Positions 1 to 64,000 of a stretch of 64,000 nucleotides of DNA are shown piece by piece. The translations under genes were made by a program, and so were the position numbers. Each line of letters starts with the position of its first letter. The stretch's first letter is position 1. The stretch covers positions 124,001 through 188,000 of the forward strand of contig NZ_JACA01000012.1 in assembly GCF_000520995.1 (NCBI RefSeq), written 5' to 3'. Under the pieces are notes generated by a model. That model saw only the letters and a program-made list of their open reading frames with translations. It was not told the origin of the DNA and made no database searches. This DNA is from Aquimarina macrocephali JAMB N27 (GTDB taxonomy: Bacteria > Bacteroidota > Bacteroidia > Flavobacteriales > Flavobacteriaceae).

Positions 1-1059
1 AGATATATTACCTCCCATACCCGTAAGATTTGTTCGTACTCTTTCATTATGCTGCGGTTCATATTGTTCTAAACCATTAGGCACATTAAGCTTTGGTAAA
101 TCAAATAGTTTTAAATTACCATTACCAGTAACCAAAACCTTAGCATCTAAAGATTCTGTAGCATCTAGCTCTGCTTTATTAGTAGTTACTTTGAAATCAA
201 AATCTCCCACTGCGCCCGAAAAATCATCTGGTTTTCCTTGTATTGGTAAAGGTTTTGCCTCTATTATTCTATTACCTGCAGCTACAGTCTTATTAACCGT
301 TGTGTATAATCTACCACCAAAAATGTCTCTTCTTTTTGTGGGAACATCTACAGAAACGGTTAAAGTGAGAGGCTCTATATTTAATTTACCTGTTTTTTGC
401 GGATATAGTACTGTTTTACGAAGCACTACATAACGATATGGTTCTCCTTTATATTCCCCATTTTCAATTTTGAGTTGTTTCATATCGATTGCCTGACTCC
501 AAAAATCGCTGTATTTTGGGCTGTCTAGCTCTCGCCAGTTGCTTACACTAATTCGCGGACTAACATATAGTTTATAAACAACTGTAATTGCCTCATTTAA
601 ATAGGGATCTGATTTAGAAACTTCTGCTATAAGATGAAGGTTTTCACTGGCAACAAAATCTGTATCATTGCCATCTTTTGGTTTATCTACTGCGCCTGTA
701 ACTTCAACTCTTATCGGTAATGTTTTATACGTCTGCCCATCAATCTCTATAGTTGCTTGTTTTATAGTAAATTGTCCTCTACGTGTAGGTTCAAGAAAAT
801 AACTGAATGTTTTGGCGTATGATCGTTTTCCATTAACCCATGAATTACTAATAGATTGATTAGGTCCACCTATAACTGTAAATCCCGAAAAGGAAGGAGG
901 TGTAAAATTGTCCCCATCTTTATTCATTTCAAAATCTACTCGTAATCTTTCATTTACACCTAACTTTTTCTTGCTTACTTTAGCCTCAAACCTCACTTGC
1001 CCCAATGCAAACTGCATTGTGGTCAGAAATAAGGTTAGAAAAATTAGTTTTAGTTTCAT
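1..1059 (-). CDS. batD: BatD family protein, C-terminus cut by window edge
   Basis: The start codon is at 1059 and the frame stays open for 353 codons to the window edge, so only the N-terminal part is present. It begins with a Sec signal peptide (MKLKLIFLTLFLTTMQFALG) followed by beta-rich Ig-like sequence. The opening VRFEAKVSKKKLGVNERLRV and a repeat unit near residue 170 (SENLHLIAEVSKSDPYLNEA) are typical of BatD (oxygen-tolerance) proteins, which carry tandem extracytoplasmic domains and usually a C-terminal membrane anchor. It is the last gene seen in the moxR-DUF58-batABC run, 55 bases after batC. The family is associated with aerotolerance and stress survival in Bacteroides and Francisella, but the biochemical role is not established. 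Confidence 0.88.
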   Translation of the reverse strand, partial: MKLKLIFLTLFLTTMQFALGQVRFEAKVSKKKLGVNERLRVDFEMNKDGDNFTPPSFSGFTVIGGPNQSISNSWVNGKRSYAKTFSYFLEPTRRGQFTIKQATIEIDGQTYKTLPIRVEVTGAVDKPKDGNDTDFVASENLHLIAEVSKSDPYLNEAITVVYKLYVSPRISVSNWRELDSPKYSDFWSQAIDMKQLKIENGEYKGEPYRYVVLRKTVLYPQKTGKLNIEPLTLTVSVDVPTKRRDIFGGRLYTTVNKTVAAGNRIIEAKPLPIQGKPDDFSGAVGDFDFKVTTNKAELDATESLDAKVLVTGNGNLKLFDLPKLNVPNGLEQYEPQHNERVRTNLTGMGGNIS

Positions 1060-1114
1060 TTTTTATGCTATTTAGATCGTTAGATTTTTAAAACCTAACA
1101 AGTCTTTTATCAAA

Positions 1115-1996
1115 TTACCAGTCTTTATCTGTTTTAACTTTTGACCCTTGAGCTTTTTTGGCGTTAATCTTATCCTGAACTTTCTTTTCCTGATTGTTCA
1201 TAGCTTCGAGTAAACTTTTAACTTGTTCTGGTGATAATTTACCTTGAACCTGTTGCTGTTGCTGGTCTTTAGGTTTGCCTTCCTGATCTTTTTGATCTTT
1301 TCCTTTATCCTTTTTCTCATCTTTAGGCTCGCCCTTGTCATCTTTTTCTTTATCTCCTTCATCTTTTTTATCCTCTCCTTTATCTCCTTCTTTATCCTTT
1401 TGATCTTCTCCCTTTTCTTTTTCCTTATCTCCGTCATCTCCCTTTTTATCTTCTTTATCGTCTCCTTCTTTCTTATCCTTATTATCCTCCTTCTGATCTT
1501 TGTCTTTATCTTTGTCCTTATTCTGATCGTTCTGCTCCTGTTGTTGCTCTAGCATTTTTTTTGCTAATGCCAGGTTATAACGGGTTTCATCATCTTTAGG
1601 ATTATTTCTAAGTGCATTTTTATAAGCTTCAACAGCTTCTTTATATTTTTTTTGTTCCATATAGGTATTTCCCTGATTATGAAATGCCTTATGTTTTTCT
1701 GATTTAGCCGAAGCTACCTTAGCTGCTTCTGTATAACGATGCGTAGCTTCGTCATATTTTTCAGAATTATAATACGCATTAGCTAAATTATATTTTGCTG
1801 TAGGATTTACAGGGTTTTTGGCAATCGCTTTTCTGTATTCTCCTTCTGCTTTAGGAAAATTACCGTCTTTAACCAGAACCTTATTACCTGTAGCTATAAA
1901 CTGATTTGCTTCATTAATAACTTCATCACGATTCTCTTCCTGAGCACATATAATCCCCATCTGAAAACATAATATAATACATAAAATCTTTTTCAT
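1115..1996 (-). CDS. batC: BatC-like tetratricopeptide protein with charged low-complexity tail
   Basis: This 293-residue protein has a signal peptide (MKKILCIILCFQMGIICAQ), then about three TPR units over residues 45-150 (for example NPTAKYNLANAYYNSEKYDE). A glutamine run at about 150 leads into some 90 residues made almost entirely of K, D, E, G and Q. The segment around 245-290 (KLSPEQVKSLLEAMNNQEKK) is a more ordinary helix and resembles the conserved C-terminus of BatC proteins. TPRs suggest an assembly role on the periplasmic face with BatA, BatB and BatD; that is inference. It starts 7 bases after batB ends. The tail is unusually long and polyampholytic and is probably disordered. Confidence 0.85.
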   Translation of the reverse strand: MKKILCIILCFQMGIICAQEENRDEVINEANQFIATGNKVLVKDGNFPKAEGEYRKAIAKNPVNPTAKYNLANAYYNSEKYDEATHRYTEAAKVASAKSEKHKAFHNQGNTYMEQKKYKEAVEAYKNALRNNPKDDETRYNLALAKKMLEQQQEQNDQNKDKDKDKDQKEDNKDKKEGDDKEDKKGDDGDKEKEKGEDQKDKEGDKGEDKKDEGDKEKDDKGEPKDEKKDKGKDQKDQEGKPKDQQQQQVQGKLSPEQVKSLLEAMNNQEKKVQDKINAKKAQGSKVKTDKDW

Positions 1997-2002
1997 ACTT
2001 CA

Positions 2003-3037
2003 CTATTGTTCGTTAAACAGGTTTAATTTTTTTACCCAAGATGTTTTTCTTTCTAATAAGAAAATATCTAAAAATAATAATAATAATCCGGCAAACAGAA
2101 ACCACTGAAACTGATCTTTAAAATCTGCAAACTGCTTGGCTTCGAATTCTTTCTTATCCATATTTTGCAGTACCGTGGTTACTTCTTCTACAACTTCGCT
2201 TGTATTTCTACCATCAATGTATGTGCCATTTGCTTGATTAGCAATTTCCTGTAAAGTTGTCGGGTTTAATTTGGTAATAACAGTACCTCCCTGACTATTT
2301 TTCTTATAACTTTGTATAATTCCGTTTCGTTTTATAGGTATAGGTGCTCCTTTTTCTAGTCCTACACCGATAGTAAAGATCTTAATTCCTTCTTTGGCAG
2401 CTTCTTCTGCAATGACCTTTACATTACCTTCATGATCTTCTCCATCACTTACAATAAATAAAACTCTATTGGTTTGCTCTTCATCATTATAGTATGTTTT
2501 TGCCAATTCTATAGCTTCATAAATTGCAGTTCCCTGAGAGGATAGCATTTCTGTATTCATAGATTGCAGGAACATCTTTCCCGAAGCATAGTCTGTAGTA
2601 ATTGGTAATTGAGGAAAAGCACTACCTGCATATGCAATGATCCCAATGCGATCACTCGCCAGGTTATTGATAATTTGGGTAACTAATTGCTTTGACTTTT
2701 CTAATCTATTAGGTGCAATATCTTCTGCCAGCATACTTTTAGAAACATCTATTGCAAAAACGACATCTACTCCTTCTCGTTTTACGGTTTCAAGTTTTGT
2801 CCCTACCTTAGGGTTAACCAGTGCTATCACCAAGCAAGCCAGAGCTAAACTAATTACTATAATCTTTAATATTGATTTAAAGATAGATCGATTAGGGCTC
2901 AATTTTTTAAGAAGTGCTGCATCTGCAAACTTCTTCTGAGCCGTCTTTTGCCAAACTAACACTCCTAAAAACAGCAGAATTAGTACTGGAACACCCAATA
3001 ATAACCAGAAATATATTTTCTCTTCTAATACGTACAT
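2003..3037 (-). CDS. batB: BatB, membrane-anchored von Willebrand factor A protein
   Basis: Residues 10-28 and about 55-75 are membrane helices, followed by a VWA domain (about 90-290) and a C-terminal helix (about 310-330). The metal-ion-dependent adhesion site is intact: DVSKS (DxSxS) near residue 97, a threonine in the GTAIY stretch, and the SDGEDHEG aspartate. The signature after the first motif, MLAEDIAPNRL, is shared with the neighbouring batA product, consistent with the BatA/BatB pair described in Bacteroidetes. It sits in a tight minus-strand operon. VWA domains here probably bind protein partners via a divalent cation; the partner is unknown. Confidence 0.9.
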   Translation of the reverse strand: MYVLEEKIYFWLLLGVPVLILLFLGVLVWQKTAQKKFADAALLKKLSPNRSIFKSILKIIVISLALACLVIALVNPKVGTKLETVKREGVDVVFAIDVSKSMLAEDIAPNRLEKSKQLVTQIINNLASDRIGIIAYAGSAFPQLPITTDYASGKMFLQSMNTEMLSSQGTAIYEAIELAKTYYNDEEQTNRVLFIVSDGEDHEGNVKVIAEEAAKEGIKIFTIGVGLEKGAPIPIKRNGIIQSYKKNSQGGTVITKLNPTTLQEIANQANGTYIDGRNTSEVVEEVTTVLQNMDKKEFEAKQFADFKDQFQWFLFAGLLLLFLDIFLLERKTSWVKKLNLFNEQ

Positions 3038-3096
3038 TTTCTACCTTATTCATTAAATCTCATTAGTTTTTTATACCTGCGAGATTTCTATTTTTT

Positions 3097-4101
3097 TTAA
3101 ATAAAACTTCTAAATATTGTATATCTAAACAAAAATTCTATAAAAATTAATAATCCTGCCAGCAGCACCAGTGATCTAAATTTTTCTTCGTAATTATAGA
3201 ATTTAAATTCTTCGATATCTGTTCTTTCTAATTTATCAATTTCTTGATAAATCTGTTGTAATTTTTTATTGTTTGTTGCTCTAAAATATTTACCTCCGGT
3301 AACCTTAGCTATTTCTTTTAATAAATCTTCATCGATTTCTACCTGTACTCTACCGTATTGAAAAGATCCATTTGGTAATATAGCAACAGGAGCCAAAGCC
3401 ATTCCGTTTGTGCCAATACCAATTGTATAGGTTTTAATACCATATTCTACCGCTAATTCTGAAGCAATCTTAGGGTCTATAAAACCAGCATTATTAGAAC
3501 CATCTGTAAGTAAAATAATCACTTTACTCTTAGCTTTACTGTCTTTAAGTCGATTTACAGACGTTGCCAATCCCATTCCTATAGCCGTACCATTCTCTAA
3601 AACGTTATCATATTTCACATCTTTTAAACTACCCAGCACAATTGATTTATCACTTGTAATTGGAGTTTTGGTAAAACTCTCTCCTGCATATACGACCAAA
3701 CCAATACGATCATTGGGTCGATCTTTAATAAATTCTGCAGCTACTTCTTTTAATGCTTCTAATCTATTAGGTTTAAGATCTTTTGCCAACATACTGGCAG
3801 ATACATCTATCGACATTACAATATCGATACCTTTGGTAGTCTTAGTTTTGGTAGATACATCTACCGTTCTAGGTCTTGCTAATGCAGTAATAATTAAAGA
3901 TAATGCTATTAGACGTATAATAAACAACAACGGTTTTAATTTGGTGAGCCAGCTCCCAGAAATTTTAAATCCTTTAACGCTAGATATTTTTAAAGCTGCT
4001 TGTTGCTTATTTCGTTTCCATATATACCACCCTATTGCTAATGGAAGTAGTAAAAACAACCAAAAAAACTGTGGATTCTCAAATGTAAAATTTTCAAACA
4101 T
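3097..4101 (-). CDS. batA: BatA, membrane-anchored von Willebrand factor A protein
   Basis: This 334-residue protein has the same plan as BatB: two N-terminal membrane helices (about 10-28 and 57-78), a VWA domain (about 90-290) and a C-terminal helix (about 308-330). MIDAS residues are visible as DVSAS near residue 97, the NGTAIG threonine and LLTDGSNNAG. The stop is followed by 59 bases before batB, and its start lies 2 bases beyond the stop of the 550-residue gene upstream. Co-occurrence with MoxR, DUF58 and BatB/C/D defines the Bat cluster. Confidence 0.9.
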   Translation of the reverse strand: MFENFTFENPQFFWLFLLLPLAIGWYIWKRNKQQAALKISSVKGFKISGSWLTKLKPLLFIIRLIALSLIITALARPRTVDVSTKTKTTKGIDIVMSIDVSASMLAKDLKPNRLEALKEVAAEFIKDRPNDRIGLVVYAGESFTKTPITSDKSIVLGSLKDVKYDNVLENGTAIGMGLATSVNRLKDSKAKSKVIILLTDGSNNAGFIDPKIASELAVEYGIKTYTIGIGTNGMALAPVAILPNGSFQYGRVQVEIDEDLLKEIAKVTGGKYFRATNNKKLQQIYQEIDKLERTDIEEFKFYNYEEKFRSLVLLAGLLIFIEFLFRYTIFRSFI

Positions 4102-4103
4102 CG

Positions 4104-5756
4104 TTATTTGGTATTTTTAAGTTCTACAGAATTAATAATACGCTCGGCAACATCTTTCGCATAACGATCTTCAATATCATATACCAAAGTGATTTGTTGA
4201 AACCCGCCATTTTCAGCAAAATTCAACATTAGGTAGCTATTTTTTTGTTTCTTTTTGGTTACAGGATTCACTATTTCTAAATTCCCAAACACTTTAATTC
4301 CTTTTGCTCCGCCCAAAGTTTCATATTCTTCATCTTTTACAGAAATATTCTTTGCTCCTATAGATTCAAATTTTCCTACGACACCTTCTACCACTTTATT
4401 TAATTCTATTTCGGTAGGCTGTTTATATTGTATTGTGGTTACAACTACATAGAAATTTCCTGCCAGACTTCCATATACAAAAGTTTCATTCCCTTTAAGA
4501 GTTTGCTTTTGTTCTTCTGTCATTTGATATGCATTACGAATCAATACTCTGGGAGTAGCAACTGTAACAGGAGGAGAACCATATGCGCTTGTAATCCATT
4601 CGGTTTCTGCGAGCTCTTTTGTAGGATGACCAAGTAGTGTGTCTTTTACAACATCATACCCTTTAACAAAAATAAAAACGAGTAATGTAATAGCAACTAC
4701 CGCCACAGCTCCAAGACTTCCTAAAATAATTTTCTTTCTGCGTTTTTTCTCGGCTACTGTTTTTCTATATTCTTCATCTGCCAGCAGTTCTTCTTCTGTC
4801 GGTTCTGGAATCGCGCTTTTTGTCTTATGAATCACCTGCTCGATAACATTACGATCTGATTTTGCTGTTATGATATCTGGTTTAGATTTGGCAAACTTGG
4901 CCATATCTGCAGTTTTCAATACATTCTTAAGTTCTTCAATAGTGGTCTTATCCAAATTAAGATTTCCTGATCTAATCTCTTCATCAAGTCGTGTAATTAA
5001 CTCATCGGTGGTACTTTCCATAGCATGATCATACACTTCTTCATCGATATATTTACGAGCGGTATCACTTAACTGCGAATAGTATTCTTTATGCGAATCT
5101 TTTTCTAATAAATGAGATTCGTCAATTTTCTGAAGTGCTAGTATTGCTCTTTCATAAGGAGGCAGCTCATCTTCTTTATTTGCTTTACGTTTTTTTCTTC
5201 TGAATATAAAAAAAGCGATCAATCCTAATATAAGTAGTGAAATACCAATCCATAAGAACCATTTCTTCCAGTTAAAAGCAAATTTTGCATCTACATCAAC
5301 CAGAGGTTTGATCTCATACATCTTTTGTTTGGTAGTATCTACCAAAATATCTCTAACCTCAACTTTAAGAGAATCTGTAAAAAAGATCTTGTCGCCGATC
5401 ATTATTTTTTGTCTTGGTATCGTATAATGACCAGAATCAAACTGTGTTAATGCATATTCTTTGATAAGGTTAAAACGTTTTCCGTTTCTAGAGGTATCTA
5501 TTTTTTGTGATTCGATTACTTCTAAGGGAGTAAACGTTTGTCCTTCTGGGAAAACAACAATTTGGGTCGAATCTGCTTCGACTTGCATTTTATATCGAAT
5601 CTCATTGCCTATTTCTATTGTAGTCGAGTCGATTGTTCCTGAAACCTGTGCAAAAGCGCCAAATCCACTAAAGGCAAAGAATATCATCCAGATAAAAAGC
5701 TTAAGAGCTCCTGGTTGTATAGTTCTTTTTTCAAATCGTAATTTGTAATTCGTCAT
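4104..5756 (-). CDS. Bat-operon protein with BatD/DUF4381-like ectodomain and two membrane segments
   Basis: The 550-residue product begins with a signal-anchor ending FAFSGFGAFA near residue 36. A beta-rich extracytoplasmic domain (about 37-160) resembles one BatD Ig repeat, and a membrane helix follows at about 164-186 with a KRKANK stop-transfer. The cytoplasmic helical part (about 195-335) has the YYSQLSDTARKYIDEE and ESTTDELI features that I associate with DUF4381-type partners of MoxR/DUF58 clusters. A second membrane helix (about 343-365) leads to a C-terminal 180-residue domain of unknown type. It lies 13 bases after the DUF58 gene. The position is usual for Bacteroidetes Bat operons; the extra C-terminal half is less so. 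The function is unknown. Confidence 0.75.
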   Translation of the reverse strand: MTNYKLRFEKRTIQPGALKLFIWMIFFAFSGFGAFAQVSGTIDSTTIEIGNEIRYKMQVEADSTQIVVFPEGQTFTPLEVIESQKIDTSRNGKRFNLIKEYALTQFDSGHYTIPRQKIMIGDKIFFTDSLKVEVRDILVDTTKQKMYEIKPLVDVDAKFAFNWKKWFLWIGISLLILGLIAFFIFRRKKRKANKEDELPPYERAILALQKIDESHLLEKDSHKEYYSQLSDTARKYIDEEVYDHAMESTTDELITRLDEEIRSGNLNLDKTTIEELKNVLKTADMAKFAKSKPDIITAKSDRNVIEQVIHKTKSAIPEPTEEELLADEEYRKTVAEKKRRKKIILGSLGAVAVVAITLLVFIFVKGYDVVKDTLLGHPTKELAETEWITSAYGSPPVTVATPRVLIRNAYQMTEEQKQTLKGNETFVYGSLAGNFYVVVTTIQYKQPTEIELNKVVEGVVGKFESIGAKNISVKDEEYETLGGAKGIKVFGNLEIVNPVTKKKQKNSYLMLNFAENGGFQQITLVYDIEDRYAKDVAERIINSVELKNTK

Positions 5757-5769
5757 TCTTAAATCTTCC

Positions 5770-6636
5770 TTATCCTCTTCTTTTAAAATAGCCTAATAAT
5801 TTCTTCACATAGCTCTCATCAATTCTACTACTTAAAGAGCCTGCTCCACTTCGAGTAAAACTATCTTTAAAGTAATCTACTCTTTCATGATAATATGCAC
5901 TGTAATTGGTTCGTGTTTTTTTAGAACCAGTATTCACCAGTAAAAGTTCTCCTGTCTCCTCATCTTCCATTTGCACCATTCCCAGATTAGGAATTTCTTC
6001 TTCTCTTCTATCATAAACTCTTATCCCGGTAACATCGTGTTTTCCTCCTACAATTTTTAATGTATGTTGATAATCATCTGCAATAAAATCAGAAAGTATA
6101 AAAACTATAGCTTTCTTTTTCATTACATTGGATAAAAACTTCAATGCTTCTGTAATATTAGTTTTCTTACTTTTAGGCTCGAACTCTAATAATTCTCGTA
6201 TAATTCTTAGCACATGGGATCTTCCTTTTTTTGGCGGAATATATAACTCTATTCCATCGGTAAATAAAATCAATCCGATCTTGTCATTATTTTGGGTTGC
6301 CGAAAATGCTAAAGTTGCTGCAATTTCAGTAATGATCCCTTTTTTAAATTGTTCTTGAGTACCAAAAAGTTGTGATCCCGAAACATCTACCATCAGCATC
6401 ATAGTAAGTTCTCGCTCTTCTTCAAATACTTTTATATAAGGTTCATTATACCGAGCTGTTACATTCCAATCTATATTACGCACATCATCACCAAATTGAT
6501 ATTGTCTCACTTCGCTAAACGTCATACCACGTCCTTTAAAAGTAGAGTGATACTCTCCTCCAAAGATGTGGTCGCTTAAGCGACGTGTCTTGATTTCAAT
6601 TTTTCGAACTTTTTTCAGTAACTCTTTAGTATCCAT
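5770..6636 (-). CDS. DUF58 (VWA-like) domain protein
   Basis: This 288-residue protein has no signal peptide and is probably cytoplasmic. The conserved DUF58 block appears at residues 30-70 (KGRGMTFSEVRQYQFGDDVR followed by IDWN, then ARYNEPYIKVFEEERE). A VWA-like core follows with MMLMVDVSGSQLFG, so DxSGS is intact. DUF58 proteins pair with MoxR-type AAA+ ATPases, and here the moxR gene is directly upstream on the same strand with an 88-base gap. It likely acts as an adaptor for the ATPase toward the Bat membrane proteins, by analogy with other MoxR-VWA pairs. Confidence 0.92.
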   Translation of the reverse strand: MDTKELLKKVRKIEIKTRRLSDHIFGGEYHSTFKGRGMTFSEVRQYQFGDDVRNIDWNVTARYNEPYIKVFEEERELTMMLMVDVSGSQLFGTQEQFKKGIITEIAATLAFSATQNNDKIGLILFTDGIELYIPPKKGRSHVLRIIRELLEFEPKSKKTNITEALKFLSNVMKKKAIVFILSDFIADDYQHTLKIVGGKHDVTGIRVYDRREEEIPNLGMVQMEDEETGELLLVNTGSKKTRTNYSAYYHERVDYFKDSFTRSGAGSLSSRIDESYVKKLLGYFKRRG

Positions 6637-6724
6637 AATTTTGCTTCAGGTTTATTCACTTTGTGAATCTTTCAGGCTTCAATGTTTTAAACTTGAAACC
6701 AAACAACTTCAAAACAATAAACTA

Positions 6725-7726
6725 CTATGGTACTTCAATTTCGTTTACAATCTTATTGATGATATCCTCTGAAGTTACATTCTCTGCTTCGGCCTCATAG
6801 GTAATCCCTATACGATGGCGAAGCACATCAAGAATTACTGCTCGAACATCTTCTGGAATCACATATCCTCTTCGTTTAATAAAGGCATAACATTTTGCTG
6901 CAGTAGCCAAATTGATACTTCCACGAGGCGATGCTCCAAAATTGATTAAAGGTTTAAGTTCTTCTAAACCATATTTTTCTGGATAACGTGTTGCAAAAAT
7001 GATATCAAGGATATACTTTTCGATTTTTTCATCCATATATACTTCTCTAACCGCTTTCTGAGCATTAATAATCTGCTCTACCGAAACAACAGGATTTACC
7101 TGCTCAAAGGATCCTTTGAGATTAGCACGAACAATAAGTTGTTCTTCGTCTAATTTTGGATAATCAATTACTGTTTTAAGCATAAAACGGTCAACTTGAG
7201 CTTCTGGTAAAGGATATGTTCCTTCTTGCTCAACCGGGTTCTGCGTTGCCATTACCAAAAATGGCTTATCCAATATAAAAGTCTCATCACCAATAGTTAC
7301 TTGTTTCTCCTGCATTGCTTCTAGTAATGCACTTTGCACTTTTGCCGGAGCACGGTTAATCTCATCTGCTAAAACAAAATTGGCAAAAATTGGGCCTTTT
7401 TTAATCGAAAAATCATTCTCTTTCATATTAAAAATAAGAGTTCCCACTACATCGGCTGGTAATAAATCTGGTGTAAATTGAATACGGCTAAAACTACCAT
7501 GAACAGCTTTAGACAACGTATTAATCGCTAATGTTTTTGCCAAACCAGGAACTCCTTCCAGCAAAATATGACCTTGACCCAATAACCCGATGAGCAATCG
7601 TTCGACCATATGTTTTTGACCTACAATTACTTTGTTTATTTCTAGAGTTAGTAAATCTACAAATGCAGATTCTTTCTCTATTTTCTGATTGATTGAAGCA
7701 ATATCAATAGCATTATTCTCTTCCAT
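6725..7726 (-). CDS. MoxR family AAA+ ATPase
   Basis: The 333-residue length is typical for MoxR ATPases. The Walker A region is at about residues 55-65 (LLEGVPGLAKT), Walker B is VLADEINRAPAKVQSALLEA, and sensor 1 is MATQNPVEQEGTYPLPEAQ, all nearly invariant in this family. The C-terminal lid contains INFGASPRGSINL and RGYVIPEDV. MoxR proteins act as chaperone-like ATPases with VWA-domain partners in metal-centre or complex maturation. It is the first gene of the seven-gene Bat operon, and the 255-base gap to the divergent SDR gene must hold its promoter. Confidence 0.95.
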   Translation of the reverse strand: MEENNAIDIASINQKIEKESAFVDLLTLEINKVIVGQKHMVERLLIGLLGQGHILLEGVPGLAKTLAINTLSKAVHGSFSRIQFTPDLLPADVVGTLIFNMKENDFSIKKGPIFANFVLADEINRAPAKVQSALLEAMQEKQVTIGDETFILDKPFLVMATQNPVEQEGTYPLPEAQVDRFMLKTVIDYPKLDEEQLIVRANLKGSFEQVNPVVSVEQIINAQKAVREVYMDEKIEKYILDIIFATRYPEKYGLEELKPLINFGASPRGSINLATAAKCYAFIKRRGYVIPEDVRAVILDVLRHRIGITYEAEAENVTSEDIINKIVNEIEVP

Positions 7727-7981
7727 CTATTTTATTTTTTTTAAGGCGTGAATTTAACACTCATAATCCAACATTGCAAATTGTCGAATTAATTTTCATG
7801 CTCTTGTTAATTCTTGGTTAAATGTGCACTGCAAAACCTGTTTTAGGCACAAATTTTACAGTATATTTAAACCACTTTTACAAAAAATTGGACATAAAGA
7901 TTTTCATCGTTTTTACGATGATCTTATCAAAAGACGGATCTGATGTAAAGGTGTTGCATTTTTTACATACTAAACTTACTT

Positions 7982-8734
7982 ATGAAGACAGCATTAATCA
8001 CAGGGGCCACTAGTGGAATTGGAAAATCTACCGCTATAGAATTAGCAAAACATAATATAAACCTTATTCTTTGTGGGAGAAGACAAGATCGATTAGATAC
8101 ACTACAAGATGAACTAAGTAAAAAAGTGCAAGTACACACACTTTGTTTTGATGTTAGAGATAAAGACAAGGTTTTTTCTTCTATTGATAATCTTCCTTCG
8201 GGATTTAGTACAATTGATATTCTTATCAATAATGCAGGAAATGCCCATGGACTTGACCCTATTCAAACCGGAAATCTTGATGATTGGGATGCTATGATAG
8301 ATATTAATGTTAAAGGATTACTGTATGTCTCTAAAGCAGTTATACCAAAAATGATTACACGACAATCTGGTCATATTATCAATATTGGCTCAATTGCAGG
8401 AAAAGAAGTCTATCCAAACGGAAACATCTATTGTGCAAGTAAACACGCTGTAGATGCAATCAATAAGGGAATGCGTATGGATCTTAACTCATACGGTATT
8501 AGAGTAGGTGCTATTCATCCGGGACTAGTAGAAACCGAGTTTAGCAATGTTAGGTTTAAAGGCGATGATCAAAAGGCAGATACTGTGTATAAAGGTTTTG
8601 ACCCATTAACTCCAGGAGATATTGCAGATATTATAGCTTTTGTGGTTACACGACCATATCATGTTAATATTGCAGATCTTATTGTATTCCCAACTGCACA
8701 AGCAGACAGTACAATAGTTAATAAAAGTTTATAA
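7982..8734 (+). CDS. SDR family NAD(P)-dependent oxidoreductase
   Basis: This is a 250-residue classical short-chain dehydrogenase. The cofactor motif TGATSGIGKST is at residues 8-18, NNAG at about 84-87, the catalytic serine lies in NIGSIAGK (about 137), and the Tyr/Lys pair is in YCASK (about 150-154). The arginine after the first strand (CGRRQDR) suggests an NADPH preference. Sequence style is closest to YdfG-type 3-hydroxy acid dehydrogenases, although substrates cannot be read from sequence. It is divergent from moxR and stands alone; a 66-base gap separates it from the next unrelated gene. Confidence 0.92.
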   Translation: MKTALITGATSGIGKSTAIELAKHNINLILCGRRQDRLDTLQDELSKKVQVHTLCFDVRDKDKVFSSIDNLPSGFSTIDILINNAGNAHGLDPIQTGNLDDWDAMIDINVKGLLYVSKAVIPKMITRQSGHIINIGSIAGKEVYPNGNIYCASKHAVDAINKGMRMDLNSYGIRVGAIHPGLVETEFSNVRFKGDDQKADTVYKGFDPLTPGDIADIIAFVVTRPYHVNIADLIVFPTAQADSTIVNKSL

Positions 8735-8819
8735 TTTCTTTATTCTTATCGCATTGTTGACCCAATAAAAATGGCTAAGTTTATATTGGGAAAAGTTTCA
8801 ATTGCTATTTGTAAACGGA

Positions 8820-9956
8820 ATGATTAACAAACGCCTCCTTATTAAGAACTTACTGGCACATAATGACGAAAATAGTTTTTATGATAAGAAGCGTAAACTT
8901 AATATTGGAGAGAAAGAAGGAAAAGCCAAATTCTTAAAGCATATTTGTGCCTTGGCCAATTCTAACCCCAAAAACAATTCATATATTGTAATAGGAGTTG
9001 AGGATGAAGACAATCAAATTATAGGGGTTGATTTTTTTGACGATAGTAAAATCCAAAATCTGGTGAATGCATATTTAGACAACCCTCCTATCGTGTCTTA
9101 TGAAAATATTCCTTTTCCTCATCTATCATCGGATAAAGTAGTAGGTTTAGTAACAATCCGACCTCAAGGGGGACAACTCTGCTCTCTTCGTAAAAATATC
9201 TGGAAATATTATGGAGGTAGTGTCTTTTTTAGGGATGGTAGCATGAGTATGCCTAAAGTTTTTGATATCGAAATCAAAGATGTCAATTCAGAAATTGTAG
9301 ACGCTATCGAAAGTCATGCCCAGAATAATATTGAACTTACTTTGGATGGAGTGTTTGATTTTATGAATTCTAGAATCGATTACAATCCTACATATAAGGT
9401 TTTTAAAGAATATTTTGTGGTTTGCTGGGCAGCCAAAGAAAAACGGCAAAATGGAGAAATATATTACTCCCGAGTAGATATTGAATTAATCAATGAGCAT
9501 GTAAAGTTATTTTACTCAGAATTAGATGAAGTAAGTATATCCTTAACCGATGACCAATTTAAGATTATAGAATATGTACAGTTAGGTTTAAAGGATACTT
9601 TTAGTTATTATCCTTTAGAAGAAGTGGTGATCACCTTTAAGGATAATGCCAGTTATGATATCGAAAGTAAACTTCTTTTTGATCCACCAAAATTTGACCT
9701 TAAAACATTATATCATTTATATAATAGTAACAATGCATTAATCGAGAAATTAAAAAACAAAATTCCTCTATCAAAAAACGAAGAAAAAGATATTATAAAT
9801 CTTCCTGCTACTTATTTGATATGTTATTTTAATGATCTTAGTGAAGCAAAAGAAAAATTAGAAGAAGCAAAACCATATTTAAAACTCTATAACGATACTA
9901 TATATTCTCTCTGTAAAGAAAGTATTCGAATTTTGAGAAAAGTTAGATATAGTTAA
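8820..9956 (+). CDS. AlbA_2 (Schlafen-type) domain protein
   Basis: The reading frame is open from a TTG at 8802, but the ATG at 8820 is a better start and gives 378 residues. The N-terminal 150 residues form an AlbA_2 domain: KEGKAKFLKHICALANSNP, then SYIVIGVEDEDNQIIGVDFF and a basic FFRDGSMSMP stretch, as in Schlafen-AlbA_2 proteins that bind nucleic acid. The C-terminal half is helical and charged with no domain I recognise. The usual ExKE entry motif is degenerate (NIGEKEG). It lies 31 bases upstream of a metallophosphoesterase, so co-transcription is likely. A nucleic-acid-linked or regulatory role is inference. Confidence 0.75.
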   Translation: MINKRLLIKNLLAHNDENSFYDKKRKLNIGEKEGKAKFLKHICALANSNPKNNSYIVIGVEDEDNQIIGVDFFDDSKIQNLVNAYLDNPPIVSYENIPFPHLSSDKVVGLVTIRPQGGQLCSLRKNIWKYYGGSVFFRDGSMSMPKVFDIEIKDVNSEIVDAIESHAQNNIELTLDGVFDFMNSRIDYNPTYKVFKEYFVVCWAAKEKRQNGEIYYSRVDIELINEHVKLFYSELDEVSISLTDDQFKIIEYVQLGLKDTFSYYPLEEVVITFKDNASYDIESKLLFDPPKFDLKTLYHLYNSNNALIEKLKNKIPLSKNEEKDIINLPATYLICYFNDLSEAKEKLEEAKPYLKLYNDTIYSLCKESIRILRKVRYS

Positions 9957-9987
9957 TGGGACAAAAAAGATCAACGGTTAATCAACT

Positions 9988-10716
9988 ATGGGAAGAATTT
10001 TAGTAATTGGAGATATTCACGGTGCGCTAATCGCATTAGAACAAATACTTGAAAGAGCAAAAGTAACTAAAGATGACACTCTTATATTTTTGGGAGATTA
10101 TGTAGATGGATGGAGTCATAGTGCCGAATTAGTTTCGTTCCTGATTACCCTCAAAACATCACATAATTGCATTTTTATTAAAGGAAATCATGATGATCTT
10201 TGTTATACCTGGCTCACACAACATACCCACAATTCTGAATGGATACAACATGGTGGTCAAGCGACTATAGATTCCTATGCAAAATTATCACCAAAAGAAA
10301 TTAATACTCATCTCCATTTTTATGAAACCCTCAATAATTATCACATAGATACTCATAATCGTTTGTTTCTTCATGCTGGGTTCACTAATCTTCGCGGACC
10401 TCATCGAGAATATTTTAGTGAATCATTTTATTGGGACAGGACTTTATGGGAAACTGCATTGGCAACGGATCCCAATCTAAAAAAAACAGATCTAAAATAC
10501 CCTAAACGACTATTGCTTTTTGATGAGGTTTATATTGGCCATACTCCCGTTACACGAATCAATCAAACCACCCCAACACAAGCTATTTGTGTATGGAATA
10601 TGGATACAGGAGCTGCATTTAAAGGACCACTTACTATAATGGATATTAATACCAAGGAATTTTGGCAAAGTGATCCCGTATACCAATTATACCCACATGA
10701 GAATGGTAGAAACTAA
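9988..10716 (+). CDS. Metallophosphoesterase (serine/threonine phosphatase-like)
   Basis: This 242-residue calcineurin-like phosphoesterase shows the metal motifs in order: GDIHG (residues 8-12), GDYVDG (about 37-42), GNHDD (about 68-72) and histidines in FLHAGFT (about 131) and YIGHTPV (about 186). The size and GDYVDG fit the bacterial PrpA/diadenosine tetraphosphatase branch. The substrate may be a phosphoprotein or dinucleoside polyphosphate. It follows the AlbA_2 gene closely. The gene ends before a 490-base low-coding stretch. Confidence 0.9.
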   Translation: MGRILVIGDIHGALIALEQILERAKVTKDDTLIFLGDYVDGWSHSAELVSFLITLKTSHNCIFIKGNHDDLCYTWLTQHTHNSEWIQHGGQATIDSYAKLSPKEINTHLHFYETLNNYHIDTHNRLFLHAGFTNLRGPHREYFSESFYWDRTLWETALATDPNLKKTDLKYPKRLLLFDEVYIGHTPVTRINQTTPTQAICVWNMDTGAAFKGPLTIMDINTKEFWQSDPVYQLYPHENGRN

Positions 10717-10802
10717 AAATTTATAGTAAAAATTACTACCCAAGGGTAACAAAAATTTAAAGTTATTGATCTAAGGTTGTAAATGATAAAAAATCACATA
10801 TC

Positions 10803-10922
10803 ATGAAAACAACGATAAAATTTTTAGCATACTTACTAATAGCTTTTTCTTTAATTTTTATAATTATAAAGGAAAAGATCAATCTAATAGAAAAATCAAT
10901 CCTCAAAGCAGAACCTAGCTAG
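10803..10922 (+). CDS. Possible 39-residue single-membrane-span peptide
   Basis: ATG at 10803 opens 40 codons ending in TAG. Residues 5-22 (IKFLAYLLIAFSLIFIII) form one hydrophobic helix, flanked by a short basic N-terminus and an amphipathic KEKINLIEKSILKAE tail. It stands alone in the gap between the phosphoesterase and the collagen-like lipoprotein. Such small membrane peptides are common in flavobacteria, but no family is recognised and it could be a chance frame; the coherent start, helix and charged tail argue mildly for a gene. Confidence 0.4.
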   Translation: MKTTIKFLAYLLIAFSLIFIIIKEKINLIEKSILKAEPS

Positions 10923-11091
10923 ATAGATATTAGATTCAATTACAACTCATTTTTTTGTTCTATTCTTCAAAATGAAATAGACTACAGAATTGATAGTGTT
11001 TTTTAAACATGAGTTTAAAACAATACAAATTCGGGAAATAACCCCTTATAGACATATGGTTTTACCCTATATAAATTAAGGTTTTAGCCTC

Positions 11092-11122
11092 TTGATAACT
11101 TTTTAAGCTCGTTGCATCTTTG
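11092..11122 (+). promoter_or_regulatory. Candidate Bacteroidetes promoter for the collagen-like lipoprotein gene
   Basis: TTG at 11092-11094 and CATCTTTG at 11115-11122 are 20 bases apart, close to the Bacteroidetes sigma pattern TTTG-N17-23-TAnnTTTG (one mismatch in the -7 box). Transcription would begin near 11129, leaving a leader of about 80 bases. The rest of 10923-11208 is AT-rich and shows no other feature to me. Confidence 0.35.
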
Positions 11123-11208
11123 TAGCATGTAGTTGTAATTGTGGGATCTATTATTAAAACACTTCGCAAATAAACAATTGAATATTCACACAATTAATAA
11201 TTAATAAC

Positions 11209-11703
11209 ATGAAAAGTATGGAAACAATAATGAAAAAATTTAAGTATGGTATTTTGGTACTAATCTTATTTTTAGGTTCTTGCTCTACAGAAGATGGGGT
11301 CGATGGTCAAATAGGACCACAGGGACCAGCAGGAGCTGATGGAACAAATGGACAAGATGGGAACGCTAATGTAGTCTCTGTTTTATTCGAAAACCAAACG
11401 ATATCTAACGGAGATAATGTTTTTGACATTCCCGAATTAACACAGGAAATATTTGACACCGGTATTGTTTATGCCTATGTTACGGTCACGGGTAATACCT
11501 ATTGGGAAACTTTACCACTTAGTCTAGGCCAGCAAATCATCCTAGAGATCGATAAGATTGAGGTTGGAAAAGCCACATTACGTGCTACTTTTACTCAATC
11601 TAATCTTAGACTTCGGTTTGTGTTGATAGAAGGCAATGATGCCAGCGGTATTAATTTTGAGAACTATCTAGAAGTACAGTCATTTTATAATCTAACAGAT
11701 TAA
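11209..11703 (+). CDS. Lipoprotein with short collagen-like Gly-X-Y repeat
   Basis: The 164-residue product has a lipoprotein signal with lipobox LGSC (Cys25 from the start at 11209; a second ATG at 11230 would also serve and gives a tidier signal peptide). Right after the lipid site come seven Gly-X-Y triplets (GQIGPQGPAGADGTNGQDGN), then a globular beta-rich domain of about 120 residues (VVSVLFENQTISNGDNVFDI onward). Gly-X-Y spacers after a lipobox are common in flavobacterial surface lipoproteins and likely act as a stalk. The globular domain is unidentified. It has its own hairpin terminator, so it is probably a single-gene transcript. Confidence 0.75.
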   Translation: MKSMETIMKKFKYGILVLILFLGSCSTEDGVDGQIGPQGPAGADGTNGQDGNANVVSVLFENQTISNGDNVFDIPELTQEIFDTGIVYAYVTVTGNTYWETLPLSLGQQIILEIDKIEVGKATLRATFTQSNLRLRFVLIEGNDASGINFENYLEVQSFYNLTD

Positions 11704-11768
11704 CTTCAACATGTAGTAGTCAAACATGAGTATTTAAAGAAAAAATTGACTATATAATAAATGATAAG

Positions 11769-11806
11769 CAACCCTTACCCAATTTCTTGATGAGTAGGGG
11801 TTGTTC
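11769..11806 (+). terminator. Hairpin after the collagen-like lipoprotein
   Basis: Arms CAACCCTTAC (11769-11778) and GTAGGGGTTG (11794-11803) pair with one G-T, followed by TTCTATT. The remaining 11704-12074 gap holds nothing else that I can support. Confidence 0.6.
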
Positions 11807-12074
11807 TATTAGAGCATTTCAAAATCAATTGATTTATTTTTTAATTTCTTCTTTTCTTAAAAAATATATTCAATGATCAAAAAACAGATCAGCGCATGAC
11901 TTAAAGAATAACAAATCAACATAGGAGGTAACATTCTATTTTACCATTACAGAATAAGTACTAATCTAAAAACGGAAAATATTTCAGACAAGATCCATAT
12001 GAAGGACTGGGGTCTTGTCTTCTATAAACGTTATATTATAAACTCATTCTCAACGAAAAATAGCAAAAGGACGC

Positions 12075-13913
12075 ATGTCAAAAAATTTACTATATGTAAT
12101 TTCTGTTCTTATTTTATCAAGTGTATATTATTGTAGTCTTAATGCTCAAAACAACCAAGATAGAAATACAACTCAAATTCCTTTTGAAGTATATAAAACT
12201 ACCAATGGTACCATATCGATACATGATATTATAAAATCTGACACTCTTTTTCGATCGTCTAAATATTTTACCAAAAAAACCAGGCCTAAAGATATTTACT
12301 GGATAAAAATCGACCTCAATAAAGAATTAAAAACTGATAGTCTTTGGTTTCTAAAATCCAGTAATTATGCACACGCATCTATGTTTTGTCTTGAGAACAA
12401 TACACTGGTAGAAAAGAAATTTGGTTTATTTGATGGTTCAGAAAAAATGAATTCTATATCCAATATTAATAGAATACCTCTTAAATACAGCTCACTTATC
12501 AAAAATCAATTTATATATTTAAAAATAAGACGTTTAAGATTTTCGGATCGCGTTACTAATTGGAAATTTCATTATGCTTCACAAACCATAAACCATTCAT
12601 CACAAAATTATTACCTCCAAAAAAATATTAAAACTCCAGTACGCAAATACATTTTTACAGGAGTCTGTCTGGTTATGTTTATTCTTACTCTTGCGTTCTT
12701 TATTACTTCAAGAAATTTTGAATTCTTATTTTACTCTTTATATATTTTATCGTTATCTATTTATCTAAGTGGTCCTTTACTTATAGCAAACAACATCATT
12801 TTTGATAACTATAACATCATCATTTACTGGTTTTTTCAGATCATACAAGTATTAATTAATTTATGTTATGTTTATTTTGTTTCGCTTTATTTAGTCACAA
12901 AAAAGGACTATCCTGCACTTAATCGTACCATAAAATACATCATCTACACACTTGGTATTATCATAATTGCAGACAGTTTCTTTTTGTATTTTAACTATTT
13001 TGAAGGAGCTATTTATACTATGAATATTCAACGTTTAATAATGACTTTTTTTGGTATTGGCGGGATGATTTATTTACTTCTAACTGCCAAAAACCGTTTA
13101 GCTTATTTTATAGTTGCTGGATCATTCTTATTCATGATAGGCACCCTGGGTTTCTTTTTTACCAAGGCATGCGATTATATGATGGTTGGAGCAACTCTCG
13201 AAATCATAATTTTTGCATTAGGCTTAGCCTATAAAATACATCAGGAGCATAAAGAAAAACTCCTCTTCGAAAAAGAATCATTTATTAACAATTGTAAAGC
13301 GCTAAGAGCTCAGATAAACCCTCATTTTATTTTTAATTCTTTAGGGTCAATTCAACATTTAATTGTACTCGAAAAAAAAGAAGCTGCTTTAAAATATCTG
13401 GTTAAGTTTAGTCATTTAACACGAACCCTTCTTGAAAACTCTATAGAAACAAATATCGTATTATCTGATGAAATCAACTTACTACGGCAATATCTAGAAT
13501 TAGAAGCTTTACGTTTTGACACCTCTTTTGAGTACACTATTCATGTAGATGATACTCTAGATGCAGATGCCGAAGAAGTACCTATGTTGATCATTCAACC
13601 ATTTGTCGAAAATGCAATCCTGTACGGTTTATTGAATAAAAAAGGAGATAGCAAAAAGTTGAATATTAGTTTCAGAAAAGAAAAAAATCAAATTATCTGT
13701 AAAATAGATGATAATGGTATAGGAAGAAATGCAGCTAAAAACATAAATTCGTCTCTTAAAAAAACCACAAAATCCAGAGGTTTAGAATTAACTGAAAAAA
13801 GATTACAAAGATTTCATAAATCTGAAGAAAAAAATATAGAAATTATAGACAAAATAGATAACCATGGTATGTCTATAGGAACAAGGGTGATTATCAAAAT
13901 TCAAACAGAATAA
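12075..13913 (+). CDS. LytS-type sensor histidine kinase with 7TMR-DISM-like sensor
   Basis: This 612-residue kinase has a signal peptide (to about residue 24), an extracytoplasmic beta-sandwich of the 7TMR-DISM extracellular type (about 30-185), and a run of about seven hydrophobic helices (about 193-392). A LytS/YehU His_kinase domain follows: the phosphoacceptor His is in INPHFIFNSL near residue 416. The ATPase N-box is QPFVENAILYGL and the G-box is DDNGIGRN. This class pairs with LytTR regulators, and one follows after 12 bases. The ligand is unknown; 7TMR-DISM ectodomains commonly sense carbohydrates or small molecules. Confidence 0.93.
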   Translation: MSKNLLYVISVLILSSVYYCSLNAQNNQDRNTTQIPFEVYKTTNGTISIHDIIKSDTLFRSSKYFTKKTRPKDIYWIKIDLNKELKTDSLWFLKSSNYAHASMFCLENNTLVEKKFGLFDGSEKMNSISNINRIPLKYSSLIKNQFIYLKIRRLRFSDRVTNWKFHYASQTINHSSQNYYLQKNIKTPVRKYIFTGVCLVMFILTLAFFITSRNFEFLFYSLYILSLSIYLSGPLLIANNIIFDNYNIIIYWFFQIIQVLINLCYVYFVSLYLVTKKDYPALNRTIKYIIYTLGIIIIADSFFLYFNYFEGAIYTMNIQRLIMTFFGIGGMIYLLLTAKNRLAYFIVAGSFLFMIGTLGFFFTKACDYMMVGATLEIIIFALGLAYKIHQEHKEKLLFEKESFINNCKALRAQINPHFIFNSLGSIQHLIVLEKKEAALKYLVKFSHLTRTLLENSIETNIVLSDEINLLRQYLELEALRFDTSFEYTIHVDDTLDADAEEVPMLIIQPFVENAILYGLLNKKGDSKKLNISFRKEKNQIICKIDDNGIGRNAAKNINSSLKKTTKSRGLELTEKRLQRFHKSEEKNIEIIDKIDNHGMSIGTRVIIKIQTE

Positions 13914-13925
13914 AATTTTCTAATT

Positions 13926-14675
13926 ATGAGCTTAACAGCAATAATTGTAGATGATGAAAAACACAGTAGAGAAACCTTAACAAAATTGATAGAAGAGTTT
14001 TGCCTGGAAACAACTGTTTTGACCACTGCAAATTCTGTAACAGAAGCTGTCGATAAAATTAAAAACTATAACCCTGATGTTGTCTTTTTGGATATCGAAC
14101 TACAATCAGGAATAGGTTTTGATATACTAACCCAAATCGACACCATAAATTTTGAAGTGATTTTTACCACTGCTTACGAGCAATATGCTATACAAGCCAT
14201 AAAATTTTCATCTTTAGATTATTTACTTAAACCTTTAAGTATCGAAGAACTCAAAAATGCCATAGAAAAAGCAAAGAAAAAGAAAGATCAAGAGATTTAT
14301 AAAAAACAATTAGAAACCTTAATAGATAATCTACAACAGCCAAAGTTTAATAAAATATGTCTCTCTACAGCAGATAGTGTAGAGTTTATTAATGTAGAGG
14401 ATATTATATACTGCAAGGCTAATGGTGCCTATACTTCATTTATTCTTAAAGATAATATATCTCTATTAGTAAGCAAACATCTTAAAGAATATGAAAACTT
14501 ATTGATCGAACAACAATTTATGAGAATACATAATAGTTTTTTGATCAATTTAAAAGAAGTGAAAAAATTTGTGAAGTCAGATGGAGGTTATATTATAATG
14601 AACAATAACGACAGTATAAATATCTCAAAAAACAAAAAAGAGAAGTTTCTTGTTTCTATGAGTCATCTGCAATAA
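13926..14675 (+). CDS. LytTR family response regulator
   Basis: The 249-residue protein has a receiver domain (1-120) with acidic pocket DDEK near residue 10, phosphoacceptor Asp56 in VFLDIEL, threonine in FTTAYEQ and lysine in YLLKPL. A LytTR DNA-binding domain follows (about 145-249: EDIIYCKANGAYTSF, then FMRIHNSFLINLKEV). LytTR regulators bind pairs of about 9-bp direct repeats with centres 21-22 bp apart. It is co-transcribed with the kinase. The next two transcription units downstream carry 21-bp-phased motifs, making them natural target candidates. Confidence 0.95.
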   Translation: MSLTAIIVDDEKHSRETLTKLIEEFCLETTVLTTANSVTEAVDKIKNYNPDVVFLDIELQSGIGFDILTQIDTINFEVIFTTAYEQYAIQAIKFSSLDYLLKPLSIEELKNAIEKAKKKKDQEIYKKQLETLIDNLQQPKFNKICLSTADSVEFINVEDIIYCKANGAYTSFILKDNISLLVSKHLKEYENLLIEQQFMRIHNSFLINLKEVKKFVKSDGGYIIMNNNDSINISKNKKEKFLVSMSHLQ

Positions 14676-14748
14676 TAATACAACAAACCGTATTCTTGTC
14701 ATTTACATATCCAAAATGAATCCATATCTCGATTAATGTGTTGTCTTA

Positions 14749-14832
14749 TCAATTGATAAGCTATATCTATCAATTGAAACCATATGGTTATTAATTTCTA
14801 CCCATCATTGTTTTCAGGTGTATTTAAGTTTG
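14749..14832 (+). promoter_or_regulatory. 21-bp-phased motif array and -7 box upstream of paralogous lipoprotein 1
   Basis: TCAATTGATA begins at 14749, TCAATTGAAA at 14770 and a weaker TTAATTTCTA at 14791, exactly 21 bp apart. A -7-like TAAGTTTG begins at 14825, 34 bases after the last copy. The same geometry occurs before the cysteine-rich peptide gene at 15862-15966. The spacing suits LytTR proteins; assignment to the adjacent regulator is inference. Confidence 0.55.
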
Positions 14833-14856
14833 AACTTAATTTTAAAACTTAAAACC

Positions 14857-15693
14857 ATGAAAAACAAAATCAAATTTAATTTAGTGAGGATCATTGTAAT
14901 TTTCACTCTTTTCTTATGCTATTCTTGTAGTTCTGAAGAAGATACTATCCATAAAAATGAAGAATCGATAGAAATACCCGTTCTAACACCTAAAACTTTG
15001 GTAACTATAGAATTGCCTAGTAACACTACGATTACTTTTAAAACAGAAACCGACGGTATTGTCTTTGAAGCTTCTGGAGACTCTGATAACTTTGGCGAAT
15101 TAGATGGGTTAGATGATTTAAGTCTGTTAGATCGTTTTTTAACCTTAACCGACGAAAGTATTGCCGTACCTACAGATCTTATCAAATTAGAAGAAGATCA
15201 AAAAATCAAAGAAAAAGCATTGCAAAGAGCTACAATAGAAAAACACAGTGTAAATCTATCTGTTGCCAAATCTTTTTTAAATAATGCCAGAAAAGATTGG
15301 TTAGACCATTGTGGTGATCCAAAAGTAAATAATAATTTTACAGGAAATGATCATTATAAACAAACGTACATAAATTACAATACCATAGTTACTACCAGCA
15401 GTTTAGGCAAATCGGGTTATAATGGCAAATGCAGAAAAGTTCAATATTCTGTAAGTAATTGCTCGTATACTAATTCCTTATACGTCTCTTATTATAATTA
15501 TCCCAAAACAGGCCCAAAAAAACTTTATTCATTGGTTAATATTCCAAAACGAAAACATAAATACTATTCTAAAACATATTTTACAAGTTCAAAAAAGGAG
15601 GTACAAATTGCTGGTGCGCAAAATAAACGATTTGTTGGATATGTAATTTTCTCTAAATACAAAAATAGTTCAGTAGGAGGGCTAGGACTTTAA
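14857..15693 (+). CDS. Paralogous secreted lipoprotein 1 of three (unknown family)
   Basis: The frame is open from 14818, but the ATG at 14857 starts a proper lipoprotein signal with lipobox LCYSC and an acidic SSEED spacer; it also lies downstream of the candidate promoter. The 278-residue product shares two regions with the genes at 20591 and 21447. The first is residues 45-130 (LTPKTLVTIEL, then TDGIVFEASG, VPTDLIKLEEDQ); the second is a C-terminal half with conserved cysteines (DHCGD, GKCRKVQY, SNCSY) and a closing R-x-GY beta strand. This copy is the most divergent and lacks the RRYRKTS block of the other two. I recognise no family. Confidence 0.8.
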   Translation: MKNKIKFNLVRIIVIFTLFLCYSCSSEEDTIHKNEESIEIPVLTPKTLVTIELPSNTTITFKTETDGIVFEASGDSDNFGELDGLDDLSLLDRFLTLTDESIAVPTDLIKLEEDQKIKEKALQRATIEKHSVNLSVAKSFLNNARKDWLDHCGDPKVNNNFTGNDHYKQTYINYNTIVTTSSLGKSGYNGKCRKVQYSVSNCSYTNSLYVSYYNYPKTGPKKLYSLVNIPKRKHKYYSKTYFTSSKKEVQIAGAQNKRFVGYVIFSKYKNSSVGGLGL

Positions 15694-15757
15694 TAAAATA
15701 TCAAAACCTGTCTTTTATAAAAATTCACCCCAACAAAACCCCTTAGCATCTATAATG

Positions 15758-15832
15758 TTTGTTAGTAAATGTTGAATTAAGTAAGGAGAGAGTTCTCCCT
15801 AATCACGAATTCGTGATTAGGGAGTTCTTCAT
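15758..15832 (+). repeat. Copy 1 of a 75-bp hairpin repeat
   Basis: The sequence TTTGTTA to TTAAGTAAGG leads into a perfect 30-bp palindrome at 15795-15824 (arms CTCCCTAATCACGAA and its complement) followed by TTCTTC. A diverged second copy lies at 18114-18187. It follows the lipoprotein gene and probably ends its transcript. The two copies bracket the peptide and hydrolase genes. Confidence 0.75.
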
Positions 15833-15861
15833 GTTTTAACAACAACCAATTTGTTCGATGA

Positions 15862-15966
15862 TCAATTAAAAAGCTATGCTCATCTATTGAAAACATACAT
15901 CTATCAATTGAAACACACCTCTTGTCAATTGCTTCTTACCACTCTTAATTAACTACTCTAAATTTA
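15862..15966 (+). promoter_or_regulatory. Four-copy 21-bp-phased motif array and -7 box upstream of the Cys-rich peptide
   Basis: Motif copies begin at 15862 (TCAATTAAAA), 15883 (TCTATTGAAA), 15904 (TCAATTGAAA) and 15925 (TCAATTGCTT), each exactly 21 bp from the last. A -7-like TAAATTTA begins at 15959, 34 bases after the last copy, the same distance as at the 14749 array. Direct repeats two helical turns apart are the hallmark of LytTR-family binding; the regulator gene is 1.2 kb upstream. The -7 box lacks the final G of the consensus. The leader to the ATG at 16058 would be about 85 bases. Confidence 0.6.
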
Positions 15967-16057
15967 CCAAAATGGTGATATACAGAATTAAAGCATAACG
16001 CTTAAATCTCTGATATAAATCAGTATAGTTATTTAAAAAATCTTAATATTTCACATC

Positions 16058-16240
16058 ATGTTAAACAACATTTTAAACTTAGAAAACGTCAAAAAAATTG
16101 AGAAAAAACAGCAAAAAGGAATTGCAGGAGGAGTCTTTTCTAACTATTGCGGATCGTGTTGCCAGTACTGTAGAAGTAATGGACATGACACAGGAGCTCT
16201 TCATAATGGAGATTGCTATTGCTCTAATTATAGACACTAA
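16058..16240 (+). CDS. Small cysteine-rich peptide with double-glycine-type leader
   Basis: This 60-residue product begins with a leader (LNLENVKKIEKKQQKGIAGG, ending at residue 25) in the style of bacteriocin-type or ComC-like leaders that are cut after GG by C39-peptidase ABC exporters. The remaining 35 residues hold six cysteines arranged C-x2-CC-x2-C, then C-x-C near the end, plus Gly, Asn, His and Tyr. Three disulfides or a thioether/metal-binding product are possible. It sits directly under the four-copy 21-bp motif array and ahead of the secreted hydrolase gene. A bacteriocin or signalling role is inferred; no exporter is in the window. Confidence 0.75.
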   Translation: MLNNILNLENVKKIEKKQQKGIAGGVFSNYCGSCCQYCRSNGHDTGALHNGDCYCSNYRH

Positions 16241-16269
16241 AAAATAAGTTTTTTATGCCCCATAAGCAA

Positions 16270-16303
16270 TTAACTCCTAGTCATAAACTCATGGTTAGGG
16301 GTT
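16270..16303 (+). terminator. Weak hairpin after the Cys-rich peptide gene
   Basis: AACTCCTAGTCA and TGGTTAGGGGTT pair with G-T wobbles around an ATAAACTCA-type loop. No U tract follows on either strand, so it may stabilise or attenuate rather than end transcription, leaving the hydrolase gene 92 bases after the peptide partly co-transcribed. Confidence 0.4.
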
Positions 16304-16331
16304 AAAAAAACTAATCAATCTTAAAATCAAC

Positions 16332-17924
16332 ATGAAACACCTAATCAAATCAAGTTTAGCAAAAGCTATAGTAGTATTCGCTATTTTCTTATTCTATTCG
16401 TGTAGCTACGAAGAGGATATGGTATTAGAAAATGAAACCTTAGTCGAAAATAAAGAGTTAGTTTTTGAAGCTCCACTTCCTCCGATTATATCTGATGGCC
16501 CTTACAACTATAAAGCTAAAAATTATTCTTTTTTTACACAAAACCAAGAAGAGCATAAAGGTAAATATTACATGCCTGTCGGTGGCTTTTCTAATTACCC
16601 TTTAGCATTAATCATGCACGGAAATGGATTTGCATACAACGAATATGATATTTTACAAAAACATCTTGCCAAACACGGTATTGCCAGTGCTAGTATACAA
16701 TGGGATTCTGGCAAACATGATCTGAGTGTAAATACAGAAATGACAAAGCATATTAACTGGTTATTTAATCAATATCCACAATTAATTAATTCGATAGCAC
16801 TTATAGGCCATAGTATGGGAGGCGGAGCAGTAGTAAGATTTGCCGATGATCTGGAAACCACAACAGGTAAAAATGTAAAATCTGTAGTATCGCTTGCTCC
16901 CGCACTTCAACATGATATGAATGTTAAACATAACCTTATTAGTACCATAAAAGGGCTACTGATCATATACTCTGGAAACGATGAGGATAGATATGGGGCA
17001 AAAAGTTTTGACGGAAGAGAGCAAAGCGGTTTTAAATTTTATGATGAGTGCTCTGCTGAAGGATCAACTTTTAGCAACCTATTTCCTGCAAAAGATATGA
17101 TCTTTTTTAAAGATGGACGTCATACTATGTATACCGATAGGGCTCAGCAACCTCTTAATTATCAATACAGTGGTGTTAATCAAAATAAAGTAATCAATGC
17201 CTACATATTGGCACATCTGAAATTATATCTTCAAAATCACCCAGAATACAACCAATTTTTTAAATACCAGAGAAGGCCTTCTAATATGCCCCAAAATGAT
17301 GTATCTGAGTTTTATCAACAACATACAGATGCCAAAAAAAGTGTACTTGCCAACTTCGAAAACAATTCGTCTACCCAAAATTATGCTGGAGGAGATATCG
17401 TTAAATCTTCTAGTGGGATTATTACAATGAAGGTAGGAAACAGTTGGAAACTTCATTCTTACTCACCTCATCATACTAAGGCAATGAGGATAACGTGGAC
17501 CAAAAGAAATGTAGGAAGTTCGTTTGTGAAATTTAAATACCCGTCATCTCGTAATTTGTCGTCATATTCATTTCTAAGTATTAGAGCATCCCAAATTTAT
17601 AAGAACATTTATAACACCACAGATAAAGAGCAGGATTTCTACATTAGACTCAAGGATAAACAAGGCATATACTCAAAAAAAGTGAAGATCAGTGATTTTG
17701 GTATAATACCCTATCCAATAAAACACAGCGGTAGTACCATACTCCCCTTACAAACACCCATTTCTAAACTTACAAAAAGTGCCATGACCAGTACACTAAT
17801 CCCATTAAGTGCATTTGGTAACAATATTAACCTTTCAAATATAAAAGAAGTATTTCTGGTATTTGATGTTCCAGGTCATGAAACTGGTGCGATTATGATT
17901 GATAATTTAGAGTTTTATAAGTAA
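16332..17924 (+). CDS. Secreted alpha/beta hydrolase lipoprotein with C-terminal beta domain
   Basis: The 530-residue product has a lipoprotein signal (lipobox FYSC, Cys24) very like that of the paralogous lipoproteins in this locus, including a YEED spacer. Residues 60-315 form an alpha/beta hydrolase: oxyanion strand LALIMHGNGF (about 91-100), nucleophile elbow GHSMGGG (Ser about 161), Asp in YSGNDEDRYG (about 217) and His in KDGRHTMYTD (about 258). This resembles dienelactone/PET-hydrolase or chlorophyllase-type folds. Residues 340-530 look like a jelly-roll module ending IMIDNLEFYK, typical of CIA30/carbohydrate-binding-like domains. The substrate is unknown. Two hairpins follow it. Confidence 0.8.
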   Translation: MKHLIKSSLAKAIVVFAIFLFYSCSYEEDMVLENETLVENKELVFEAPLPPIISDGPYNYKAKNYSFFTQNQEEHKGKYYMPVGGFSNYPLALIMHGNGFAYNEYDILQKHLAKHGIASASIQWDSGKHDLSVNTEMTKHINWLFNQYPQLINSIALIGHSMGGGAVVRFADDLETTTGKNVKSVVSLAPALQHDMNVKHNLISTIKGLLIIYSGNDEDRYGAKSFDGREQSGFKFYDECSAEGSTFSNLFPAKDMIFFKDGRHTMYTDRAQQPLNYQYSGVNQNKVINAYILAHLKLYLQNHPEYNQFFKYQRRPSNMPQNDVSEFYQQHTDAKKSVLANFENNSSTQNYAGGDIVKSSSGIITMKVGNSWKLHSYSPHHTKAMRITWTKRNVGSSFVKFKYPSSRNLSSYSFLSIRASQIYKNIYNTTDKEQDFYIRLKDKQGIYSKKVKISDFGIIPYPIKHSGSTILPLQTPISKLTKSAMTSTLIPLSAFGNNINLSNIKEVFLVFDVPGHETGAIMIDNLEFYK

Positions 17925-18029
17925 CCCAGAAGTAGTTTGTATAGTATATTTTTTGAATTCAATATCACTATGCCGTTTTAAATGTTTTCCAATCTTCTAA
18001 TTCCCTGCCTGGGTTACTGAATACCCCCT

Positions 18030-18061
18030 CACTCTCTAATTCGATCAAGAGTTAGAGAGTG
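18030..18061 (+). terminator. Hairpin terminator after the hydrolase
   Basis: Arms CACTCTCTAATTC (18030-18042) and GAGTTAGAGAGTG (18049-18061) with loop GATCAA, followed by TTATTTATAGTATTTT. It ends the plus-strand hydrolase transcript. The gap 17925-18254 otherwise holds the second hairpin repeat and a minus-strand terminator. Confidence 0.75.
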
Positions 18062-18113
18062 TTATTTATAGTATTTTCATACAATTCTGCAGTGCAGATT
18101 TACATTTACAACT

Positions 18114-18187
18114 TTTGTTATTTAAGTTGAGTTAAGTAAGGGTTGGAGTTCTCCTTAATCACGAATTCGTGGTTAAGGGCTCTCTTA
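18114..18187 (+). repeat. Copy 2 of the 75-bp hairpin repeat
   Basis: Matches copy 1 at 15758-15832 from TTTGTTA through TTAAGTAAGG into the hairpin at 18153-18178 (CCTTAATCACGAA / TTCGTGGTTAAGG), with scattered substitutions and one single-base gap. It is followed by a T-rich tail. Copies 1 and 2 flank the peptide-hydrolase cassette. Confidence 0.7.
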
Positions 18188-18199
18188 TTTCATAAACAT

Positions 18200-18235
18200 A
18201 AAAAAAACCGCCCAGAATACTTTCTAGACGGTCTC
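18200..18235 (-). terminator. Terminator of the second leader-peptide gene
   Basis: On the minus strand ACCGTCTAGAA pairs with TTCTGGGCGGT around AAGTA and is followed by eight T residues. It lies 20 bases after the stop of the peptide gene at 18255. Confidence 0.75.
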
Positions 18236-18254
18236 TTTTCATTTTGATATTCTG

Positions 18255-18446
18255 CTAATTTCGAATAACAGTTGGTCCAATACAACCATAAGAAGGACAC
18301 CCCGTTGTGTTTGCGCAATCATCGGGATCATAACTTTTTATAAATGAGATAGAGATAATACCTCCTCCTCTCACGGTTTCCAAACGATCAAATTTTGCAA
18401 TTTCAAATTTTTTAAGCTCCAATTTTTTTGTTTTCTGTTTTTTCAT
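18255..18446 (-). CDS. Small GG-leader peptide, natural-product-precursor-like
   Basis: This 63-residue product has a basic leader (KKLELKKFEIAKFDRLETVR then GGG, residues 7-29). LKKFxIAKxxxLxxxxGG-type leaders are typical of Bacteroidetes ribosomal natural product precursors. The core (about 34 residues) holds three cysteines spaced C-x5-C-x3-C with adjacent Thr/Ser (ANTTGCPSYGC). It has its own promoter candidate and terminator, so it is a single-gene unit convergent with the hydrolase. No lanthipeptide dehydratase, cyclase or exporter lies nearby, so any modification or export would rely on enzymes encoded elsewhere. Confidence 0.75.
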   Translation of the reverse strand: MKKQKTKKLELKKFEIAKFDRLETVRGGGIISISFIKSYDPDDCANTTGCPSYGCIGPTVIRN

Positions 18447-18481
18447 GTTCCTTACTTTATAAATGTTTGTGTAATTTTCTT

Positions 18482-18551
18482 CAAATCTAGAATAAGCATT
18501 TTAAAATAAATCCTATAGTGCAGCCTCATTTCAAGGATTTCATGAATTTCG
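18482..18551 (-). promoter_or_regulatory. Candidate promoter and upstream motif of the GG-leader peptide
   Basis: On the minus strand TAGATTTG (complement of 18482-18489) fits the -7 consensus, with TTTA 17 bases upstream. About 48 bases before the -7 box lies CGAAATTCATG (complement within 18537-18551), which overlaps the end of the regulator gene region. It resembles the CGAAATTCGTG arm at 20453-20465. Confidence 0.4.
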
Positions 18552-18556
18552 AGAAA

Positions 18557-20293
18557 TTATTCTATACTTAAAGCAGTTAGTTTTCTCATAAAATATGAAG
18601 GTTTCATCCCTGTATTTCTTTTAAAGGCTGATGAAAAAGATTCAGCACTATTAAAACCCATTTCCTCTGCTATACCCTGAATCGTATAATTTTTAAGAGA
18701 ACTGTTTTCTTTTAATTGATCAACACTATATTGTACTCTTAACTCATTTACATAATTTGTAAAACTCTTATGTTTATGGTGATTAATTATCTTCGATAAA
18801 TACTTGGTATTTGTATTAATTTCTTTAGCCAAAGAAGAAATACTTATATTTTTTTTCAAGAATTCATGCCTCTCCTCAAAAAGAGTTAGTTTTTCAAGAA
18901 TATCACTAACTATATCGTCAGCAATACCGATATCCCCTAATGACTTTTTAGGTAATTCTTTAGTCCTCTTACCTTTATCAAGTAATTCTTTGAATTTGCG
19001 CTCATACTTCTTTCTTTTTATATATTGATAATACATAAAAGTAATAGCCATTAAAAACAATACAATCAGAAATCCTACCCAAAAACTTAGTGTGTTGGTA
19101 TTTTTTTCTAATTTCTCGATTAATACTTTCTTTTCTTTAAGGAGTAGTGGAGTGTCGAATTCTTTAAACAATTTTGTAGAGACAGATGTTCTCTGACTAT
19201 TTACAATACTATCAAACTGAAGTAACTTATTAATGTACACCAATTGTTTCTCTTTTTCTGCTCTGGATTTGTATAAGCCGATTAAAAACTCATATCCTTT
19301 TCTCGTTTCAGAAAGGGTAATTCTTTCTTTTTGAACAATAGAATCCATACTTAAAAACTCTTTTTCAGTTTTTACGGTATCTTTTCTTTTGAGATGAAGT
19401 TGGCCTAAATAGAAAGATCCCAGCACATAACTTTCCTTATCTTTTGAATTATACTTGTTTAGCAAAGCAATCCCTTTAACAATACTATCATATGCTTGAT
19501 TATATTGTTTTTCAAAAAACAGATTGACCCCTTCATTCAAAACCAATTTACCATAAAACTTACGCTTTAGTTTTTCTGTTTTCAGAGATCTCGATATCCC
19601 TATATCATTATAAAAAGATGCCGAATCGATTTGTCTATTATAGCGAAAAGATTCTGCCATGGGAATTAACGACTGTAAATAAGAAACCATATTTAACTCA
19701 TCCCTGTTCCTTTCATAAATAAAATTTTCTTTAAAAAGCAACAAAGCTTCCTGATGCTTATCAATCTTTGTTTTAATGCATGCAATATTATGATTTGTAT
19801 ATTGCATATATTCTTTGTTATTAACCTTTTCTGCGAGTGATAGTGCTTGTATATAATTATCTAGAGCAAGTTGATAATCACCTTTCATAAAGTAATACCC
19901 TCCCTTAAAAGAGTACGCTTTAACGGGATATTTATCATGATTCTGTTTCTTACTTATATTTATAGCCAGGTCTAATAATGCAATTTTTTTAGATTCCATT
20001 ACCTCATAATATGATAAATGACTGTAAGCTTTAGCCATTTTTATAGTATCCTTTTCTGCAATTGCTTTATCCAAATATGCCAATAGATATAATTTGGATT
20101 TTATAGTATCACGACTAACATTTCGATAGGAAGCATATAAACGATTATAACTAAGTTTTCGTAACGAATCTGAAGAAGCATCTGTTTGTTCTTGTCCTAA
20201 TGCCATCTGCACGCCAAGAATTATCCAAATTAAAAGCCTTATTAGACTACATGAGTCAAAAACGTAGTTTATTTTTTTTGGTATCAAGAGCAC
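18557..20293 (-). CDS. AraC-type regulator with TPR repeats and a membrane helix
   Basis: The 578-residue product starts with a signal-anchor (to about residue 34), followed by TPR-like helices over about 60-370 (for example YPVKAYSFKGGYYFMKGDYQ). A membrane helix at about 401-422 (FWVGFLIVLFLMAITFMYY) precedes a basic coiled linker. Two AraC-type helix-turn-helix motifs form residues 470-575 (ISSLAKEINTNTKYLSKII, and TIQGIAEEMGFNSAESFSSA then FKRNTGMKPSYF). This architecture is common in Bacteroidetes one-component regulators that sense outside and bind DNA inside. It is divergent from the lipoprotein pair at 20591. A perfect inverted repeat in the shared 297-base gap is a good operator candidate. 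Confidence 0.88.
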   Translation of the reverse strand: MLLIPKKINYVFDSCSLIRLLIWIILGVQMALGQEQTDASSDSLRKLSYNRLYASYRNVSRDTIKSKLYLLAYLDKAIAEKDTIKMAKAYSHLSYYEVMESKKIALLDLAINISKKQNHDKYPVKAYSFKGGYYFMKGDYQLALDNYIQALSLAEKVNNKEYMQYTNHNIACIKTKIDKHQEALLLFKENFIYERNRDELNMVSYLQSLIPMAESFRYNRQIDSASFYNDIGISRSLKTEKLKRKFYGKLVLNEGVNLFFEKQYNQAYDSIVKGIALLNKYNSKDKESYVLGSFYLGQLHLKRKDTVKTEKEFLSMDSIVQKERITLSETRKGYEFLIGLYKSRAEKEKQLVYINKLLQFDSIVNSQRTSVSTKLFKEFDTPLLLKEKKVLIEKLEKNTNTLSFWVGFLIVLFLMAITFMYYQYIKRKKYERKFKELLDKGKRTKELPKKSLGDIGIADDIVSDILEKLTLFEERHEFLKKNISISSLAKEINTNTKYLSKIINHHKHKSFTNYVNELRVQYSVDQLKENSSLKNYTIQGIAEEMGFNSAESFSSAFKRNTGMKPSYFMRKLTALSIE

Positions 20294-20445
20294 TTATTTA
20301 CTTTATAAAATCTTATAGTAAATATAATCTTTTGATCAAAACATTTACTTCTTAAAAACCCCTAATCAGCGTCAGAAAAAACTTACATTTTGCCATTTAT
20401 TAATTGAAGATATATCTGTGAAACTCTGAAAAAAATATCTAAAAA

Positions 20446-20537
20446 AATCAATATCGAAATTCGTGGAATTTCGATATTGATTTCAGGAATTTCGATATAA
20501 TCAATTTGTTTTCAAATAGATACCCAGTCTATATTTG
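20446..20537 (+). promoter_or_regulatory. Perfect inverted repeat plus promoter for the lipoprotein pair
   Basis: AATCAATATCGAAATTC (20446-20462) and its exact complement (20466-20482) flank GTG. A third half-site GAATTTCGATAT lies at 20487-20498. Directly after come TTTG (20505-20508) and TATATTTG (20530-20537) with a 21-base spacer, a full match to the Bacteroidetes promoter. The position upstream of -33 fits an activator site, most simply for the divergent AraC-type regulator; that link is inference. Start would be near 20544. Confidence 0.7.
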
Positions 20538-20590
20538 TCCCAATCACAAATTAAAACAATAGACTAATTAACATTAAAAAACTAAAACAA

Positions 20591-21418
20591 ATGAAAAATT
20601 TATTGAAATTAAAAGTCAACATAAAAGCAGTTATGTTATTTACATTTATCACATTCTTTTCATGTAATGTAGAAGAAGAAATCGAACCAGAAAATGAAGT
20701 TGGATTAGATACAGAAGAAATCGCATTAACACCCAAAACTTTAGCAACAATACAGCTCACCAATAATGTAGAAGTAATTTTTAAAACTGAAGAGGATGGA
20801 GTTGTATTTGAAGCCACAGGAAATGTTAGCAATTTTGACGGATTAGGAGCATTAGAGAATAAAAGTATATTGAATCGCTTTTTGGTATTAACCAAAGAAA
20901 ACGTTCCTGTTCCTGAAGATTTGATAGAAACAGAAGAAAATCAAGAATTAAAAAACGAAGCTTTAAAGAGAGGTACCATTAAACAACATGCAGCCAAATT
21001 AGATTCTCAACTTACATTGTTGTATACCAAGGGTCCTGCAAATTCTAATCATTGTTCTGGAACACCAGGATATTACGACACCGATGCTTTTGGTAAGTTT
21101 TCCCGTTCTTATAAAAATTATCTGGCCGGAGGTGCTGGAACAATAATTTATAGCTCTTGGAAAAATAATGGTAATAAGTGTAAAGATGTAAAATTATGGC
21201 TTTCAAATTGTAGTACAAGTAAAACTTTAAAGGCTCGAACATATTACAAAAATATATTTGGAAATTATAAGCTTCGTAATACAGTTAATATTTCTCCAAA
21301 CACTGCCAAGTTTTGGTCTAAAACCTATTTGTCTCGTAGATATAGAAAAACGTCTGTAGCGGCAACTGGTCAAGCGGGACATCGATTTGGAGGATATTTA
21401 CTATTTACAGATTATTAA
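20591..21418 (+). CDS. Paralogous secreted lipoprotein 2 of three (unknown family)
   Basis: This 275-residue lipoprotein has lipobox FFSC and an acidic spacer (NVEEEIEPENE). The N-terminal domain (about 45-135) carries LTPKTLATIQL, then NNVEVIFKTEEDGVVFEATG, VPEDLIETEENQ and LKRGTIKQHA. The C-terminal domain (about 150-275) has three conserved cysteines (NHCSG, NKCKDVKL, SNCST), a YYKNIFGNYKL hairpin and the block YLSRRYRKTS then HRFGGYLLF. It looks like an all-beta secreted domain. It is first in a two-gene unit with its paralogue 28 bases downstream, behind the strong promoter at 20505-20537. Confidence 0.82.
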   Translation: MKNLLKLKVNIKAVMLFTFITFFSCNVEEEIEPENEVGLDTEEIALTPKTLATIQLTNNVEVIFKTEEDGVVFEATGNVSNFDGLGALENKSILNRFLVLTKENVPVPEDLIETEENQELKNEALKRGTIKQHAAKLDSQLTLLYTKGPANSNHCSGTPGYYDTDAFGKFSRSYKNYLAGGAGTIIYSSWKNNGNKCKDVKLWLSNCSTSKTLKARTYYKNIFGNYKLRNTVNISPNTAKFWSKTYLSRRYRKTSVAATGQAGHRFGGYLLFTDY

Positions 21419-21446
21419 TCTATAAAAAACATAATAAAACAGAATC

Positions 21447-22280
21447 ATGAAAAATAAAATCATATCAACGCACAGGATAACAGACACTTCTATATTCATG
21501 TTAGTCATTGCCTTGTTTTTCCTTTATTCCTGTAATAAAGAAGAAGAATCTATATCAGCACCTGAATTAGAGAATACAAATGAAGAAATAATTCTAGTAC
21601 CAAAAACACTAGCCACTATTAAATTATCCAACAATGTGGATTTAGTATTTAGAAGTGAATCTGATGGTGTAGTTCTGGAAGCTAAAGGAAGCACAGATAA
21701 TTATAATGGTTTGGGAGATCTAAAAACATTAAGCTCATTAGAAATCTTTCTTGCATTAACCGATAATGATGTAGAAGTACCAAGTGATCTTCTGCTTATC
21801 GAAGAAAATCAAAAAGTTAAAACCAAGGCTCAAAAAAGAAGTATCACTGAAAAACATAATAAAATACTTGTCGCAAAAGATTCTCAAATACTCCAAAAAT
21901 TTGAAGGGAGTTATTGTGTTGGATCTTCCAACTATAACACATACGATCAATCTGGAAAATATTATCGTATATATAATAACTATAATGCCGGTGCAGCAGG
22001 AACCACTTTTTATAGTTCAGGAAAACAAGGGGCAAGTAAATGCAAAAGATTAGAATTGGAAATAACGAATTGTAATGCCAACAATTCTCTAAAGGTGAGA
22101 ACTTACTATAAAATATTTGGAAATTATAAAATAAAGAAAACTATTAATGTCGCTCCACATACATCTTCGACGTATAGAAAAACGTTTCTATCAAAAAGAT
22201 ATCGACGTACTTCAATTTCTTCATCAGGAAATTTAAACAATCATCGATTTGGCGGATACTTGTTATATACCAGATACTAG
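21447..22280 (+). CDS. Paralogous secreted lipoprotein 3 of three (unknown family)
   Basis: The 277-residue product is closest to the gene just upstream: lipobox LYSC, acidic NKEEES spacer, LVPKTLATIKL, then SESDGVVLEAKG, VPSDLLLIEENQ and a C-terminal domain with SYCVG, SKCKRLELEI, TNCNA, YYKIFGNYKI and RRTS then HRFGGYLLY. The pair is probably a tandem duplication that has diverged strongly. The N-terminal domain is rich in regularly spaced hydrophobics, and the C-terminal domain ends in a conserved strand as in many secreted beta domains. A perfect-stem terminator follows. Confidence 0.82.
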   Translation: MKNKIISTHRITDTSIFMLVIALFFLYSCNKEEESISAPELENTNEEIILVPKTLATIKLSNNVDLVFRSESDGVVLEAKGSTDNYNGLGDLKTLSSLEIFLALTDNDVEVPSDLLLIEENQKVKTKAQKRSITEKHNKILVAKDSQILQKFEGSYCVGSSNYNTYDQSGKYYRIYNNYNAGAAGTTFYSSGKQGASKCKRLELEITNCNANNSLKVRTYYKIFGNYKIKKTINVAPHTSSTYRKTFLSKRYRRTSISSSGNLNNHRFGGYLLYTRY

Positions 22281-22312
22281 CATACATAAATTATGTTAAA
22301 ATTTGTGAAGTC

Positions 22313-22356
22313 AATAAGCTTCAAAAGGATGTATTTTCTTTGAAGCTTATTTTTTC
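22313..22356 (+). terminator. Terminator of the lipoprotein pair
   Basis: AATAAGCTTCAAA (22313-22325) and TTTGAAGCTTATT (22339-22351) pair perfectly and are followed by TTTT. Confidence 0.85.
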
Positions 22357-22449
22357 ATCCTTTACTTTCTCTTCATTTATCCAAAATTAATTTTTCATCA
22401 ACCGTTCAATTTTGTAGCTTTAGAACACAAATTTAAAATCAACTCATCA

Positions 22450-23586
22450 ATGGGAATTTTTGACGAAATAAAGAAAAAACTTAGCCACGAATTTATAGAT
22501 ATCATAGAATGGTTAGACTATACCGATGATACTATTGTGCATCGGTTTGAACGATATCAAAATGAAATTAAAAATGAAGCGAAGCTTATCGTAAGAGAAG
22601 GACAAACCGCAGTTTTTATTAATGAAGGACAACTGGCAGATGTATTCACTCCCGGAACATACACCTTAAATACACAAAATCTACCTATTTTAACGACGCT
22701 AAAAGGCTGGAAATATGGATTTAATAGTCCTTTTAAAGCCGAAGTATATTTTGTAAATACACATTTATTTACTGATGAAAAATGGGGAACCAAAAATCCA
22801 ATTACCTTAAACGATGATCGTTTTGGGCTAGTAGAAATTCGTGCTTTTGGAACCTATGCGTTTAAGATTAATGATGCCGGTAAATTTATAATTGACATTG
22901 TAGGAACAGATGCTAATTTCACTAATTTCGAGATCAATGAACATCTTAAAAGCTTAATCTCTACACGATTTACCGATACTGTTGGCGAAGCTAATCTACC
23001 TATCGAGCTATATGCCGCTAATACTACAGAATTATCTGAGACTTGTCTTGATGTAATGCAACCCGAATTTAACTCTGTGGGTATTTCTCTGGAAAAATTC
23101 TTTATCGAGAATGTTTCTATGCCAGAGGAGTTGAAAAAAGAGATCTTTGAATATAGTAGAATTGATAAGCTTGATCTGGACAAATTAACCAAATTTAAGA
23201 CTGCAAAAGCTATTGAAGCTGCAGCGGCCAATGAGGGAGGTACAGCAGGAGCTGGAATGGGAATGGGAATGGGATTTGTTCTGGCTCAACAAATGGGAGG
23301 CATGATGAATCCAATGGGAGGACAACAACAAATACAACCTCAACAAACCGCTCCGGTAGCTCCACCACCAATGCCAGTGCAAGTACAGTATTTTTATGCT
23401 CAAAACGGACAACAGGCAGGGCCTGCATCCTTTGAACAATTAAAAGCACTATTTGCCAATAGAACCATAAATAAAGATTCTTTGGTATGGAAACAAGGAA
23501 TGGATAGCTGGGTTGCACTAAAAGATGTAGAAGAGCTAAAATCATTTCTAGGTGGAAGCACTCCTCCTCCATTACCTGGGAATTAA
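22450..23586 (+). CDS. SPFH domain protein with C-terminal GYF_2 domain
   Basis: This 378-residue protein starts with residues 1-240 of the SPFH/virion-core-like type (YdjI-related): DIIEWLDYTDDTIVHRFERY, then LIVREGQTAVFINEGQLADV and SMPEELKKEIFEYSRID. A Gly/Met-rich stretch (about 262-295) and a Gln/Pro linker lead to a GYF_2 domain at about 315-372 (YFYAQNGQQAGPASFEQLKA, then DSLVWKQGMDSWVAL). No membrane helix is visible, so association with membranes would be peripheral. It is followed after 104 bases by a zinc-ribbon protein, a pairing seen with YdjI-like proteins. Stress or membrane-integrity roles are suggested for the family. Confidence 0.88.
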   Translation: MGIFDEIKKKLSHEFIDIIEWLDYTDDTIVHRFERYQNEIKNEAKLIVREGQTAVFINEGQLADVFTPGTYTLNTQNLPILTTLKGWKYGFNSPFKAEVYFVNTHLFTDEKWGTKNPITLNDDRFGLVEIRAFGTYAFKINDAGKFIIDIVGTDANFTNFEINEHLKSLISTRFTDTVGEANLPIELYAANTTELSETCLDVMQPEFNSVGISLEKFFIENVSMPEELKKEIFEYSRIDKLDLDKLTKFKTAKAIEAAAANEGGTAGAGMGMGMGFVLAQQMGGMMNPMGGQQQIQPQQTAPVAPPPMPVQVQYFYAQNGQQAGPASFEQLKALFANRTINKDSLVWKQGMDSWVALKDVEELKSFLGGSTPPPLPGN

Positions 23587-23690
23587 AAAATAAAAACTCG
23601 TCCTAAAATTAATTTTGGGGCGAAACTTAACCTTCTCTCCTATGGGAGAAGGGGCTATTCTATATAACATCCAGTATTATTAGTTCCTAA

Positions 23691-24794
23691 ATGGAAGAAG
23701 AAAAAAAAGCAGTTTCAGAACGTAAAAAATCCTGTACTAATTGTGGTGCAGAATTAAAATATAAACCTGGAACAACTGAGATTACTTGCGAATATTGTGG
23801 GCATCATGAAACGATTATAAATGATCAAAATGGGTTTCAGGAATTAGAACTTAAACTCTATCTCGAAGAAATGGGTTCTCAATCGCATTCTGAAGAAATC
23901 ATGATGCTGCATTGCAAAAATTGTGGCGCAAATCAACATATCGAAGAAAACTATAAATCTTTGCATTGCGTGTATTGCACTATGCCTTTGATTATAGAAG
24001 ATGCATATAAAGAGGATTGGATATTACCCGGAGCAGTTCTTCCTTTTCAATTTGATCAGAAAAAATCACATCAGATATTTTCAAAATGGGTAAAAGGATT
24101 ATGGTTCGCCCCTAATAATCTTAAAAAAGCAGCATTAGATCCTCAAAATACCAAAGGCCTCTACTTACCATACTGGACCTTTGATGCTCAATTGTATGCA
24201 AATTATACAGGACAACGTGGAGATTATTATTATGTTAGTGTTCCGTATACAACAACGGTAAATGGTAAATCTGTTACCAGAACCCGACAAGAACGTAGAA
24301 CAAGATGGTCTCCCGCAAGCGGAAATGTAAGTGGTTTTGTCGATGATACTTTAATTAAAGCATCACACCAAAATAAAAATCCAGTACCAAGGAAGATATC
24401 AAATTGGAATCTGGATGCTCTTTCACCATTTAACACCAATTTTTTGGCAGGGTTTGTTACCGAAAAATATACGATTCCATTAAAGGATGGTCACCTATCA
24501 TCTACCAAAGAAGCAGAACGTATTGCAACATCCTGGGCCAGACGTGATATAGGAGGAGATACTCAAAGAGTACACCATATAGATATGAGTTTAAGTGAAG
24601 AGACCTTTAAGCATATTCTGCTTCCGGTATATATTAGTGCATATCGCTTTAGTAGTAAAAAGTATAATTTCTTTATCAATGGCCAAACAGGAGCTATTTC
24701 TGGAAGCAGACCTTATTCCTTCTGGAAAATATTCTTCTTTGTATTGTTTATACTCATTATTATTGCAATAATTGTCTGGTTTGCTGAGAAATAA
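23691..24794 (+). CDS. Membrane protein with two N-terminal zinc ribbons
   Basis: The 367-residue product has two TFIIB-like zinc ribbons: CTNCGAELKY then CEYCGHHE (residues about 15-45), and CKNCGANQHI then CVYCTMPL (about 80-110). A middle region contains YWTFDAQLYANYTGQRGDYY and an RTRQERRTRWSPASGNVSGF segment, and one C-terminal membrane helix spans about 342-364. This layout recurs next to SPFH proteins, where the pair is thought to work at the membrane. The hairpin at about 23631-23652 between the two genes may modulate read-through. No catalytic motif is seen. Confidence 0.8.
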   Translation: MEEEKKAVSERKKSCTNCGAELKYKPGTTEITCEYCGHHETIINDQNGFQELELKLYLEEMGSQSHSEEIMMLHCKNCGANQHIEENYKSLHCVYCTMPLIIEDAYKEDWILPGAVLPFQFDQKKSHQIFSKWVKGLWFAPNNLKKAALDPQNTKGLYLPYWTFDAQLYANYTGQRGDYYYVSVPYTTTVNGKSVTRTRQERRTRWSPASGNVSGFVDDTLIKASHQNKNPVPRKISNWNLDALSPFNTNFLAGFVTEKYTIPLKDGHLSSTKEAERIATSWARRDIGGDTQRVHHIDMSLSEETFKHILLPVYISAYRFSSKKYNFFINGQTGAISGSRPYSFWKIFFFVLFILIIIAIIVWFAEK

Positions 24795-24840
24795 TTTTAC
24801 CCGTGAAAGGTAATTGGCAGTCACAAAATTTAATTCATAA

Positions 24841-24875
24841 AAAAAAGATACTGATCAAAAACCAGTATCTTTTTT
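24841..24875. terminator. Bidirectional terminator between convergent genes
   Basis: AAAAGATACTG and CAGTATCTTTT pair around ATCAAAAAC, with A-runs before and T-runs after, so it serves both the plus-strand zinc-ribbon gene and the minus-strand lipoprotein gene. Confidence 0.85.
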
Positions 24876-24918
24876 AGTATTTTTTTTCTAAAATAATGCT
24901 ACTGCAAAGCTCAAGCTT

Positions 24919-25374
24919 CTAATCCTTAGTTTTAAATCCAATAACCTCATACACTGTCTTACTCATATCGGGACATAGATTTTCTCTTATTTTAAAAGAA
25001 ACTTCCTTATCCTTAGGCATACGTTGTTTTAGAGTATCAAAATCATTTGCTGGTGAGTTCATAAAACCAAAAGTAATCTCTTGTCCGGGAGAAATCATAT
25101 TTGTAATACCCGATCCAGAATTTATAATTTGTTTTACTTTTACTGTAGTAGCCGTTTTAAAGCTCTTTTCACAGATAGATATATTCTTAGTTACACCTTG
25201 TATTACAGCAATCAAATGCACTGTATTAGGATCAATCGTATTATTCTGAAGATCACTAAACTTTGGTTTTTCCACTTTAGGTTTAGTTTTTTCGGCTTCC
25301 TTTTCCTGTGCAATACTATTTGATTTGCAAGAAAATAAACCAACTACTATTAATATATACAGTATTTTATCCAT
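24919..25374 (-). CDS. Small lipoprotein, function unknown
   Basis: The frame is open from 25428, but that start would place the upstream gene's terminator (25389-25417) inside the coding region. The ATG at 25374 gives a clean lipoprotein signal (lipobox LFSC, residue 16) and 151 residues. After a charged spacer (AQEKEAEKTKPKVEKPKFSD) comes a beta-rich domain with VHLIAVIQGVTK and two cysteines that could form a disulfide (about 66 and 133). No family is recognised. Confidence 0.7.
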   Translation of the reverse strand: MDKILYILIVVGLFSCKSNSIAQEKEAEKTKPKVEKPKFSDLQNNTIDPNTVHLIAVIQGVTKNISICEKSFKTATTVKVKQIINSGSGITNMISPGQEITFGFMNSPANDFDTLKQRMPKDKEVSFKIRENLCPDMSKTVYEVIGFKTKD

Positions 25375-25388
25375 TCTATAAAAATAAA

Positions 25389-25417
25389 AAAAGGAGTTGA
25401 AATTTTCAACTCCTTTT
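25389..25417 (-). terminator. Terminator of the T9SS propeller gene
   Basis: On the minus strand AAAAGGAGTTGAAA pairs with its complement and is followed by a T tract (TTTTTTTATTTT). It lies 21 bases after the stop of the 1229-residue gene. Confidence 0.85.
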
Positions 25418-25437
25418 AAGTTTATCATTATTGCAAC

Positions 25438-28400
25438 TTATTTCTTAATAAGTTTTAGAGTACTTTGATTTCCATCTTCAGTAATTCTTGCAAAATACAA
25501 TCCAGATCTTGCATTTGAAGCATCCCAGATCGTATTATCACTAACATTACTATTTGAATACAACTTATTACCCATAGAATCAAAGATCTCGATAGATCTA
25601 GAAGTATTTCCATTAGATTTTAATGCTGTGTCTTTAAAATTAAATGAGAACATCCCATTCGATGGATTTGGTGAAGCTGTAGTGTTTTTTGACACTTCTA
25701 TTACAGCCAAAGGATCTACAGAAGGTTTAGGCTCACCTGCATCACCATCATCTACCATTCCATAAATCTGGAATACCTGATCAAGAGGATCTCTACCAAA
25801 TGCAACTGAAGCTGGTGTCCAATCTGTCGCTCCAGTACCAAATAAGTTTAAATTATCTTTAAAATGTGGTTCCTGACCAATTCCTCCATTTTGTGAAGAC
25901 CAGAACCATTGTTCTTGCCCAGCACCAAAAGCTAAGTTAGCATAAACCGATAACCAATAGTTGCCACTTTCTAATGTTACCGTTGCTGGAAGCACTAGAT
26001 TTAAGTTTGTATCTGTTGGATTAGAGATTGGAGTAATCTCTCCACTATTATAAACCTCATCACCAGGGACCCCTGCATTATCACTATATATTACAACAGT
26101 TGCATTGGTTAATGCTGGTGAGTTATTAGCTCCTCCAAAAGCTACAATTCTCTCTAACGTCCATGTATTTCCTGCAGGAATAATGAAATCATCTGCAGAT
26201 TGTGCCAGACCACCAAAATCAACAAAGAATTGAGATGCTAATGATGATGTAGCTCCTTCTATTTGCTCATAAATTGCAAGCTCGGTTACAGATACTGTGA
26301 ATCCTTCTGCAACTTGCTCATCTCCAGAAGTAGCTATAAGACCAATTGTTGCCTTACCTAAGCTATCAGGTGCAAAAGAAAGAGTGATTGTATTTCCTTC
26401 TAATGTTGCTGTTACTAATTCTGGATTAGAATTAGTAAATTCTATATCTATTGCATTTCCGTTAGAGTGAACAAATAAGTCTGTTACGTCTACTTCTACA
26501 TCCTCGCTATTTTCTGCTACAAGAAGATCATCTAATAGGTAAGCTACACTTAATGAAGATTCTGGTAATTCATTAAATACTGGGAATTTTGCACTATACA
26601 CTCCACTACCATGTGCAGCTACAGCGATAAATCCATCTTTACGAGTTTTTACCTCATCTGTTACGGCATTACCAATAGCAAAAGGTTCTTTGATCCAACG
26701 GGTTCTTTCTCCATTTAATCTATTTGTATAGTATAATCCAGTACTTGTTGCTGCATATACTTTTTGTAATCTAGAACCAAAGAATCCTTGGCTGCTTCCT
26801 AAGAATGCAGTACTTCTTACAGATGGCCCATTTCCTGATCCATCAGCATTTTCTTCTAAATTACCACTAATATTTGTCCAGGTATCTCCTCCATCTGTCG
26901 TTAAGAATACACTTATTACTCTATAATTAGAGAATGTAGCAATAACTCTATCAGAATTAGATGGATCTACATTGATATCGTTTACAAAACCTTCTGGTAA
27001 TCCTTTTCCTGTAAAAATATCTACTACTTCTTGATCATCAAGATTAGCATTATCCATTCTATAGATACCTCCTGTATTAGTACCATAATATAGTCTATTT
27101 GCAACTGGATACTTAGAAACATCTAAAGAAGATATTGAAGTTCCTGCTGGAGTGTCTGTATTTGGAAGATCTACCCAGTTTACTGTTGCGAATGCATTTG
27201 AGAAAAGAGGGATTTCATCCAGATTATTATTTCTCCAAATTCTATTACCCGCAGGTAAATACATAATGTTATCATTATTTGAATCCAGAATAAATGGCGT
27301 AATAAAAGCAAGATTATTAGCTCCTGCAGGTCTTACTCTGGTGAATGATTGAAATTCTCCAGCTTCATCAAAATTAAATCTATATACATTTCCTCTTTGT
27401 GAAGACACATATCTTGTTCTTCCGTTATCTGCAATTGCACTATAAGCTCCGTCACCTCCAAAATCTTCTATCCATGGTTCTATAGAACTCGCAGAAGATG
27501 TAAACCAAGTACCGTTATCCTGAAAACCAGCTAGTAAATCATCACTATTTGGTTCTGGATCAAAAGATACATGATATGGCTGTGTAGTTACATATCCATT
27601 ATTTAAAGAAATCCAATCTACAGGTTCTGCTGCAGATGTAGAAGTAGTAACATCTTCGGTTACAAATACACCTCCATCATTACCAGATAACACTTTATTA
27701 GGGTTAGATGGATAAAAAAGTAATGCATGCTGATCAGGATGTTGATCAGGATATACACTTATATTGTTTAAAGGAGAATATCCTGCAATCCAGCTTTCTT
27801 GCCCTGCAGAAGTAGTAAATCCAGTTGTAGATCTGTATATATTAGTTCCTCCTACAAACATTAGATTAGGATCTGCCGGACTAACCTTAACGATCATATT
27901 ATATCCACCCTGAAGATTTAAGTTTCCTACTGATCCTCCAATTCCGATAGGTAGATTAGCACTTAGATCTGTCCAGGTTTCTTCTGGTGTAGCTGCAGTA
28001 GCATCGTACTTAAATAAAAATGCTGGTCCACCATCACCTAGATTTTGAGTAAAGAAATATACAATGTTTTCATTAGAAGGATCTATCCCCATAACAGTTC
28101 TTCCGTAACTTGCTGGTAAAAGCTCTGGTGATATTTCTGTCCATGTATCAACATCTCCGTTTGTAGATGTGAAATAACCATTATTAGGATTTCCTCCAGA
28201 ATCGATAGTTGCATAAATCTGACCTGTACTTGTAACTGCAACTTCTGCAGTATTGTCAAAATCACCTGCTAATACTTCTTCAAATGACTTTCCTCCATCT
28301 TTAGATTTGTGTACACCATTAAAAGTACCTACAAAAATATCTCCGTTAGCTGGGTTAACCACAATAGAGTTAATCAAATCAAAAGGAGAAAATGTTCTTA

Positions 28401-29127
28401 CGTCATTATCATTGGTAGCTTCAAGAAGTCTCCAGGTTCTTCCACCATTGGTAGATTTATAAACTCCGGTTCCTTGAAAAAAGGCTCCTCCTGCTCCAGC
28501 AGAATTACCAAAACGTTCTCCTGATCCATAATACCAAGTATTATGTTTACCAGGTCTAGGATCTTGTACAATACAAGTAATACTTGGTGATTGTCTACGA
28601 GATGTTACCTTTCTCCAGGACTCCCCACCATTGGTAGAGCGCCATAATCCTCCCGAAACTCCTCCGGCAAGAATTACATTCTCGTTTGTACGATCAATAG
28701 CGAGTGCTCTTGTTCTTCCTCCTACATTGTAAGGGCCTCTGTTTTTCCAATATGAAAAACGACCTGCTTTTGAAGATTTCGCAGCATTGCTAATTGATTG
28801 TTTTGAATCATTTCCTTCAGAAATCTTACTAGAGAAATTTACTTCTTTGTCTCTAATTCCAAAAGGGATTTCATTAGTGTTCGGGTCTTTGAGTCTTTCA
28901 AATTCCCACTTCATTCTTTCTAACGCTTTATCACCAACTTTTTTTACATCCGATTTAGATCCATATTTACTATCGTAAATTTTAGATTGTTTGTAAAGTG
29001 AATGACCTCCAGGTTTCTCTTGTTGATCTGCCTGTGTTTTAAGCTGTTGTGCGTTTACTGAAGTAATGGTTCCCACAAGAGAAACCGCCCAAACGGAACG
29101 TTTGAGGTAGAATAATAATGTTTTCAT
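25438..29127 (-). CDS. Large T9SS-exported VPS10/BNR-type beta-propeller protein
   Basis: Starting at the internal ATG at 29127 (1229 residues) gives a standard signal peptide ending SVNAQ; the frame is open from 29157. Residues 130-880 contain repeated BNR/sortilin-type propeller blades: GGVSGGLWRSTNGGESWRKV, GVYKSTNGGRTWRLL, GVHKSKDGGKSFEEV, VFLTTDGGDTWTNI. A cadherin-like stretch with SLSVAYLLDDLLVAENSEDV and a further beta domain follow. The last 75 residues are a type A T9SS sorting domain (SPNPSNGMFSFNF, then SGLYFARITEDGNQSTLKLI and KK). It is probably released or attached at the cell surface. Whether it has hydrolase activity cannot be told from these repeats. Confidence 0.88.
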   Translation of the reverse strand: MKTLLFYLKRSVWAVSLVGTITSVNAQQLKTQADQQEKPGGHSLYKQSKIYDSKYGSKSDVKKVGDKALERMKWEFERLKDPNTNEIPFGIRDKEVNFSSKISEGNDSKQSISNAAKSSKAGRFSYWKNRGPYNVGGRTRALAIDRTNENVILAGGVSGGLWRSTNGGESWRKVTSRRQSPSITCIVQDPRPGKHNTWYYGSGERFGNSAGAGGAFFQGTGVYKSTNGGRTWRLLEATNDNDVRTFSPFDLINSIVVNPANGDIFVGTFNGVHKSKDGGKSFEEVLAGDFDNTAEVAVTSTGQIYATIDSGGNPNNGYFTSTNGDVDTWTEISPELLPASYGRTVMGIDPSNENIVYFFTQNLGDGGPAFLFKYDATAATPEETWTDLSANLPIGIGGSVGNLNLQGGYNMIVKVSPADPNLMFVGGTNIYRSTTGFTTSAGQESWIAGYSPLNNISVYPDQHPDQHALLFYPSNPNKVLSGNDGGVFVTEDVTTSTSAAEPVDWISLNNGYVTTQPYHVSFDPEPNSDDLLAGFQDNGTWFTSSASSIEPWIEDFGGDGAYSAIADNGRTRYVSSQRGNVYRFNFDEAGEFQSFTRVRPAGANNLAFITPFILDSNNDNIMYLPAGNRIWRNNNLDEIPLFSNAFATVNWVDLPNTDTPAGTSISSLDVSKYPVANRLYYGTNTGGIYRMDNANLDDQEVVDIFTGKGLPEGFVNDINVDPSNSDRVIATFSNYRVISVFLTTDGGDTWTNISGNLEENADGSGNGPSVRSTAFLGSSQGFFGSRLQKVYAATSTGLYYTNRLNGERTRWIKEPFAIGNAVTDEVKTRKDGFIAVAAHGSGVYSAKFPVFNELPESSLSVAYLLDDLLVAENSEDVEVDVTDLFVHSNGNAIDIEFTNSNPELVTATLEGNTITLSFAPDSLGKATIGLIATSGDEQVAEGFTVSVTELAIYEQIEGATSSLASQFFVDFGGLAQSADDFIIPAGNTWTLERIVAFGGANNSPALTNATVVIYSDNAGVPGDEVYNSGEITPISNPTDTNLNLVLPATVTLESGNYWLSVYANLAFGAGQEQWFWSSQNGGIGQEPHFKDNLNLFGTGATDWTPASVAFGRDPLDQVFQIYGMVDDGDAGEPKPSVDPLAVIEVSKNTTASPNPSNGMFSFNFKDTALKSNGNTSRSIEIFDSMGNKLYSNSNVSDNTIWDASNARSGLYFARITEDGNQSTLKLIKK

Positions 29128-29213
29128 TTTTAAGCTGATTTGTGAGTGATTCTTCAAAACTAGCTTAAATTTTTGAATTTTTTTCTTAAATCCTAGGGAA
29201 TTTTACGATTTTT

Positions 29214-29582
29214 TTACTTTTTCTCTAATAAAATCTCTAAACTCTCGGTAATTACATGGCATATATCTTCTGCTACAATAATAGGATCACTGGTAATTGT
29301 TGTATACCCCGTTTTACTCACCATAACTACGTAATTACCAGTTCGTTCATGGGCTCCAACAAAAATATTAGTTCCCGATATATTCTCTAGGGTTTCTTTA
29401 TATTCACTATCTATAGCTACTACTGTAATACCATCTACCAAAAACGTGGCATCCATAGTATCTTTAATTGTTACTTCTAAACCTGGTCTAGCCTCTAGGG
29501 TACATAAAACAGGATCTTCTGTCCTATCGTCATCATTACAAGCTACACAGAGTATTAATAAAAGTAAAAAAACTTTTTTCAT
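29214..29582 (-). CDS. Small lipoprotein with transthyretin-like domain
   Basis: This 122-residue protein has lipobox VACN (Cys15) followed by the acidic spacer NDDDRTEDP. The rest (RPGLEVTIKDTMDATFLVDG, then ERTGNYVVMVSKTGYTTITS) reads like a carboxypeptidase-regulatory-like beta sandwich, a common module in Bacteroidetes surface lipoproteins. Cysteines in VLCTLEA and DICHV may form a disulfide. It is upstream of the large T9SS protein by 86 bases on the same strand and may share its transcript. Its exact role is unknown. Confidence 0.75.
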   Translation of the reverse strand: MKKVFLLLLILCVACNDDDRTEDPVLCTLEARPGLEVTIKDTMDATFLVDGITVVAIDSEYKETLENISGTNIFVGAHERTGNYVVMVSKTGYTTITSDPIIVAEDICHVITESLEILLEKK

Positions 29583-29718
29583 TTATTTTAACTTTATAAG
29601 TTATTACTTGTACATAAGATGCTTTTAAAAAGCTATGGTTGCGTTTTTTTAACATGCTCTATACAGTATTTATTACATACATAAACCACAAAAGTTACAT
29701 ATTAGTACAACATTTAAT

Positions 29719-29750
29719 AAAAAATGCATCCCATGTGGGATGCATTTTTT
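29719..29750. terminator. Terminator after the aldehyde dehydrogenase gene
   Basis: Perfect 14-bp arms AAAAAATGCATCCC and its complement around ATGT, with T/A-rich flanks on both strands; it ends the minus-strand dehydrogenase transcript. Confidence 0.85.
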
Positions 29751-29774
29751 ATTATTTATCACAAAATTATCTGG

Positions 29775-31328
29775 CTATAAATCGAATTTAATTCCTTGAG
29801 CCAATGGCAATTCTGTAGTATAATTTATTGTATTGGTTTGACGTCGCATGTAAATTTTCCAAGCATCTGATCCTGATTCACGACCACCACCGGTTTCTTT
29901 TTCACCACCAAAAGCACCACCAATCTCGGCACCAGAGGTTCCTATATTTACATTGGCAATCCCACAATCTGATCCTGCATGTGATAGAAAACGTTCTGCT
30001 TCGCGTAAATTATTTGTCATAATAGCAGAGGATAACCCTTGTGCTACTCCATTTTGAGTTTCGATAGCATTTTCTACATCACCACTATACTTTAATAGAT
30101 ATAATACTGGTGCAAATGTTTCGTGTTGTACAATTTCAAACGAATTATCAGCTTCTGCGATAGCAGGTTTTACATAACATCCGCTTTCATAACCTTCTCC
30201 AGAAAGCACAGCTCCATCTACCACAATATTTCCTCCTTCTTCTACTACTTTCTGTAACGCATTTTGGTAACCTTTCACTGCATCAGTATCTATTAATGGT
30301 CCCACATGATTATTTTCATCAAGAGGGTTACCGATTCTCAACTGTCCATAAGCGGCTACTACTGCATTTTTTACTTTATCATAAATAGATTCGTGTATAA
30401 TCAATCGGCGTGTCGAGGTACAACGTTGACCTGCAGTTCCTACTGCACCAAACACAGCTCCAATCACAGTCATTTTAATATCTGCATCAGGTGTAACAAT
30501 AATTGCATTGTTTCCTCCCAGTTCTAAAAGTGATTTTCCCAAACGCTGTCCCACAGTTGCTCCTACAATTTTACCCATTCTGGTAGAACCTGTAGCAGAA
30601 ATTAAAGGAACTCTTTTATCTGTTGTCATCATCTCTCCTACTTTATAATCTCCATTAATCAAGCAAGAAATCCCTTCTGGTAGGCTATTATCTTTTAAAA
30701 CTTTGGCAATAATATTTTGACATGCTATTCCGCAAAGTGGTGTTTTTTCACTAGGTTTCCATACACATACGTCTCCAGAAATCCATGCTAATGCAGTGTT
30801 CCAAGCCCATACTGCTACAGGAAAATTAAATGCAGAGATAATTCCTACAATCCCAAGCGGATGATACTGCTCGTACATTCTATGACCAGGACGCTCAGAA
30901 TGCATTGTTAAACCATGTAACTGTCTAGATAGCCCTACTGCAAAATCACAGATATCGATCATCTCCTGCACTTCTCCTAAACCTTCTTGATAGGATTTTC
31001 CCATCTCATAAGAAACTAATTTTCCTAAAGGCTCTTTTAATTCACGTAATGCTTCTCCGAACTGTCTTACAATTTCTCCACGTTGTGGAGCCGGCATTAT
31101 TTTCCAGGTTTTGAATGCCTTAGTTGCAGTTTGTATTACTTTTTCATAATCTTCTGCTGTAGTGATTTCTACTTTACCTATCAATTCTCCATCTACAGGT
31201 GAATAAGACGAAATCATTTCTTTTGAAGAGAGCCAGTTTGCTCCAGTAGAAGTCCCTTTATTGTGTTCAGAAACCCCCAGTTGCTGTAGTGCTTCCTCAA
31301 TTCCGAAATCTAATATTGCTGTTGCCAT
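29775..31328 (-). CDS. Aldehyde dehydrogenase, ALDH7 (aminoadipate semialdehyde) type
   Basis: The 517-residue enzyme has the NAD-binding region VWAWNTALAWISGDVCVWKP (about 175-194), the general-base glutamate in LLELGGNNAI (about 267) and the catalytic cysteine in GTAGQRCTSTRRL (about 302). The motifs NVNIGTSGAEIGGAFGGEKE and TGGGRESGSDAWKIYMRRQT near the C-terminus are typical of family 7 (antiquitin, AmaB). That family oxidises alpha-aminoadipate semialdehyde, in equilibrium with piperideine-6-carboxylate, to aminoadipate in lysine catabolism. The gene is monocistronic with its own terminator. The family assignment is strong; the substrate is inferred. Confidence 0.93.
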   Translation of the reverse strand: MATAILDFGIEEALQQLGVSEHNKGTSTGANWLSSKEMISSYSPVDGELIGKVEITTAEDYEKVIQTATKAFKTWKIMPAPQRGEIVRQFGEALRELKEPLGKLVSYEMGKSYQEGLGEVQEMIDICDFAVGLSRQLHGLTMHSERPGHRMYEQYHPLGIVGIISAFNFPVAVWAWNTALAWISGDVCVWKPSEKTPLCGIACQNIIAKVLKDNSLPEGISCLINGDYKVGEMMTTDKRVPLISATGSTRMGKIVGATVGQRLGKSLLELGGNNAIIVTPDADIKMTVIGAVFGAVGTAGQRCTSTRRLIIHESIYDKVKNAVVAAYGQLRIGNPLDENNHVGPLIDTDAVKGYQNALQKVVEEGGNIVVDGAVLSGEGYESGCYVKPAIAEADNSFEIVQHETFAPVLYLLKYSGDVENAIETQNGVAQGLSSAIMTNNLREAERFLSHAGSDCGIANVNIGTSGAEIGGAFGGEKETGGGRESGSDAWKIYMRRQTNTINYTTELPLAQGIKFDL

Positions 31329-31618
31329 GTATAAGTTACTTTTTGAAAACGTAAAGATACTGTGTTTTTATAATGAAAATATTATTTACTCTTCCGACAC
31401 TACTATTTTTAGTTATTTTTTTATTTATGAGACTAAATTTAATCAAATTTTCCCTTTTAGTTTTCAAAAAAGAAATAATTGATTTTCTCGTTTCCTCATC
31501 CTGCGGTATTACCACACTTCTTTATAGGTGATAACCTATGATTTTACCGTTAAATACCTCTTACATTTTATATGTTAAAATCTAAATTTTATAGCTACTA
31601 ACTTTTAAATATAACATC

Positions 31619-34084
31619 ATGAAAAAATTATTTCTTTTAACCTTTATTTTCTTAAGCTCAACTCTGGCTTGGTCCCAGATTTCGCAAGAAGAAGCCTACA
31701 AAATTCTAGTAGAAAAACAAATTATTCCCGAAGGACGAAACCAATGGGTATATGGACTACAAAAACCTATTCCTCCTAATTACAAAATCCGAAGTTTCAA
31801 TAAAACCATAATATCTTCGAAATTTGAATCGTGGTTGTTTTTTATTGATGAGGATCCTTATGCAAACTGGGAGCATCCAGCAAAATACATATTTTTTGAT
31901 ATCCGCTCTGGTGAGTTTGAGATCAAAAGAGCAACCACACCTCCTGATATAATTCATGAGATGAAGATTTTTAAAAAGTACATCGAAACCAGAGAGCGTT
32001 TTTTAGATTTTGCAAAAACAAATACTATAGCCTGTGGAACATCGAATAACAAATATGCAGTTATTATTAGTGGAGGATGGAATCAAGGAAATAATCATAT
32101 TCGGTATTGGAATGATTGTTCTTTTGTATATAGTACTTTAATCAACAAGTATGGATATGATGAAGCAAATATTTATACATTAATGTCCGACGGAACCAAC
32201 GCTGCAGTTGATATTTCTAATGGAACAAATTCTAATCCTGACCTAGATGGTGATGGGGACAATGATATTCAGTTTTCTGCAACAACAGCTAATATCACTT
32301 CTGTTTTTAACACGCTTTCAGGAATTTTAGATGAAGATGATGAATTATTTATTTTCACTACAGATCACGGAGGCGTAGATAGTTCTGGAGCATCGGCATG
32401 GGATACATTATTATATTTATGGGGAGAAACAATTACAGATGATCAATTTGCAATAGAAGTAAATAAGGTAAATGCCGGTAAAATCTCTATCGTTATGGAG
32501 CAATGTAATAGTGGTGGGTTTATTGATGATCTATCTGGTCCAAATAGAGTAATTGCAACTGCCGCAAGACATGATGAATTGTCATGGGCAGGACCAACTA
32601 TTAATACCGATGAATTTGTTTACTATTGGACCTCGGCAATGAATGAAGCGTTGCCTTCTGGTACTGTCGTAAATCCCGATACAAACTCTGATAGTGTAAT
32701 TAGTAAACGTGAAGCATTTGATTATGCAGAAGCTAATGATACTAAATCCGAAACTCCGCAATTTAATGAAATGCCTATCAACCTAGGAGATCAACTCACA
32801 TTAAACGGAACAGGTGACCTTTATATTAAAGACAATCGCGCTCCTTATCATAGTGTAACCGATTCTGGTATAGAGCCTAATACTTTTAGTGGACCTATGT
32901 GGACAAGTAGAGATATTTGGGTAAGACAAGATGTGGATGGAGGTACAACTCATGAAAACCCGGAGTACAAAACAACAAGTCCTAATGGAGTATATGTACG
33001 GGTTAAAAACAGAGGATGTGCTCCAATCTCTGATGGCAAATTAAGAGTATATTTTTCTAAAGCTTCTACAGGATTATCCTGGCCAACACATTGGTCTAAT
33101 TATTACGATTTTACACCAAGTGGTTCCTATGTCTTACATGGAGATGAAATTACCAACATACCTTTAAGCATCCCTACACTCAATCCTGGAGATGAAACCA
33201 TTATTGAAATTCCTTGGTATCCTCCTAATCCAAATGATTTTGATTACGACATACACCATTTTTGTTTAATTGCCAGAGTAGAATCTCAGATAGATCCTAT
33301 AGGTCTAGAAACAGCTTCGGTTAACAGTAATACCAAAAACAATAATAATATCGCCTGGAAAAACATCTCTGTATATGATGTAAACCCTTCTAATAATATT
33401 AACTATACAAATGTCTATATCAGAAATATTTTTAGGAAAAAAGAAGATGTTATTGACTTATATTTTATGGATGGAAATTATGGTACTTCAACCGAAAATC
33501 CTTTCCTGAGAAATGGAACCGTAATTGCAACTATGGACCCAGAACTATTCGAAAGATGGCAAAAAGAAGGAGAAGGAATTAAAATTATTGATAAAAACAC
33601 CGTACAGATTTATGATTCTAAAGCAGTTATGAAAGGAATTCATCTAAAACCAGGAGAATCTTTTTCTATGCAGATGCAGTTTAAGTTAAATGATAACAAA
33701 CCTTTTAGAAGACCTTTCATATTTGATGTAGTCCAAAAGAATGAAAGAGGAGTTATAGGAGGAGAACGTTTTGATATCGTATACCAGGATAAAAAGAAAA
33801 ATCCAAGACAAGATATAATTACTGATGATATTTCATTATCTATATTTCCTAACCCATCAAATAAATTCTTAAACATTAGCTTTACAGCAACAAAATCAAA
33901 TACTGATGTTTCTGTTTCAATACGAGATTTTGAAGGGAACATACTCATTTCGAATCATAAAAATCTTTATGATAAAGGGAGCCACATAAAACAAGTAAAT
34001 ATAGAATCTCTAAAAAAAGGAATTTACTTTTTGAGACTTACTATGGATGGAAAAACTATTGTGAAGAAAATTTTCAAAAGATAA
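31619..34084 (+). CDS. T9SS-secreted C13/caspase-like cysteine peptidase
   Basis: The 821-residue protein begins with a signal peptide ending TLAWS and an N-terminal region of about 140 residues. A caspase-hemoglobinase-fold domain (about 145-380) follows: KYAVIISGGWNQGNNHIRYW, the His in FIFTTDHGGVD (about 250) and the catalytic Cys in IVMEQCNSGGFIDDL (about 292). The His-Gly then Cys-x-Ser-Gly pattern is that of legumain (C13)-like peptidases. A calcium-binding-like DLDGDGDND loop sits inside. The C-terminus (about 740-821) is a T9SS type A sorting domain (IFPNPSNKFLNI, then KGIYFLRLTMDGKTIVKKIF). Asx-specific cleavage is possible but not shown by sequence. Confidence 0.85.
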   Translation: MKKLFLLTFIFLSSTLAWSQISQEEAYKILVEKQIIPEGRNQWVYGLQKPIPPNYKIRSFNKTIISSKFESWLFFIDEDPYANWEHPAKYIFFDIRSGEFEIKRATTPPDIIHEMKIFKKYIETRERFLDFAKTNTIACGTSNNKYAVIISGGWNQGNNHIRYWNDCSFVYSTLINKYGYDEANIYTLMSDGTNAAVDISNGTNSNPDLDGDGDNDIQFSATTANITSVFNTLSGILDEDDELFIFTTDHGGVDSSGASAWDTLLYLWGETITDDQFAIEVNKVNAGKISIVMEQCNSGGFIDDLSGPNRVIATAARHDELSWAGPTINTDEFVYYWTSAMNEALPSGTVVNPDTNSDSVISKREAFDYAEANDTKSETPQFNEMPINLGDQLTLNGTGDLYIKDNRAPYHSVTDSGIEPNTFSGPMWTSRDIWVRQDVDGGTTHENPEYKTTSPNGVYVRVKNRGCAPISDGKLRVYFSKASTGLSWPTHWSNYYDFTPSGSYVLHGDEITNIPLSIPTLNPGDETIIEIPWYPPNPNDFDYDIHHFCLIARVESQIDPIGLETASVNSNTKNNNNIAWKNISVYDVNPSNNINYTNVYIRNIFRKKEDVIDLYFMDGNYGTSTENPFLRNGTVIATMDPELFERWQKEGEGIKIIDKNTVQIYDSKAVMKGIHLKPGESFSMQMQFKLNDNKPFRRPFIFDVVQKNERGVIGGERFDIVYQDKKKNPRQDIITDDISLSIFPNPSNKFLNISFTATKSNTDVSVSIRDFEGNILISNHKNLYDKGSHIKQVNIESLKKGIYFLRLTMDGKTIVKKIFKR

Positions 34085-34150
34085 TTTACATTTAATTATC
34101 TACCGTTGGCTTAGAAAAAAGACTAAACTCTAAGTTAAAAATTATTAAGT

Positions 34151-34180
34151 CAATCCCGCTCTAGAGCGGGATTGCTTTTA
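34151..34180 (+). terminator. Terminator of the C13-like peptidase gene
   Basis: CAATCCCGCTCT and AGAGCGGGATTG form a perfect 24-bp palindrome at 34151-34174, followed by CTTTTAT. Confidence 0.85.
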
Positions 34181-34234
34181 TATTCAAGATATTTTGAATC
34201 TCTTTTTAGTTCTTAAAAACTAGGTCAAAAAAGA

Positions 34235-34269
34235 AATCGCTCAAACAAGATTTCTCTTGTAGAGCGATT
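34235..34269 (-). terminator. Terminator of the 34322 lipoprotein gene
   Basis: AATCGCTC and GAGCGATT enclose a second stem ACAAGA/TCTTGT. On the minus strand it is followed by TTTCTTTTTTG. Confidence 0.8.
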
Positions 34270-34321
34270 CCCAACTAAATAACCAACCAAAAAGTTAATA
34301 TTGTTAAGTGCTACCTTACTT

Positions 34322-35245
34322 TTATTTTGAAAGCTTCAAAAAATCAGCTTTTTTTATTCTTTTCTTTTCATTCTGAGTCGGTTTTCCTTTCTCAGAACTC
34401 TTAAATTGTATATGTCCTCTACCTACGAATTGGTACACCGTTTCAGAGGTTGGATGAAACAATTCTATTTTACTATCATTTATAACGGACAACTCAAAGA
34501 ATTCATTGCCCAGATAATCGTAATCAAGTGTTAAAGTTTTCCTATCAAAAATGTTAACGATATCATTAACCTCATAATGTCCTGTATAATCATAAAAGAT
34601 ATCGTCAATATGAATTCCATTTTCATCCTGAGAGCTTTTAAAATTTTCTCCAGATCCGAAATATGAGAATTTCAAATAGTTTTCGTTATCAAATTCATTC
34701 AATACTCCAAACTCACTAGTAAAGACTTTTTCCCAGGTTTCATACTCTTGCAAGAAATAATGAATATTATCATAAAATACCTGATCATAATCAAAATTAT
34801 TACGTTGATATCCAATCAAGAAATAACTAGTATTCGTCACCTGATCATACACTTCTATCTGATTATCTGACAATTGAGTGATTACTAATTTATATGCACC
34901 GTCGATATCATGGCTGATATCCAGATCCATTCTAAAAGTATTATAGAAACCAACATCTAATCCATAGCCATTTCCATTGCTTCCCATATCGACTAAATTA
35001 TTATTGGCATAAAACGTTCCGTTTCGGAAAGAAACTGTAAACGCTTTTTGTAAAAACGGAATCTCACCATTACCCTTTGTGCGTTCGATATCTACATACC
35101 AGATCTCATAGGTATTTAATAATTCGTTTAAAGTAATTGTTGGTTCTTCTACATAAACATCTTCTTCGATAACAACCTCTGCTACACAAGAAGTTAATAG
35201 TATTGAACTTAAAAAAATAACCGAAAGTAATTTTAGCGTTTTCAT
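34322..35245 (-). CDS. Lipoprotein, function unknown
   Basis: The frame is open from 35287; the ATG at 35245 gives a good lipoprotein signal (lipobox LTSC) and 307 residues. The product has two similar beta-rich halves: residues about 35-160 (LLNTYEIWYVDIERTKGNGE, ending ITQLSDNQIEVYDQVTNTSY) and about 170-285 (YETWEKVFTSEFG, ending SVINDSKIELFHPTSETVYQ). Each half ends in a strand followed by an aromatic-rich F(L)(V/I)G segment. This suggests an internal duplication of a lipocalin-like module seen in many Bacteroidetes lipoproteins. It is divergent from gpsA. Confidence 0.72.
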   Translation of the reverse strand: MKTLKLLSVIFLSSILLTSCVAEVVIEEDVYVEEPTITLNELLNTYEIWYVDIERTKGNGEIPFLQKAFTVSFRNGTFYANNNLVDMGSNGNGYGLDVGFYNTFRMDLDISHDIDGAYKLVITQLSDNQIEVYDQVTNTSYFLIGYQRNNFDYDQVFYDNIHYFLQEYETWEKVFTSEFGVLNEFDNENYLKFSYFGSGENFKSSQDENGIHIDDIFYDYTGHYEVNDIVNIFDRKTLTLDYDYLGNEFFELSVINDSKIELFHPTSETVYQFVGRGHIQFKSSEKGKPTQNEKKRIKKADFLKLSK

Positions 35246-35320
35246 ATGCTGTGTGTTTTCAATTTCATTAACTGAGAACCAAAACACGTGCCAAAATTAT
35301 AATAAACTGATTATCAAGTC

Positions 35321-35351
35321 TTTATTTTGAGTTGTATTTTTCCTATTTTTG
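35321..35351 (+). promoter_or_regulatory. Candidate promoter of gpsA
   Basis: TTTA (35321-35324) and TATTTTTG (35344-35351) are 19 bases apart, matching the Bacteroidetes -33/-7 pattern with one -33 mismatch. Start near 35358 supports ATG 35369 over the upstream in-frame ATG at 35327. Confidence 0.45.
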
Positions 35352-35368
35352 AACCCACAATATTTTTT

Positions 35369-36364
35369 ATGGAAAAAAATGCAAAATTTGCAGTACTAGG
35401 AGGTGGTAGTTGGGCAACTGCCATTGTAAAAATGCTTACCGAAAACCTAAATGAAGTTGGATGGTATATGCGAAGTACCTATGCTTTAGAGCATATTAAA
35501 AGACAACAACACAATCCTAATTATTTAAGTTCGGTCGAATTTAAAGTTAAACAACTTAAACTTACCAATGATATAAATGAAGCTGTTGAGCATGCAGATT
35601 ATCTGATTTTTGCTATTCCTTCTGCTTTTCTAAATAGCGAACTCAAAAAACTAACAACATCTTTAAAAGACAAGATTATTTTTTCGGCTATAAAAGGTAT
35701 TGTTCCAGAGACAGGACTTATTGTAGGAGAGCATTTTCATGATCAGTATGACATCCCTTTTAATAATATTGGAGTAATTACCGGGCCATGTCATGCAGAA
35801 GAGGTTGCACTAGAACGACTATCGTATCTTACTATAGCTTCTAATGATGAAGAAAAAGCCAAAATAATGGCTAATCATTTAAGTAGCGATTATATTAAAT
35901 GTAAAACCAGTGATGATATTATTGGTACCGAATATGCTGCAGTGCTCAAGAATATCTATTCTGTAGCTGCAGGTATTGCACATGGTCTTGGGTATGGTGA
36001 TAATTTTCAGAGTGTTCTTATGAGTAATGCAATTCGTGAAATGAAACGTTTTATTAAAAAAGTACATAAAATGAAACGTAACATTAACGATTCTGCTTAT
36101 TTGGGTGATTTATTGGTGACCGGATATTCTATTTTCTCTCGTAATCGAATGTTTGGTAATATGATCGGTAAGGGATACACAGTAAAAAGTGCCCAGATGG
36201 AAATGAGTATGATTGCCGAAGGATATTATGCTGCAAAGACTGCATATGAACTCGATGCTACAAAAGCTGCTCGAACGCCTATCATTGATGCAGTACATGC
36301 TGTATTGTATGAAAATAAAAATCCAAAAAAAGTATTTAAGAAACTAACAGATAAGCTAGATTAA
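35369..36364 (+). CDS. gpsA: Glycerol-3-phosphate dehydrogenase [NAD(P)+]
   Basis: ATG at 35369 gives 331 residues starting MEKNAKFAVLGGGSWATAIV, so the Rossmann GGGSWATA motif sits at the usual place; the longer frame from 35327 lies over the promoter. Other signatures are YLIFAIPSAFL, IFSAIKGIVPETG, the VITGPCHAEEVALER segment, catalytic Lys in YAAVLKNIYSVAAG (about 196) and LGDLLVTGYSIFSRN. The enzyme reduces dihydroxyacetone phosphate to sn-glycerol 3-phosphate for phospholipid synthesis. NTF2-like and sulfurtransferase genes follow on the same strand. Confidence 0.96.
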   Translation: MEKNAKFAVLGGGSWATAIVKMLTENLNEVGWYMRSTYALEHIKRQQHNPNYLSSVEFKVKQLKLTNDINEAVEHADYLIFAIPSAFLNSELKKLTTSLKDKIIFSAIKGIVPETGLIVGEHFHDQYDIPFNNIGVITGPCHAEEVALERLSYLTIASNDEEKAKIMANHLSSDYIKCKTSDDIIGTEYAAVLKNIYSVAAGIAHGLGYGDNFQSVLMSNAIREMKRFIKKVHKMKRNINDSAYLGDLLVTGYSIFSRNRMFGNMIGKGYTVKSAQMEMSMIAEGYYAAKTAYELDATKAARTPIIDAVHAVLYENKNPKKVFKKLTDKLD

Positions 36365-36406
36365 TTATTCTTATCTTCATGCCTCTGATTTTTTACTATA
36401 CATCTT

Positions 36407-36862
36407 ATGAAGAAGCTTATCGAAACGTTTTATACCGGATTAAGCAATCTCGATGCCGAAACCATGATATCATGTTATCACGATGATGTGGTTTTTGAAG
36501 ATCCCGGTTTTGGAAAACTAAAAGGTAATCGTGCAAAAGGTATGTGGCGTATGCTATGTAAAAACGCAAGAAATTTTAAGGTCGAATTTTCACAAGTTGA
36601 AGCTAATGATCAAAAGGGATCAGCTCATTGGGAAGCATGGTATTCTTTTAGTAAAACAGGAAGATCAGTTCATAATAAGATCGATGCTCAATTCGAATTT
36701 AAAGATGGTAAAATCATAAAACACACAGATGATTTTAACTTGCATCGATGGGCTTCTCAAGCTATCGGATGGAAAGGTGCTTTGCTTGGTGGAACTGGTT
36801 TTTTTAAGAAAAAACTAATACTGCAAACCAATAAAATGCTCGATAAATTTATGGCCTCTTGA
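36407..36862 (+). CDS. NTF2-like (SnoaL-type) protein
   Basis: The 151-residue protein has the cone-shaped NTF2 fold pattern: an N-terminal helix (MKKLIETFYTGLSNLDAETM), MISCYHDDVVFEDPGFGKLKG, and beta strands AHWEAWYSFS, VHNKIDAQFEFKDGKI and DDFNLHRWASQA. Asp and His residues line the likely pocket. Such proteins are small ligand binders or isomerase-like enzymes. The gene lies 42 bases after gpsA and 20 before the sulfurtransferase, suggesting one transcript. No substrate can be named. Confidence 0.85.
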   Translation: MKKLIETFYTGLSNLDAETMISCYHDDVVFEDPGFGKLKGNRAKGMWRMLCKNARNFKVEFSQVEANDQKGSAHWEAWYSFSKTGRSVHNKIDAQFEFKDGKIIKHTDDFNLHRWASQAIGWKGALLGGTGFFKKKLILQTNKMLDKFMAS

Positions 36863-36882
36863 TTTTGATACCTTAACCTAAT

Positions 36883-37734
36883 ATGAACACATTACAAATC
36901 ACACAACCCATTGTATCAATAGACTGGCTTTCTAAGTATTTAGATCATCCAGATTTGGTGATTCTGGATGCTACAATTAAAAAAGTAACTTCTCAAGACA
37001 AATCAAAAAATTCGAATCTAAAGATTAAAGGAGCTCGATTTTTTGATATTAAAAATGTTTTTTCTGATGCAACCACCGATATTCCTAATATGCTTCCTTC
37101 TCCAGAAGCTTTCTCAGAAGCTTGCAAAGCACTTGGTATTAGTTCTCATCATACCATAGGAATCTATGATACATTAGGAATCTACTCTAGCCCAAGAGTA
37201 CGATGGATGTTTAAAACCATGGGGCACCAAAACGTTGCCATATTAGATGGTGGTTTCCCGGCCTGGCAAAAAGCTGAACAACCTTGTGAAACTGAGGATA
37301 CCAGCCCACAAGAATACAACCGTGGAAATTTTGAAGCCAATTACACTCCCCAATTGGTTACCAATGCTAAAACGGTACGTATAGAAATGAATTCTGAAAG
37401 TTCTCTAATACTGGATGCCCGTTCACCAGGTAGATTTACTGCATCAGAACCCGAACCCAGAGAAAGCCTTAAAGGAGGGCATATTCCAAATTCAATGAAT
37501 TTACATTATACAGAAGTACTGGATGATGGTAAAATGCGATCTACGACAGAATTGCAAAAAATTCTACAGTATTTTAATATTGAAGACAAAAAACTGATCT
37601 TTACATGTGGGTCCGGCATTACTGCATGTATTATTATGCTTGCCGCAGAGCTGGCAGGATATCATAATGTATCCGTATATGATGGATCATGGAGTGAATG
37701 GGGGCAGTTGGATGGAGTTCCTATTCAATGTTAA
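36883..37734 (+). CDS. sseA: 3-mercaptopyruvate/thiosulfate sulfurtransferase (two rhodanese domains)
   Basis: This 283-residue protein has two rhodanese domains. The N-terminal one (about 10-130) has VSIDWLSKYLDHPDLVILDA and an inactive loop; the C-terminal one (about 165-280) has LILDARSPGRF and the active loop CGSGITACI with the persulfide cysteine near residue 244. The CGSG(V/I)TA loop indicates the 3-mercaptopyruvate sulfurtransferase subgroup. It moves sulfane sulfur from mercaptopyruvate to thiol acceptors in the cytoplasm. The gene is close behind the NTF2-like gene. Confidence 0.92.
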   Translation: MNTLQITQPIVSIDWLSKYLDHPDLVILDATIKKVTSQDKSKNSNLKIKGARFFDIKNVFSDATTDIPNMLPSPEAFSEACKALGISSHHTIGIYDTLGIYSSPRVRWMFKTMGHQNVAILDGGFPAWQKAEQPCETEDTSPQEYNRGNFEANYTPQLVTNAKTVRIEMNSESSLILDARSPGRFTASEPEPRESLKGGHIPNSMNLHYTEVLDDGKMRSTTELQKILQYFNIEDKKLIFTCGSGITACIIMLAAELAGYHNVSVYDGSWSEWGQLDGVPIQC

Positions 37735-37767
37735 ATACAAATTAAAATATCTGCTTAATTATATTAT

Positions 37768-38874
37768 ATGAATTGTTTTTTTCGATTGATTTTTTGCATT
37801 GCTTTGTTATCGGCTAATTGTTATGCTCAAAAAGCACCAAAATTTAGCTTACAAGATTTTTATACCTATACTTCTGAATTAGAATATACAGTAGATTCTA
37901 TTTTTAATACATTAAGCGATCGACAAAAGGTCGCCCAAATGATCATCACTTCTGGTGGAGAAATAGGAAAGCCAGCAGCTACAGTTCGAAAATTAGCTAT
38001 GCAAAATGCTATTGGAGGTGTAGTTTATTTAAAAGGACATAAGCAAAAACATACCGAAGACATTGCTGCACTTAATGCTATTACTGCAAAAAACAAGACC
38101 ATCCCGCTTCTGTTTAGCATGGATGCCGAACCTAGTTTATTCTCTAGTAGAATTAAAGGAGCCCGTAAAGTAGGTAAAACTATTGATATCAAAAATGAGG
38201 CGCAATCAGACTCTGTAGTCAACATTATCAATCAGGAACTTAGAGATATTGGTGTACACCATAATTATGCTCCTGTACTGGATGTAAGTTCTAGTAATGA
38301 AGCTATTAAATCCAGAAGTTATGGAAATAATAAAGAAGATGTAGTTCGCCTCGCGAATCAGTTTATAAAATGTTCTCAAGAAAGTGGGATCATAGCAACA
38401 GCAAAACATTTTCCAGGTCATGGTCTTGTAAAAGGAGATACCCACAAACAAAGTGTATACATAGATGGTCCTTTACAGGAAGTAGATAATTATAAAAAAA
38501 TTATCGAAGATGGTGTGCTCTCTATCATGGTTGCCCACATCACTATTAAAAATAATAAGGAGTATGATACTGATGGATTACCCTCTAGTTGTTCTCGAAA
38601 AATTGTTACTGGGCTATTAAAAGAAAAAATGGGATTTAGAGGTATTATTATATCTGATGCACTTAATATCATGAAAGCCGTTACGATTTTAGACAATGCT
38701 CCCCTACTCGCTTCTAAAGCTGGTTGTGACCTGATCCTGATGCCACAAAACGAAATAAAAACAATAAATGCTATCTTGGCCGAAATGAAAACCAATCCAG
38801 CCTATAAAAAACAGGTAATGCAGTCGGTAAAGAAAATCTTACGATTAAAAGTATGTGGCGGAGTCATTAGATAG
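37768..38874 (+). CDS. Secreted glycoside hydrolase family 3, NagZ-like
   Basis: The product has 368 residues with a signal peptide ending NCYAQ (about residue 21). Family 3 N-terminal barrel motifs are QKVAQMIITSGGEIG, IPLLFSMDAEPSLF, the NagZ His-Asp loop KHFPGHGLVKGDTHKQS (about 213-229) and the nucleophile strand FRGIIISDALNIMKAV (Asp about 296). This points to an exo-beta-N-acetylglucosaminidase acting in the periplasm on peptidoglycan fragments. The second domain of larger GH3 enzymes is absent, normal for NagZ. It follows the sulfurtransferase by 33 bases. Confidence 0.9.
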   Translation: MNCFFRLIFCIALLSANCYAQKAPKFSLQDFYTYTSELEYTVDSIFNTLSDRQKVAQMIITSGGEIGKPAATVRKLAMQNAIGGVVYLKGHKQKHTEDIAALNAITAKNKTIPLLFSMDAEPSLFSSRIKGARKVGKTIDIKNEAQSDSVVNIINQELRDIGVHHNYAPVLDVSSSNEAIKSRSYGNNKEDVVRLANQFIKCSQESGIIATAKHFPGHGLVKGDTHKQSVYIDGPLQEVDNYKKIIEDGVLSIMVAHITIKNNKEYDTDGLPSSCSRKIVTGLLKEKMGFRGIIISDALNIMKAVTILDNAPLLASKAGCDLILMPQNEIKTINAILAEMKTNPAYKKQVMQSVKKILRLKVCGGVIR

Positions 38875-38974
38875 TTAGTGATTTATTGTTAATAGAAAGT
38901 ATACGCCGATCATTATTGATTAGCAAACCATATATTACTTTGGACTATTTATTAGTGAATATTAAACAAAAACA

Positions 38975-39367
38975 ATGAATCCCACATTTATTCTTCGTTT
39001 AGCAGTAGCAATTATTCTTTTAACACATAGTATACCAGGCATGTTCGACAATGGTATTAATAACTTTGGTAATTTGTTTTTAAATGAGATTGGGTTTTCT
39101 CCTTTTGGAGTATACATAGCCTGGACTATCAAATTATCACATGTTGTATGTGCTGTCCTTTTTATATTGAATAAATATCTGAAATGGTCTTCATTAATAA
39201 CTATTTTAATACTCATTGCCGGTATTTTTTTAGTTCATCTCCAAGAAGGCTGGTATGTGGTAGGAGATGGAAGAAATGGAATAGAATATAATTTTTTACT
39301 AATTTGTGTACTAGTAACCATCATGTATCCTAATGGGATCTGGAAAAGAAAAAATTCTCAACTATAA
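38975..39367 (+). CDS. DoxX family membrane protein
   Basis: A 130-residue integral membrane protein with four hydrophobic helices at about residues 5-22, 43-62, 68-88 and 106-122. The LRLAVAIILLTHSIPGMF start, the FGVYIAWTIKLSHVVCAVLF helix and FLVHLQEGWYVVGDG match the DoxX/YphA pattern. Such proteins are linked to redox or quinone functions, but that is not tested for most. It appears monocistronic. Confidence 0.8.
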   Translation: MNPTFILRLAVAIILLTHSIPGMFDNGINNFGNLFLNEIGFSPFGVYIAWTIKLSHVVCAVLFILNKYLKWSSLITILILIAGIFLVHLQEGWYVVGDGRNGIEYNFLLICVLVTIMYPNGIWKRKNSQL

Positions 39368-39418
39368 TTGAAATTGTAGTAACCAAATTATAGAAATAAA
39401 CATATCATTTTATTAATT

Positions 39419-40153
39419 GTGTCAATCAAAGAACTACTAAATACGACCGAGCATCGACCCTGGAAAATCCCAAATAAAGATTGGAAATTCTACCAGGAAT
39501 GGAACAATACAATATTTATTCATTGGCAAGTCGAATTATCAGAATTACAAAAATTTGTTCCAAAAGAGCTTGAAATCGATCTTTTTGAAGGAAAACCCTG
39601 GATTTCTTTGGTAGCTTTTACCATGGAAAAAATTAGACCTAAAAACCTGCCGGCATTTCCTCCAATCTCTAATTTTGATGAAATTAACATCAGAACATAT
39701 GTCAAGTCTAATACAAAAACGGGAGTTTATTTTCTAAGTATAGAAGGAGGAACAAATTTATCCTGTAAAATAGCGAAGAAAATTTCTGAATTGCCATATC
39801 GGTATTCAAAAATAAAACGAAGCGAAAATCAATATCTATCCACAAATCCAGAGTTTAAAGATGAACTAGATATCCAATTTTCTATTGGAGAAGAAATTAC
39901 AGATAAAAGCGCTCTCGACAAATGGCTTACAGAAAGGTATGCTTTGTTTCAAGATACAGAGAAGTCAATTAATGAATTTGAGATTCATCACCTGGAGTGG
40001 CCAATACGAAAAATTGAGGTTACTAACCTAAAGGTAAACTACACAAGATTTGATAAACTAATCAAAGGTAAGCCCGACAAAATCCAATATTCAAAAGGAG
40101 TAAACGTAATTGCTTGGGGGAAGAACAAAAAAGAAAGAATTATACTATCATAA
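39419..40153 (+). CDS. DUF2071 family protein (YqjF-like)
   Basis: The coding region begins with GTG at 39419 and has 244 residues. The conserved opening is HRPWKIPNKDWKFYQEWNNT, followed by IFIHWQVELSELQKFVPKEL, and then FEGKPWISLVAFTMEKIRPK and NIRTYVKSNTKTGVYFLSIE, all characteristic of DUF2071 (acetoacetate-decarboxylase-like fold). The catalytic lysine of the decarboxylase is not evident. Function of the family is uncertain. It sits 25 bases ahead of a small exported protein. Confidence 0.88.
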   Translation: MSIKELLNTTEHRPWKIPNKDWKFYQEWNNTIFIHWQVELSELQKFVPKELEIDLFEGKPWISLVAFTMEKIRPKNLPAFPPISNFDEINIRTYVKSNTKTGVYFLSIEGGTNLSCKIAKKISELPYRYSKIKRSENQYLSTNPEFKDELDIQFSIGEEITDKSALDKWLTERYALFQDTEKSINEFEIHHLEWPIRKIEVTNLKVNYTRFDKLIKGKPDKIQYSKGVNVIAWGKNKKERIILS

Positions 40154-40178
40154 ATACTAGTTTTTATACGCCATTACT

Positions 40179-40709
40179 ATGAGAATCATTTTACTGTTTA
40201 TAGGAATACTAACCATTCCTTTTATAGGGATTTCTCAGAATACAGAAGAGCTAATCCAAAAAATAAGAACTGAATTTCAACGTATTAATTCAAATCATCA
40301 ACTCGAAAAAGTAGACCTGTACAATCTGGAATTTATGGTTCAAACGAGAGATGATGGTGCTCAACTTACTGGGTATTTTGAGAATGATCAATTGGTAAAA
40401 TGTACAGAATGGATTGGTCTCCATCATGGATTCATAGTAACAGAGTATTACCTAAAGGAAGGCAAACTGTTTTTTGCCTATGAACAAGAAAATAAGTTTA
40501 AAAGTGTTTATGACGAATCTGGTGAATGGATGTCTTTTGATACTTCTTTGCCACCAGAAACCATATTCGAAGGTCGCTACTATTTTAATAACTCCAGACT
40601 CATAAAAGAACTTAAAAAGGGAGAGCGTATCTTTAATAGAGTTTTTGAGCCATCAAAAATTTTAGAACGTGTAGATCTAATGATTGATATATTAAGAAAA
40701 AACAGATAA
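40179..40709 (+). CDS. Exported protein of unknown function
   Basis: This 176-residue protein has a signal peptide cleaved near FIGISQ (residue 20). The mature part is rich in Glu, Lys and aromatic residues with beta-hairpin-like stretches (VDLYNLEFMVQTRDDGAQLT, FIVTEYYLKEGKLFFAYEQE) and a helical C-terminus. Proteins of this style are frequent and unassigned in flavobacteria. It likely shares a transcript with the DUF2071 gene. Confidence 0.7.
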   Translation: MRIILLFIGILTIPFIGISQNTEELIQKIRTEFQRINSNHQLEKVDLYNLEFMVQTRDDGAQLTGYFENDQLVKCTEWIGLHHGFIVTEYYLKEGKLFFAYEQENKFKSVYDESGEWMSFDTSLPPETIFEGRYYFNNSRLIKELKKGERIFNRVFEPSKILERVDLMIDILRKNR

Positions 40710-41248
40710 AAACATAGCATTCTATTATACTAGTCTTCTCCTAAATTAGATCCAACTATTTTTAAGGTAAAACCAGAAGGGTTTACACAAAAAACCCTAA
40801 ATTTAAGGTATCAAAGTGAGCACGGTAAAAGTAATAACCTTGTGAAACTTAACAATTATCAATATTAACCAACAGAAAATTATGAAAACACTCACACAGA
40901 GAACCTTATTGTTACTCACACCGTAAGTATACAATTCTCAATTTCGCGATAACAAATTCTAGTCGGTATCCAAGCTATTTTACGACTCTTAAGTCTCATT
41001 AGCTATGTACTCCAAAAGCTCAAATACCCTATTAAACAAGAGGAAATATATTGATCCTATTACAAGTGGTGGTACACAGCATATATTACTAAAGAGAACT
41101 TGATTTTCTTTAACCAAATTTAAAGAACAAAATAGGCTTCGCAATAACAAAAAACACTTCACTACCCCTAGAGCTATTAATCACAAGGAGAAAAATTTGA
41201 CCCGAACACTCCATAACAAAGTAAGGCAAAAACTAAAACTCACACAAA
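40710..41248 (+). other. 539-base gap with leader-like features before the metzincin gene
   Basis: No convincing gene is present. A small hairpin of AGGGTTT and AAACCCT lies near 40777-40798. A 14-codon frame at 40881-40925 (MKTLTQRTLLLLTP) resembles a truncated signal peptide and ends at once, possibly a decayed lipoprotein or exported gene start. The rest is AT-rich; the segment to 41248 may be an unusually long leader. Confidence 0.4.
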
Positions 41249-42553
41249 ATGAAAAAACTATTTATTTTAAGTCTGTTGTTCACTATTCTCATTGGATGCT
41301 CTGAAGAGGATTATCTGGTAGAAAACGAAAGTTTATCACAAAATGATTCTGTGCTCAAAACCTTGAAGAACTGGGGGTTTTCAGATGATCAAATCGAAGA
41401 TAAAGGAACCTATTATTTGGTAGATGGAGATATGGTTTTTTATAAAAATAAAAAATACCATGCTCCTAAAAAATCCAACACCAAACAAAGAGAACATCCT
41501 AATTCTGTGTCGATTAACAATATCAATGTGTTTATAAATCCCAATATGAATTTAAATTGGAGAAATGCTTCTATAAGTGCAATTGGCCGGTGGAATGCTG
41601 TTAGTTCAGGTTTGTTTCTTAATATAACTACAACAACTGCCAATGCTCATATCCAGATCATGTACGACTCACAAGACCCAAGTGTTAATTTAGCTTCCAA
41701 TGTTTTTGGAAGAGGAACATTTCCAACAACCAACGGTTTGCCTGGAGTAAGAATCTGGGTGAATCCAGATTTTAATGCATGTAGTGGGGCTATCACACAG
41801 AATATGAGAATTTCTAACGTACAACATGAACTAGGTCATAATTTAGGTATCATGCACACCAATCAATCTTCGGCGATCCTGATCCCAGGCACACCAAGTT
41901 CAGATGCTCAATCTGTAATGAACGGCGGTAAAGCATGCTCAATTAACAACTTTAGTGCTGGAGATTTTTTAGCAATAAAATACTTATTCCCTCCTCTCAC
42001 TTTAGCCGGATCATCGCTAATATGTAACACTTCTACAGTGACTTATAATGTGGGTAGTTCGACTATTCCTATAAACTGGACAACCTCATCAAATCTTCAA
42101 ATCTTATCCTCATCAAATAGCAGTATTACGGTAAGGCCTGTAAATAGTTCGTTTAATGGGACAGGATTTATTCAAGCCGCTTTACCGTCACATACGGTAC
42201 GTAGAAATATTTGGGTAGGAGAAGCTGTCGTAGATATGATCGAATTCGAAAATGGTATAGGTGAGATCGGTTATTATTGTTCTAGTCACACTGGTAATAC
42301 CTATAGTATTTTTCCAAGATTATCAGGTACAACACATCAAATAAGGTTACGTAGATATCCTAACTTATCTATTGTATACAGCCCATCAACTAATTACTCA
42401 GGAGATTCTGGAACATTAAATTATACTCCAACTCCTGGCTGGTATCTTTTTGAGGTAAAAAGAACGAACTCTTGTGGTATTGCAGAATGGTTTGGCACCG
42501 AAGTCGAGTTTGTAGATTGCTCGAATGGCGGCGGTGGCGGTGAGGAATTTTAA
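41249..42553 (+). CDS. Secreted metzincin metalloprotease lipoprotein (M57-like)
   Basis: The 434-residue product has lipobox LIGC (about residue 17) and an acidic spacer. A propeptide-like segment (VLKTLKNWGFSDDQIEDKGT) precedes a catalytic domain (about 90-250) with NLNWRNASISAIGRWNAVSS and the full metzincin zinc motif HELGHNLGIMH (about 196-206), whose Met-turn candidate is the SVMNGG methionine. The order (start, pro-segment, HExxHxxGxxH) fits the dual-action HEIGH (M57) peptidases of Bacteroidetes. C-terminal beta domains (about 255-425) follow and the protein ends in a Gly-rich GGGGGEEF tail. It is probably exported to the surface. Confidence 0.88.
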   Translation: MKKLFILSLLFTILIGCSEEDYLVENESLSQNDSVLKTLKNWGFSDDQIEDKGTYYLVDGDMVFYKNKKYHAPKKSNTKQREHPNSVSINNINVFINPNMNLNWRNASISAIGRWNAVSSGLFLNITTTTANAHIQIMYDSQDPSVNLASNVFGRGTFPTTNGLPGVRIWVNPDFNACSGAITQNMRISNVQHELGHNLGIMHTNQSSAILIPGTPSSDAQSVMNGGKACSINNFSAGDFLAIKYLFPPLTLAGSSLICNTSTVTYNVGSSTIPINWTTSSNLQILSSSNSSITVRPVNSSFNGTGFIQAALPSHTVRRNIWVGEAVVDMIEFENGIGEIGYYCSSHTGNTYSIFPRLSGTTHQIRLRRYPNLSIVYSPSTNYSGDSGTLNYTPTPGWYLFEVKRTNSCGIAEWFGTEVEFVDCSNGGGGGEEF

Positions 42554-42630
42554 TTTCTCAATATTCCTAACTCACTTATAGAAACCATAACTATTGTAAA
42601 ACTCGTTGTGCATTTTAAAACTAATAATAT

Positions 42631-42699
42631 AAAAAAGCGTCAATTCGAGTAATTTTTCATAGTGAAACGAAGAAAAATTGTATCGAGAATAGCTTTTTT
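42631..42699. repeat. Long imperfect hairpin, probable dispersed intergenic repeat
   Basis: Outer arms AAAAAAGC/GCTTTTTT, middle ATTCGA/TCGAGAAT and inner AATTTTTC/GAAAAATT form one long stem between the convergent metzincin gene and the 42901 gene. The sequence style (GTCAATTCGAGTAA then GTATCGAGAA) resembles repeats I recall as scattered in flavobacterial genomes. A second hairpin, ATTCCCTGGA with its near-complement, lies at about 42709-42742. Nothing else is seen in 42554-42900. Confidence 0.6.
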
Positions 42700-42900
42700 A
42701 AATAAAAATTCCCTGGAGGTATGACATTACTTCCGGGGAATTAATTTAATCAACTGTTGTTGTTTTACAGAAAGATTCTCAACAGCATAAATAGTAGCAT
42801 TAAAAACAGATTGTTTTCCTCAATTGTATAGCTTTCTAAATTGAACTTATACAGATTTTTGTATTGCGTTCCTAATCAAAAAGAAGTTTATAGATTTCTT

Positions 42901-43116
42901 TTATTTACTCTTACTCTCCAATTTTGGTTTAATGAAATATTTATAGATATAGAAAATATCAAATAGGAGTAAAGCAATGAGAAATATACCTTCTTCATTT
43001 CCTATACAAGGAGGACAATAATCGTCACCTCTACATTGACCACAGCTAGGAGCTAAAACATACGCAATAAAAAGGCCAATGAAATTAGTAATTATAAAAA
43101 TTAGTATTTTTCTCAT
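42901..43116 (-). CDS. Small two-helix membrane protein
   Basis: 71 residues with helices at about 4-21 (ILIFIITNFIGLFIAYVL) and 45-62, joined by a cysteine-rich loop (CGQCRGDDYCPPC). The four cysteines in C-x2-C and C-x2-C arrangement could bind a metal or form disulfides outside the membrane. The C-terminus is basic. It lies 77 bases downstream of the 68-residue gene. No family is recognised. Confidence 0.55.
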   Translation of the reverse strand: MRKILIFIITNFIGLFIAYVLAPSCGQCRGDDYCPPCIGNEEGIFLIALLLFDIFYIYKYFIKPKLESKSK

Positions 43117-43193
43117 AAGTAATAAATATTTTAATTCCCCCTAAACTTATTCATATAAGTATTTTTAATATATCTATATCGTTTTATTAAACT

Positions 43194-43400
43194 TTAATAA
43201 AATTCTGGTTGTTCTTCGTCAAATTTTCTATCATCAATTTCTCTAACAATCCTTTGACGATTTTGTTCCAAATCATCCATAAATCTTTTGTTTTTTTCTG
43301 TCGGGTTCTGTCGATGATTATTAAATGCCATGCGGTATTCTTTTCGCGCATCAATTTCCATTTTATTAAGTTCTCCTATTTTTAGAGTTTTCAAATCCAT
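43194..43400 (-). CDS. Small helical protein after the AlbA_2 gene
   Basis: The 68-residue product has no signal peptide and is strongly charged and helical (IGELNKMEIDARKEYRMAFN, RFMDDLEQNRQRIVREIDDR). Its start overlaps the end of the AlbA_2 gene by 10 bases, indicating translational coupling and a likely partner role. I recognise no family. Confidence 0.6.
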   Translation of the reverse strand: MDLKTLKIGELNKMEIDARKEYRMAFNNHRQNPTEKNKRFMDDLEQNRQRIVREIDDRKFDEEQPEFY

Positions 43401-44428
43401 CTTTTAAGTATACTATCTAATTGATTTTCTCTGGTTGAACCAATCTCTTTTTGATGGTCCGACATCAAAATATTTTCCTTTCGACTACTAAATAACCCTA
43501 CAGGATTAACAGAAGCTATTGGACCACTGAAGTCTAATTTATATTCAGATAATTTTAATGGAGACCTCTTTCCTCCAAAAGTCAATATCAAATCCATTTC
43601 GTAATTATGATTATCGCCTAGTTGTTCCAAATCGAAAATTAATCTTTGTGTGTTTCTATCTGGAGCTCCAAAATGAAGAATATCATTGAAGTCTTTATGA
43701 ACGTACATATGTCCATCAAGAATGTAATGTTGACTTGTATCTTGGTCTAAACTTCCTGCAAAGATTGATTGTCCACACATTAATCTGTAGGTTAAATTAT
43801 GTGCATTTTGCAATTCTGAAAAATTGAACATGTAGATTGATATATCCAAATAACTTTGACCTGTAGGAAGTAAACCAAATCTATCTAAATTAATATACCC
43901 TTCAATATTAGGGTAGCTTATTTTTTTAAATAGAGCTTCAACTAGATAGTGAGGAGCTGGTTTGGTTTGACCATCCAAACGAGCCCAATAAGTGTTTTTA
44001 AATTGATGAGGGCTATAATTACTAATTTGTGTCTCAAATATATATAAGTAACTACCAGAATGTTCAATTATTTGGACATTTATATTAATAGGAAGAGGTG
44101 TAATAGAATCTGAAATTCTACTAATTAATATATCCTTTTCAATTAATACTGTTACAGGTGACAATGCTCCTTGAAAAATTGTTCTATCATCTGCCTTTTT
44201 TCCAAGAGGAGCTCCCCAAATGAGAATTCCACCATTAGAATTCAGAAAAGCACAAATTCCACGAATAACTCCTTCCTGATTTTTTTTTAAGTTCCCAAAT
44301 GTTGAATGGAATGCTTTAAATTCGATCTTATCAGATTCTTCTTTTTCTTGAACGAAGAAGTTAACAATATCTTGATAAACTAAATCGTTTAGATATTTTC
44401 CAAAATATTGTTGTGAGTAGTTTATCAT
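43391..44428 (-). CDS. AlbA_2 domain ATP-binding-type protein
   Basis: The 345-residue protein has an AlbA_2 (Schlafen-type) domain at about 25-165: the signature ESDKIEFKAFHSTFGNLKKN, then GICAFLNSNGGILIWGAP and NTYWARLDGQTKPAPHYLVE. In this family ExxxxEFK begins the fold and the GG-x-L/I-x2-G segment forms its core; many are nucleic-acid-binding regulators or defence-associated. The C-terminal half (about 180-345) is beta-rich and unassigned. Both the 68-residue overlapping gene downstream and the basic 42-residue gene upstream share its strand. It lies in a poorly conserved patch. Confidence 0.82.
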   Translation of the reverse strand: MINYSQQYFGKYLNDLVYQDIVNFFVQEKEESDKIEFKAFHSTFGNLKKNQEGVIRGICAFLNSNGGILIWGAPLGKKADDRTIFQGALSPVTVLIEKDILISRISDSITPLPININVQIIEHSGSYLYIFETQISNYSPHQFKNTYWARLDGQTKPAPHYLVEALFKKISYPNIEGYINLDRFGLLPTGQSYLDISIYMFNFSELQNAHNLTYRLMCGQSIFAGSLDQDTSQHYILDGHMYVHKDFNDILHFGAPDRNTQRLIFDLEQLGDNHNYEMDLILTFGGKRSPLKLSEYKLDFSGPIASVNPVGLFSSRKENILMSDHQKEIGSTRENQLDSILKRWI

Positions 44429-44487
44429 AATATACTTTATAGATGAAATAAGGATTATATCATTATTTGATTAGACTTTTCGTTAGA

Positions 44488-44616
44488 CTACTTTTTTGTT
44501 GATTTTGAAGGTTTTAAACTTGGTGTGTTTCCTGGAGTATTTTTATTATCTCTTTGTCGTCTATCTGGTTTTCCTGTAGATATTGCTTTTCTTTTAGGTC
44601 CTGGTTTAAGTGCCAT
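44488..44616 (-). CDS. Tiny highly basic protein
   Basis: ATG at 44616 (complement) opens 42 codons. The product is MALKPGPKRKAISTGKPDRR followed by a Gln, Asn, Pro and Lys-rich tail ending STKK; net charge is strongly positive with no hydrophobic core. The composition fits a nucleic-acid- or membrane-surface-binding peptide and is unlike chance translation in such AT-rich DNA. It is 59 bases upstream of the AlbA_2 gene on the same strand. The larger plus-strand frame over it appears to be a shadow. Confidence 0.6.
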   Translation of the reverse strand: MALKPGPKRKAISTGKPDRRQRDNKNTPGNTPSLKPSKSTKK

Positions 44617-44762
44617 AATTTTACTCTTTTTTTATAATATTTTACTGAATTTTTCAGTCTACAATATCTACAAACTATTTATAGAATTATTGCGGTTTTC
44701 CACAGGAATGCTTTTTATTGCTTGTAGGATTTTCATTCTATGCTTTAATTTCTATAAAAAAT

Positions 44763-44798
44763 AAAAAACCCATACCCGGAGCTGATCCAGGTATGGGG
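44763..44798 (-). terminator. Terminator of the HTH gene at 45031
   Basis: CCCATACC and GGTATGGG arms with a GG/CC extension around AGCTGAT. On the minus strand TTTTTTATTTTTTAT follows. The rest of 44617-45030 contains only frameshifted short frames (for example a 28-codon frame starting at 44984). Confidence 0.8.
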
Positions 44799-45030
44799 GT
44801 AATTAGTTTTTTACGTTGGTTCTAAGATAGAAATTTTTATTTAATCTCCCTTAGCTTTTCATTTCTGTTTTTCTGTACTTTTTGCAATACGCTTTGTCTA
44901 AATCTTGATGTGTTTTTTGTAATCTGCCTTTCGCATATTAAATTTTGAGAAGGAATGCTAAAGGGAGCATATCCAAACAACATAATAGTTCATTTAAGTG
45001 TTATTTGGTAAACTTAGAAAATGAACCGCT

Positions 45031-45564
45031 TTATTGAACTTTTAGTTTGTGCGCGTCAATCCATTTACACACACGGTAAAATGTTGTTTTTGAAAATCCA
45101 AATTGACTACAGATTCCTTCTATATTTTCTAAAGGATGGTTTTCTAAATACTTTTTGACCTGAATTGTTTTTTCTATCGATTTATTCATAGGTCTTTTCG
45201 GTCTCCCTTTTGTTTTTATTTGATTATTATATTTTTCTTTTTGAAGCTCTTTTAATTTAAAAATCACATCATCCTGTGTTAGTGATTCCATTCCGAATTT
45301 TGTTTTTAAAACCCTAAAAGGAATTGACATAATTTCATTTCGCTTATATTGTTTAATATAGTTATATAGATAAATAGATACATCAAATTTTTTATAATCC
45401 TGTATTATAACTGTATTTTCAATTAACCCAATAATTCGTGTTTTGTTTTTTACTCTGCTTGAAATACTATCATTTTTCACTAAAAACTCCGCAAGTTCTT
45501 CAATTTCTTTATCAGAAGCTATTCGTGTTTCGAAACCATATTTTTCTTTTAAAGAATTTTTCAT
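45031..45564 (-). CDS. Protein with C-terminal resolvase-like helix-turn-helix
   Basis: This 177-residue cytoplasmic protein has a helical N-terminal part (about 1-115) without a recognised domain. After a basic KGRPKRPMNKS hinge comes a helix-turn-helix at about 135-172 (YLENHPLENIEGICSQFGFS then KTTFYRVCKWI). The GRPK hinge before the HTH recalls serine-recombinase tails, but the catalytic resolvase domain is absent. It could be a replication or regulatory protein of a past mobile element. A strong terminator follows it. Confidence 0.65.
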   Translation of the reverse strand: MKNSLKEKYGFETRIASDKEIEELAEFLVKNDSISSRVKNKTRIIGLIENTVIIQDYKKFDVSIYLYNYIKQYKRNEIMSIPFRVLKTKFGMESLTQDDVIFKLKELQKEKYNNQIKTKGRPKRPMNKSIEKTIQVKKYLENHPLENIEGICSQFGFSKTTFYRVCKWIDAHKLKVQ

Positions 45565-45870
45565 AATTATTTTGTTGTACTTATAATGATAAATTTAATG
45601 AAACCAAAGATGCAGAGCTTTGTAATTTAAAAGGAGTATTATTACAAAAAAAATATCTCCTCTTGACTATATAGAGCAGGTGTAATTATTTGAAATTAAC
45701 AGAGGAGTAAAAACTGATTTGTTGAATTATCAATTAGATAACTTAATTGACGAGAATAGAATTTTTGGAAAAGAAAATAATTGATACGGATAATCAGCTA
45801 AATAATCTTTTAAAGCACAAAAACGGATCAAAATTTACCTGATAATTCAACTAATAAATCAAAATTTTAG

Positions 45871-45915
45871 CACCTTTATTATTTGTCAAAAACAATAAAG
45901 GTGTTGTTGTTTTTA
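45871..45915 (+). terminator. Orphan terminator
   Basis: CACCTTTATT and AATAAAGGTG around ATTTGTCAAAAAC, followed by TTGTTGTTTTTATTA. It has no intact gene in front of it. Confidence 0.7.
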
Positions 45916-46040
45916 TTATCATTCTTTCTGAATCGAGAGAGAAAAACTTCCTTCCAACAGACAAAATAACCTCCTTATGGAAAAAATAAAAACTAGAAGA
46001 GACAGAAAGGTTCAGAAAAGGAAATTGTTGAAATGCAAAA

Positions 46041-46098
46041 TATTTCATCCCGTAGAAACTCAAATATATATAGCAATGAGATTGTACGGGATGAAATA
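46041..46098. repeat. Perfect 14-bp inverted repeat with 30-bp spacer
   Basis: TATTTCATCCCGTA (46041-46054) and its exact complement (46085-46098) flank 30 bases. The spacing is too wide for a tight hairpin and resembles a recombination site, a two-site operator or element ends. It lies between the HTH gene and the truncated gene pair. Confidence 0.65.
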
Positions 46099-46536
46099 AT
46101 TCGCCTGTATGTGGAATAATTCCTGTTTTACTTATAGGTGTTTTTTTTATTTTTTTCTTGAGATCTTTTCAAAATTTACACATTAATTAATTTAATATAT
46201 CCAGAGTATTTTGTAGATAATTATCTAATTGGTAAAATTATGGTTTTACCGTATAAAAAACGTGGTTTTTATCTATTTTAAATAATTGATTAATAGTGTT
46301 TTATGTTATTATTTGTTGAAATAAAATCCAAATCTGACGTTTCCCTTCTTAATTTTTTGTTAAAAAATCGAGAAAAAGCCCATTTTTAAGGAAAAAAAGA
46401 GGCGAAATTACACCTAAATTAGCAGAAATCCCATAGTCGGTTTGTAGAAACTTATCTATATTTTTACTTGTAAATCAATACGTTACATTTAACAAATTGA
46501 ATTCATCATATATTATAACCCTAAAAAAATAACATT

Positions 46537-46653
46537 ATGAGAAATGTATCATTTTTTTTTAAAGCTATTTGTGTATTTTTATTTGCGGTGATTTTAACAA
46601 ATTGCAGTTCTACAGATTTAAAAGAAGAAGTAGGTTACTTCTATTTTGCCTAA
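46537..46653 (+). pseudogene. Truncated lipoprotein gene, N-terminus only
   Basis: ATG at 46537 starts a 38-residue frame with a full lipoprotein signal (lipobox LTNC, Cys23, then SSTDLKEE) and stops almost at once in VGYFYFA. The coding sense ends where the oppositely oriented regulator fragment begins, so the rest of the lipoprotein appears deleted. The 5' region with promoter-like AT-rich DNA is intact. Confidence 0.65.
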
Positions 46654-47041
46654 ATTCAAAAAAACTCATATTTACCAGAGTATAGTCAGGATTAGAGAGG
46701 AGAAAACTTTCTTCTTTAATTAAACCCGCAAATACTTGTTTATCCAAATCTTTCTTAAAATATATGGACAGAGAATCTACTTCACAATCAGAATCAATTA
46801 TACTAGAGTAAGAATGGTTTTCGTTTATAATTAAAATTGATCCTGGATTAACTTCTATTGGAACTTTATCTATAATATATCTTTCTGATCCTTTTAAGGT
46901 TGCTTTTAAAGATAGTGGTCCTTTTTTATCTATATAAGCAATAGATTTACTTTTTGCTTGTAATAAAATATTTTGCTCCCACAAATTATTATAAAAAGAA
47001 CCTGTACTAGCATTTGGATCCGGGAATTGAGTACAGAGCAT
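46610..47041 (-). pseudogene. Truncated AraC-type regulator, cupin part only
   Basis: A 143-residue frame resembles the sensor domain of AraC-family regulators: FYNNLWEQNILLQAKSKSIA, YIDKKGPLSLKATLKGSERY, VEVNPGS-type cupin strands and SIIDSDCEVDSLSIYFKKDL. The two C-terminal helix-turn-helix motifs, about 110 residues, are missing: the frame runs off into the lipoprotein fragment and stops. The junction is near 46630-46655, shared with the fragment on the other strand. It cannot bind DNA as it stands. Confidence 0.7.
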
Positions 47042-47230
47042 TATTCTATATACTTTTTATCTAATAAATATAGCCATATTTCTGAATACCTATAAACTAA
47101 TATTTATTATTTTAAGATATAACTCCAAATCGTTTATTTGATAATCATTTCTCGTCACAAAACATGGTTACATTCCCAACACAAGTGAAAAAATCATAAA
47201 AGAGTTATTAGATGTTATACCATAGATTGA

Positions 47231-48334
47231 TCAGACTGCCTCAAATAATTTTCCTGGCAGAGGTTTCACAACTCCTTTTAGCTCCATATTAAGTAAGACA
47301 GAAGCCGTTTTAAATGTAGGGATTTGGCATTGTAAGGCTATGACGTCTAACAGCTCTTTTCCGTTATTGGTTAAAAAATTATAGATTTTCTTTTCTTGCT
47401 CATCTAACTCTACAAATAGTTTTTTCTGTACGGCAGGTTGTTCATTTTCATCAAGTTTCCAATTAAGCATATACATTAGATCAGCAGCACTGGTAAGCAT
47501 ATGGGCACGCTGGGTCTTTATCAACATATTACATCCCTTGCTTAAAGGATCATGTGCTCTACCTGGTACTGCAAATACATCCCGATTATAGGAATTAGCA
47601 ATATCTGCAGTTACTAAAGAGCCACCTTTATCAGCACTCTCGATAACAACAGTTGCCTCACTAAGTCCTGCAATAATCCGATTACGGCCAAGAAAATTTT
47701 TGCGATCAAAAGTGTCTGTGCTCCAAAAATCTGTGAAAAACCCACCATTTTCCTCGATCTGAGCAACATACTTCTTATGAGCTTTAGGATAAATTTGATT
47801 TAAACCATGCGCCAGACAACCTACAGTTTGCAAATTATGCTTGACCGCTGCGCGTTGTGCTGTGATATCTACACCATAGGCAAAACCAGATACAATAACT
47901 GGGTTTACAGGAGCCAGTGTTTCTATCAATTCTTCACAAAACTGTACTCCATAACGAGTCACCTGACGAGTACCTACAATGCTTATGATTTTCTTGTGTC
48001 GAAGATCAATATTTCCCGAACTAAACAATACCACCGGACTATCAACACAATGTTTCAACCTTTCTGGATAATCTTGTTGATCATACACCAGGCAATTGAT
48101 ATTATTTTCCTGTACAAATCGTAGTTCGTTTTCTGCAGTTTTTCGATATTCAGGATTATGCAAATCTTTGATTTTCATTTTTCCTATTCCGTCAATTTTG
48201 AGCAGATTATTTGTTTTTTCGGTAAGTACTGCTTCTGCATCACCTACTTCACGTATTAATTTTTTGATAGAACTATCCCCAAGATTGGTTACTTTTTTAA
48301 GGGTGAGTAAAGCCAGAAGTTTTTCGATGGTCAT
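47231..48334 (-). CDS. dprA: DNA-processing protein DprA
   Basis: The 367-residue length is usual for DprA. An N-terminal SAM/HhH-like part (about 1-75, DSSIKKLIREVGDAEAVLTE, DGIGKMKIKDLH) precedes a Rossmann domain (about 85-290) with YPERLKHCVDSPVVLFSSGN, the GTRQVTRYG stretch, SGFAYGVDITAQRAAVKHN and GGSLVTADIANSYNRDVFAV then PG. A small winged-helix-like C-terminus follows (about 305-365). DprA protects incoming single-stranded DNA and loads RecA in natural transformation. The gene is monocistronic. Confidence 0.95.
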   Translation of the reverse strand: MTIEKLLALLTLKKVTNLGDSSIKKLIREVGDAEAVLTEKTNNLLKIDGIGKMKIKDLHNPEYRKTAENELRFVQENNINCLVYDQQDYPERLKHCVDSPVVLFSSGNIDLRHKKIISIVGTRQVTRYGVQFCEELIETLAPVNPVIVSGFAYGVDITAQRAAVKHNLQTVGCLAHGLNQIYPKAHKKYVAQIEENGGFFTDFWSTDTFDRKNFLGRNRIIAGLSEATVVIESADKGGSLVTADIANSYNRDVFAVPGRAHDPLSKGCNMLIKTQRAHMLTSAADLMYMLNWKLDENEQPAVQKKLFVELDEQEKKIYNFLTNNGKELLDVIALQCQIPTFKTASVLLNMELKGVVKPLPGKLFEAV

Positions 48335-48402
48335 GTAATAAATTGTAAGTCAGTGCAAGAAACAAAAAAAAACGAAACTGTTAATAAATTCAGCAGCTAG
48401 AG

Positions 48403-48433
48403 TTTAAATGACCTCCATTTTTTTATACCTTTG
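48403..48433 (+). promoter_or_regulatory. Candidate promoter of the HU-SPOR gene
   Basis: TTTA (48403-48406) and TACCTTTG (48426-48433) with a 19-base spacer; the -7 box is a perfect TAnnTTTG. The ATG follows 47 bases later. Confidence 0.5.
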
Positions 48434-48480
48434 GGATAATTAATTTTCACTAACAAAGAAAGCATATTTTAAAAGGGGTA

Positions 48481-49476
48481 ATGAATAACACAGCTAACTA
48501 CATAAGCGAATTATTATATAGATATGAATGCATAATCTTACCAGGTTTTGGAGCATTTTTGACCAGACGTCAACCTGCTACAATCCAAGATGGTACTAAT
48601 GCATTTTATCCTCCTCAAAAATTAATTTCTTTTAATAGTCAATTGAAAAACAATGACGGCTTGTTAGCTAATTATATTTCATCTGCAGAAAACATCTCAT
48701 ATACAGATGCTGTTGCCAAAATCCAACGTTATGTTTTGTCTCTTAATGAAAAGATGGCAAACGGACAACGTATAGAATTAGAGAAAATTGGTTCTTTCTA
48801 TACTTCTGTAGAAAACACATTACAATTTGAACCTTTACAAGAGGTAAACTATCTTACAGAAGCTTTTGGTTTACACTCTTTTGCATCTCCTGTAATTAAA
48901 AGGAATGTTGAGATCAAGCGCGAAGTATATAAAGAGAATGTAGAAGCTATTGAGAAAGTAATCCCGCTTACATTTACTCCAGAAAAACGTCGTGAACGTC
49001 CCTATTTGCAGTATGCAGCTGTTGCAGCAATCGTATTGGGAATTGGTGGGTTTTTTGGTTTGAAACAAGTTAGTGATACTAATGTAAGTTATAATAATAA
49101 GGAATGGCAAAAAGCCAATCAAGAAATTGAAAATAGAATACAGGAGGCTACTTTTGAAATTTCAAACCCGCTCCCTGCTATTAATCTTACTATTACAAAA
49201 GGTAAAGAAGATAACACTTCAACTCCTGAAATATCTAAAACTGTATCAGGAAATTTTCATATTGTAGCCGGTGCTTTTAGAATTGCATCTAATGCAGATA
49301 GCAAAGTACAAAAACTTAAAAATCAGGGATTTAATGCTCATCTTATTGGAGTAAACAGATATGGTTTACATCAGGTAGCATATGAAAGTTATGAAAATCG
49401 TTCTGAAGCGATACAAGCTTTAGCCAGAATTAAAAGAGAACAAAGCCCTAAAGCCTGGTTATTGATTAAAAAGTAA
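48481..49476 (+). CDS. HU-CCDC81 domain protein with SPOR domain
   Basis: The 331-residue protein has two HU-CCDC81 modules (about 1-60 and 65-125; NTANYISELLYRYECIILPG, FGAFLTRRQPATI, then GQRIELEKIGSFY). A membrane helix at about 181-198 and a linker lead to a SPOR domain at 256-330 (NFHIVAGAFRIASNADSKVQ, then HQVAYESYENRSEAIQALAR). SPOR domains bind denuded peptidoglycan strands at division sites, while the HU part faces the cytoplasm and may contact DNA. This fusion is a Bacteroidetes signature and may link nucleoid and cell wall; that is inference. Confidence 0.92.
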   Translation: MNNTANYISELLYRYECIILPGFGAFLTRRQPATIQDGTNAFYPPQKLISFNSQLKNNDGLLANYISSAENISYTDAVAKIQRYVLSLNEKMANGQRIELEKIGSFYTSVENTLQFEPLQEVNYLTEAFGLHSFASPVIKRNVEIKREVYKENVEAIEKVIPLTFTPEKRRERPYLQYAAVAAIVLGIGGFFGLKQVSDTNVSYNNKEWQKANQEIENRIQEATFEISNPLPAINLTITKGKEDNTSTPEISKTVSGNFHIVAGAFRIASNADSKVQKLKNQGFNAHLIGVNRYGLHQVAYESYENRSEAIQALARIKREQSPKAWLLIKK

Positions 49477-49506
49477 TCCAAAAATCATACTACAATTATA
49501 TAGTGT

Positions 49507-49538
49507 AAGTATTCTGTCGCGACCGCAATAGAATACTT
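49507..49538 (+). terminator. Hairpin after the HU-SPOR gene
   Basis: AAGTATTCT and AGAATACTT arms around a GC-rich 14-base loop; no long T tract follows, so termination strength is uncertain. Confidence 0.4.
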
Positions 49539-49604
49539 TAAGATGAAGTTTAAATACTCATGAATTAATACCATTTATAATTTTCTCATTATGGTATTAC
49601 CGCA

Positions 49605-49612
49605 TATCTTTG
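49605..49612 (+). promoter_or_regulatory. -7 box of the thioesterase gene
   Basis: TATCTTTG is a perfect TAnnTTTG match 18 bases before the ATG; no clear -33 box precedes it. The leader would be only about 12 bases. Confidence 0.4.
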
Positions 49613-49630
49613 CAAAAAATTTAAAATTGC

Positions 49631-50140
49631 ATGGAATCCAGACATCCTTCAGAATCTCTTACTACTTTAACCGATTTGGTACTAACAGGAGAAACCAACC
49701 CTTTAAATAACTTATTTGGAGGAGAACTTTTAGCTCGTATGGATCGTGCAGCAGGAATTGCAGCAGGTAGACATTCTCGACGAATTGTGGTAACTGCTTC
49801 TGTAAATCATGTTGCTTTTAATAAGGCTATCCCACTAGGTAGTGTTGTAACCGTTGAAGCAAAAGTTTCCAGAGCTTTTAGATCTTCGATGGAAGTATAT
49901 ATAGATGTTTGGGTAGAAGATCGCCAGAGTGGAGATAAAACTAAAGCCAATGAGGCTATCTACACTTTTGTTGCTGTAAATGAAAGCGGAAACCCAGTAG
50001 CCGTACCTTCAATAACCCCAGAGACAGAGCTCGAAAAACAAAGGTATGATGCCGCTTTACGCCGTAAACAATTGAGTCTGGTTCTAGCAGGAAAAATGAA
50101 GCCTAGTGATGCTACAGAACTAAAAGCTTTATTTGTATAG
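49631..50140 (+). CDS. Acyl-CoA thioesterase (hotdog fold, YciA-type)
   Basis: A 169-residue protein with the hotdog core LTTLTDLVLTGETNPLNNLF, then GGELLARMDRAAGIAAGRHS and SVNHVAFNKAIPLGSVVTVE. The catalytic Asp is in the MDRAAG helix (about 37), as in YciA/BACH thioesterases. It hydrolyses acyl-CoA esters in the cytoplasm; chain-length preference cannot be read. It is convergent with the fabF-like gene, leaving only 31 bases between stops. Confidence 0.9.
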   Translation: MESRHPSESLTTLTDLVLTGETNPLNNLFGGELLARMDRAAGIAAGRHSRRIVVTASVNHVAFNKAIPLGSVVTVEAKVSRAFRSSMEVYIDVWVEDRQSGDKTKANEAIYTFVAVNESGNPVAVPSITPETELEKQRYDAALRRKQLSLVLAGKMKPSDATELKALFV

Positions 50141-50171
50141 ATTGCTCAAAATTACTCCTTGTTAAAGGATA

Positions 50172-51419
50172 TCAGATCTTTTTAAATATTACTATTGCAT
50201 TATGACCTCCAAAACCAAATGTGTTATTCATAGCAATATTTACAGTTCCTGTTATAGCTTCTTTTGTAATAATATTTAGCTTTTTTGGAATTTCATTCGC
50301 AATAGTATTTGTATTAATGGTCGGTGGAATAATCCCTTCATTAATTGCTTTAATGCATAATATGCTTTCGATTGCACCAGCGGCACCAAGTAAATGACCA
50401 GTCATAGATTTGGTTGCACTGATTTTAAGATTTTTGGGTGCGTTTCCGTAAATTTTTGTGATTGCTTTGATCTCACTTAAATCTCCAACAGGAGTTGAGG
50501 TAGCATGCGTATTTAAATAATCGACTTCTTCAGGGTTAATTTGTGCTTCATTCAAAGCAAGCTCTATAGCTTTTGCTGCTCCAAGCCCCTCTGGATGTGT
50601 TGCTGTCATGTGATATGCATCAGCTGTCATTGAAGCACCTATGATTTCGGCATAAATTTTAGCTCCTCTTTTTTTAGCATGATCAAAATCTTCTATCACT
50701 AGTGCTCCTGCTCCTTCTCCCATAACGAAACCATCTCTTTCGCTATCAAAAGGCTTTGAAGCTTCACTTGGGTTATCATTTCTGGTAGACATTGCTCTCA
50801 TTGCATTAAATCCACCTATAGAAGCTTCTGTTATTGGTGCTTCAGATCCGCCGGTTATAAATATTTTTGCCTTCCCAAATTTTATGTAGTTGTAGGCATC
50901 CATTATGGCCGAATTTGAGGTAGCACAAGCAGAAACCGTAGTATAATTAATCCCCATTAGTTTAAATTTCATAGAAATCATTCCTGAAGCCATATTCGAT
51001 ATTAATTTAGGTACAAAAAATGGATTAAACCGAGGGGTATTACTATTTGCAATATACCCTTTCACTTCTTCTTCAAAAGTATTCATACCTCCTTGTCCTG
51101 TACCCCAAATCACTCCAATATCGAAAGGAGATATTGAGTTTATATCAATTTTAGAATCTTCAAATGCCTCTGTTGCTGCATATAATGCATATTGAGTAAA
51201 TAAGTCGCTTTTTCTAATTTCATTTCGTTCCAAGTATTTTTGTGGATCAAACCCTTTAACTTCACAAGCAAACTGAGTTTTAAATAAAGATGGATCAAAT
51301 TTCAAAATTCTTGCAGCTCCACTTTTAGCATTAATCGCATTATACCAAAATTCTTCTACAGAATTCCCAAGAGGGGTTATAGCGCCTAAACCGGTGATTA
51401 CAACTCTTTTTTCTTTCAT
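50172..51419 (-). CDS. fabF: Beta-ketoacyl-ACP synthase II, TetR-linked copy
   Basis: The 415-residue length is standard for FabF. Motifs are VITGLGAITPLGNSV (start), the catalytic Cys in TVSACATSNSAI (about 163), His in NTHATSTPVGD (about 303) and His in SMTGHLLGAAGAIE (about 340), plus the FGFGGHNA end. It elongates acyl-ACP in fatty acid synthesis. The copy is not beside acpP or other fab genes; instead a TetR regulator gene is 50 bases upstream, and identical operators precede both, so this is a regulated accessory ketosynthase. Confidence 0.93.
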   Translation of the reverse strand: MKEKRVVITGLGAITPLGNSVEEFWYNAINAKSGAARILKFDPSLFKTQFACEVKGFDPQKYLERNEIRKSDLFTQYALYAATEAFEDSKIDINSISPFDIGVIWGTGQGGMNTFEEEVKGYIANSNTPRFNPFFVPKLISNMASGMISMKFKLMGINYTTVSACATSNSAIMDAYNYIKFGKAKIFITGGSEAPITEASIGGFNAMRAMSTRNDNPSEASKPFDSERDGFVMGEGAGALVIEDFDHAKKRGAKIYAEIIGASMTADAYHMTATHPEGLGAAKAIELALNEAQINPEEVDYLNTHATSTPVGDLSEIKAITKIYGNAPKNLKISATKSMTGHLLGAAGAIESILCIKAINEGIIPPTINTNTIANEIPKKLNIITKEAITGTVNIAMNNTFGFGGHNAIVIFKKI

Positions 51420-51435
51420 ATCAATACAAATTATA

Positions 51436-51451
51436 CTTACTAATAAGTAAG
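51436..51451. promoter_or_regulatory. Operator of the TetR regulator before fabF
   Basis: CTTACTAATAAGTAAG has perfect 6-bp inverted arms around AATA. It ends 17 bases before the fabF start codon and is identical to the box before the regulator gene at 52033. Confidence 0.7.
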
Positions 51452-51469
51452 TTTAAATGGTTAAAAAAA

Positions 51470-52018
51470 TTATATACTCTTCAATATTGAAGCTTTAACA
51501 GATTTTAAAATATTTTTCTGAATGACTTTATCAAGGATGAGGGATGAAAGTAAAGCTGCAATAACCACATCGGTTTTTTCATCGGCCGTCTCAGTAAAAT
51601 TAAATTCCTTCTTTTTAAGACCTTCGTTAAGTACGTCTTGCATCCAACCACGAATTTCCTCACTCATCTTTGTTAGTGAAATCTGCATATTTTCTGGCAA
51701 AGATTCATAAGAAGAACCCAATGCTCCTACCAAACAAACTAAGTTAAGCGATTGGTTTTTCTCATAAAGAGCAATAAAATTCTTTAGTTTCTCTTTTGGT
51801 AAACATTGTTCCCATTCTATATATTTTTTCTTAAACGCATTTCTTGTTTTAAGAATAATTTCTTCTCCCAGGTCTGACTTTTTCGGAAAATGATAATGTA
51901 CCGCAGCATTCTTTATTTGTAATGGCACAGATATATCCTTATAACTAAAAGCATTATATCCTTTAGTTCTGATTAGCTTTTCTGCCAGATCCATTATTTC
52001 TATTCTTTTATCAGACAT
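51470..52018 (-). CDS. TetR/AcrR family repressor
   Basis: This 182-residue protein has the N-terminal HTH at residues about 10-50 (LAEKLIRTKGYNAFSYKDIS then VPLQIKNAAVHYHFPKKSDL), with the YHF recognition-helix signature, and a helical ligand domain from about 60. It most likely represses itself and fabF from the twin 16-bp palindromes; binding of an acyl or lipid ligand would relieve this. The ligand is unknown. Confidence 0.92.
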   Translation of the reverse strand: MSDKRIEIMDLAEKLIRTKGYNAFSYKDISVPLQIKNAAVHYHFPKKSDLGEEIILKTRNAFKKKYIEWEQCLPKEKLKNFIALYEKNQSLNLVCLVGALGSSYESLPENMQISLTKMSEEIRGWMQDVLNEGLKKKEFNFTETADEKTDVVIAALLSSLILDKVIQKNILKSVKASILKSI

Positions 52019-52032
52019 AATTTACAAATATA

Positions 52033-52048
52033 CTTACTAATAAGTAAG
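52033..52048. promoter_or_regulatory. Operator of the TetR regulator before its own gene
   Basis: Same 16-bp sequence as at 51436, here 15 bases before the regulator start codon; the flanking TATA on the left is also shared. Placement over the likely core promoter fits autorepression. Confidence 0.7.
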
Positions 52049-52091
52049 CAAACAAGAAGTGAAGATATAAAAATCGTTTCTACCTGATTAC

Positions 52092-53321
52092 CTACATCTT
52101 GTAAACCCAACTTTGCGGATTTAATCGTTTTGCATTTTGATAGATTAAGAACTTCATAATCGTTCTACCAGTCGTTGGGTTGGTACGTACCTCACCTATT
52201 GCTTGTTTGGTAGTTACCTTTTGACCCTCTTTAACACTAATATTCTCGATATTATAATAGGTAGTAATATAATTACCGTGACGAATCTGCACCAAACGAC
52301 TCGCTCCTTTTAGTTTTTGAATAGCAATAACCTCTCCTTCAAAAATAGCTCGTGCACGTTCTCCTGATCTCGTTTCAATTTCTACCCCACTACTATTGAT
52401 TTGTATATTCGGGAGCGTAGGGTGAGGCTGACGGCCAAATTTCTTTGTTATTCTTCCGGTTCCAACAGGCCAAGGTAATTTTCCTTTATTAGATGTAAAA
52501 TTATCGGCTAATATTTTGGCTTCGGCAGTAAGGGCAAATGTTGTTGCAGATCCTTTTTTGGTTACTTTTTTACCTGCTTTTTTATTGGCTTTAGCTATGG
52601 CTTCCCTAATCAACTTCTCAATTGCTTTATCAATTGCACTGGCTTGTTGTTCTTTTACCTTGATTTGCTTGGTATAGGTTCCTTGTTTTTTCCGAATAGA
52701 AGACATCAAAATTTGTTGCTCCTTTTTCTCTTCTTTAAGCTTACTCTGTTCCTCACGATTCTCTTCGATCAGTACTTGTTTTTCTTTTTTGTCCCTCGAC
52801 AGATTTGTATTTAAAACCTGAAGTGCCCTGGTATCGTTTTCTATTCGTCCTGCCTGTTCTTTACGATGTTCATTATATTGTTTCATATACTGTAATCGCT
52901 TATAGGCTTGAGAAAAATCAGAAGAAGAAAGTAAAAACATAATTCTACTTTGGTGCGATTTACTCTTATAGGATTTTGTAATCATCTTAGCATAATCCTT
53001 TTTAAGTGCTGTAAGTTCCTTACGGTACGCTTCTATTTTTTTAAAATTCGTATTGATCTCTCTGGTCAATAAATTAGCTTGTTGATTGGTAACTTTTATT
53101 AGATTTTTACGCGTCCCTATTTGTGAGTTGATAGTTTCTACTTCATAAAGAACAGAACGCTCTTTACGTTTGTTATTAGCACGTAGCTCTTTCATTTGTT
53201 CAATCTCTTCTCTAAGTCGTTGGCGCTCTTCTTCAAGTTGCTGTTGTTTGCTACTTTGAGAAAAAACTGGACTACAGATTACTAATAAACCTACGAAAAA
53301 TATACCCTTTAAAAACCTCAT
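52092..53321 (-). CDS. EnvC-like murein hydrolase activator with degenerate LytM domain
   Basis: This 409-residue protein has a signal peptide ending SPVFS, then two long coiled-coil segments (about 25-115 and 155-250) rich in E, K and Q. The C-terminal M23/LytM fold (about 290-409) is recognisable: TGRITKKFGRQPHPTLPNIQ, then GVEIETRSGERARAIFEGEV and LVQIRHGNYITTYYNIENIS. The zinc ligands are lost: GVEI replaces the H-x-GxD motif and MKFLIY replaces HLHFE. As in E. coli EnvC, this points to activation of amidases at division rather than catalysis. The start overlaps the DUF4292 gene by four bases. Confidence 0.9.
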   Translation of the reverse strand: MRFLKGIFFVGLLVICSPVFSQSSKQQQLEEERQRLREEIEQMKELRANNKRKERSVLYEVETINSQIGTRKNLIKVTNQQANLLTREINTNFKKIEAYRKELTALKKDYAKMITKSYKSKSHQSRIMFLLSSSDFSQAYKRLQYMKQYNEHRKEQAGRIENDTRALQVLNTNLSRDKKEKQVLIEENREEQSKLKEEKKEQQILMSSIRKKQGTYTKQIKVKEQQASAIDKAIEKLIREAIAKANKKAGKKVTKKGSATTFALTAEAKILADNFTSNKGKLPWPVGTGRITKKFGRQPHPTLPNIQINSSGVEIETRSGERARAIFEGEVIAIQKLKGASRLVQIRHGNYITTYYNIENISVKEGQKVTTKQAIGEVRTNPTTGRTIMKFLIYQNAKRLNPQSWVYKM

Positions 53322-54091
53322 TGAATAGTGACTTGCTTATACCCTGATGGTATTTTAAACGGAAAACTCACCTTAGCATTGTAATCTACCGTTTTATAAT
53401 CTATCCCAATCATGGTTTTTTCTTTATCCTGCAATGCTTCAATATAAATTTCTTTAGGAAAATCTTGATTTCCTACTTTTTGATAGCTTTGATAATTAAT
53501 TGTTAGATCTCTATTTTCTATAGGTTGTTTTAATCGTTGCGAGGACATTTTAAAGGTATCTGGGTGTATTAAAAACAATCGCTCAAAAAGTGCCAATTCT
53601 GTTTTAGGTTGTAATCGATATACTTTTCCAGTTATCGAAAATTTATATTTATCGTCCCTTAAGTTAAACAACGCTTGTCCTAAAAGCATCTGTTGTACTT
53701 TATTATAATCCAGGTCTGTACCCAACCAATCGCTTAGCAGTTTAAAATCTCCTTCGAAATAGGTGTTATTAATTTTCTCGTAATAGCTTACTTTTTCTGG
53801 TGTTATTAGTGCCTTTGCCAATGTAATGCCCAACATCTTTACGCTAACCCAAATGGTTTTATCTTTTTCGATTCGCAGCGTAGCATTAGGGCTATAAGAT
53901 TGTTTACCATTATCGTATTTTACTTTTATACGAGTATTAAGTGTTTTAAAATTAAAAGATCGATTATAGTGATTTGCAATTACTTTTTCTGCATTTAGTT
54001 TTTTAATGCCAGACGTACTTATCGCCTTGGTTCCCTTACAAGAATTAAGCATCATCATAGCAATGCACAATAGATAAAATATTCTGTTCAT
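53318..54091 (-). CDS. DUF4292 lipoprotein
   Basis: The ATG at 54091 gives 257 residues with lipobox LNSC and avoids overlap with the upstream TPR gene; the frame is open from 54181. The product has the DUF4292 pattern: NFKTLNTRIKVKYDNGKQSY, TIWVSVKMLGITLAKALITP, SYYEKINNTYFEGDF and the LLSDWLGTDLDYNKVQQMLL segment. This is a LolA/LolB-like fold that may handle outer-membrane lipoproteins or lipids. It overlaps the start of the EnvC-like gene (ATGA), implying coupling. Confidence 0.88.
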   Translation of the reverse strand: MNRIFYLLCIAMMMLNSCKGTKAISTSGIKKLNAEKVIANHYNRSFNFKTLNTRIKVKYDNGKQSYSPNATLRIEKDKTIWVSVKMLGITLAKALITPEKVSYYEKINNTYFEGDFKLLSDWLGTDLDYNKVQQMLLGQALFNLRDDKYKFSITGKVYRLQPKTELALFERLFLIHPDTFKMSSQRLKQPIENRDLTINYQSYQKVGNQDFPKEIYIEALQDKEKTMIGIDYKTVDYNAKVSFPFKIPSGYKQVTIQ

Positions 54092-54098
54092 TACCCGC

Positions 54099-55472
54099 TT
54101 ACGATTTTTTCTGAAGTTGATTTGCTTTTTGTTGATATTCTGAGGCTTTTGTAGTGTTTCCCAAGTTGCGATATGCCTCACTTATTTGTTGATAAAAGTC
54201 TGATTCCATCTTTAGATCATCTATCACATAATCTATACCTATATTTAGAATTTCAACAGCTTCTGCCGCTTTTTCGAGATGAATCAATGCAACGCCATTG
54301 GCCAAATAGAAAATAGGTTGTGCAGGATACATTTCTAAAGCTAATTCGCTTCCTGTCTCTACTTTTTCATATCGCTTTAAGTCTAGTTGTAATAATAAGA
54401 TCCTTTTTAGCAATACAAAATCATTGACATTACTTTTTATTCCTCGTTCATAAAAATTGAGCGCTTGCTCTTTTTTGTCTTTTTTATAATAATAATGACC
54501 TAATTCTGTAAAAGCTTTTCCATTATTTTGACCATTAGAGAGTAATGTAACAATACTCGTTAATTGAGATTCGTATTGTGGGTTCTTATCTAGAAACGGT
54601 AAAAAATCATTAATTACTTTATATTTTGATTCAATGTCTATTTTATTACTTTTTAAAGCAATTTTCATTGAATTGATGGCTTCTTCAATATTATTTTCTT
54701 CAAGATAAAACTTATATAGTGCTAGATGTACAAATTCTGATTTTGGCTTTTTCTTCAATAGTAATTTAGCCGTTTCAAATGCTTTCTCTTTTTGATTATC
54801 CTTACTATAAAGATAGATCAGGTTTAAATAATTCTGTTCTACTTTAGGTTTTTCTTTTATCTTTTTCTCTAGTCTACTAATTTGACCATTTGGATTAATA
54901 ATTTTTGAAGAGATCCTTTTTCGTAATCGATTGCGATATTCATCAGTTCCAAATTCATCATCTAGTTCATCAAGAACGATTAATGCTTCTTCATATCGTT
55001 TTTCTAGAAAGTATAAATTTGCTAATTGCTCTTTGAACATAGGGTTAAATGCGACCAATTTTTCGACTACTCCTATTGATTCTTGATATTTTCGTTGTTG
55101 GAAATAAACTTCAAACATAAGTTCGAGAATAAACCTATTATTAGGTTTACCATCTAATACTTTTACGAAATTATCTTCTGCACTCTGAAATCGTTTTAGT
55201 TCTAAATAATTCTTACCTAATTCTAGGTATAAAAAATCTGGTTTTGGATCAATCGCGATACATTTCTCCAGGGCTTCAATTGCCTTATCGTAATTGGTAA
55301 TCGCTTTTTGTTTTAAAGCTTCAAAAAAGTTCTCTTGAAATTCGTCAGAAACATTTCCAAGGTCGTCAATATTTATCTCTTGTTTAGGCTCTATATCCTG
55401 AGATAAGACCGCATTATTTCCACTCCATAAGAATAGACATAAAAGACATATATGTTTCCAATAGTTAATCAT
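54099..55472 (-). CDS. Exported TPR-repeat protein
   Basis: The ATG at 55472 gives the best signal peptide (MINYWKHICLLCLFLWSG, ending VLSQ); the frame is open from 55505. The 457-residue product is almost all TPR: about ten units from residue 45 to 450 (AIEALEKCIAIDPKPDFLYL, NFVKVLDGKPNNRFILELMF, AEAVEILNIGIDYVIDDLKM). It probably scaffolds an envelope complex with the DUF4292 and EnvC-like neighbours. This gene order is conserved in Flavobacteriaceae. Confidence 0.85.
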   Translation of the reverse strand: MINYWKHICLLCLFLWSGNNAVLSQDIEPKQEINIDDLGNVSDEFQENFFEALKQKAITNYDKAIEALEKCIAIDPKPDFLYLELGKNYLELKRFQSAEDNFVKVLDGKPNNRFILELMFEVYFQQRKYQESIGVVEKLVAFNPMFKEQLANLYFLEKRYEEALIVLDELDDEFGTDEYRNRLRKRISSKIINPNGQISRLEKKIKEKPKVEQNYLNLIYLYSKDNQKEKAFETAKLLLKKKPKSEFVHLALYKFYLEENNIEEAINSMKIALKSNKIDIESKYKVINDFLPFLDKNPQYESQLTSIVTLLSNGQNNGKAFTELGHYYYKKDKKEQALNFYERGIKSNVNDFVLLKRILLLQLDLKRYEKVETGSELALEMYPAQPIFYLANGVALIHLEKAAEAVEILNIGIDYVIDDLKMESDFYQQISEAYRNLGNTTKASEYQQKANQLQKKS

Positions 55473-55508
55473 AAATCGTGTTCTACAATACTGGTATTGC
55501 ATCATAAA

Positions 55509-56525
55509 TTATTCCAAAACAGAATAGTCTCCAATACTTACTGTAGTGAAGTTTCCGTCATAAACAGCATTGTTTCCTATCATAGCATTGTCTAAGGTAG
55601 CATTTTTTATGACAGTTTTGGTCTGAATCAGACTATTTTTGATTGTAGCATTCTCAATTGTACACCCTTTTCCTATCGAAACATTAGGTCCAATAGTAGC
55701 ATTTTTTAACGTTACTCCTTCACCCAAATAGCATGGAGCAATAACCGTTGAGTTTTCTTGAGTAATTTCATTGCTAACTAAATGTTCTCCATCTTTTTGT
55801 AAAAACCCTAGCATTCTGGTATTTGTTTCAACAGTAACATTTTTGTTTCCGCAATCCATCCATTCATCTACCTGTCCGGTTACGAATACTTTTCCATTAC
55901 TCATCATTCTTTTAATACCATCATTTATTTGGTATTCTCCTCCATTAATAATGTTATTATCCAGAACATATTGCAATTCGTTTTTAAGAACTGCCACATC
56001 TTTAAAATAATATATACCTATTACCGCCAGATCTGATACAAACTCTTTAGGCTTTTCTACCAATTCTACAATCTCGCTTTTATCATTTAGTTTTACGACA
56101 CCATAGGCTTCGGGTTGATCTACTTGCTTCACCCAAATTACAGAGTCTGCATTTTTATCGAGATTAAAATCCGCTCTGATTAATGTATCTGCATAAGCAA
56201 TTACTGCAGGTCCAGACAAAGATTCTTTGGCACACATAATGGCATGTCCTGTCCCCAAGGGTTGATCTTGTCTATAAATAGATGCTTTTGCTCCCAGGCT
56301 TTCTGCCAATGTCGTTAAACTTTCTACCACATCATCTCCAAAAAACGCAGGGTCACCCAATATAAAGGCTATCTCCTCAACTGGTTCTCCTAAAACTTTA
56401 GCAATATCAGATACTAACCGATGTACAATTGGTTTTCCGGCAACCGGAATTAATGGTTTAGGAATTGTAAGTGTATGAGGTCGTAATCTCGATCCTCTTC
56501 CTGCCATTGGTACTATGATTTTCAC
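55509..56525 (-). CDS. Nucleotidyltransferase for sugar-phosphates with hexapeptide tail
   Basis: A 338-residue NDP-sugar pyrophosphorylase: IVPMAGRGSRLRPHTLTIPK then PLIPVAGKPIVHRLV is the nucleotide-binding start, QPLGTGHAIMCAKES and VIAYADTLI give the metal aspartate, and GVVKLNDKSEIVELVEKPKE and INGGEYQINDGIKRMM give the sugar site. The C-terminal 90 residues have left-handed beta-helix repeats (CYLGEGVTLKNATIGPNVSI). It resembles glucose-1-phosphate thymidylyl/uridylyltransferases. It feeds surface-glycan synthesis, consistent with the flippase two genes upstream. Confidence 0.92.
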   Translation of the reverse strand: MKIIVPMAGRGSRLRPHTLTIPKPLIPVAGKPIVHRLVSDIAKVLGEPVEEIAFILGDPAFFGDDVVESLTTLAESLGAKASIYRQDQPLGTGHAIMCAKESLSGPAVIAYADTLIRADFNLDKNADSVIWVKQVDQPEAYGVVKLNDKSEIVELVEKPKEFVSDLAVIGIYYFKDVAVLKNELQYVLDNNIINGGEYQINDGIKRMMSNGKVFVTGQVDEWMDCGNKNVTVETNTRMLGFLQKDGEHLVSNEITQENSTVIAPCYLGEGVTLKNATIGPNVSIGKGCTIENATIKNSLIQTKTVIKNATLDNAMIGNNAVYDGNFTTVSIGDYSVLE

Positions 56526-56576
56526 ACGTTTAAATTTTAGTAGTTACTAAATAGAAAATTAATGCTAATTGTTATT

Positions 56577-57011
56577 TTATTTAACTCCCGTACTCCCAAA
56601 TCCTCCTTCTCCTCTTGTGGTTTCAGATAATTCTGTTACCTCAATCCACTCTCCTCGTTCATGTCTTGCAATTACCATTTGAGCTACTCGTTCTCCATTC
56701 TGAATGGTAAAATCTTCATTCGACAGATTTACTAAAATTACTCCTATCTCTCCCCGATAATCTGCATCTATTGTTCCTGGTGCATTAAGTACTGTAATTC
56801 CTTTTTTGGCTGCTAATCCACTACGTGGACGTACTTGTGCTTCATATCCAACCGGTAACTCTATAAATAATCCAGTTTTTACAATTGTACGCTCTAATGG
56901 TTTTAGGGTTACTGATTCTGTTATATGTGCTCTCAGATCCATTCCTGCCGAAGCAATAGTTTCGTAATGAGGTAGATCGTGAGATGATTGATTAATTATT
57001 TTTATCTGCAT
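56577..57011 (-). CDS. dut: dUTP diphosphatase
   Basis: The 144-residue length is typical of trimeric dUTPases. All five motifs can be seen: [46 protein letters not shown] and GEGGFGSTG. It removes dUTP and supplies dUMP for thymidylate synthesis. It is between the flippase and nucleotidyltransferase genes in a conserved Flavobacteriaceae order. Confidence 0.97.
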
Positions 57012-57086
57012 ATTGACATACTATTATCCTGTAAAAAAGTTATACTATTTTGCCGTAAAAGCTAAAAGTCAAAATTTTAACTGGAT

Positions 57087-58538
57087 TTATCTTTTTAAAA
57101 TTTGTTTTAATTCTTTCTTTTCTGAGGCGTACAAAATTACTAAAAACCCAAGTAACAATGGGATAGAAATTATATAATTACTATCAAAAACATAAAATGA
57201 CAGAATTGAAAAGGTAATGGATATAGAAAGATACATTCCTATCTTCTTAAGATTATAAGGAATAGGGTAATACTTTTTGCCATAATACCATGATAATATC
57301 ATCATAGCCCCATAAGCAGCTAGTGTTGCAATAGCTGATCCAAGGTAGCTGTATTTTGGTATTAAAATAAAGTTTAATACTAATGTAATTATAGCGCCTA
57401 TTACAGAAATATATGCCCCAAACTTAGTTCTATCGGTAATCTTATACCATACGGAGAGATTATGATATATCCCAAGACAGAGATTAGCCAATAAAATTAT
57501 AGGAACAATTTTAACGGCCTCCCAATATGCTTGATCTCTTATAATAAAGTCTTTTAATACATGTACAAAAACGACTACCCCAAGTAAAATAACCGCTCCA
57601 AAAGCTACAAAGTATTTGGTAATTCTGGCATAGGTTTCGGGGGCATTCTTATTTTCGGAGTAGTTAAAGAAAAATGGTTCTATTCCTAATCTAAATGCTG
57701 TAGCAAACAACGTCATAAATAATGCAAGTTTATAACAAGCCGAATATACTCCAACTAAATGATCAGCTACATCCTCTGGTAACAAATAATCCAACAAAAT
57801 CCTATCAAACGTTTCATTAATAGAGTATGCAACTCCTGCTATAAGAACCGGAAAAGCATAATTCATCATTTTTTTCCAAAGAACTCGGTTAAAGCGATAT
57901 TTAACCTTACTATAGAAAGGGATCAATAATACCAATGTTAATCCACTCGCAATCAAATTAGAAATGAAGATATAATTGATCTCATAATTCTCTATGGTGA
58001 TACTCTTTAGTATCGAAAAATCTTTTGATAACCCTTTTAAGTATAGTAACAGAATGATATTCAATCCCAGATTAACGATTACATTTACAATCTTAATCAA
58101 TGAATAGCGCATTGGCCTTTCATTTGCTCTTAGCCATGCAAAGGGGACAATTACTAAAGCATCTAATAAAAGAATCCAGATCACCAAAGTAATGTAATCA
58201 ACTCTTATATCAGTAAGTATTGCTATTTGGTTTTTAAATAGCAAGGCTAAAACAAAAAAACAAAATGATGATATCACCAAAGATATTGCAGATGTGCTTA
58301 CTACTGCATCTTTATCAGATTCTTTATTAAAAAATCTAAAAAAAGCGGTTTCCATCCCATAAGCCAGTATAACATTAAATAGCACAAAATACGAAAATAT
58401 AATAGAAATTTTGCCGTATTCTCCAGTTGGCAACAAATCTGTGTATAGAGGGACTAAAATAAAAGACAACATACGTGGTAGTACTGTTGCCAGCCCATAG
58501 ATAAAAGTTTGCTTAAAGAGTTTCTGAAATATACTCAA
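57087..58538 (-). CDS. Oligosaccharide flippase (Wzx-like, MOP superfamily)
   Basis: A 483-residue integral membrane protein with about 12-14 hydrophobic helices. The opening LFKQTFIYGLATVLPRMLSF, then ILVPLYTDLLPTGEYGKISI, and ETAFFRFFNKESDKDAVVST are typical of the polysaccharide biosynthesis/MviN-like group. It probably flips undecaprenyl-linked glycans across the inner membrane. It leads a six-gene minus-strand run toward the EnvC-like gene. Confidence 0.9.
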   Translation of the reverse strand: MSIFQKLFKQTFIYGLATVLPRMLSFILVPLYTDLLPTGEYGKISIIFSYFVLFNVILAYGMETAFFRFFNKESDKDAVVSTSAISLVISSFCFFVLALLFKNQIAILTDIRVDYITLVIWILLLDALVIVPFAWLRANERPMRYSLIKIVNVIVNLGLNIILLLYLKGLSKDFSILKSITIENYEINYIFISNLIASGLTLVLLIPFYSKVKYRFNRVLWKKMMNYAFPVLIAGVAYSINETFDRILLDYLLPEDVADHLVGVYSACYKLALFMTLFATAFRLGIEPFFFNYSENKNAPETYARITKYFVAFGAVILLGVVVFVHVLKDFIIRDQAYWEAVKIVPIILLANLCLGIYHNLSVWYKITDRTKFGAYISVIGAIITLVLNFILIPKYSYLGSAIATLAAYGAMMILSWYYGKKYYPIPYNLKKIGMYLSISITFSILSFYVFDSNYIISIPLLLGFLVILYASEKKELKQILKR

Positions 58539-58605
58539 TTGGTGGTGTACTTATAGCTGTAAAAATACAATTTTTTGTCTTACGTATTGCCATGTTTTTC
58601 TTACC

Positions 58606-58659
58606 AACGAACTCGTTTAAACTTTTTTAGTCAATTGAAAAAATTTAAACGAGTTCGTT
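58606..58659. repeat. Large perfect-arm hairpin between the aminopeptidase and flippase genes
   Basis: AACGAACTCGTTTAAA (58606-58621) and its exact complement (58644-58659) flank 22 bases that include a TTTTTT/AAAAAA inner stem, making a stem of over 20 pairs. Each arm's AACGAACTCGTT is itself nearly palindromic. It lies 8 bases after the aminopeptidase stop; no T tract follows outside the stem. Confidence 0.75.
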
Positions 58660-58667
58660 ACTAAAAA

Positions 58668-60542
58668 CTACTTCTTAACGCCTAAAATATCATCAATAGT
58701 ATTTATAGTGACAGAATGATAGTTTGGTCGTGCTTTCTCATAAATAAGTAATGCTACTTTTGTTTTATTGTTTCGTTGATACGCTTTAAAAATAGTAGAA
58801 ACATACCAACGACGTCCAACAGTAATAAGAAAGTCTTCAATTTTTTTATCTATATCATTACCATGGTAATCATGATTTATTGATTGTTCGTACCAAACCA
58901 TTGCAATATAAGAATTGGTAGTATTCGTTAGATTAAAAGCTTTATCAAACATTGCTAAATGTTTTTTATTTATATCTTTTGGAAAATTACGAACAAAATA
59001 CACCCATTCCTGAGTTGTCCAGTTTTCGGTAATTTTTACATCTACTTTATTATTTGCAATAAATTGTGTTAACGCTTCTAAGACCTTATCAAATTTATCA
59101 GATTTTGCAACTGCTTGATTATCCGGAACACCTGCTTTATAAATCCACTCTCCAGCGTTAAACTTAATATCGTCTTTAATCAATAAATTTTCATTCAAAA
59201 AAACAATGAATTTCTCTGTGCTTATGGTAGAGAAGGCATGTGTTTGAAAGTAATTGTTAAGAAATTTATCAAATTTATCACGTCCCGCTGCTTCTTCCAA
59301 CGTTCTTAAAAATAAGTATCCTTTCTCATAGGCAATACTATTCATACCATCATCAGGATTTCGTCCTTTTAAGTTCAGTTTTAGTTTAGTCTCATCTGGT
59401 GTTGCTTTAAAACCTTCTATTTCATCATCCAAACTTTGTCTACTAATTAATGCTAACATATTTGCCCTATCTACTCCATACAATTCTTCCATTATACGCG
59501 TTTCAAAATAAACCGTAAATCCTTCATTAAGCCAAAAATCATCCCAGGTTGAATTAGTAACCAAATTCCCTGACCAGGAATGTGCCAATTCATGTGCTAT
59601 AACAGCTGTTAAACTTTTATCTCCTGCTATTAGTGTAGGGGTAGCAAAAGTCAAACGTGGGTTTTCCATTCCTCCAAAAGGAAAACTTGGTGGTAACACG
59701 ATCACATCAAATTGCTCCCAAGCATATTTTCCATACAATTTTTCGGCGGCAACAACCATTTTTTCCATATCCGAAAACTCATTATGAACAGCATCTACCA
59801 TAGATTTCTCAGCATAGACACCAGTTCTGTCACTAATTGCCTTATACTCAATATCCCCAACTGCCAGTGCAATCAGATACGGGGAGATAGGTTGTTTCAT
59901 TCTAAATTGATACTCTCCATTTTCTGTTTTCTCTTTTGGATTTTCTGCACTCATTACTGCCATCAAATCCGATGGGACACTTACTGTAGCATTATACGTT
60001 ATTCTAATCTGCGGACTATCTTGTATGGGAATCCAGGTTCTAGTCAATATTGCTTGCCCCTGAGTAAACAAGAAAGGATGTGTTTTATCAGCTGTTTGTT
60101 GTGGGCTTAACCATTGTAATGCTTCGGTTTTATTGGTGGTTTTATATTGAATTGTTATTGCTTTTGTGGTTTTTTGAATATCAATTTTTAGTGGTTGCCC
60201 CAGGTATTCATCAAAACTTCCTAATAAAAATTTGGTGTCAACTCCGTCTGCCTGTACATTCTCAATTTCCAAAAATTTAACATCCAAAATGATTTCTGAA
60301 GCATTATTATTTTCTATTTGATAAGTAGCACTTCCTTTAATGATTTCTTTTTCAAAATCAACATCTATATCTAAATCCAAATGTTTTATTGCGGCTTTAT
60401 TTGGCTGCGCGAAAGAATGCGGTTCTTCTTCATACTTAGGCAAAGAAGTTTCCTGTTTCAATTCAATTTTTTCTTTTTTAGTATCGGCACAACTTCCTAG
60501 TAATAGTATTGCGCACACCAATAAAGTAATTACTTTTTTCAT
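58668..60542 (-). CDS. M1 family aminopeptidase, lipoprotein
   Basis: The 624-residue product has lipobox LGSC (about residue 18), placing it at the outer membrane. The N-terminal M1 domain is seen from AAIKHLDLDIDVDFEKEIIK. The exopeptidase motif is GGMENPRLTF (about 296) and the zinc site is HELAHSWSGNL followed by WLNEGFTVYFE (His about 317 and 321, Glu about 340). The C-terminal HEAT-like helices follow (about 480-620, with RRWYVSTIFKAYQRNN). It resembles leukotriene A4 hydrolase/aminopeptidase B-type enzymes. It is probably in a monocistronic unit and removes N-terminal residues from peptides. Confidence 0.93.
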   Translation of the reverse strand: MKKVITLLVCAILLLGSCADTKKEKIELKQETSLPKYEEEPHSFAQPNKAAIKHLDLDIDVDFEKEIIKGSATYQIENNNASEIILDVKFLEIENVQADGVDTKFLLGSFDEYLGQPLKIDIQKTTKAITIQYKTTNKTEALQWLSPQQTADKTHPFLFTQGQAILTRTWIPIQDSPQIRITYNATVSVPSDLMAVMSAENPKEKTENGEYQFRMKQPISPYLIALAVGDIEYKAISDRTGVYAEKSMVDAVHNEFSDMEKMVVAAEKLYGKYAWEQFDVIVLPPSFPFGGMENPRLTFATPTLIAGDKSLTAVIAHELAHSWSGNLVTNSTWDDFWLNEGFTVYFETRIMEELYGVDRANMLALISRQSLDDEIEGFKATPDETKLKLNLKGRNPDDGMNSIAYEKGYLFLRTLEEAAGRDKFDKFLNNYFQTHAFSTISTEKFIVFLNENLLIKDDIKFNAGEWIYKAGVPDNQAVAKSDKFDKVLEALTQFIANNKVDVKITENWTTQEWVYFVRNFPKDINKKHLAMFDKAFNLTNTTNSYIAMVWYEQSINHDYHGNDIDKKIEDFLITVGRRWYVSTIFKAYQRNNKTKVALLIYEKARPNYHSVTINTIDDILGVKK

Positions 60543-60679
60543 TTTCTATTTATAAATTTACAGTGTTGATTATTCTCCTTTATTCAAAAAATAGTGTTTC
60601 TGGTCATATATTGTTTCCCTAAATACATCAATATATGACTAGTTTTTCTTTACAATTTTTAATAGTACAGCAATACAAT

Positions 60680-61180
60680 TTACTGACTCTTTCTGGTCGG
60701 ATACGCTTGCAATTCTTTTTCGGGTACATTGCTTAATTTAAAATATCCTTTTTTACCATTTTTGGTATACGCAACAATGCACTCATTATCTTTAAGTTGG
60801 AAACGAGGTTTTTCTTCAACTGCCGGCAACTGGTTCTTAAACTCTTCTTTGGGGTCATCGCTCATACTCAAATCCTGTTTTCTAGATGGATAGGTATGAT
60901 GACCTACATATACAAGTTCATTGGTTTTATGTCCCAGTTCTATCTTTTTTCCTTTAAAATATGCATGTTCTAATTGTACATCTGATTTCTCATTAACTTC
61001 TATATACAACATAAAACCAGAGCCACCACCTTCAACTCCGGCTATCCATTTCTGAAAATAAACATCTTTAAGCTCTATCGGAGTTTTCATATCTATTTGT
61101 TGACTACTGGCACATTGTGTACAAGTTATAAGTAGGAATAAAACACCAATTATTGTACTTATTGTTCTCAAATTTATCAT
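60680..61180 (-). CDS. Exported small protein, function unknown
   Basis: The frame is open from 61300, but the ATG at 61180 gives a good signal peptide (MINLRTISTIIGVLFLLITC then TQCASSQQ), so 166 residues are preferred. Cysteines near the signal end could be lipobox-like (ITC, TQC). The mature part (MKTPIELKDVYFQKWIAGVE, GGGSGFMLYIEVN, AYFKGKKIELGH) is beta-rich with no recognised family. It is two genes upstream of nothing related; a terminator from the atp operon lies just before it. Confidence 0.7.
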   Translation of the reverse strand: MINLRTISTIIGVLFLLITCTQCASSQQIDMKTPIELKDVYFQKWIAGVEGGGSGFMLYIEVNEKSDVQLEHAYFKGKKIELGHKTNELVYVGHHTYPSRKQDLSMSDDPKEEFKNQLPAVEEKPRFQLKDNECIVAYTKNGKKGYFKLSNVPEKELQAYPTRKSQ

Positions 61181-61290
61181 TTTTGATATTTTAAGTATTG
61201 AAAAACAAAATTGATACCAAAAGCATAGCCTTGGTAATTTTAGTTTCACTAAAGATAGGAAAATAGGCAAAATACCTGCTGAAAAAACAA

Positions 61291-61320
61291 AAAACCTCAT
61301 AAGGAAACTTATGAGGTTTT
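61291..61320 (-). terminator. Terminator of the atp operon
   Basis: AAAACCTCATAAG and CTTATGAGGTTTT with a 4-base loop; on the minus strand TTTTTTGTTTTTTC follows. It is 53 bases after atpG. Confidence 0.88.
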
Positions 61321-61372
61321 GGTATTTTATTATAATGAATTCCAGCCAGGCTGAATTAACATCAAATTATAA

Positions 61373-62236
61373 TTAGTTATTCAAAGCTTCGGCACCACCA
61401 ACAATCTCTAAGATTTCATTAGTAATAGAAGCTTGTCTTGCTTTGTTATATGATAATTTAAGTGCATCTCTAAGCTCAGTTGCGTTATCTGTTGCTTTAT
61501 GCATAGCTGTCATACGTGCTCCATGCTCTGATGCAAATGAGTCACGTATTGCCTTATACAATTGAGTCTTAAGTGACTTAGGGATTAATTGCTCTACAAT
61601 CTCTTCCTTAGAAGGTTCGAAGATATAATCCAGATTTGTATTAGTTGCTTCTCCGCTTATTGGAACAATTGGCAAAAATTGTTCTGTAATAACCTCTTGA
61701 GTAGCGGCATTTTTGAATTTGTTATATACAACTACGATCTTATCATAAGAACCACTGGTAAAGTATTCCATTAATTCTTCTGCAATAGCAGCAACATTAG
61801 CAAATGTAAGGTCATCATATACTTCATTCTTATTGGCAACTACACTATGTGTCTTAGAAATAATATCATTCACTTTTTTACCAATGGTAACAAAATCAAC
61901 TTGTTTCCCAGAGTATACATTTTCATATAACTCTTTTGAAGCTTTAATTATATTAGAATTAAATGCTCCAGCCAGACCACGATTAGAAGCTATAGCAACA
62001 ACTAAGATTTTATTCTCTTCGCGTTGTTCTGCATATGCACTTGCGCTATCTCCTTCTAGTGAAGCGCTCAAGTTTTGCAGTAGTTCGGTAAGTTTATTTG
62101 CATAAGGACGCATTGCAGTAATCGCCATCTGTGCCTTATTCAACTTTGCCGCAGATACCATTTTCATGGCACTGGTAATTTGCATCGTTGATGATACAGA
62201 GGTAATTCTACTACGTAATTCTTTTAAATTTGCCAT
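61373..62236 (-). CDS. atpG: ATP synthase F1 subunit gamma
   Basis: The 287-residue length is standard. It opens MANLKELRSRITSVSSTMQI then TSAMKMVSAAKLNKAQ, and ends in RMTAMHKATDNATELRDALK then LSYNKARQASITNEILEIVG, the rotor coiled coil with both conserved termini. Gamma is the central shaft that couples proton flow to ATP synthesis. It follows atpA after a 122-base gap holding a large hairpin. Confidence 0.98.
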   Translation of the reverse strand: MANLKELRSRITSVSSTMQITSAMKMVSAAKLNKAQMAITAMRPYANKLTELLQNLSASLEGDSASAYAEQREENKILVVAIASNRGLAGAFNSNIIKASKELYENVYSGKQVDFVTIGKKVNDIISKTHSVVANKNEVYDDLTFANVAAIAEELMEYFTSGSYDKIVVVYNKFKNAATQEVITEQFLPIVPISGEATNTNLDYIFEPSKEEIVEQLIPKSLKTQLYKAIRDSFASEHGARMTAMHKATDNATELRDALKLSYNKARQASITNEILEIVGGAEALNN

Positions 62237-62316
62237 TTTTCTTAGTATTGAGTATTGAGTAGTTAGTAGTGAGTACCTTCTAGATCAATACCATTCTAAA
62301 TAGTAAACTTTATTTT

Positions 62317-62357
62317 ATTAAATACAGCGTATTAGAATCTAATACGCTGTATTTAAT
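62317..62357. repeat. Perfect hairpin between atpA and atpG
   Basis: Twenty-base arms, ATTAAATACAGCGTATTAGA and its exact complement, meet around a single base at 62337. It begins one base from the atpA stop codon. No T tract follows in the minus direction, so it may set differential atpA/atpG mRNA levels rather than end transcription. Confidence 0.75.
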
Positions 62358-62358
62358 A

Positions 62359-63939
62359 CTAGTTTTTATATTTCGCTGAAATTTCTTTACAAGCTGCCAT
62401 TAACACATCGATTACCTCGTCTGTTAATTTTCCTGCTTTTAAAGTATCTAGTGTATCTCTATGTTTTGCATTAAGATACTCTATATAGTCACTTTCAAAT
62501 TCTTTTATTTTATTTACAGGCACATCTCTTAATAGGTTTTTAGAACCAGCATAGATGATCGCAATCTGATCTTCTACAGTATATGGATCATTTTGTGCTT
62601 GCTTAAGAATCTCAACGTTACGCTTTCCTTTTTCTATTACATTTAGGGTAGCTGCATCAAGGTCAGATCCAAACTTAGCAAACGCTTCTAATTCACGAAA
62701 CTGCGCTTGATCTAATTTTAGAGTACCTGCTACTTTTTTCATTGACTTAATCTGCGCAGATCCTCCTACACGAGATACAGAGATACCTACATTAATTGCA
62801 GGACGTACACCAGAATTAAATAAATCTGATGTTAAGAATATCTGACCATCTGTAATCGAAATTACGTTTGTAGGGATATATGCAGATACATCACCCGCTT
62901 GTGTTTCGATAATTGGTAATGCTGTTAATGATCCACCACCCTTTACTTTATCTTTTAAAGAATCAGGAAGGTCATTCATATCTTTAGCAATAGTATCATC
63001 TGCAATTACTTTTGCAGAACGCTCTAATAATCTAGAGTGAAGATAGAAAACATCTCCAGGATACGCCTCACGACCTGGTGGACGACGTAATAATAAAGAT
63101 ACTTCACGGTATGCTACTGCCTGTTTAGATAAATCATCATAGATAATTAAAGCAGGACGTCCTGTATCACGGAAATATTCTCCGATCGCAGCACCAGCAA
63201 ATGGAGCGTATACTTGCATTGGAGCAGGGTCAGAAGCATTAGCCGCTACGATAGTAGTATATGCCATTGCACCTTTATCTTCTAGTACTTTAGCAATTAA
63301 TGCTACTGTAGATGCTTTTTGCCCTATAGCTACATATATACAATATACTGGTTCACCTGCATCATAAAATTCTTTTTGATTAAGAATAGTATCGATACAT
63401 ACTGTTGTTTTACCTGTCTGACGGTCACCAATTACTAATTCACGTTGTCCTCGTCCTACTGGTACCATCGCATCAATAGACTTAATCCCTGTCTGAAGAG
63501 GCTCATTTACAGGCTGACGAAAAACTACTCCAGGAGCTTTACGTTCTAATGGCATTTCGAAAGTTTCACCTTCGATCGCACCTTTACCATCGATAGGGTT
63601 ACCTAATGTATCCACTACACGACCTACAATTCCTTCTCCAACGTTAATTGATGCAATACGTTGTGTACGTTTTACAGTTGCACCTTCTTTAACTTCAGTT
63701 GAAGAACCTAAAAGTACTACCCCAACATTATCTTCTTCTAAGTTAAGTACGATACCTTCTAAACCAGATTCAAACTGTACTAATTCTCCATATTGAGCAT
63801 TAGACAATCCGTATACTCTGGCGATACCATCACCTATTTGTAATACCGTTCCTACCTCTTCTAATGAAGCTGATGCTTCAAATCCAGATAATTGTTGTTT
63901 TAATATTGCTGATACTTCAGCAGGATTCACTTCTGCCAT
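62359..63939 (-). CDS. atpA: ATP synthase F1 subunit alpha
   Basis: ATG at 63939 gives 526 residues starting [20 protein letters not shown], the usual alpha N-terminus; the frame is open from 63972. Walker A is GDRQTGKT (about 174), followed by [12 protein letters not shown] and the [20 protein letters not shown] block, and the arginine finger lies in [17 protein letters not shown]. Alpha forms the alpha3beta3 hexamer of F1. atpH is expected upstream, just beyond the window. Confidence 0.98.
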
Positions 63940-64000
63940 TTTATAATAGTTTGAAAGAACGAGCATGAACACTCATTCTCTTATTATTAAATTTATATTT

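What the first reader, a model, noticed from the sequence alone, without database searches (positions are those of the whole stretch)
10717..22360. Candidate undescribed secreted-peptide / surface-lipoprotein system under two regulators
In under 12 kb there are two leader-bearing cysteine peptides, three paralogous lipoproteins of unrecognised family, a secreted hydrolase with a near-identical lipoprotein signal, a collagen-like lipoprotein, a LytS/LytTR pair and a TPR-AraC regulator. Most units have their own promoter or terminator. The combination, and the lack of any local exporter or modifying enzyme, does not match a system I can name.
Basis: partly seen in the sequence, partly recalled or inferred. 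Interest (0 to 1): 0.78.

Follow-up and report, generated by a model that had tools for sequence, protein, structure and literature searches.

The report
Peptide–regulator cassettes with surface lipoproteins
The region holds two separate secreted-peptide modules, and one of them belongs to a large, apparently undescribed set in which a membrane-bound regulator with a peptide-binding-type domain sits next to, and appears to switch on, the gene for a small exported peptide, as a bacterial peptide-signalling system would.

Summary
The genes are real, but they form two separable modules of an Aquimarina genome, not one system.

Module A: a 7TMR-DISM/LytTR pair with PEP1, LP1 and the hydrolase. TATCAATTGAAA boxes in 21-bp phase precede LP1 and PEP1. 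All 9 exact genus-wide matches to the array pattern lie beside this regulator; in one relative seven arrays each precede a target gene.

Module B: a TPR-AraC protein with PEP2, LP2 and LP3. Its operator TCGAAATTCMTGAAAT is exact 12 times in 66 genomes; 11 are at this locus.

Following PEP2 led outside the window. Peptides with its leader type (LxLxKx5L…GG) lie downstream of a TPR-AraC gene in 55 of 60 sampled loci, against 2 of 30 for PEP1-type peptides. A palindrome TTCN2-3GAA precedes 35 of 37 such peptides (47 of 354 control promoters); where a TAnnTTTG element is found it mostly lies 56–58 bp further on. Peptide core similarity follows the sensor more than the DNA-binding domain. Exporters exist elsewhere: three C39 transporters.

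I infer self-inducing peptide-signalling cassettes. Regulator control of the peptide gene is strongly supported by sequence; peptide as ligand is inferred. Ten literature searches found no description. The lipoproteins appear genus-restricted.

The parts
12075..13913 (+). Module A: 7TMR-DISM sensor histidine kinase (LytS-like His_kinase domain)
   Evidence: Pfam PF06580 E 7.5e-21, PF07695 E 1.3e-10, weak PF07696 below its cut-off
13926..14675 (+). Module A: LytTR response regulator
   Evidence: PF00072 and PF04397; relatives at E<=1e-60 in 14 of 66 genus genomes
14747..14779 (+). LytTR operator array of LP1: TATCAATTGATA / TATCAATTGAAA boxes 21 bp apart
14857..15693 (+). Module A: lipoprotein LP1 (family seen only in the genus)
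15860..15934 (+). LytTR operator array of PEP1: boxes at 15860, 15881, 15902 and a degenerate fourth at 15923, all at 21-bp phase
   Evidence: fourth box read by eye
16058..16240 (+). PEP1: 60-aa precursor, GG leader MLNNILNLENVKKIEKKQQKGIAGG, six-Cys core
16332..17924 (+). HYD: secreted lipoprotein alpha/beta hydrolase
   Evidence: PF12146 7e-6 (just under its cut-off), PF07819 3e-5 (at its cut-off); an orthologue directly follows a LytTR array in G020 and in G285; in the window it has no array of its own
18255..18446 (-). PEP2: 63-aa precursor, class-I-lanthipeptide-type leader ending RGG, three-Cys core
18482..18489 (-). TAGATTTG, Bacteroidota-type promoter element of PEP2, 57 bp after the operator core
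18537..18552 (-). TPR-AraC operator of PEP2, TCGAAATTCATGAAAT (core TTCATGAA 18539-18546)
18557..20293 (-). Module B: TPR-AraC regulator: N-terminal signal/TM helix, TPR superhelix, long helix through the membrane, AraC HTH
   Evidence: PF13424, PF12833; AlphaFold model pLDDT 87; Foldseek TPR matches include Rap and NprR; membrane topology inferred
20452..20476 (.). Palindrome TATCGAAATTC-GTG-GAATTTCGATA between the regulator gene and LP2
20480..20495 (-). Second operator TCGAAATTCCTGAAAT (core 20482-20489)
20530..20537 (+). TATATTTG promoter element of LP2
20591..21418 (+). Module B: lipoprotein LP2
   Evidence: AlphaFold pLDDT 81; weak jelly-roll match to CBM22/CBM6
21447..22280 (+). Module B: lipoprotein LP3

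Best explanation
Two independent secreted-peptide modules sit in a variable site between a metallophosphatase and an SPFH gene. Module B is one copy of a widespread cassette. A one-component regulator holds a TPR domain in the periplasm and an AraC DNA-binding domain in the cytoplasm. It binds a palindrome about 57 bp upstream of a Bacteroidota-type promoter element and turns on the adjacent gene for a double-glycine-leader peptide (PEP2) and, here, LP2-LP3. The peptide is cleaved and exported by one of three C39 (PCAT) transporters encoded elsewhere, is in some cassettes trimmed by a secreted S8 or S9 protease, and most likely binds the periplasmic TPR groove as the activating signal, which makes a self-inducing loop. 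Module A is a LytTR regulon: a 7TMR-DISM kinase and its regulator, through 21-bp-phased box arrays, drive PEP1, LP1 and the hydrolase; PEP1 is an exported effector-type peptide. Shown at sequence level: the genes, pairing, operators, promoter spacing, separability and exporters. Inferred: topology, activation, which exporter and which protease act, and above all that the peptide is the ligand.
For: Pairing: 55 of 60 PEP2-type peptides follow a TPR-AraC gene (same strand, within 900 bp), against 2 of 30 PEP1-type. Reverse test: 65 of 78 named TPR-AraC loci have a leader-HMM peptide downstream, against 10 of 347 other genes there (by regex 50 of 78 and 11 of 340). Operator: TTCN2-3GAA before 35 of 37 representative peptides, against 47 of 354 control promoters (Fisher 8e-25); four control patterns not enriched. 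Of 39 operator-to-TAnnTTTG distances, 31 are 56-58 bp (65 promoters, orthologues included); PEP2's is 57. The window's operator is exact 12 times in 66 genomes, 11 at this locus in six genomes. The three C39 transporters of the genome lie 2.1, 5.0 and 6.5 kb from a TPR-AraC gene. Two cassettes in other genera (L191, L192) have regulator, peptide, S9 protease, ABC exporter and HlyD with no LanB seen in the 14-15 kb fetched. Core similarity follows TPR given HTH (partial rho 0.17, Mantel p 0.002 with 500 permutations), not HTH given TPR (0.05, p 0.14), also with TPR cut to 113 columns. Module A: 9 of 9 exact arrays beside the regulator; seven arrays precede seven targets in G285.
Against: No binding or expression data. 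The LxLxKx5L leader is that of class I lanthipeptide precursors, and several cassettes contain LanB enzymes, so the peptide could be an effector made under the regulator and not its ligand. With only the most conserved TPR columns the sensor-specific signal vanishes (0.09 against 0.11). Best-per-genome TPR-AraC loci of other genera have the peptide in only 5 of 29 (7 of 29 by eye). In the window's own genome 10 of 17 are paired, and only 5 of those 10 have the palindrome in the first 150 bp after the regulator's stop. The palindrome also follows 16 of 26 TPR-AraC genes counted as unpaired by regex (some of these do have a peptide by the HMM). At up to one mismatch the AraC-box pattern is barely commoner than its backward control (about 104 against 85). 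A shared-16-mer test of autoregulation was weak (7 of 37).
Confidence: 0.55

Rival explanations
1. Regulator-target only: the TPR-AraC protein senses something else in the periplasm (envelope stress, a glycan, a host compound) and PEP2 is one of its outputs, an exported effector, with LP2/LP3 as further outputs.
For: Pairing and operators fit equally well. Some TPR-AraC genes have no peptide, above all in other genera. LP2's C-terminal domain weakly resembles carbohydrate-binding jelly rolls.
Against: Core similarity tracks the sensor and not the DNA-binding domain (not with the most conserved columns). L191 and L192 hold regulator, peptide, protease and exporter without a LanB in the stretch fetched.
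Confidence: 0.33
2. PEP2-type peptides are orphan class I lanthipeptide precursors, modified in trans by the genome's LanB/LanC and acting as antimicrobials, with LP2/LP3 as immunity lipoproteins; the regulator is a cluster regulator, possibly autoinducing as nisin is (recalled).
For: 59 of 60 PEP2-type leaders have the relaxed and 45 of 60 the strict LxLxKx5L motif, 0 of 30 PEP1-type, the motif reported for Bacteroidetes class I precursors (PMC7268733, passages seen). LanB lies in the cassette in L185, L186, L187, L188 and L190, LanC in L181. A weak NCBIfam match of LP3 to an immunity family (E 0.019, far under its cut-off).
Against: 10 of 60 cores have no Cys and 7 only one, so not all can be lanthipeptides. 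The LP family was found only in the genus while the pairs reach other genera, so it is no general immunity partner.
Confidence: 0.25
3. Module A is itself a ComCDE-like loop in which PEP1 is the signal for the 7TMR-DISM kinase.
For: GG-leader peptide, kinase and LytTR regulator with phased direct repeats in front of the peptide gene, an arrangement recalled from streptococcal competence and bacteriocin systems. The 8 genomes with a PEP1 core all have the regulator within about 11 kb.
Against: G020 and G017 have kinase and regulator but no PEP1 core. PEP1-type peptides are not generally next to LytTR genes: one (L069) of the 22 loci without a PEP1 core, with 1.5-kb flanks. PEP1 has six Cys and looks like an effector.
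Confidence: 0.15
4. One reading: one undescribed joint system of both peptides, all lipoproteins and both regulators.
For: In three genomes (G000, G002, G004) both modules lie side by side.
Against: At this site the modules occur apart in G016, G001, G027, G020 and G285 and have different operators.
Confidence: 0.04

Closest known systems
RRNPP peptide-receptor pairs of Firmicutes (Rap, NprR, PlcR, PrgX, Rgg)
   Same: Receptor gene with a TPR domain next to the gene of a small exported peptide; the AlphaFold TPR domain matches Rap-pheromone and NprR structures among many other TPR proteins.
   Different: Here the receptor is an AraC-type regulator with C-terminal HTH and predicted membrane anchoring with the TPR outside, so no peptide re-import; peptides have double-glycine leaders; hosts are Gram-negative. 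RRNPP_detector was run on Firmicutes genomes (PMC10075063, passages seen).
Class I lanthipeptide clusters of Bacteroidetes (LxLxKx5L...GG precursors, C39 export, split LanB)
   Same: Same leader motif; LanB N and C parts, S8 protease, HlyD and C39 transporter in several cassettes (PMC7268733, passages seen).
   Different: The window, L191 and L192 have no LanB in the stretch read; some cores lack Cys; a TPR-AraC gene is the near-constant partner. The terms AraC, TPR and tetratricopeptide do not occur in the main text of PMC7268733.
ComCDE / class II bacteriocin regulons (GG peptide, HPK10 kinase, LytTR regulator, phased direct repeats; recalled)
   Same: Module A has kinase, LytTR regulator, a GG peptide and 21-bp-phased repeats before targets.
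   Different: The kinase is 7TMR-DISM type; PEP1 is absent from some relatives that keep kinase and regulator; targets are surface lipoproteins.
Bacteroidales RiPP clusters BGC2/BGC9 with TPR genes (PMC10352776)
   Same: The authors saw TPR-domain genes in clusters with GG peptides and raised pheromone binding by analogy with Rgg (passages seen).
   Different: TPR-AraC pairing, operator, promoter geometry and genome-wide repetition are not in the passages I read.

Membership tests
RRNPP | TPR-type peptide-binding domain | tested here: met
   PF13424; model and Foldseek matches to Rap/NprR, generic TPR similarity; peptide binding itself not tested
RRNPP | Cytoplasmic receptor that binds re-imported peptide; N-terminal XRE-type HTH or phosphatase output (recalled) | tested here: not met
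   AraC HTH at the C-terminus, helices that read as TM segments on both sides of the TPR domain. It is therefore not filed as RRNPP
RRNPP | Adjacent small exported propeptide gene | tested here: met
   55 of 60, 65 of 78; 5 of 29 in the best loci of other genera
Class I lanthipeptide precursor (Bacteroidetes type) | LxLxKx5L leader ending in GG | tested here: met
   PEP2 itself fits the relaxed form (F for the last L)
Class I lanthipeptide precursor (Bacteroidetes type) | LanB and LanC in the cluster | tested here: not met
   none recognised among the window's ORFs by reading; LanB and LanC on other contigs
Class I lanthipeptide precursor (Bacteroidetes type) | Lanthionine rings in the product | not testable with these tools
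   needs mass spectrometry
PCAT-exported GG peptides | C39-peptidase ABC exporter in the genome | tested here: met
   three, E 1.1e-39 to 1.2e-32; two of them read as full exporters
LytTR regulon | Phased direct repeats (two helical turns) before target genes | tested here: met
   21-bp phase; 9 of 9 exact arrays beside the regulator
ComCDE-type pheromone system | Peptide is the ligand of the kinase | not testable with these tools
   kinase and regulator occur without PEP1 in G020 and G017

The most novel reading that the evidence does not exclude
Flavobacteriaceae carry a large, undescribed class of peptide-pheromone systems, ten in the window's own genome: a transmembrane one-component receptor (periplasmic TPR, cytoplasmic AraC) paired with its own double-glycine peptide, with a conserved palindromic operator at a fixed distance from a Bacteroidota promoter, C39 export and, in some, a secreted maturation protease. 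Sensing takes place in the periplasm, with no peptide re-import and no phosphorelay.
Probability: 0.42. Interest if true: 0.9.

Novelty: new variant of a known kind. Interest (0 to 1): 0.7.

Why it matters
I recall no established peptide quorum sensing in Bacteroidota, a phylum that dominates marine particles and animal guts (recalled). A repeated receptor-peptide pair with a recognisable operator, promoter spacing and exporter makes the question directly testable with a reporter and a synthetic peptide. It also gives a simple rule (TPR-AraC gene, palindrome, small downstream ORF) to find short peptides: the PEP2-type profile alone had about 400 matches in 66 Aquimarina genomes. And it links orphan lanthipeptide-type precursors to their regulators.

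Tried and rejected
One joint system: rejected because the modules occur apart. Collagen-like lipoprotein as a part: rejected for the window, since it stays where the modules are lost. Sigma-70 promoter scan: no excess. Rfam: no match. tRNA-linked island: no tRNA in the window. Fold of LP2: good model, but only weak jelly-roll matches (E 1.6e-4, TM 0.27 by query length), so no function is claimed. Shared-16-mer autoregulation test: weak, 7 of 37, in part because different cassettes share the same palindrome; replaced by the palindrome test. AraC-box search with up to one mismatch: too close to its control; only exact matches are used. Sensor-core covariation: positive, but absent when only the most conserved TPR columns are used, so it is given limited weight. 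Compensatory change in the LP2 palindrome: mixed. In G016 two arm changes are paired and one is not; in G002 and G004 the right arm alone has changed (by eye), so I do not use it as support. A CS-alpha-beta defensin-like fold for PEP1 was considered from its Cys spacing (recalled) and not tested. Rows dropped: L371 (no complete regulator ORF); from 52 pairs to 37 by removing similar peptides; regulators under 480 aa or cores under 10 aa (62 pairs left of 65). The leader HMM was trained on the 60 peptides, some orthologous to tested loci. Motif choice followed inspection on the same loci, so its Fisher value is optimistic; the fixed spacing and the control patterns are the safer support. The control genes were not purged of neighbouring TPR-AraC genes, so the control rate is, if anything, high. 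Three PEP1-type loci (L061, L062, L083) have a TPR-AraC gene on the opposite strand and count as misses.


Full report
WHAT IS THERE. The two regulators are a 7TMR-DISM histidine kinase with a LytTR response regulator and a TPR-AraC protein. The three lipoproteins are paralogues (36% and 35% to LP1) without a Pfam or NCBIfam family. Both peptides have double-glycine leaders and are conserved between species. The window is G000:C12:124001-188000 of a 6.06-Mb genome; the closest named records at this locus are Aquimarina megaterium and A. atlantica, with TPR-AraC at 93% and 94%.

TWO MODULES. I fetched 20 stretches around homologues in the own genome and relatives and compared gene order. At this site G002 and G004 have both modules. 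G016 has only PEP2, TPR-AraC, LP2 and LP3. G001 has only kinase, regulator, LP1 and PEP1. G027 has kinase, regulator, PEP1 and hydrolase. G020 has kinase, regulator and hydrolase. G012 and G254 have PEP2-like, TPR-AraC and a 160-aa lipoprotein; G256 has PEP2-like, TPR-AraC and an LP2-like lipoprotein (66%). G285 has an enlarged module A with four LP1-like lipoproteins (57-61%) and two hydrolases (82-83%). The stretch between the metallophosphatase and SPFH genes is thus a variable site. The lipoprotein family was seen only in the genus: among 199 genomes drawn from the family only the own genome matched at E<=1e-5 (best candidates only scored), and 8 of 56 relatives matched at E<=0.001, all of the genus, own genome included, one of them (G020) only through the signal region of its hydrolase.

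MODULE A OPERATOR. Repeats before LP1 and PEP1 are TATCAATTGAAA boxes at 21-bp phase, conserved in relatives; in G020, which lacks LP1 and PEP1, the hydrolase carries the same promoter. A pattern for the array has 9 exact matches in 66 genus genomes, all beside this regulator (G000 2, G002 1, G020 1, G001 2, G285 3), and 55 matches at up to one mismatch, in 27 genomes, against 5 for the backward control; many of the 55 are scattered singletons. All 7 genomes with a regulator at 90% identity or more have arrays at the module, two of them (G027, G004) only with one mismatch. In G285 seven arrays each precede a target: PEP1, four lipoproteins, one hydrolase, one small lipoprotein; four of them stand 78 bp before the start codon (positions, arithmetic mine); the second hydrolase has none. 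A distal array in G000 lies at C1:598386 and recurs in relatives.

MODULE B OPERATOR. The sequence TCGAAATTCMTGAAAT lies before PEP2 and between the regulator gene and LP2 in G000, G002 and G004; in G016 the PEP2 copy is exact and the other has changed. It is exact 12 times in 66 genomes, 11 of them at this locus in the six genomes with a TPR-AraC of 69% identity or more; G256 (61%) has a one-mismatch copy there, and one exact copy lies elsewhere, in G232 (identities). At up to one mismatch the pattern is not clearly above its control (about 104 against 85).

THE CASSETTE OUTSIDE THE WINDOW. Searching 66 genus genomes with PEP1-like and PEP2-like profiles gave many hits per genome, mostly through the leader. 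I took the best hit of 30 genomes for each type and 30 further PEP2-type hits chosen down the list, skipping neighbours of hits already taken. A TPR-AraC gene lies upstream on the same strand within 900 bp in 27 of 30 and 28 of 30 PEP2-type loci and in 2 of 30 PEP1-type loci. Of the five misses two are cut by a contig end (L112, L304), one has it at 934 bp (L114) and two have none (L102, L308). Conversely, of 79 named TPR-AraC loci (the best 80 of 473; 78 usable) 65 have a peptide by the leader HMM, against 10 of 347 other genes. From the list of misses: Aquimarina 47 of 52, Dokdonia 5 of 5 usable, Flavobacterium 7 of 8, one of one each in Winogradskyella and Sinomicrobium, 0 of 3 in Tenacibaculum, 0 of 1 each in Polaribacter, Kordia and Leptobacterium (regex adds one Tenacibaculum and the Kordia). 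Best-per-genome loci of other genera are poorer, 5 of 29; the own genome has 10 of 17; 0 of 11 AraC genes without TPR have it.

PROMOTER. Before 35 of 37 non-redundant peptides there is a TTCN2-3GAA palindrome, often with longer symmetric arms such as GGTCTGGTTTCCGGAAACCAGACT; control promoters of the same loci have it in 47 of 354, and four control patterns are at background. It is also found within 350 bp upstream of 28 of 37 regulators and after 16 of 26 regulators counted as unpaired by regex. A TAnnTTTG element (recalled as the Bacteroidota -7 element) is present in 34 of 65 peptide promoters, and 31 of 39 operator-to-element distances are 56-58 bp; these 65 include orthologues. PEP2's distance is 57 bp; LP2's operator cores stand 48 and 70 bp before its element. 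Fixed spacing of this kind fits an activator.

EXPORT AND PROCESSING. The genome has three C39-peptidase ABC exporters, 2.1, 5.0 and 6.5 kb from a TPR-AraC gene. Genes in cassettes are LanB N part (L185, L186, L187, L188, L190), LanB C part (L185, L186), S8 subtilase (L188, L190), S9 prolyl oligopeptidase (L178, L191, L192), HlyD and LanC. L191 and L192 hold regulator, peptide, S9 protease, HlyD and an ABC exporter (with C39 domain in L192; in L191 the ORF as called lacks it) and no LanB in the 14-15 kb fetched. PEP2-type leaders carry LxLxKx5L (59 of 60 relaxed, 45 of 60 strict; PEP1-type 0 of 30), and 10 of 60 cores have no Cys.

LIGAND OR TARGET. The AlphaFold model of the regulator (pLDDT 87) has an N-terminal helix, TPR helices 49-343, a long helix 347-442 and an AraC HTH; Foldseek finds peptide-binding TPR proteins including Rap and NprR, behind LGN and others, which is generic for TPR. 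In 62 pairs, peptide core similarity follows TPR identity given HTH identity (0.17, p 0.002, 500 permutations) and not the reverse (0.05, p 0.14), also with TPR columns subsampled to the HTH length (0.16 against 0.06), but not with the most conserved TPR columns (0.09 against 0.11). Leader similarity follows both domains. This supports, and does not prove, peptide-sensor coevolution.

LITERATURE. Ten searches of the paper library listed no paper whose title or abstract describes this pairing; most subscription journals are not held. I read passages of three papers: PMC10352776 notes TPR genes in Bacteroidales clusters with GG peptides; PMC7268733 reports the leader motif; PMC10075063 defines RRNPP pairs and covers Firmicutes. 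The others were seen as listings only.

VERDICT. The novel part is the TPR-AraC/GG-peptide cassette. Its regulatory logic is well supported at sequence level; the signalling role of the peptide is inferred.

Noticed in passing
L193 (G132:C1:1050001-1070000) and L194 (G157:C1:1585001-1605000): Arrays of seven and six TPR-AraC genes on one strand; L193 is head to tail, L194 is interrupted by other genes, one with a C39-like N-terminus (not tested).
   Followed up: no
L108, L118, L302, L312, L313: Some TPR-AraC-linked peptides share a core motif like STKTLPVGSG / LTKTFPIGTG, suggesting a common modification or recognition element.
   Followed up: no
L277 (G285:C2:2826001-2846000): Enlarged LytTR regulon with four LP1-like lipoproteins and two hydrolases, five of the six with their own phased array.
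   Followed up: partly
L133/L136 (G000:C20, about 59.0-60.5 kb): A TPR-AraC gene split into two ORFs directly downstream of an intact one, near a C39 exporter.
   Followed up: no
G000:C1:598386-598417 (L282): Distal LytTR-type array between a 245-aa lipoprotein-like gene and a 1536-aa gene, with matching arrays in several genomes that also have the regulator.
   Followed up: partly
window 10717-22449: The stretch between the metallophosphatase and SPFH genes holds different cassettes in different Aquimarina species: a local hotspot of gene exchange.
   Followed up: partly
L037, L043, L047, L050, L054: A second conserved TPR-AraC locus with a GG peptide in its own genome and relatives, lipoproteins sharing mainly the N-terminal part with LP1-LP3, and in most of these loci a 1056/456-aa gene pair (SusC/SusD-like by size, not tested).
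   Followed up: partly
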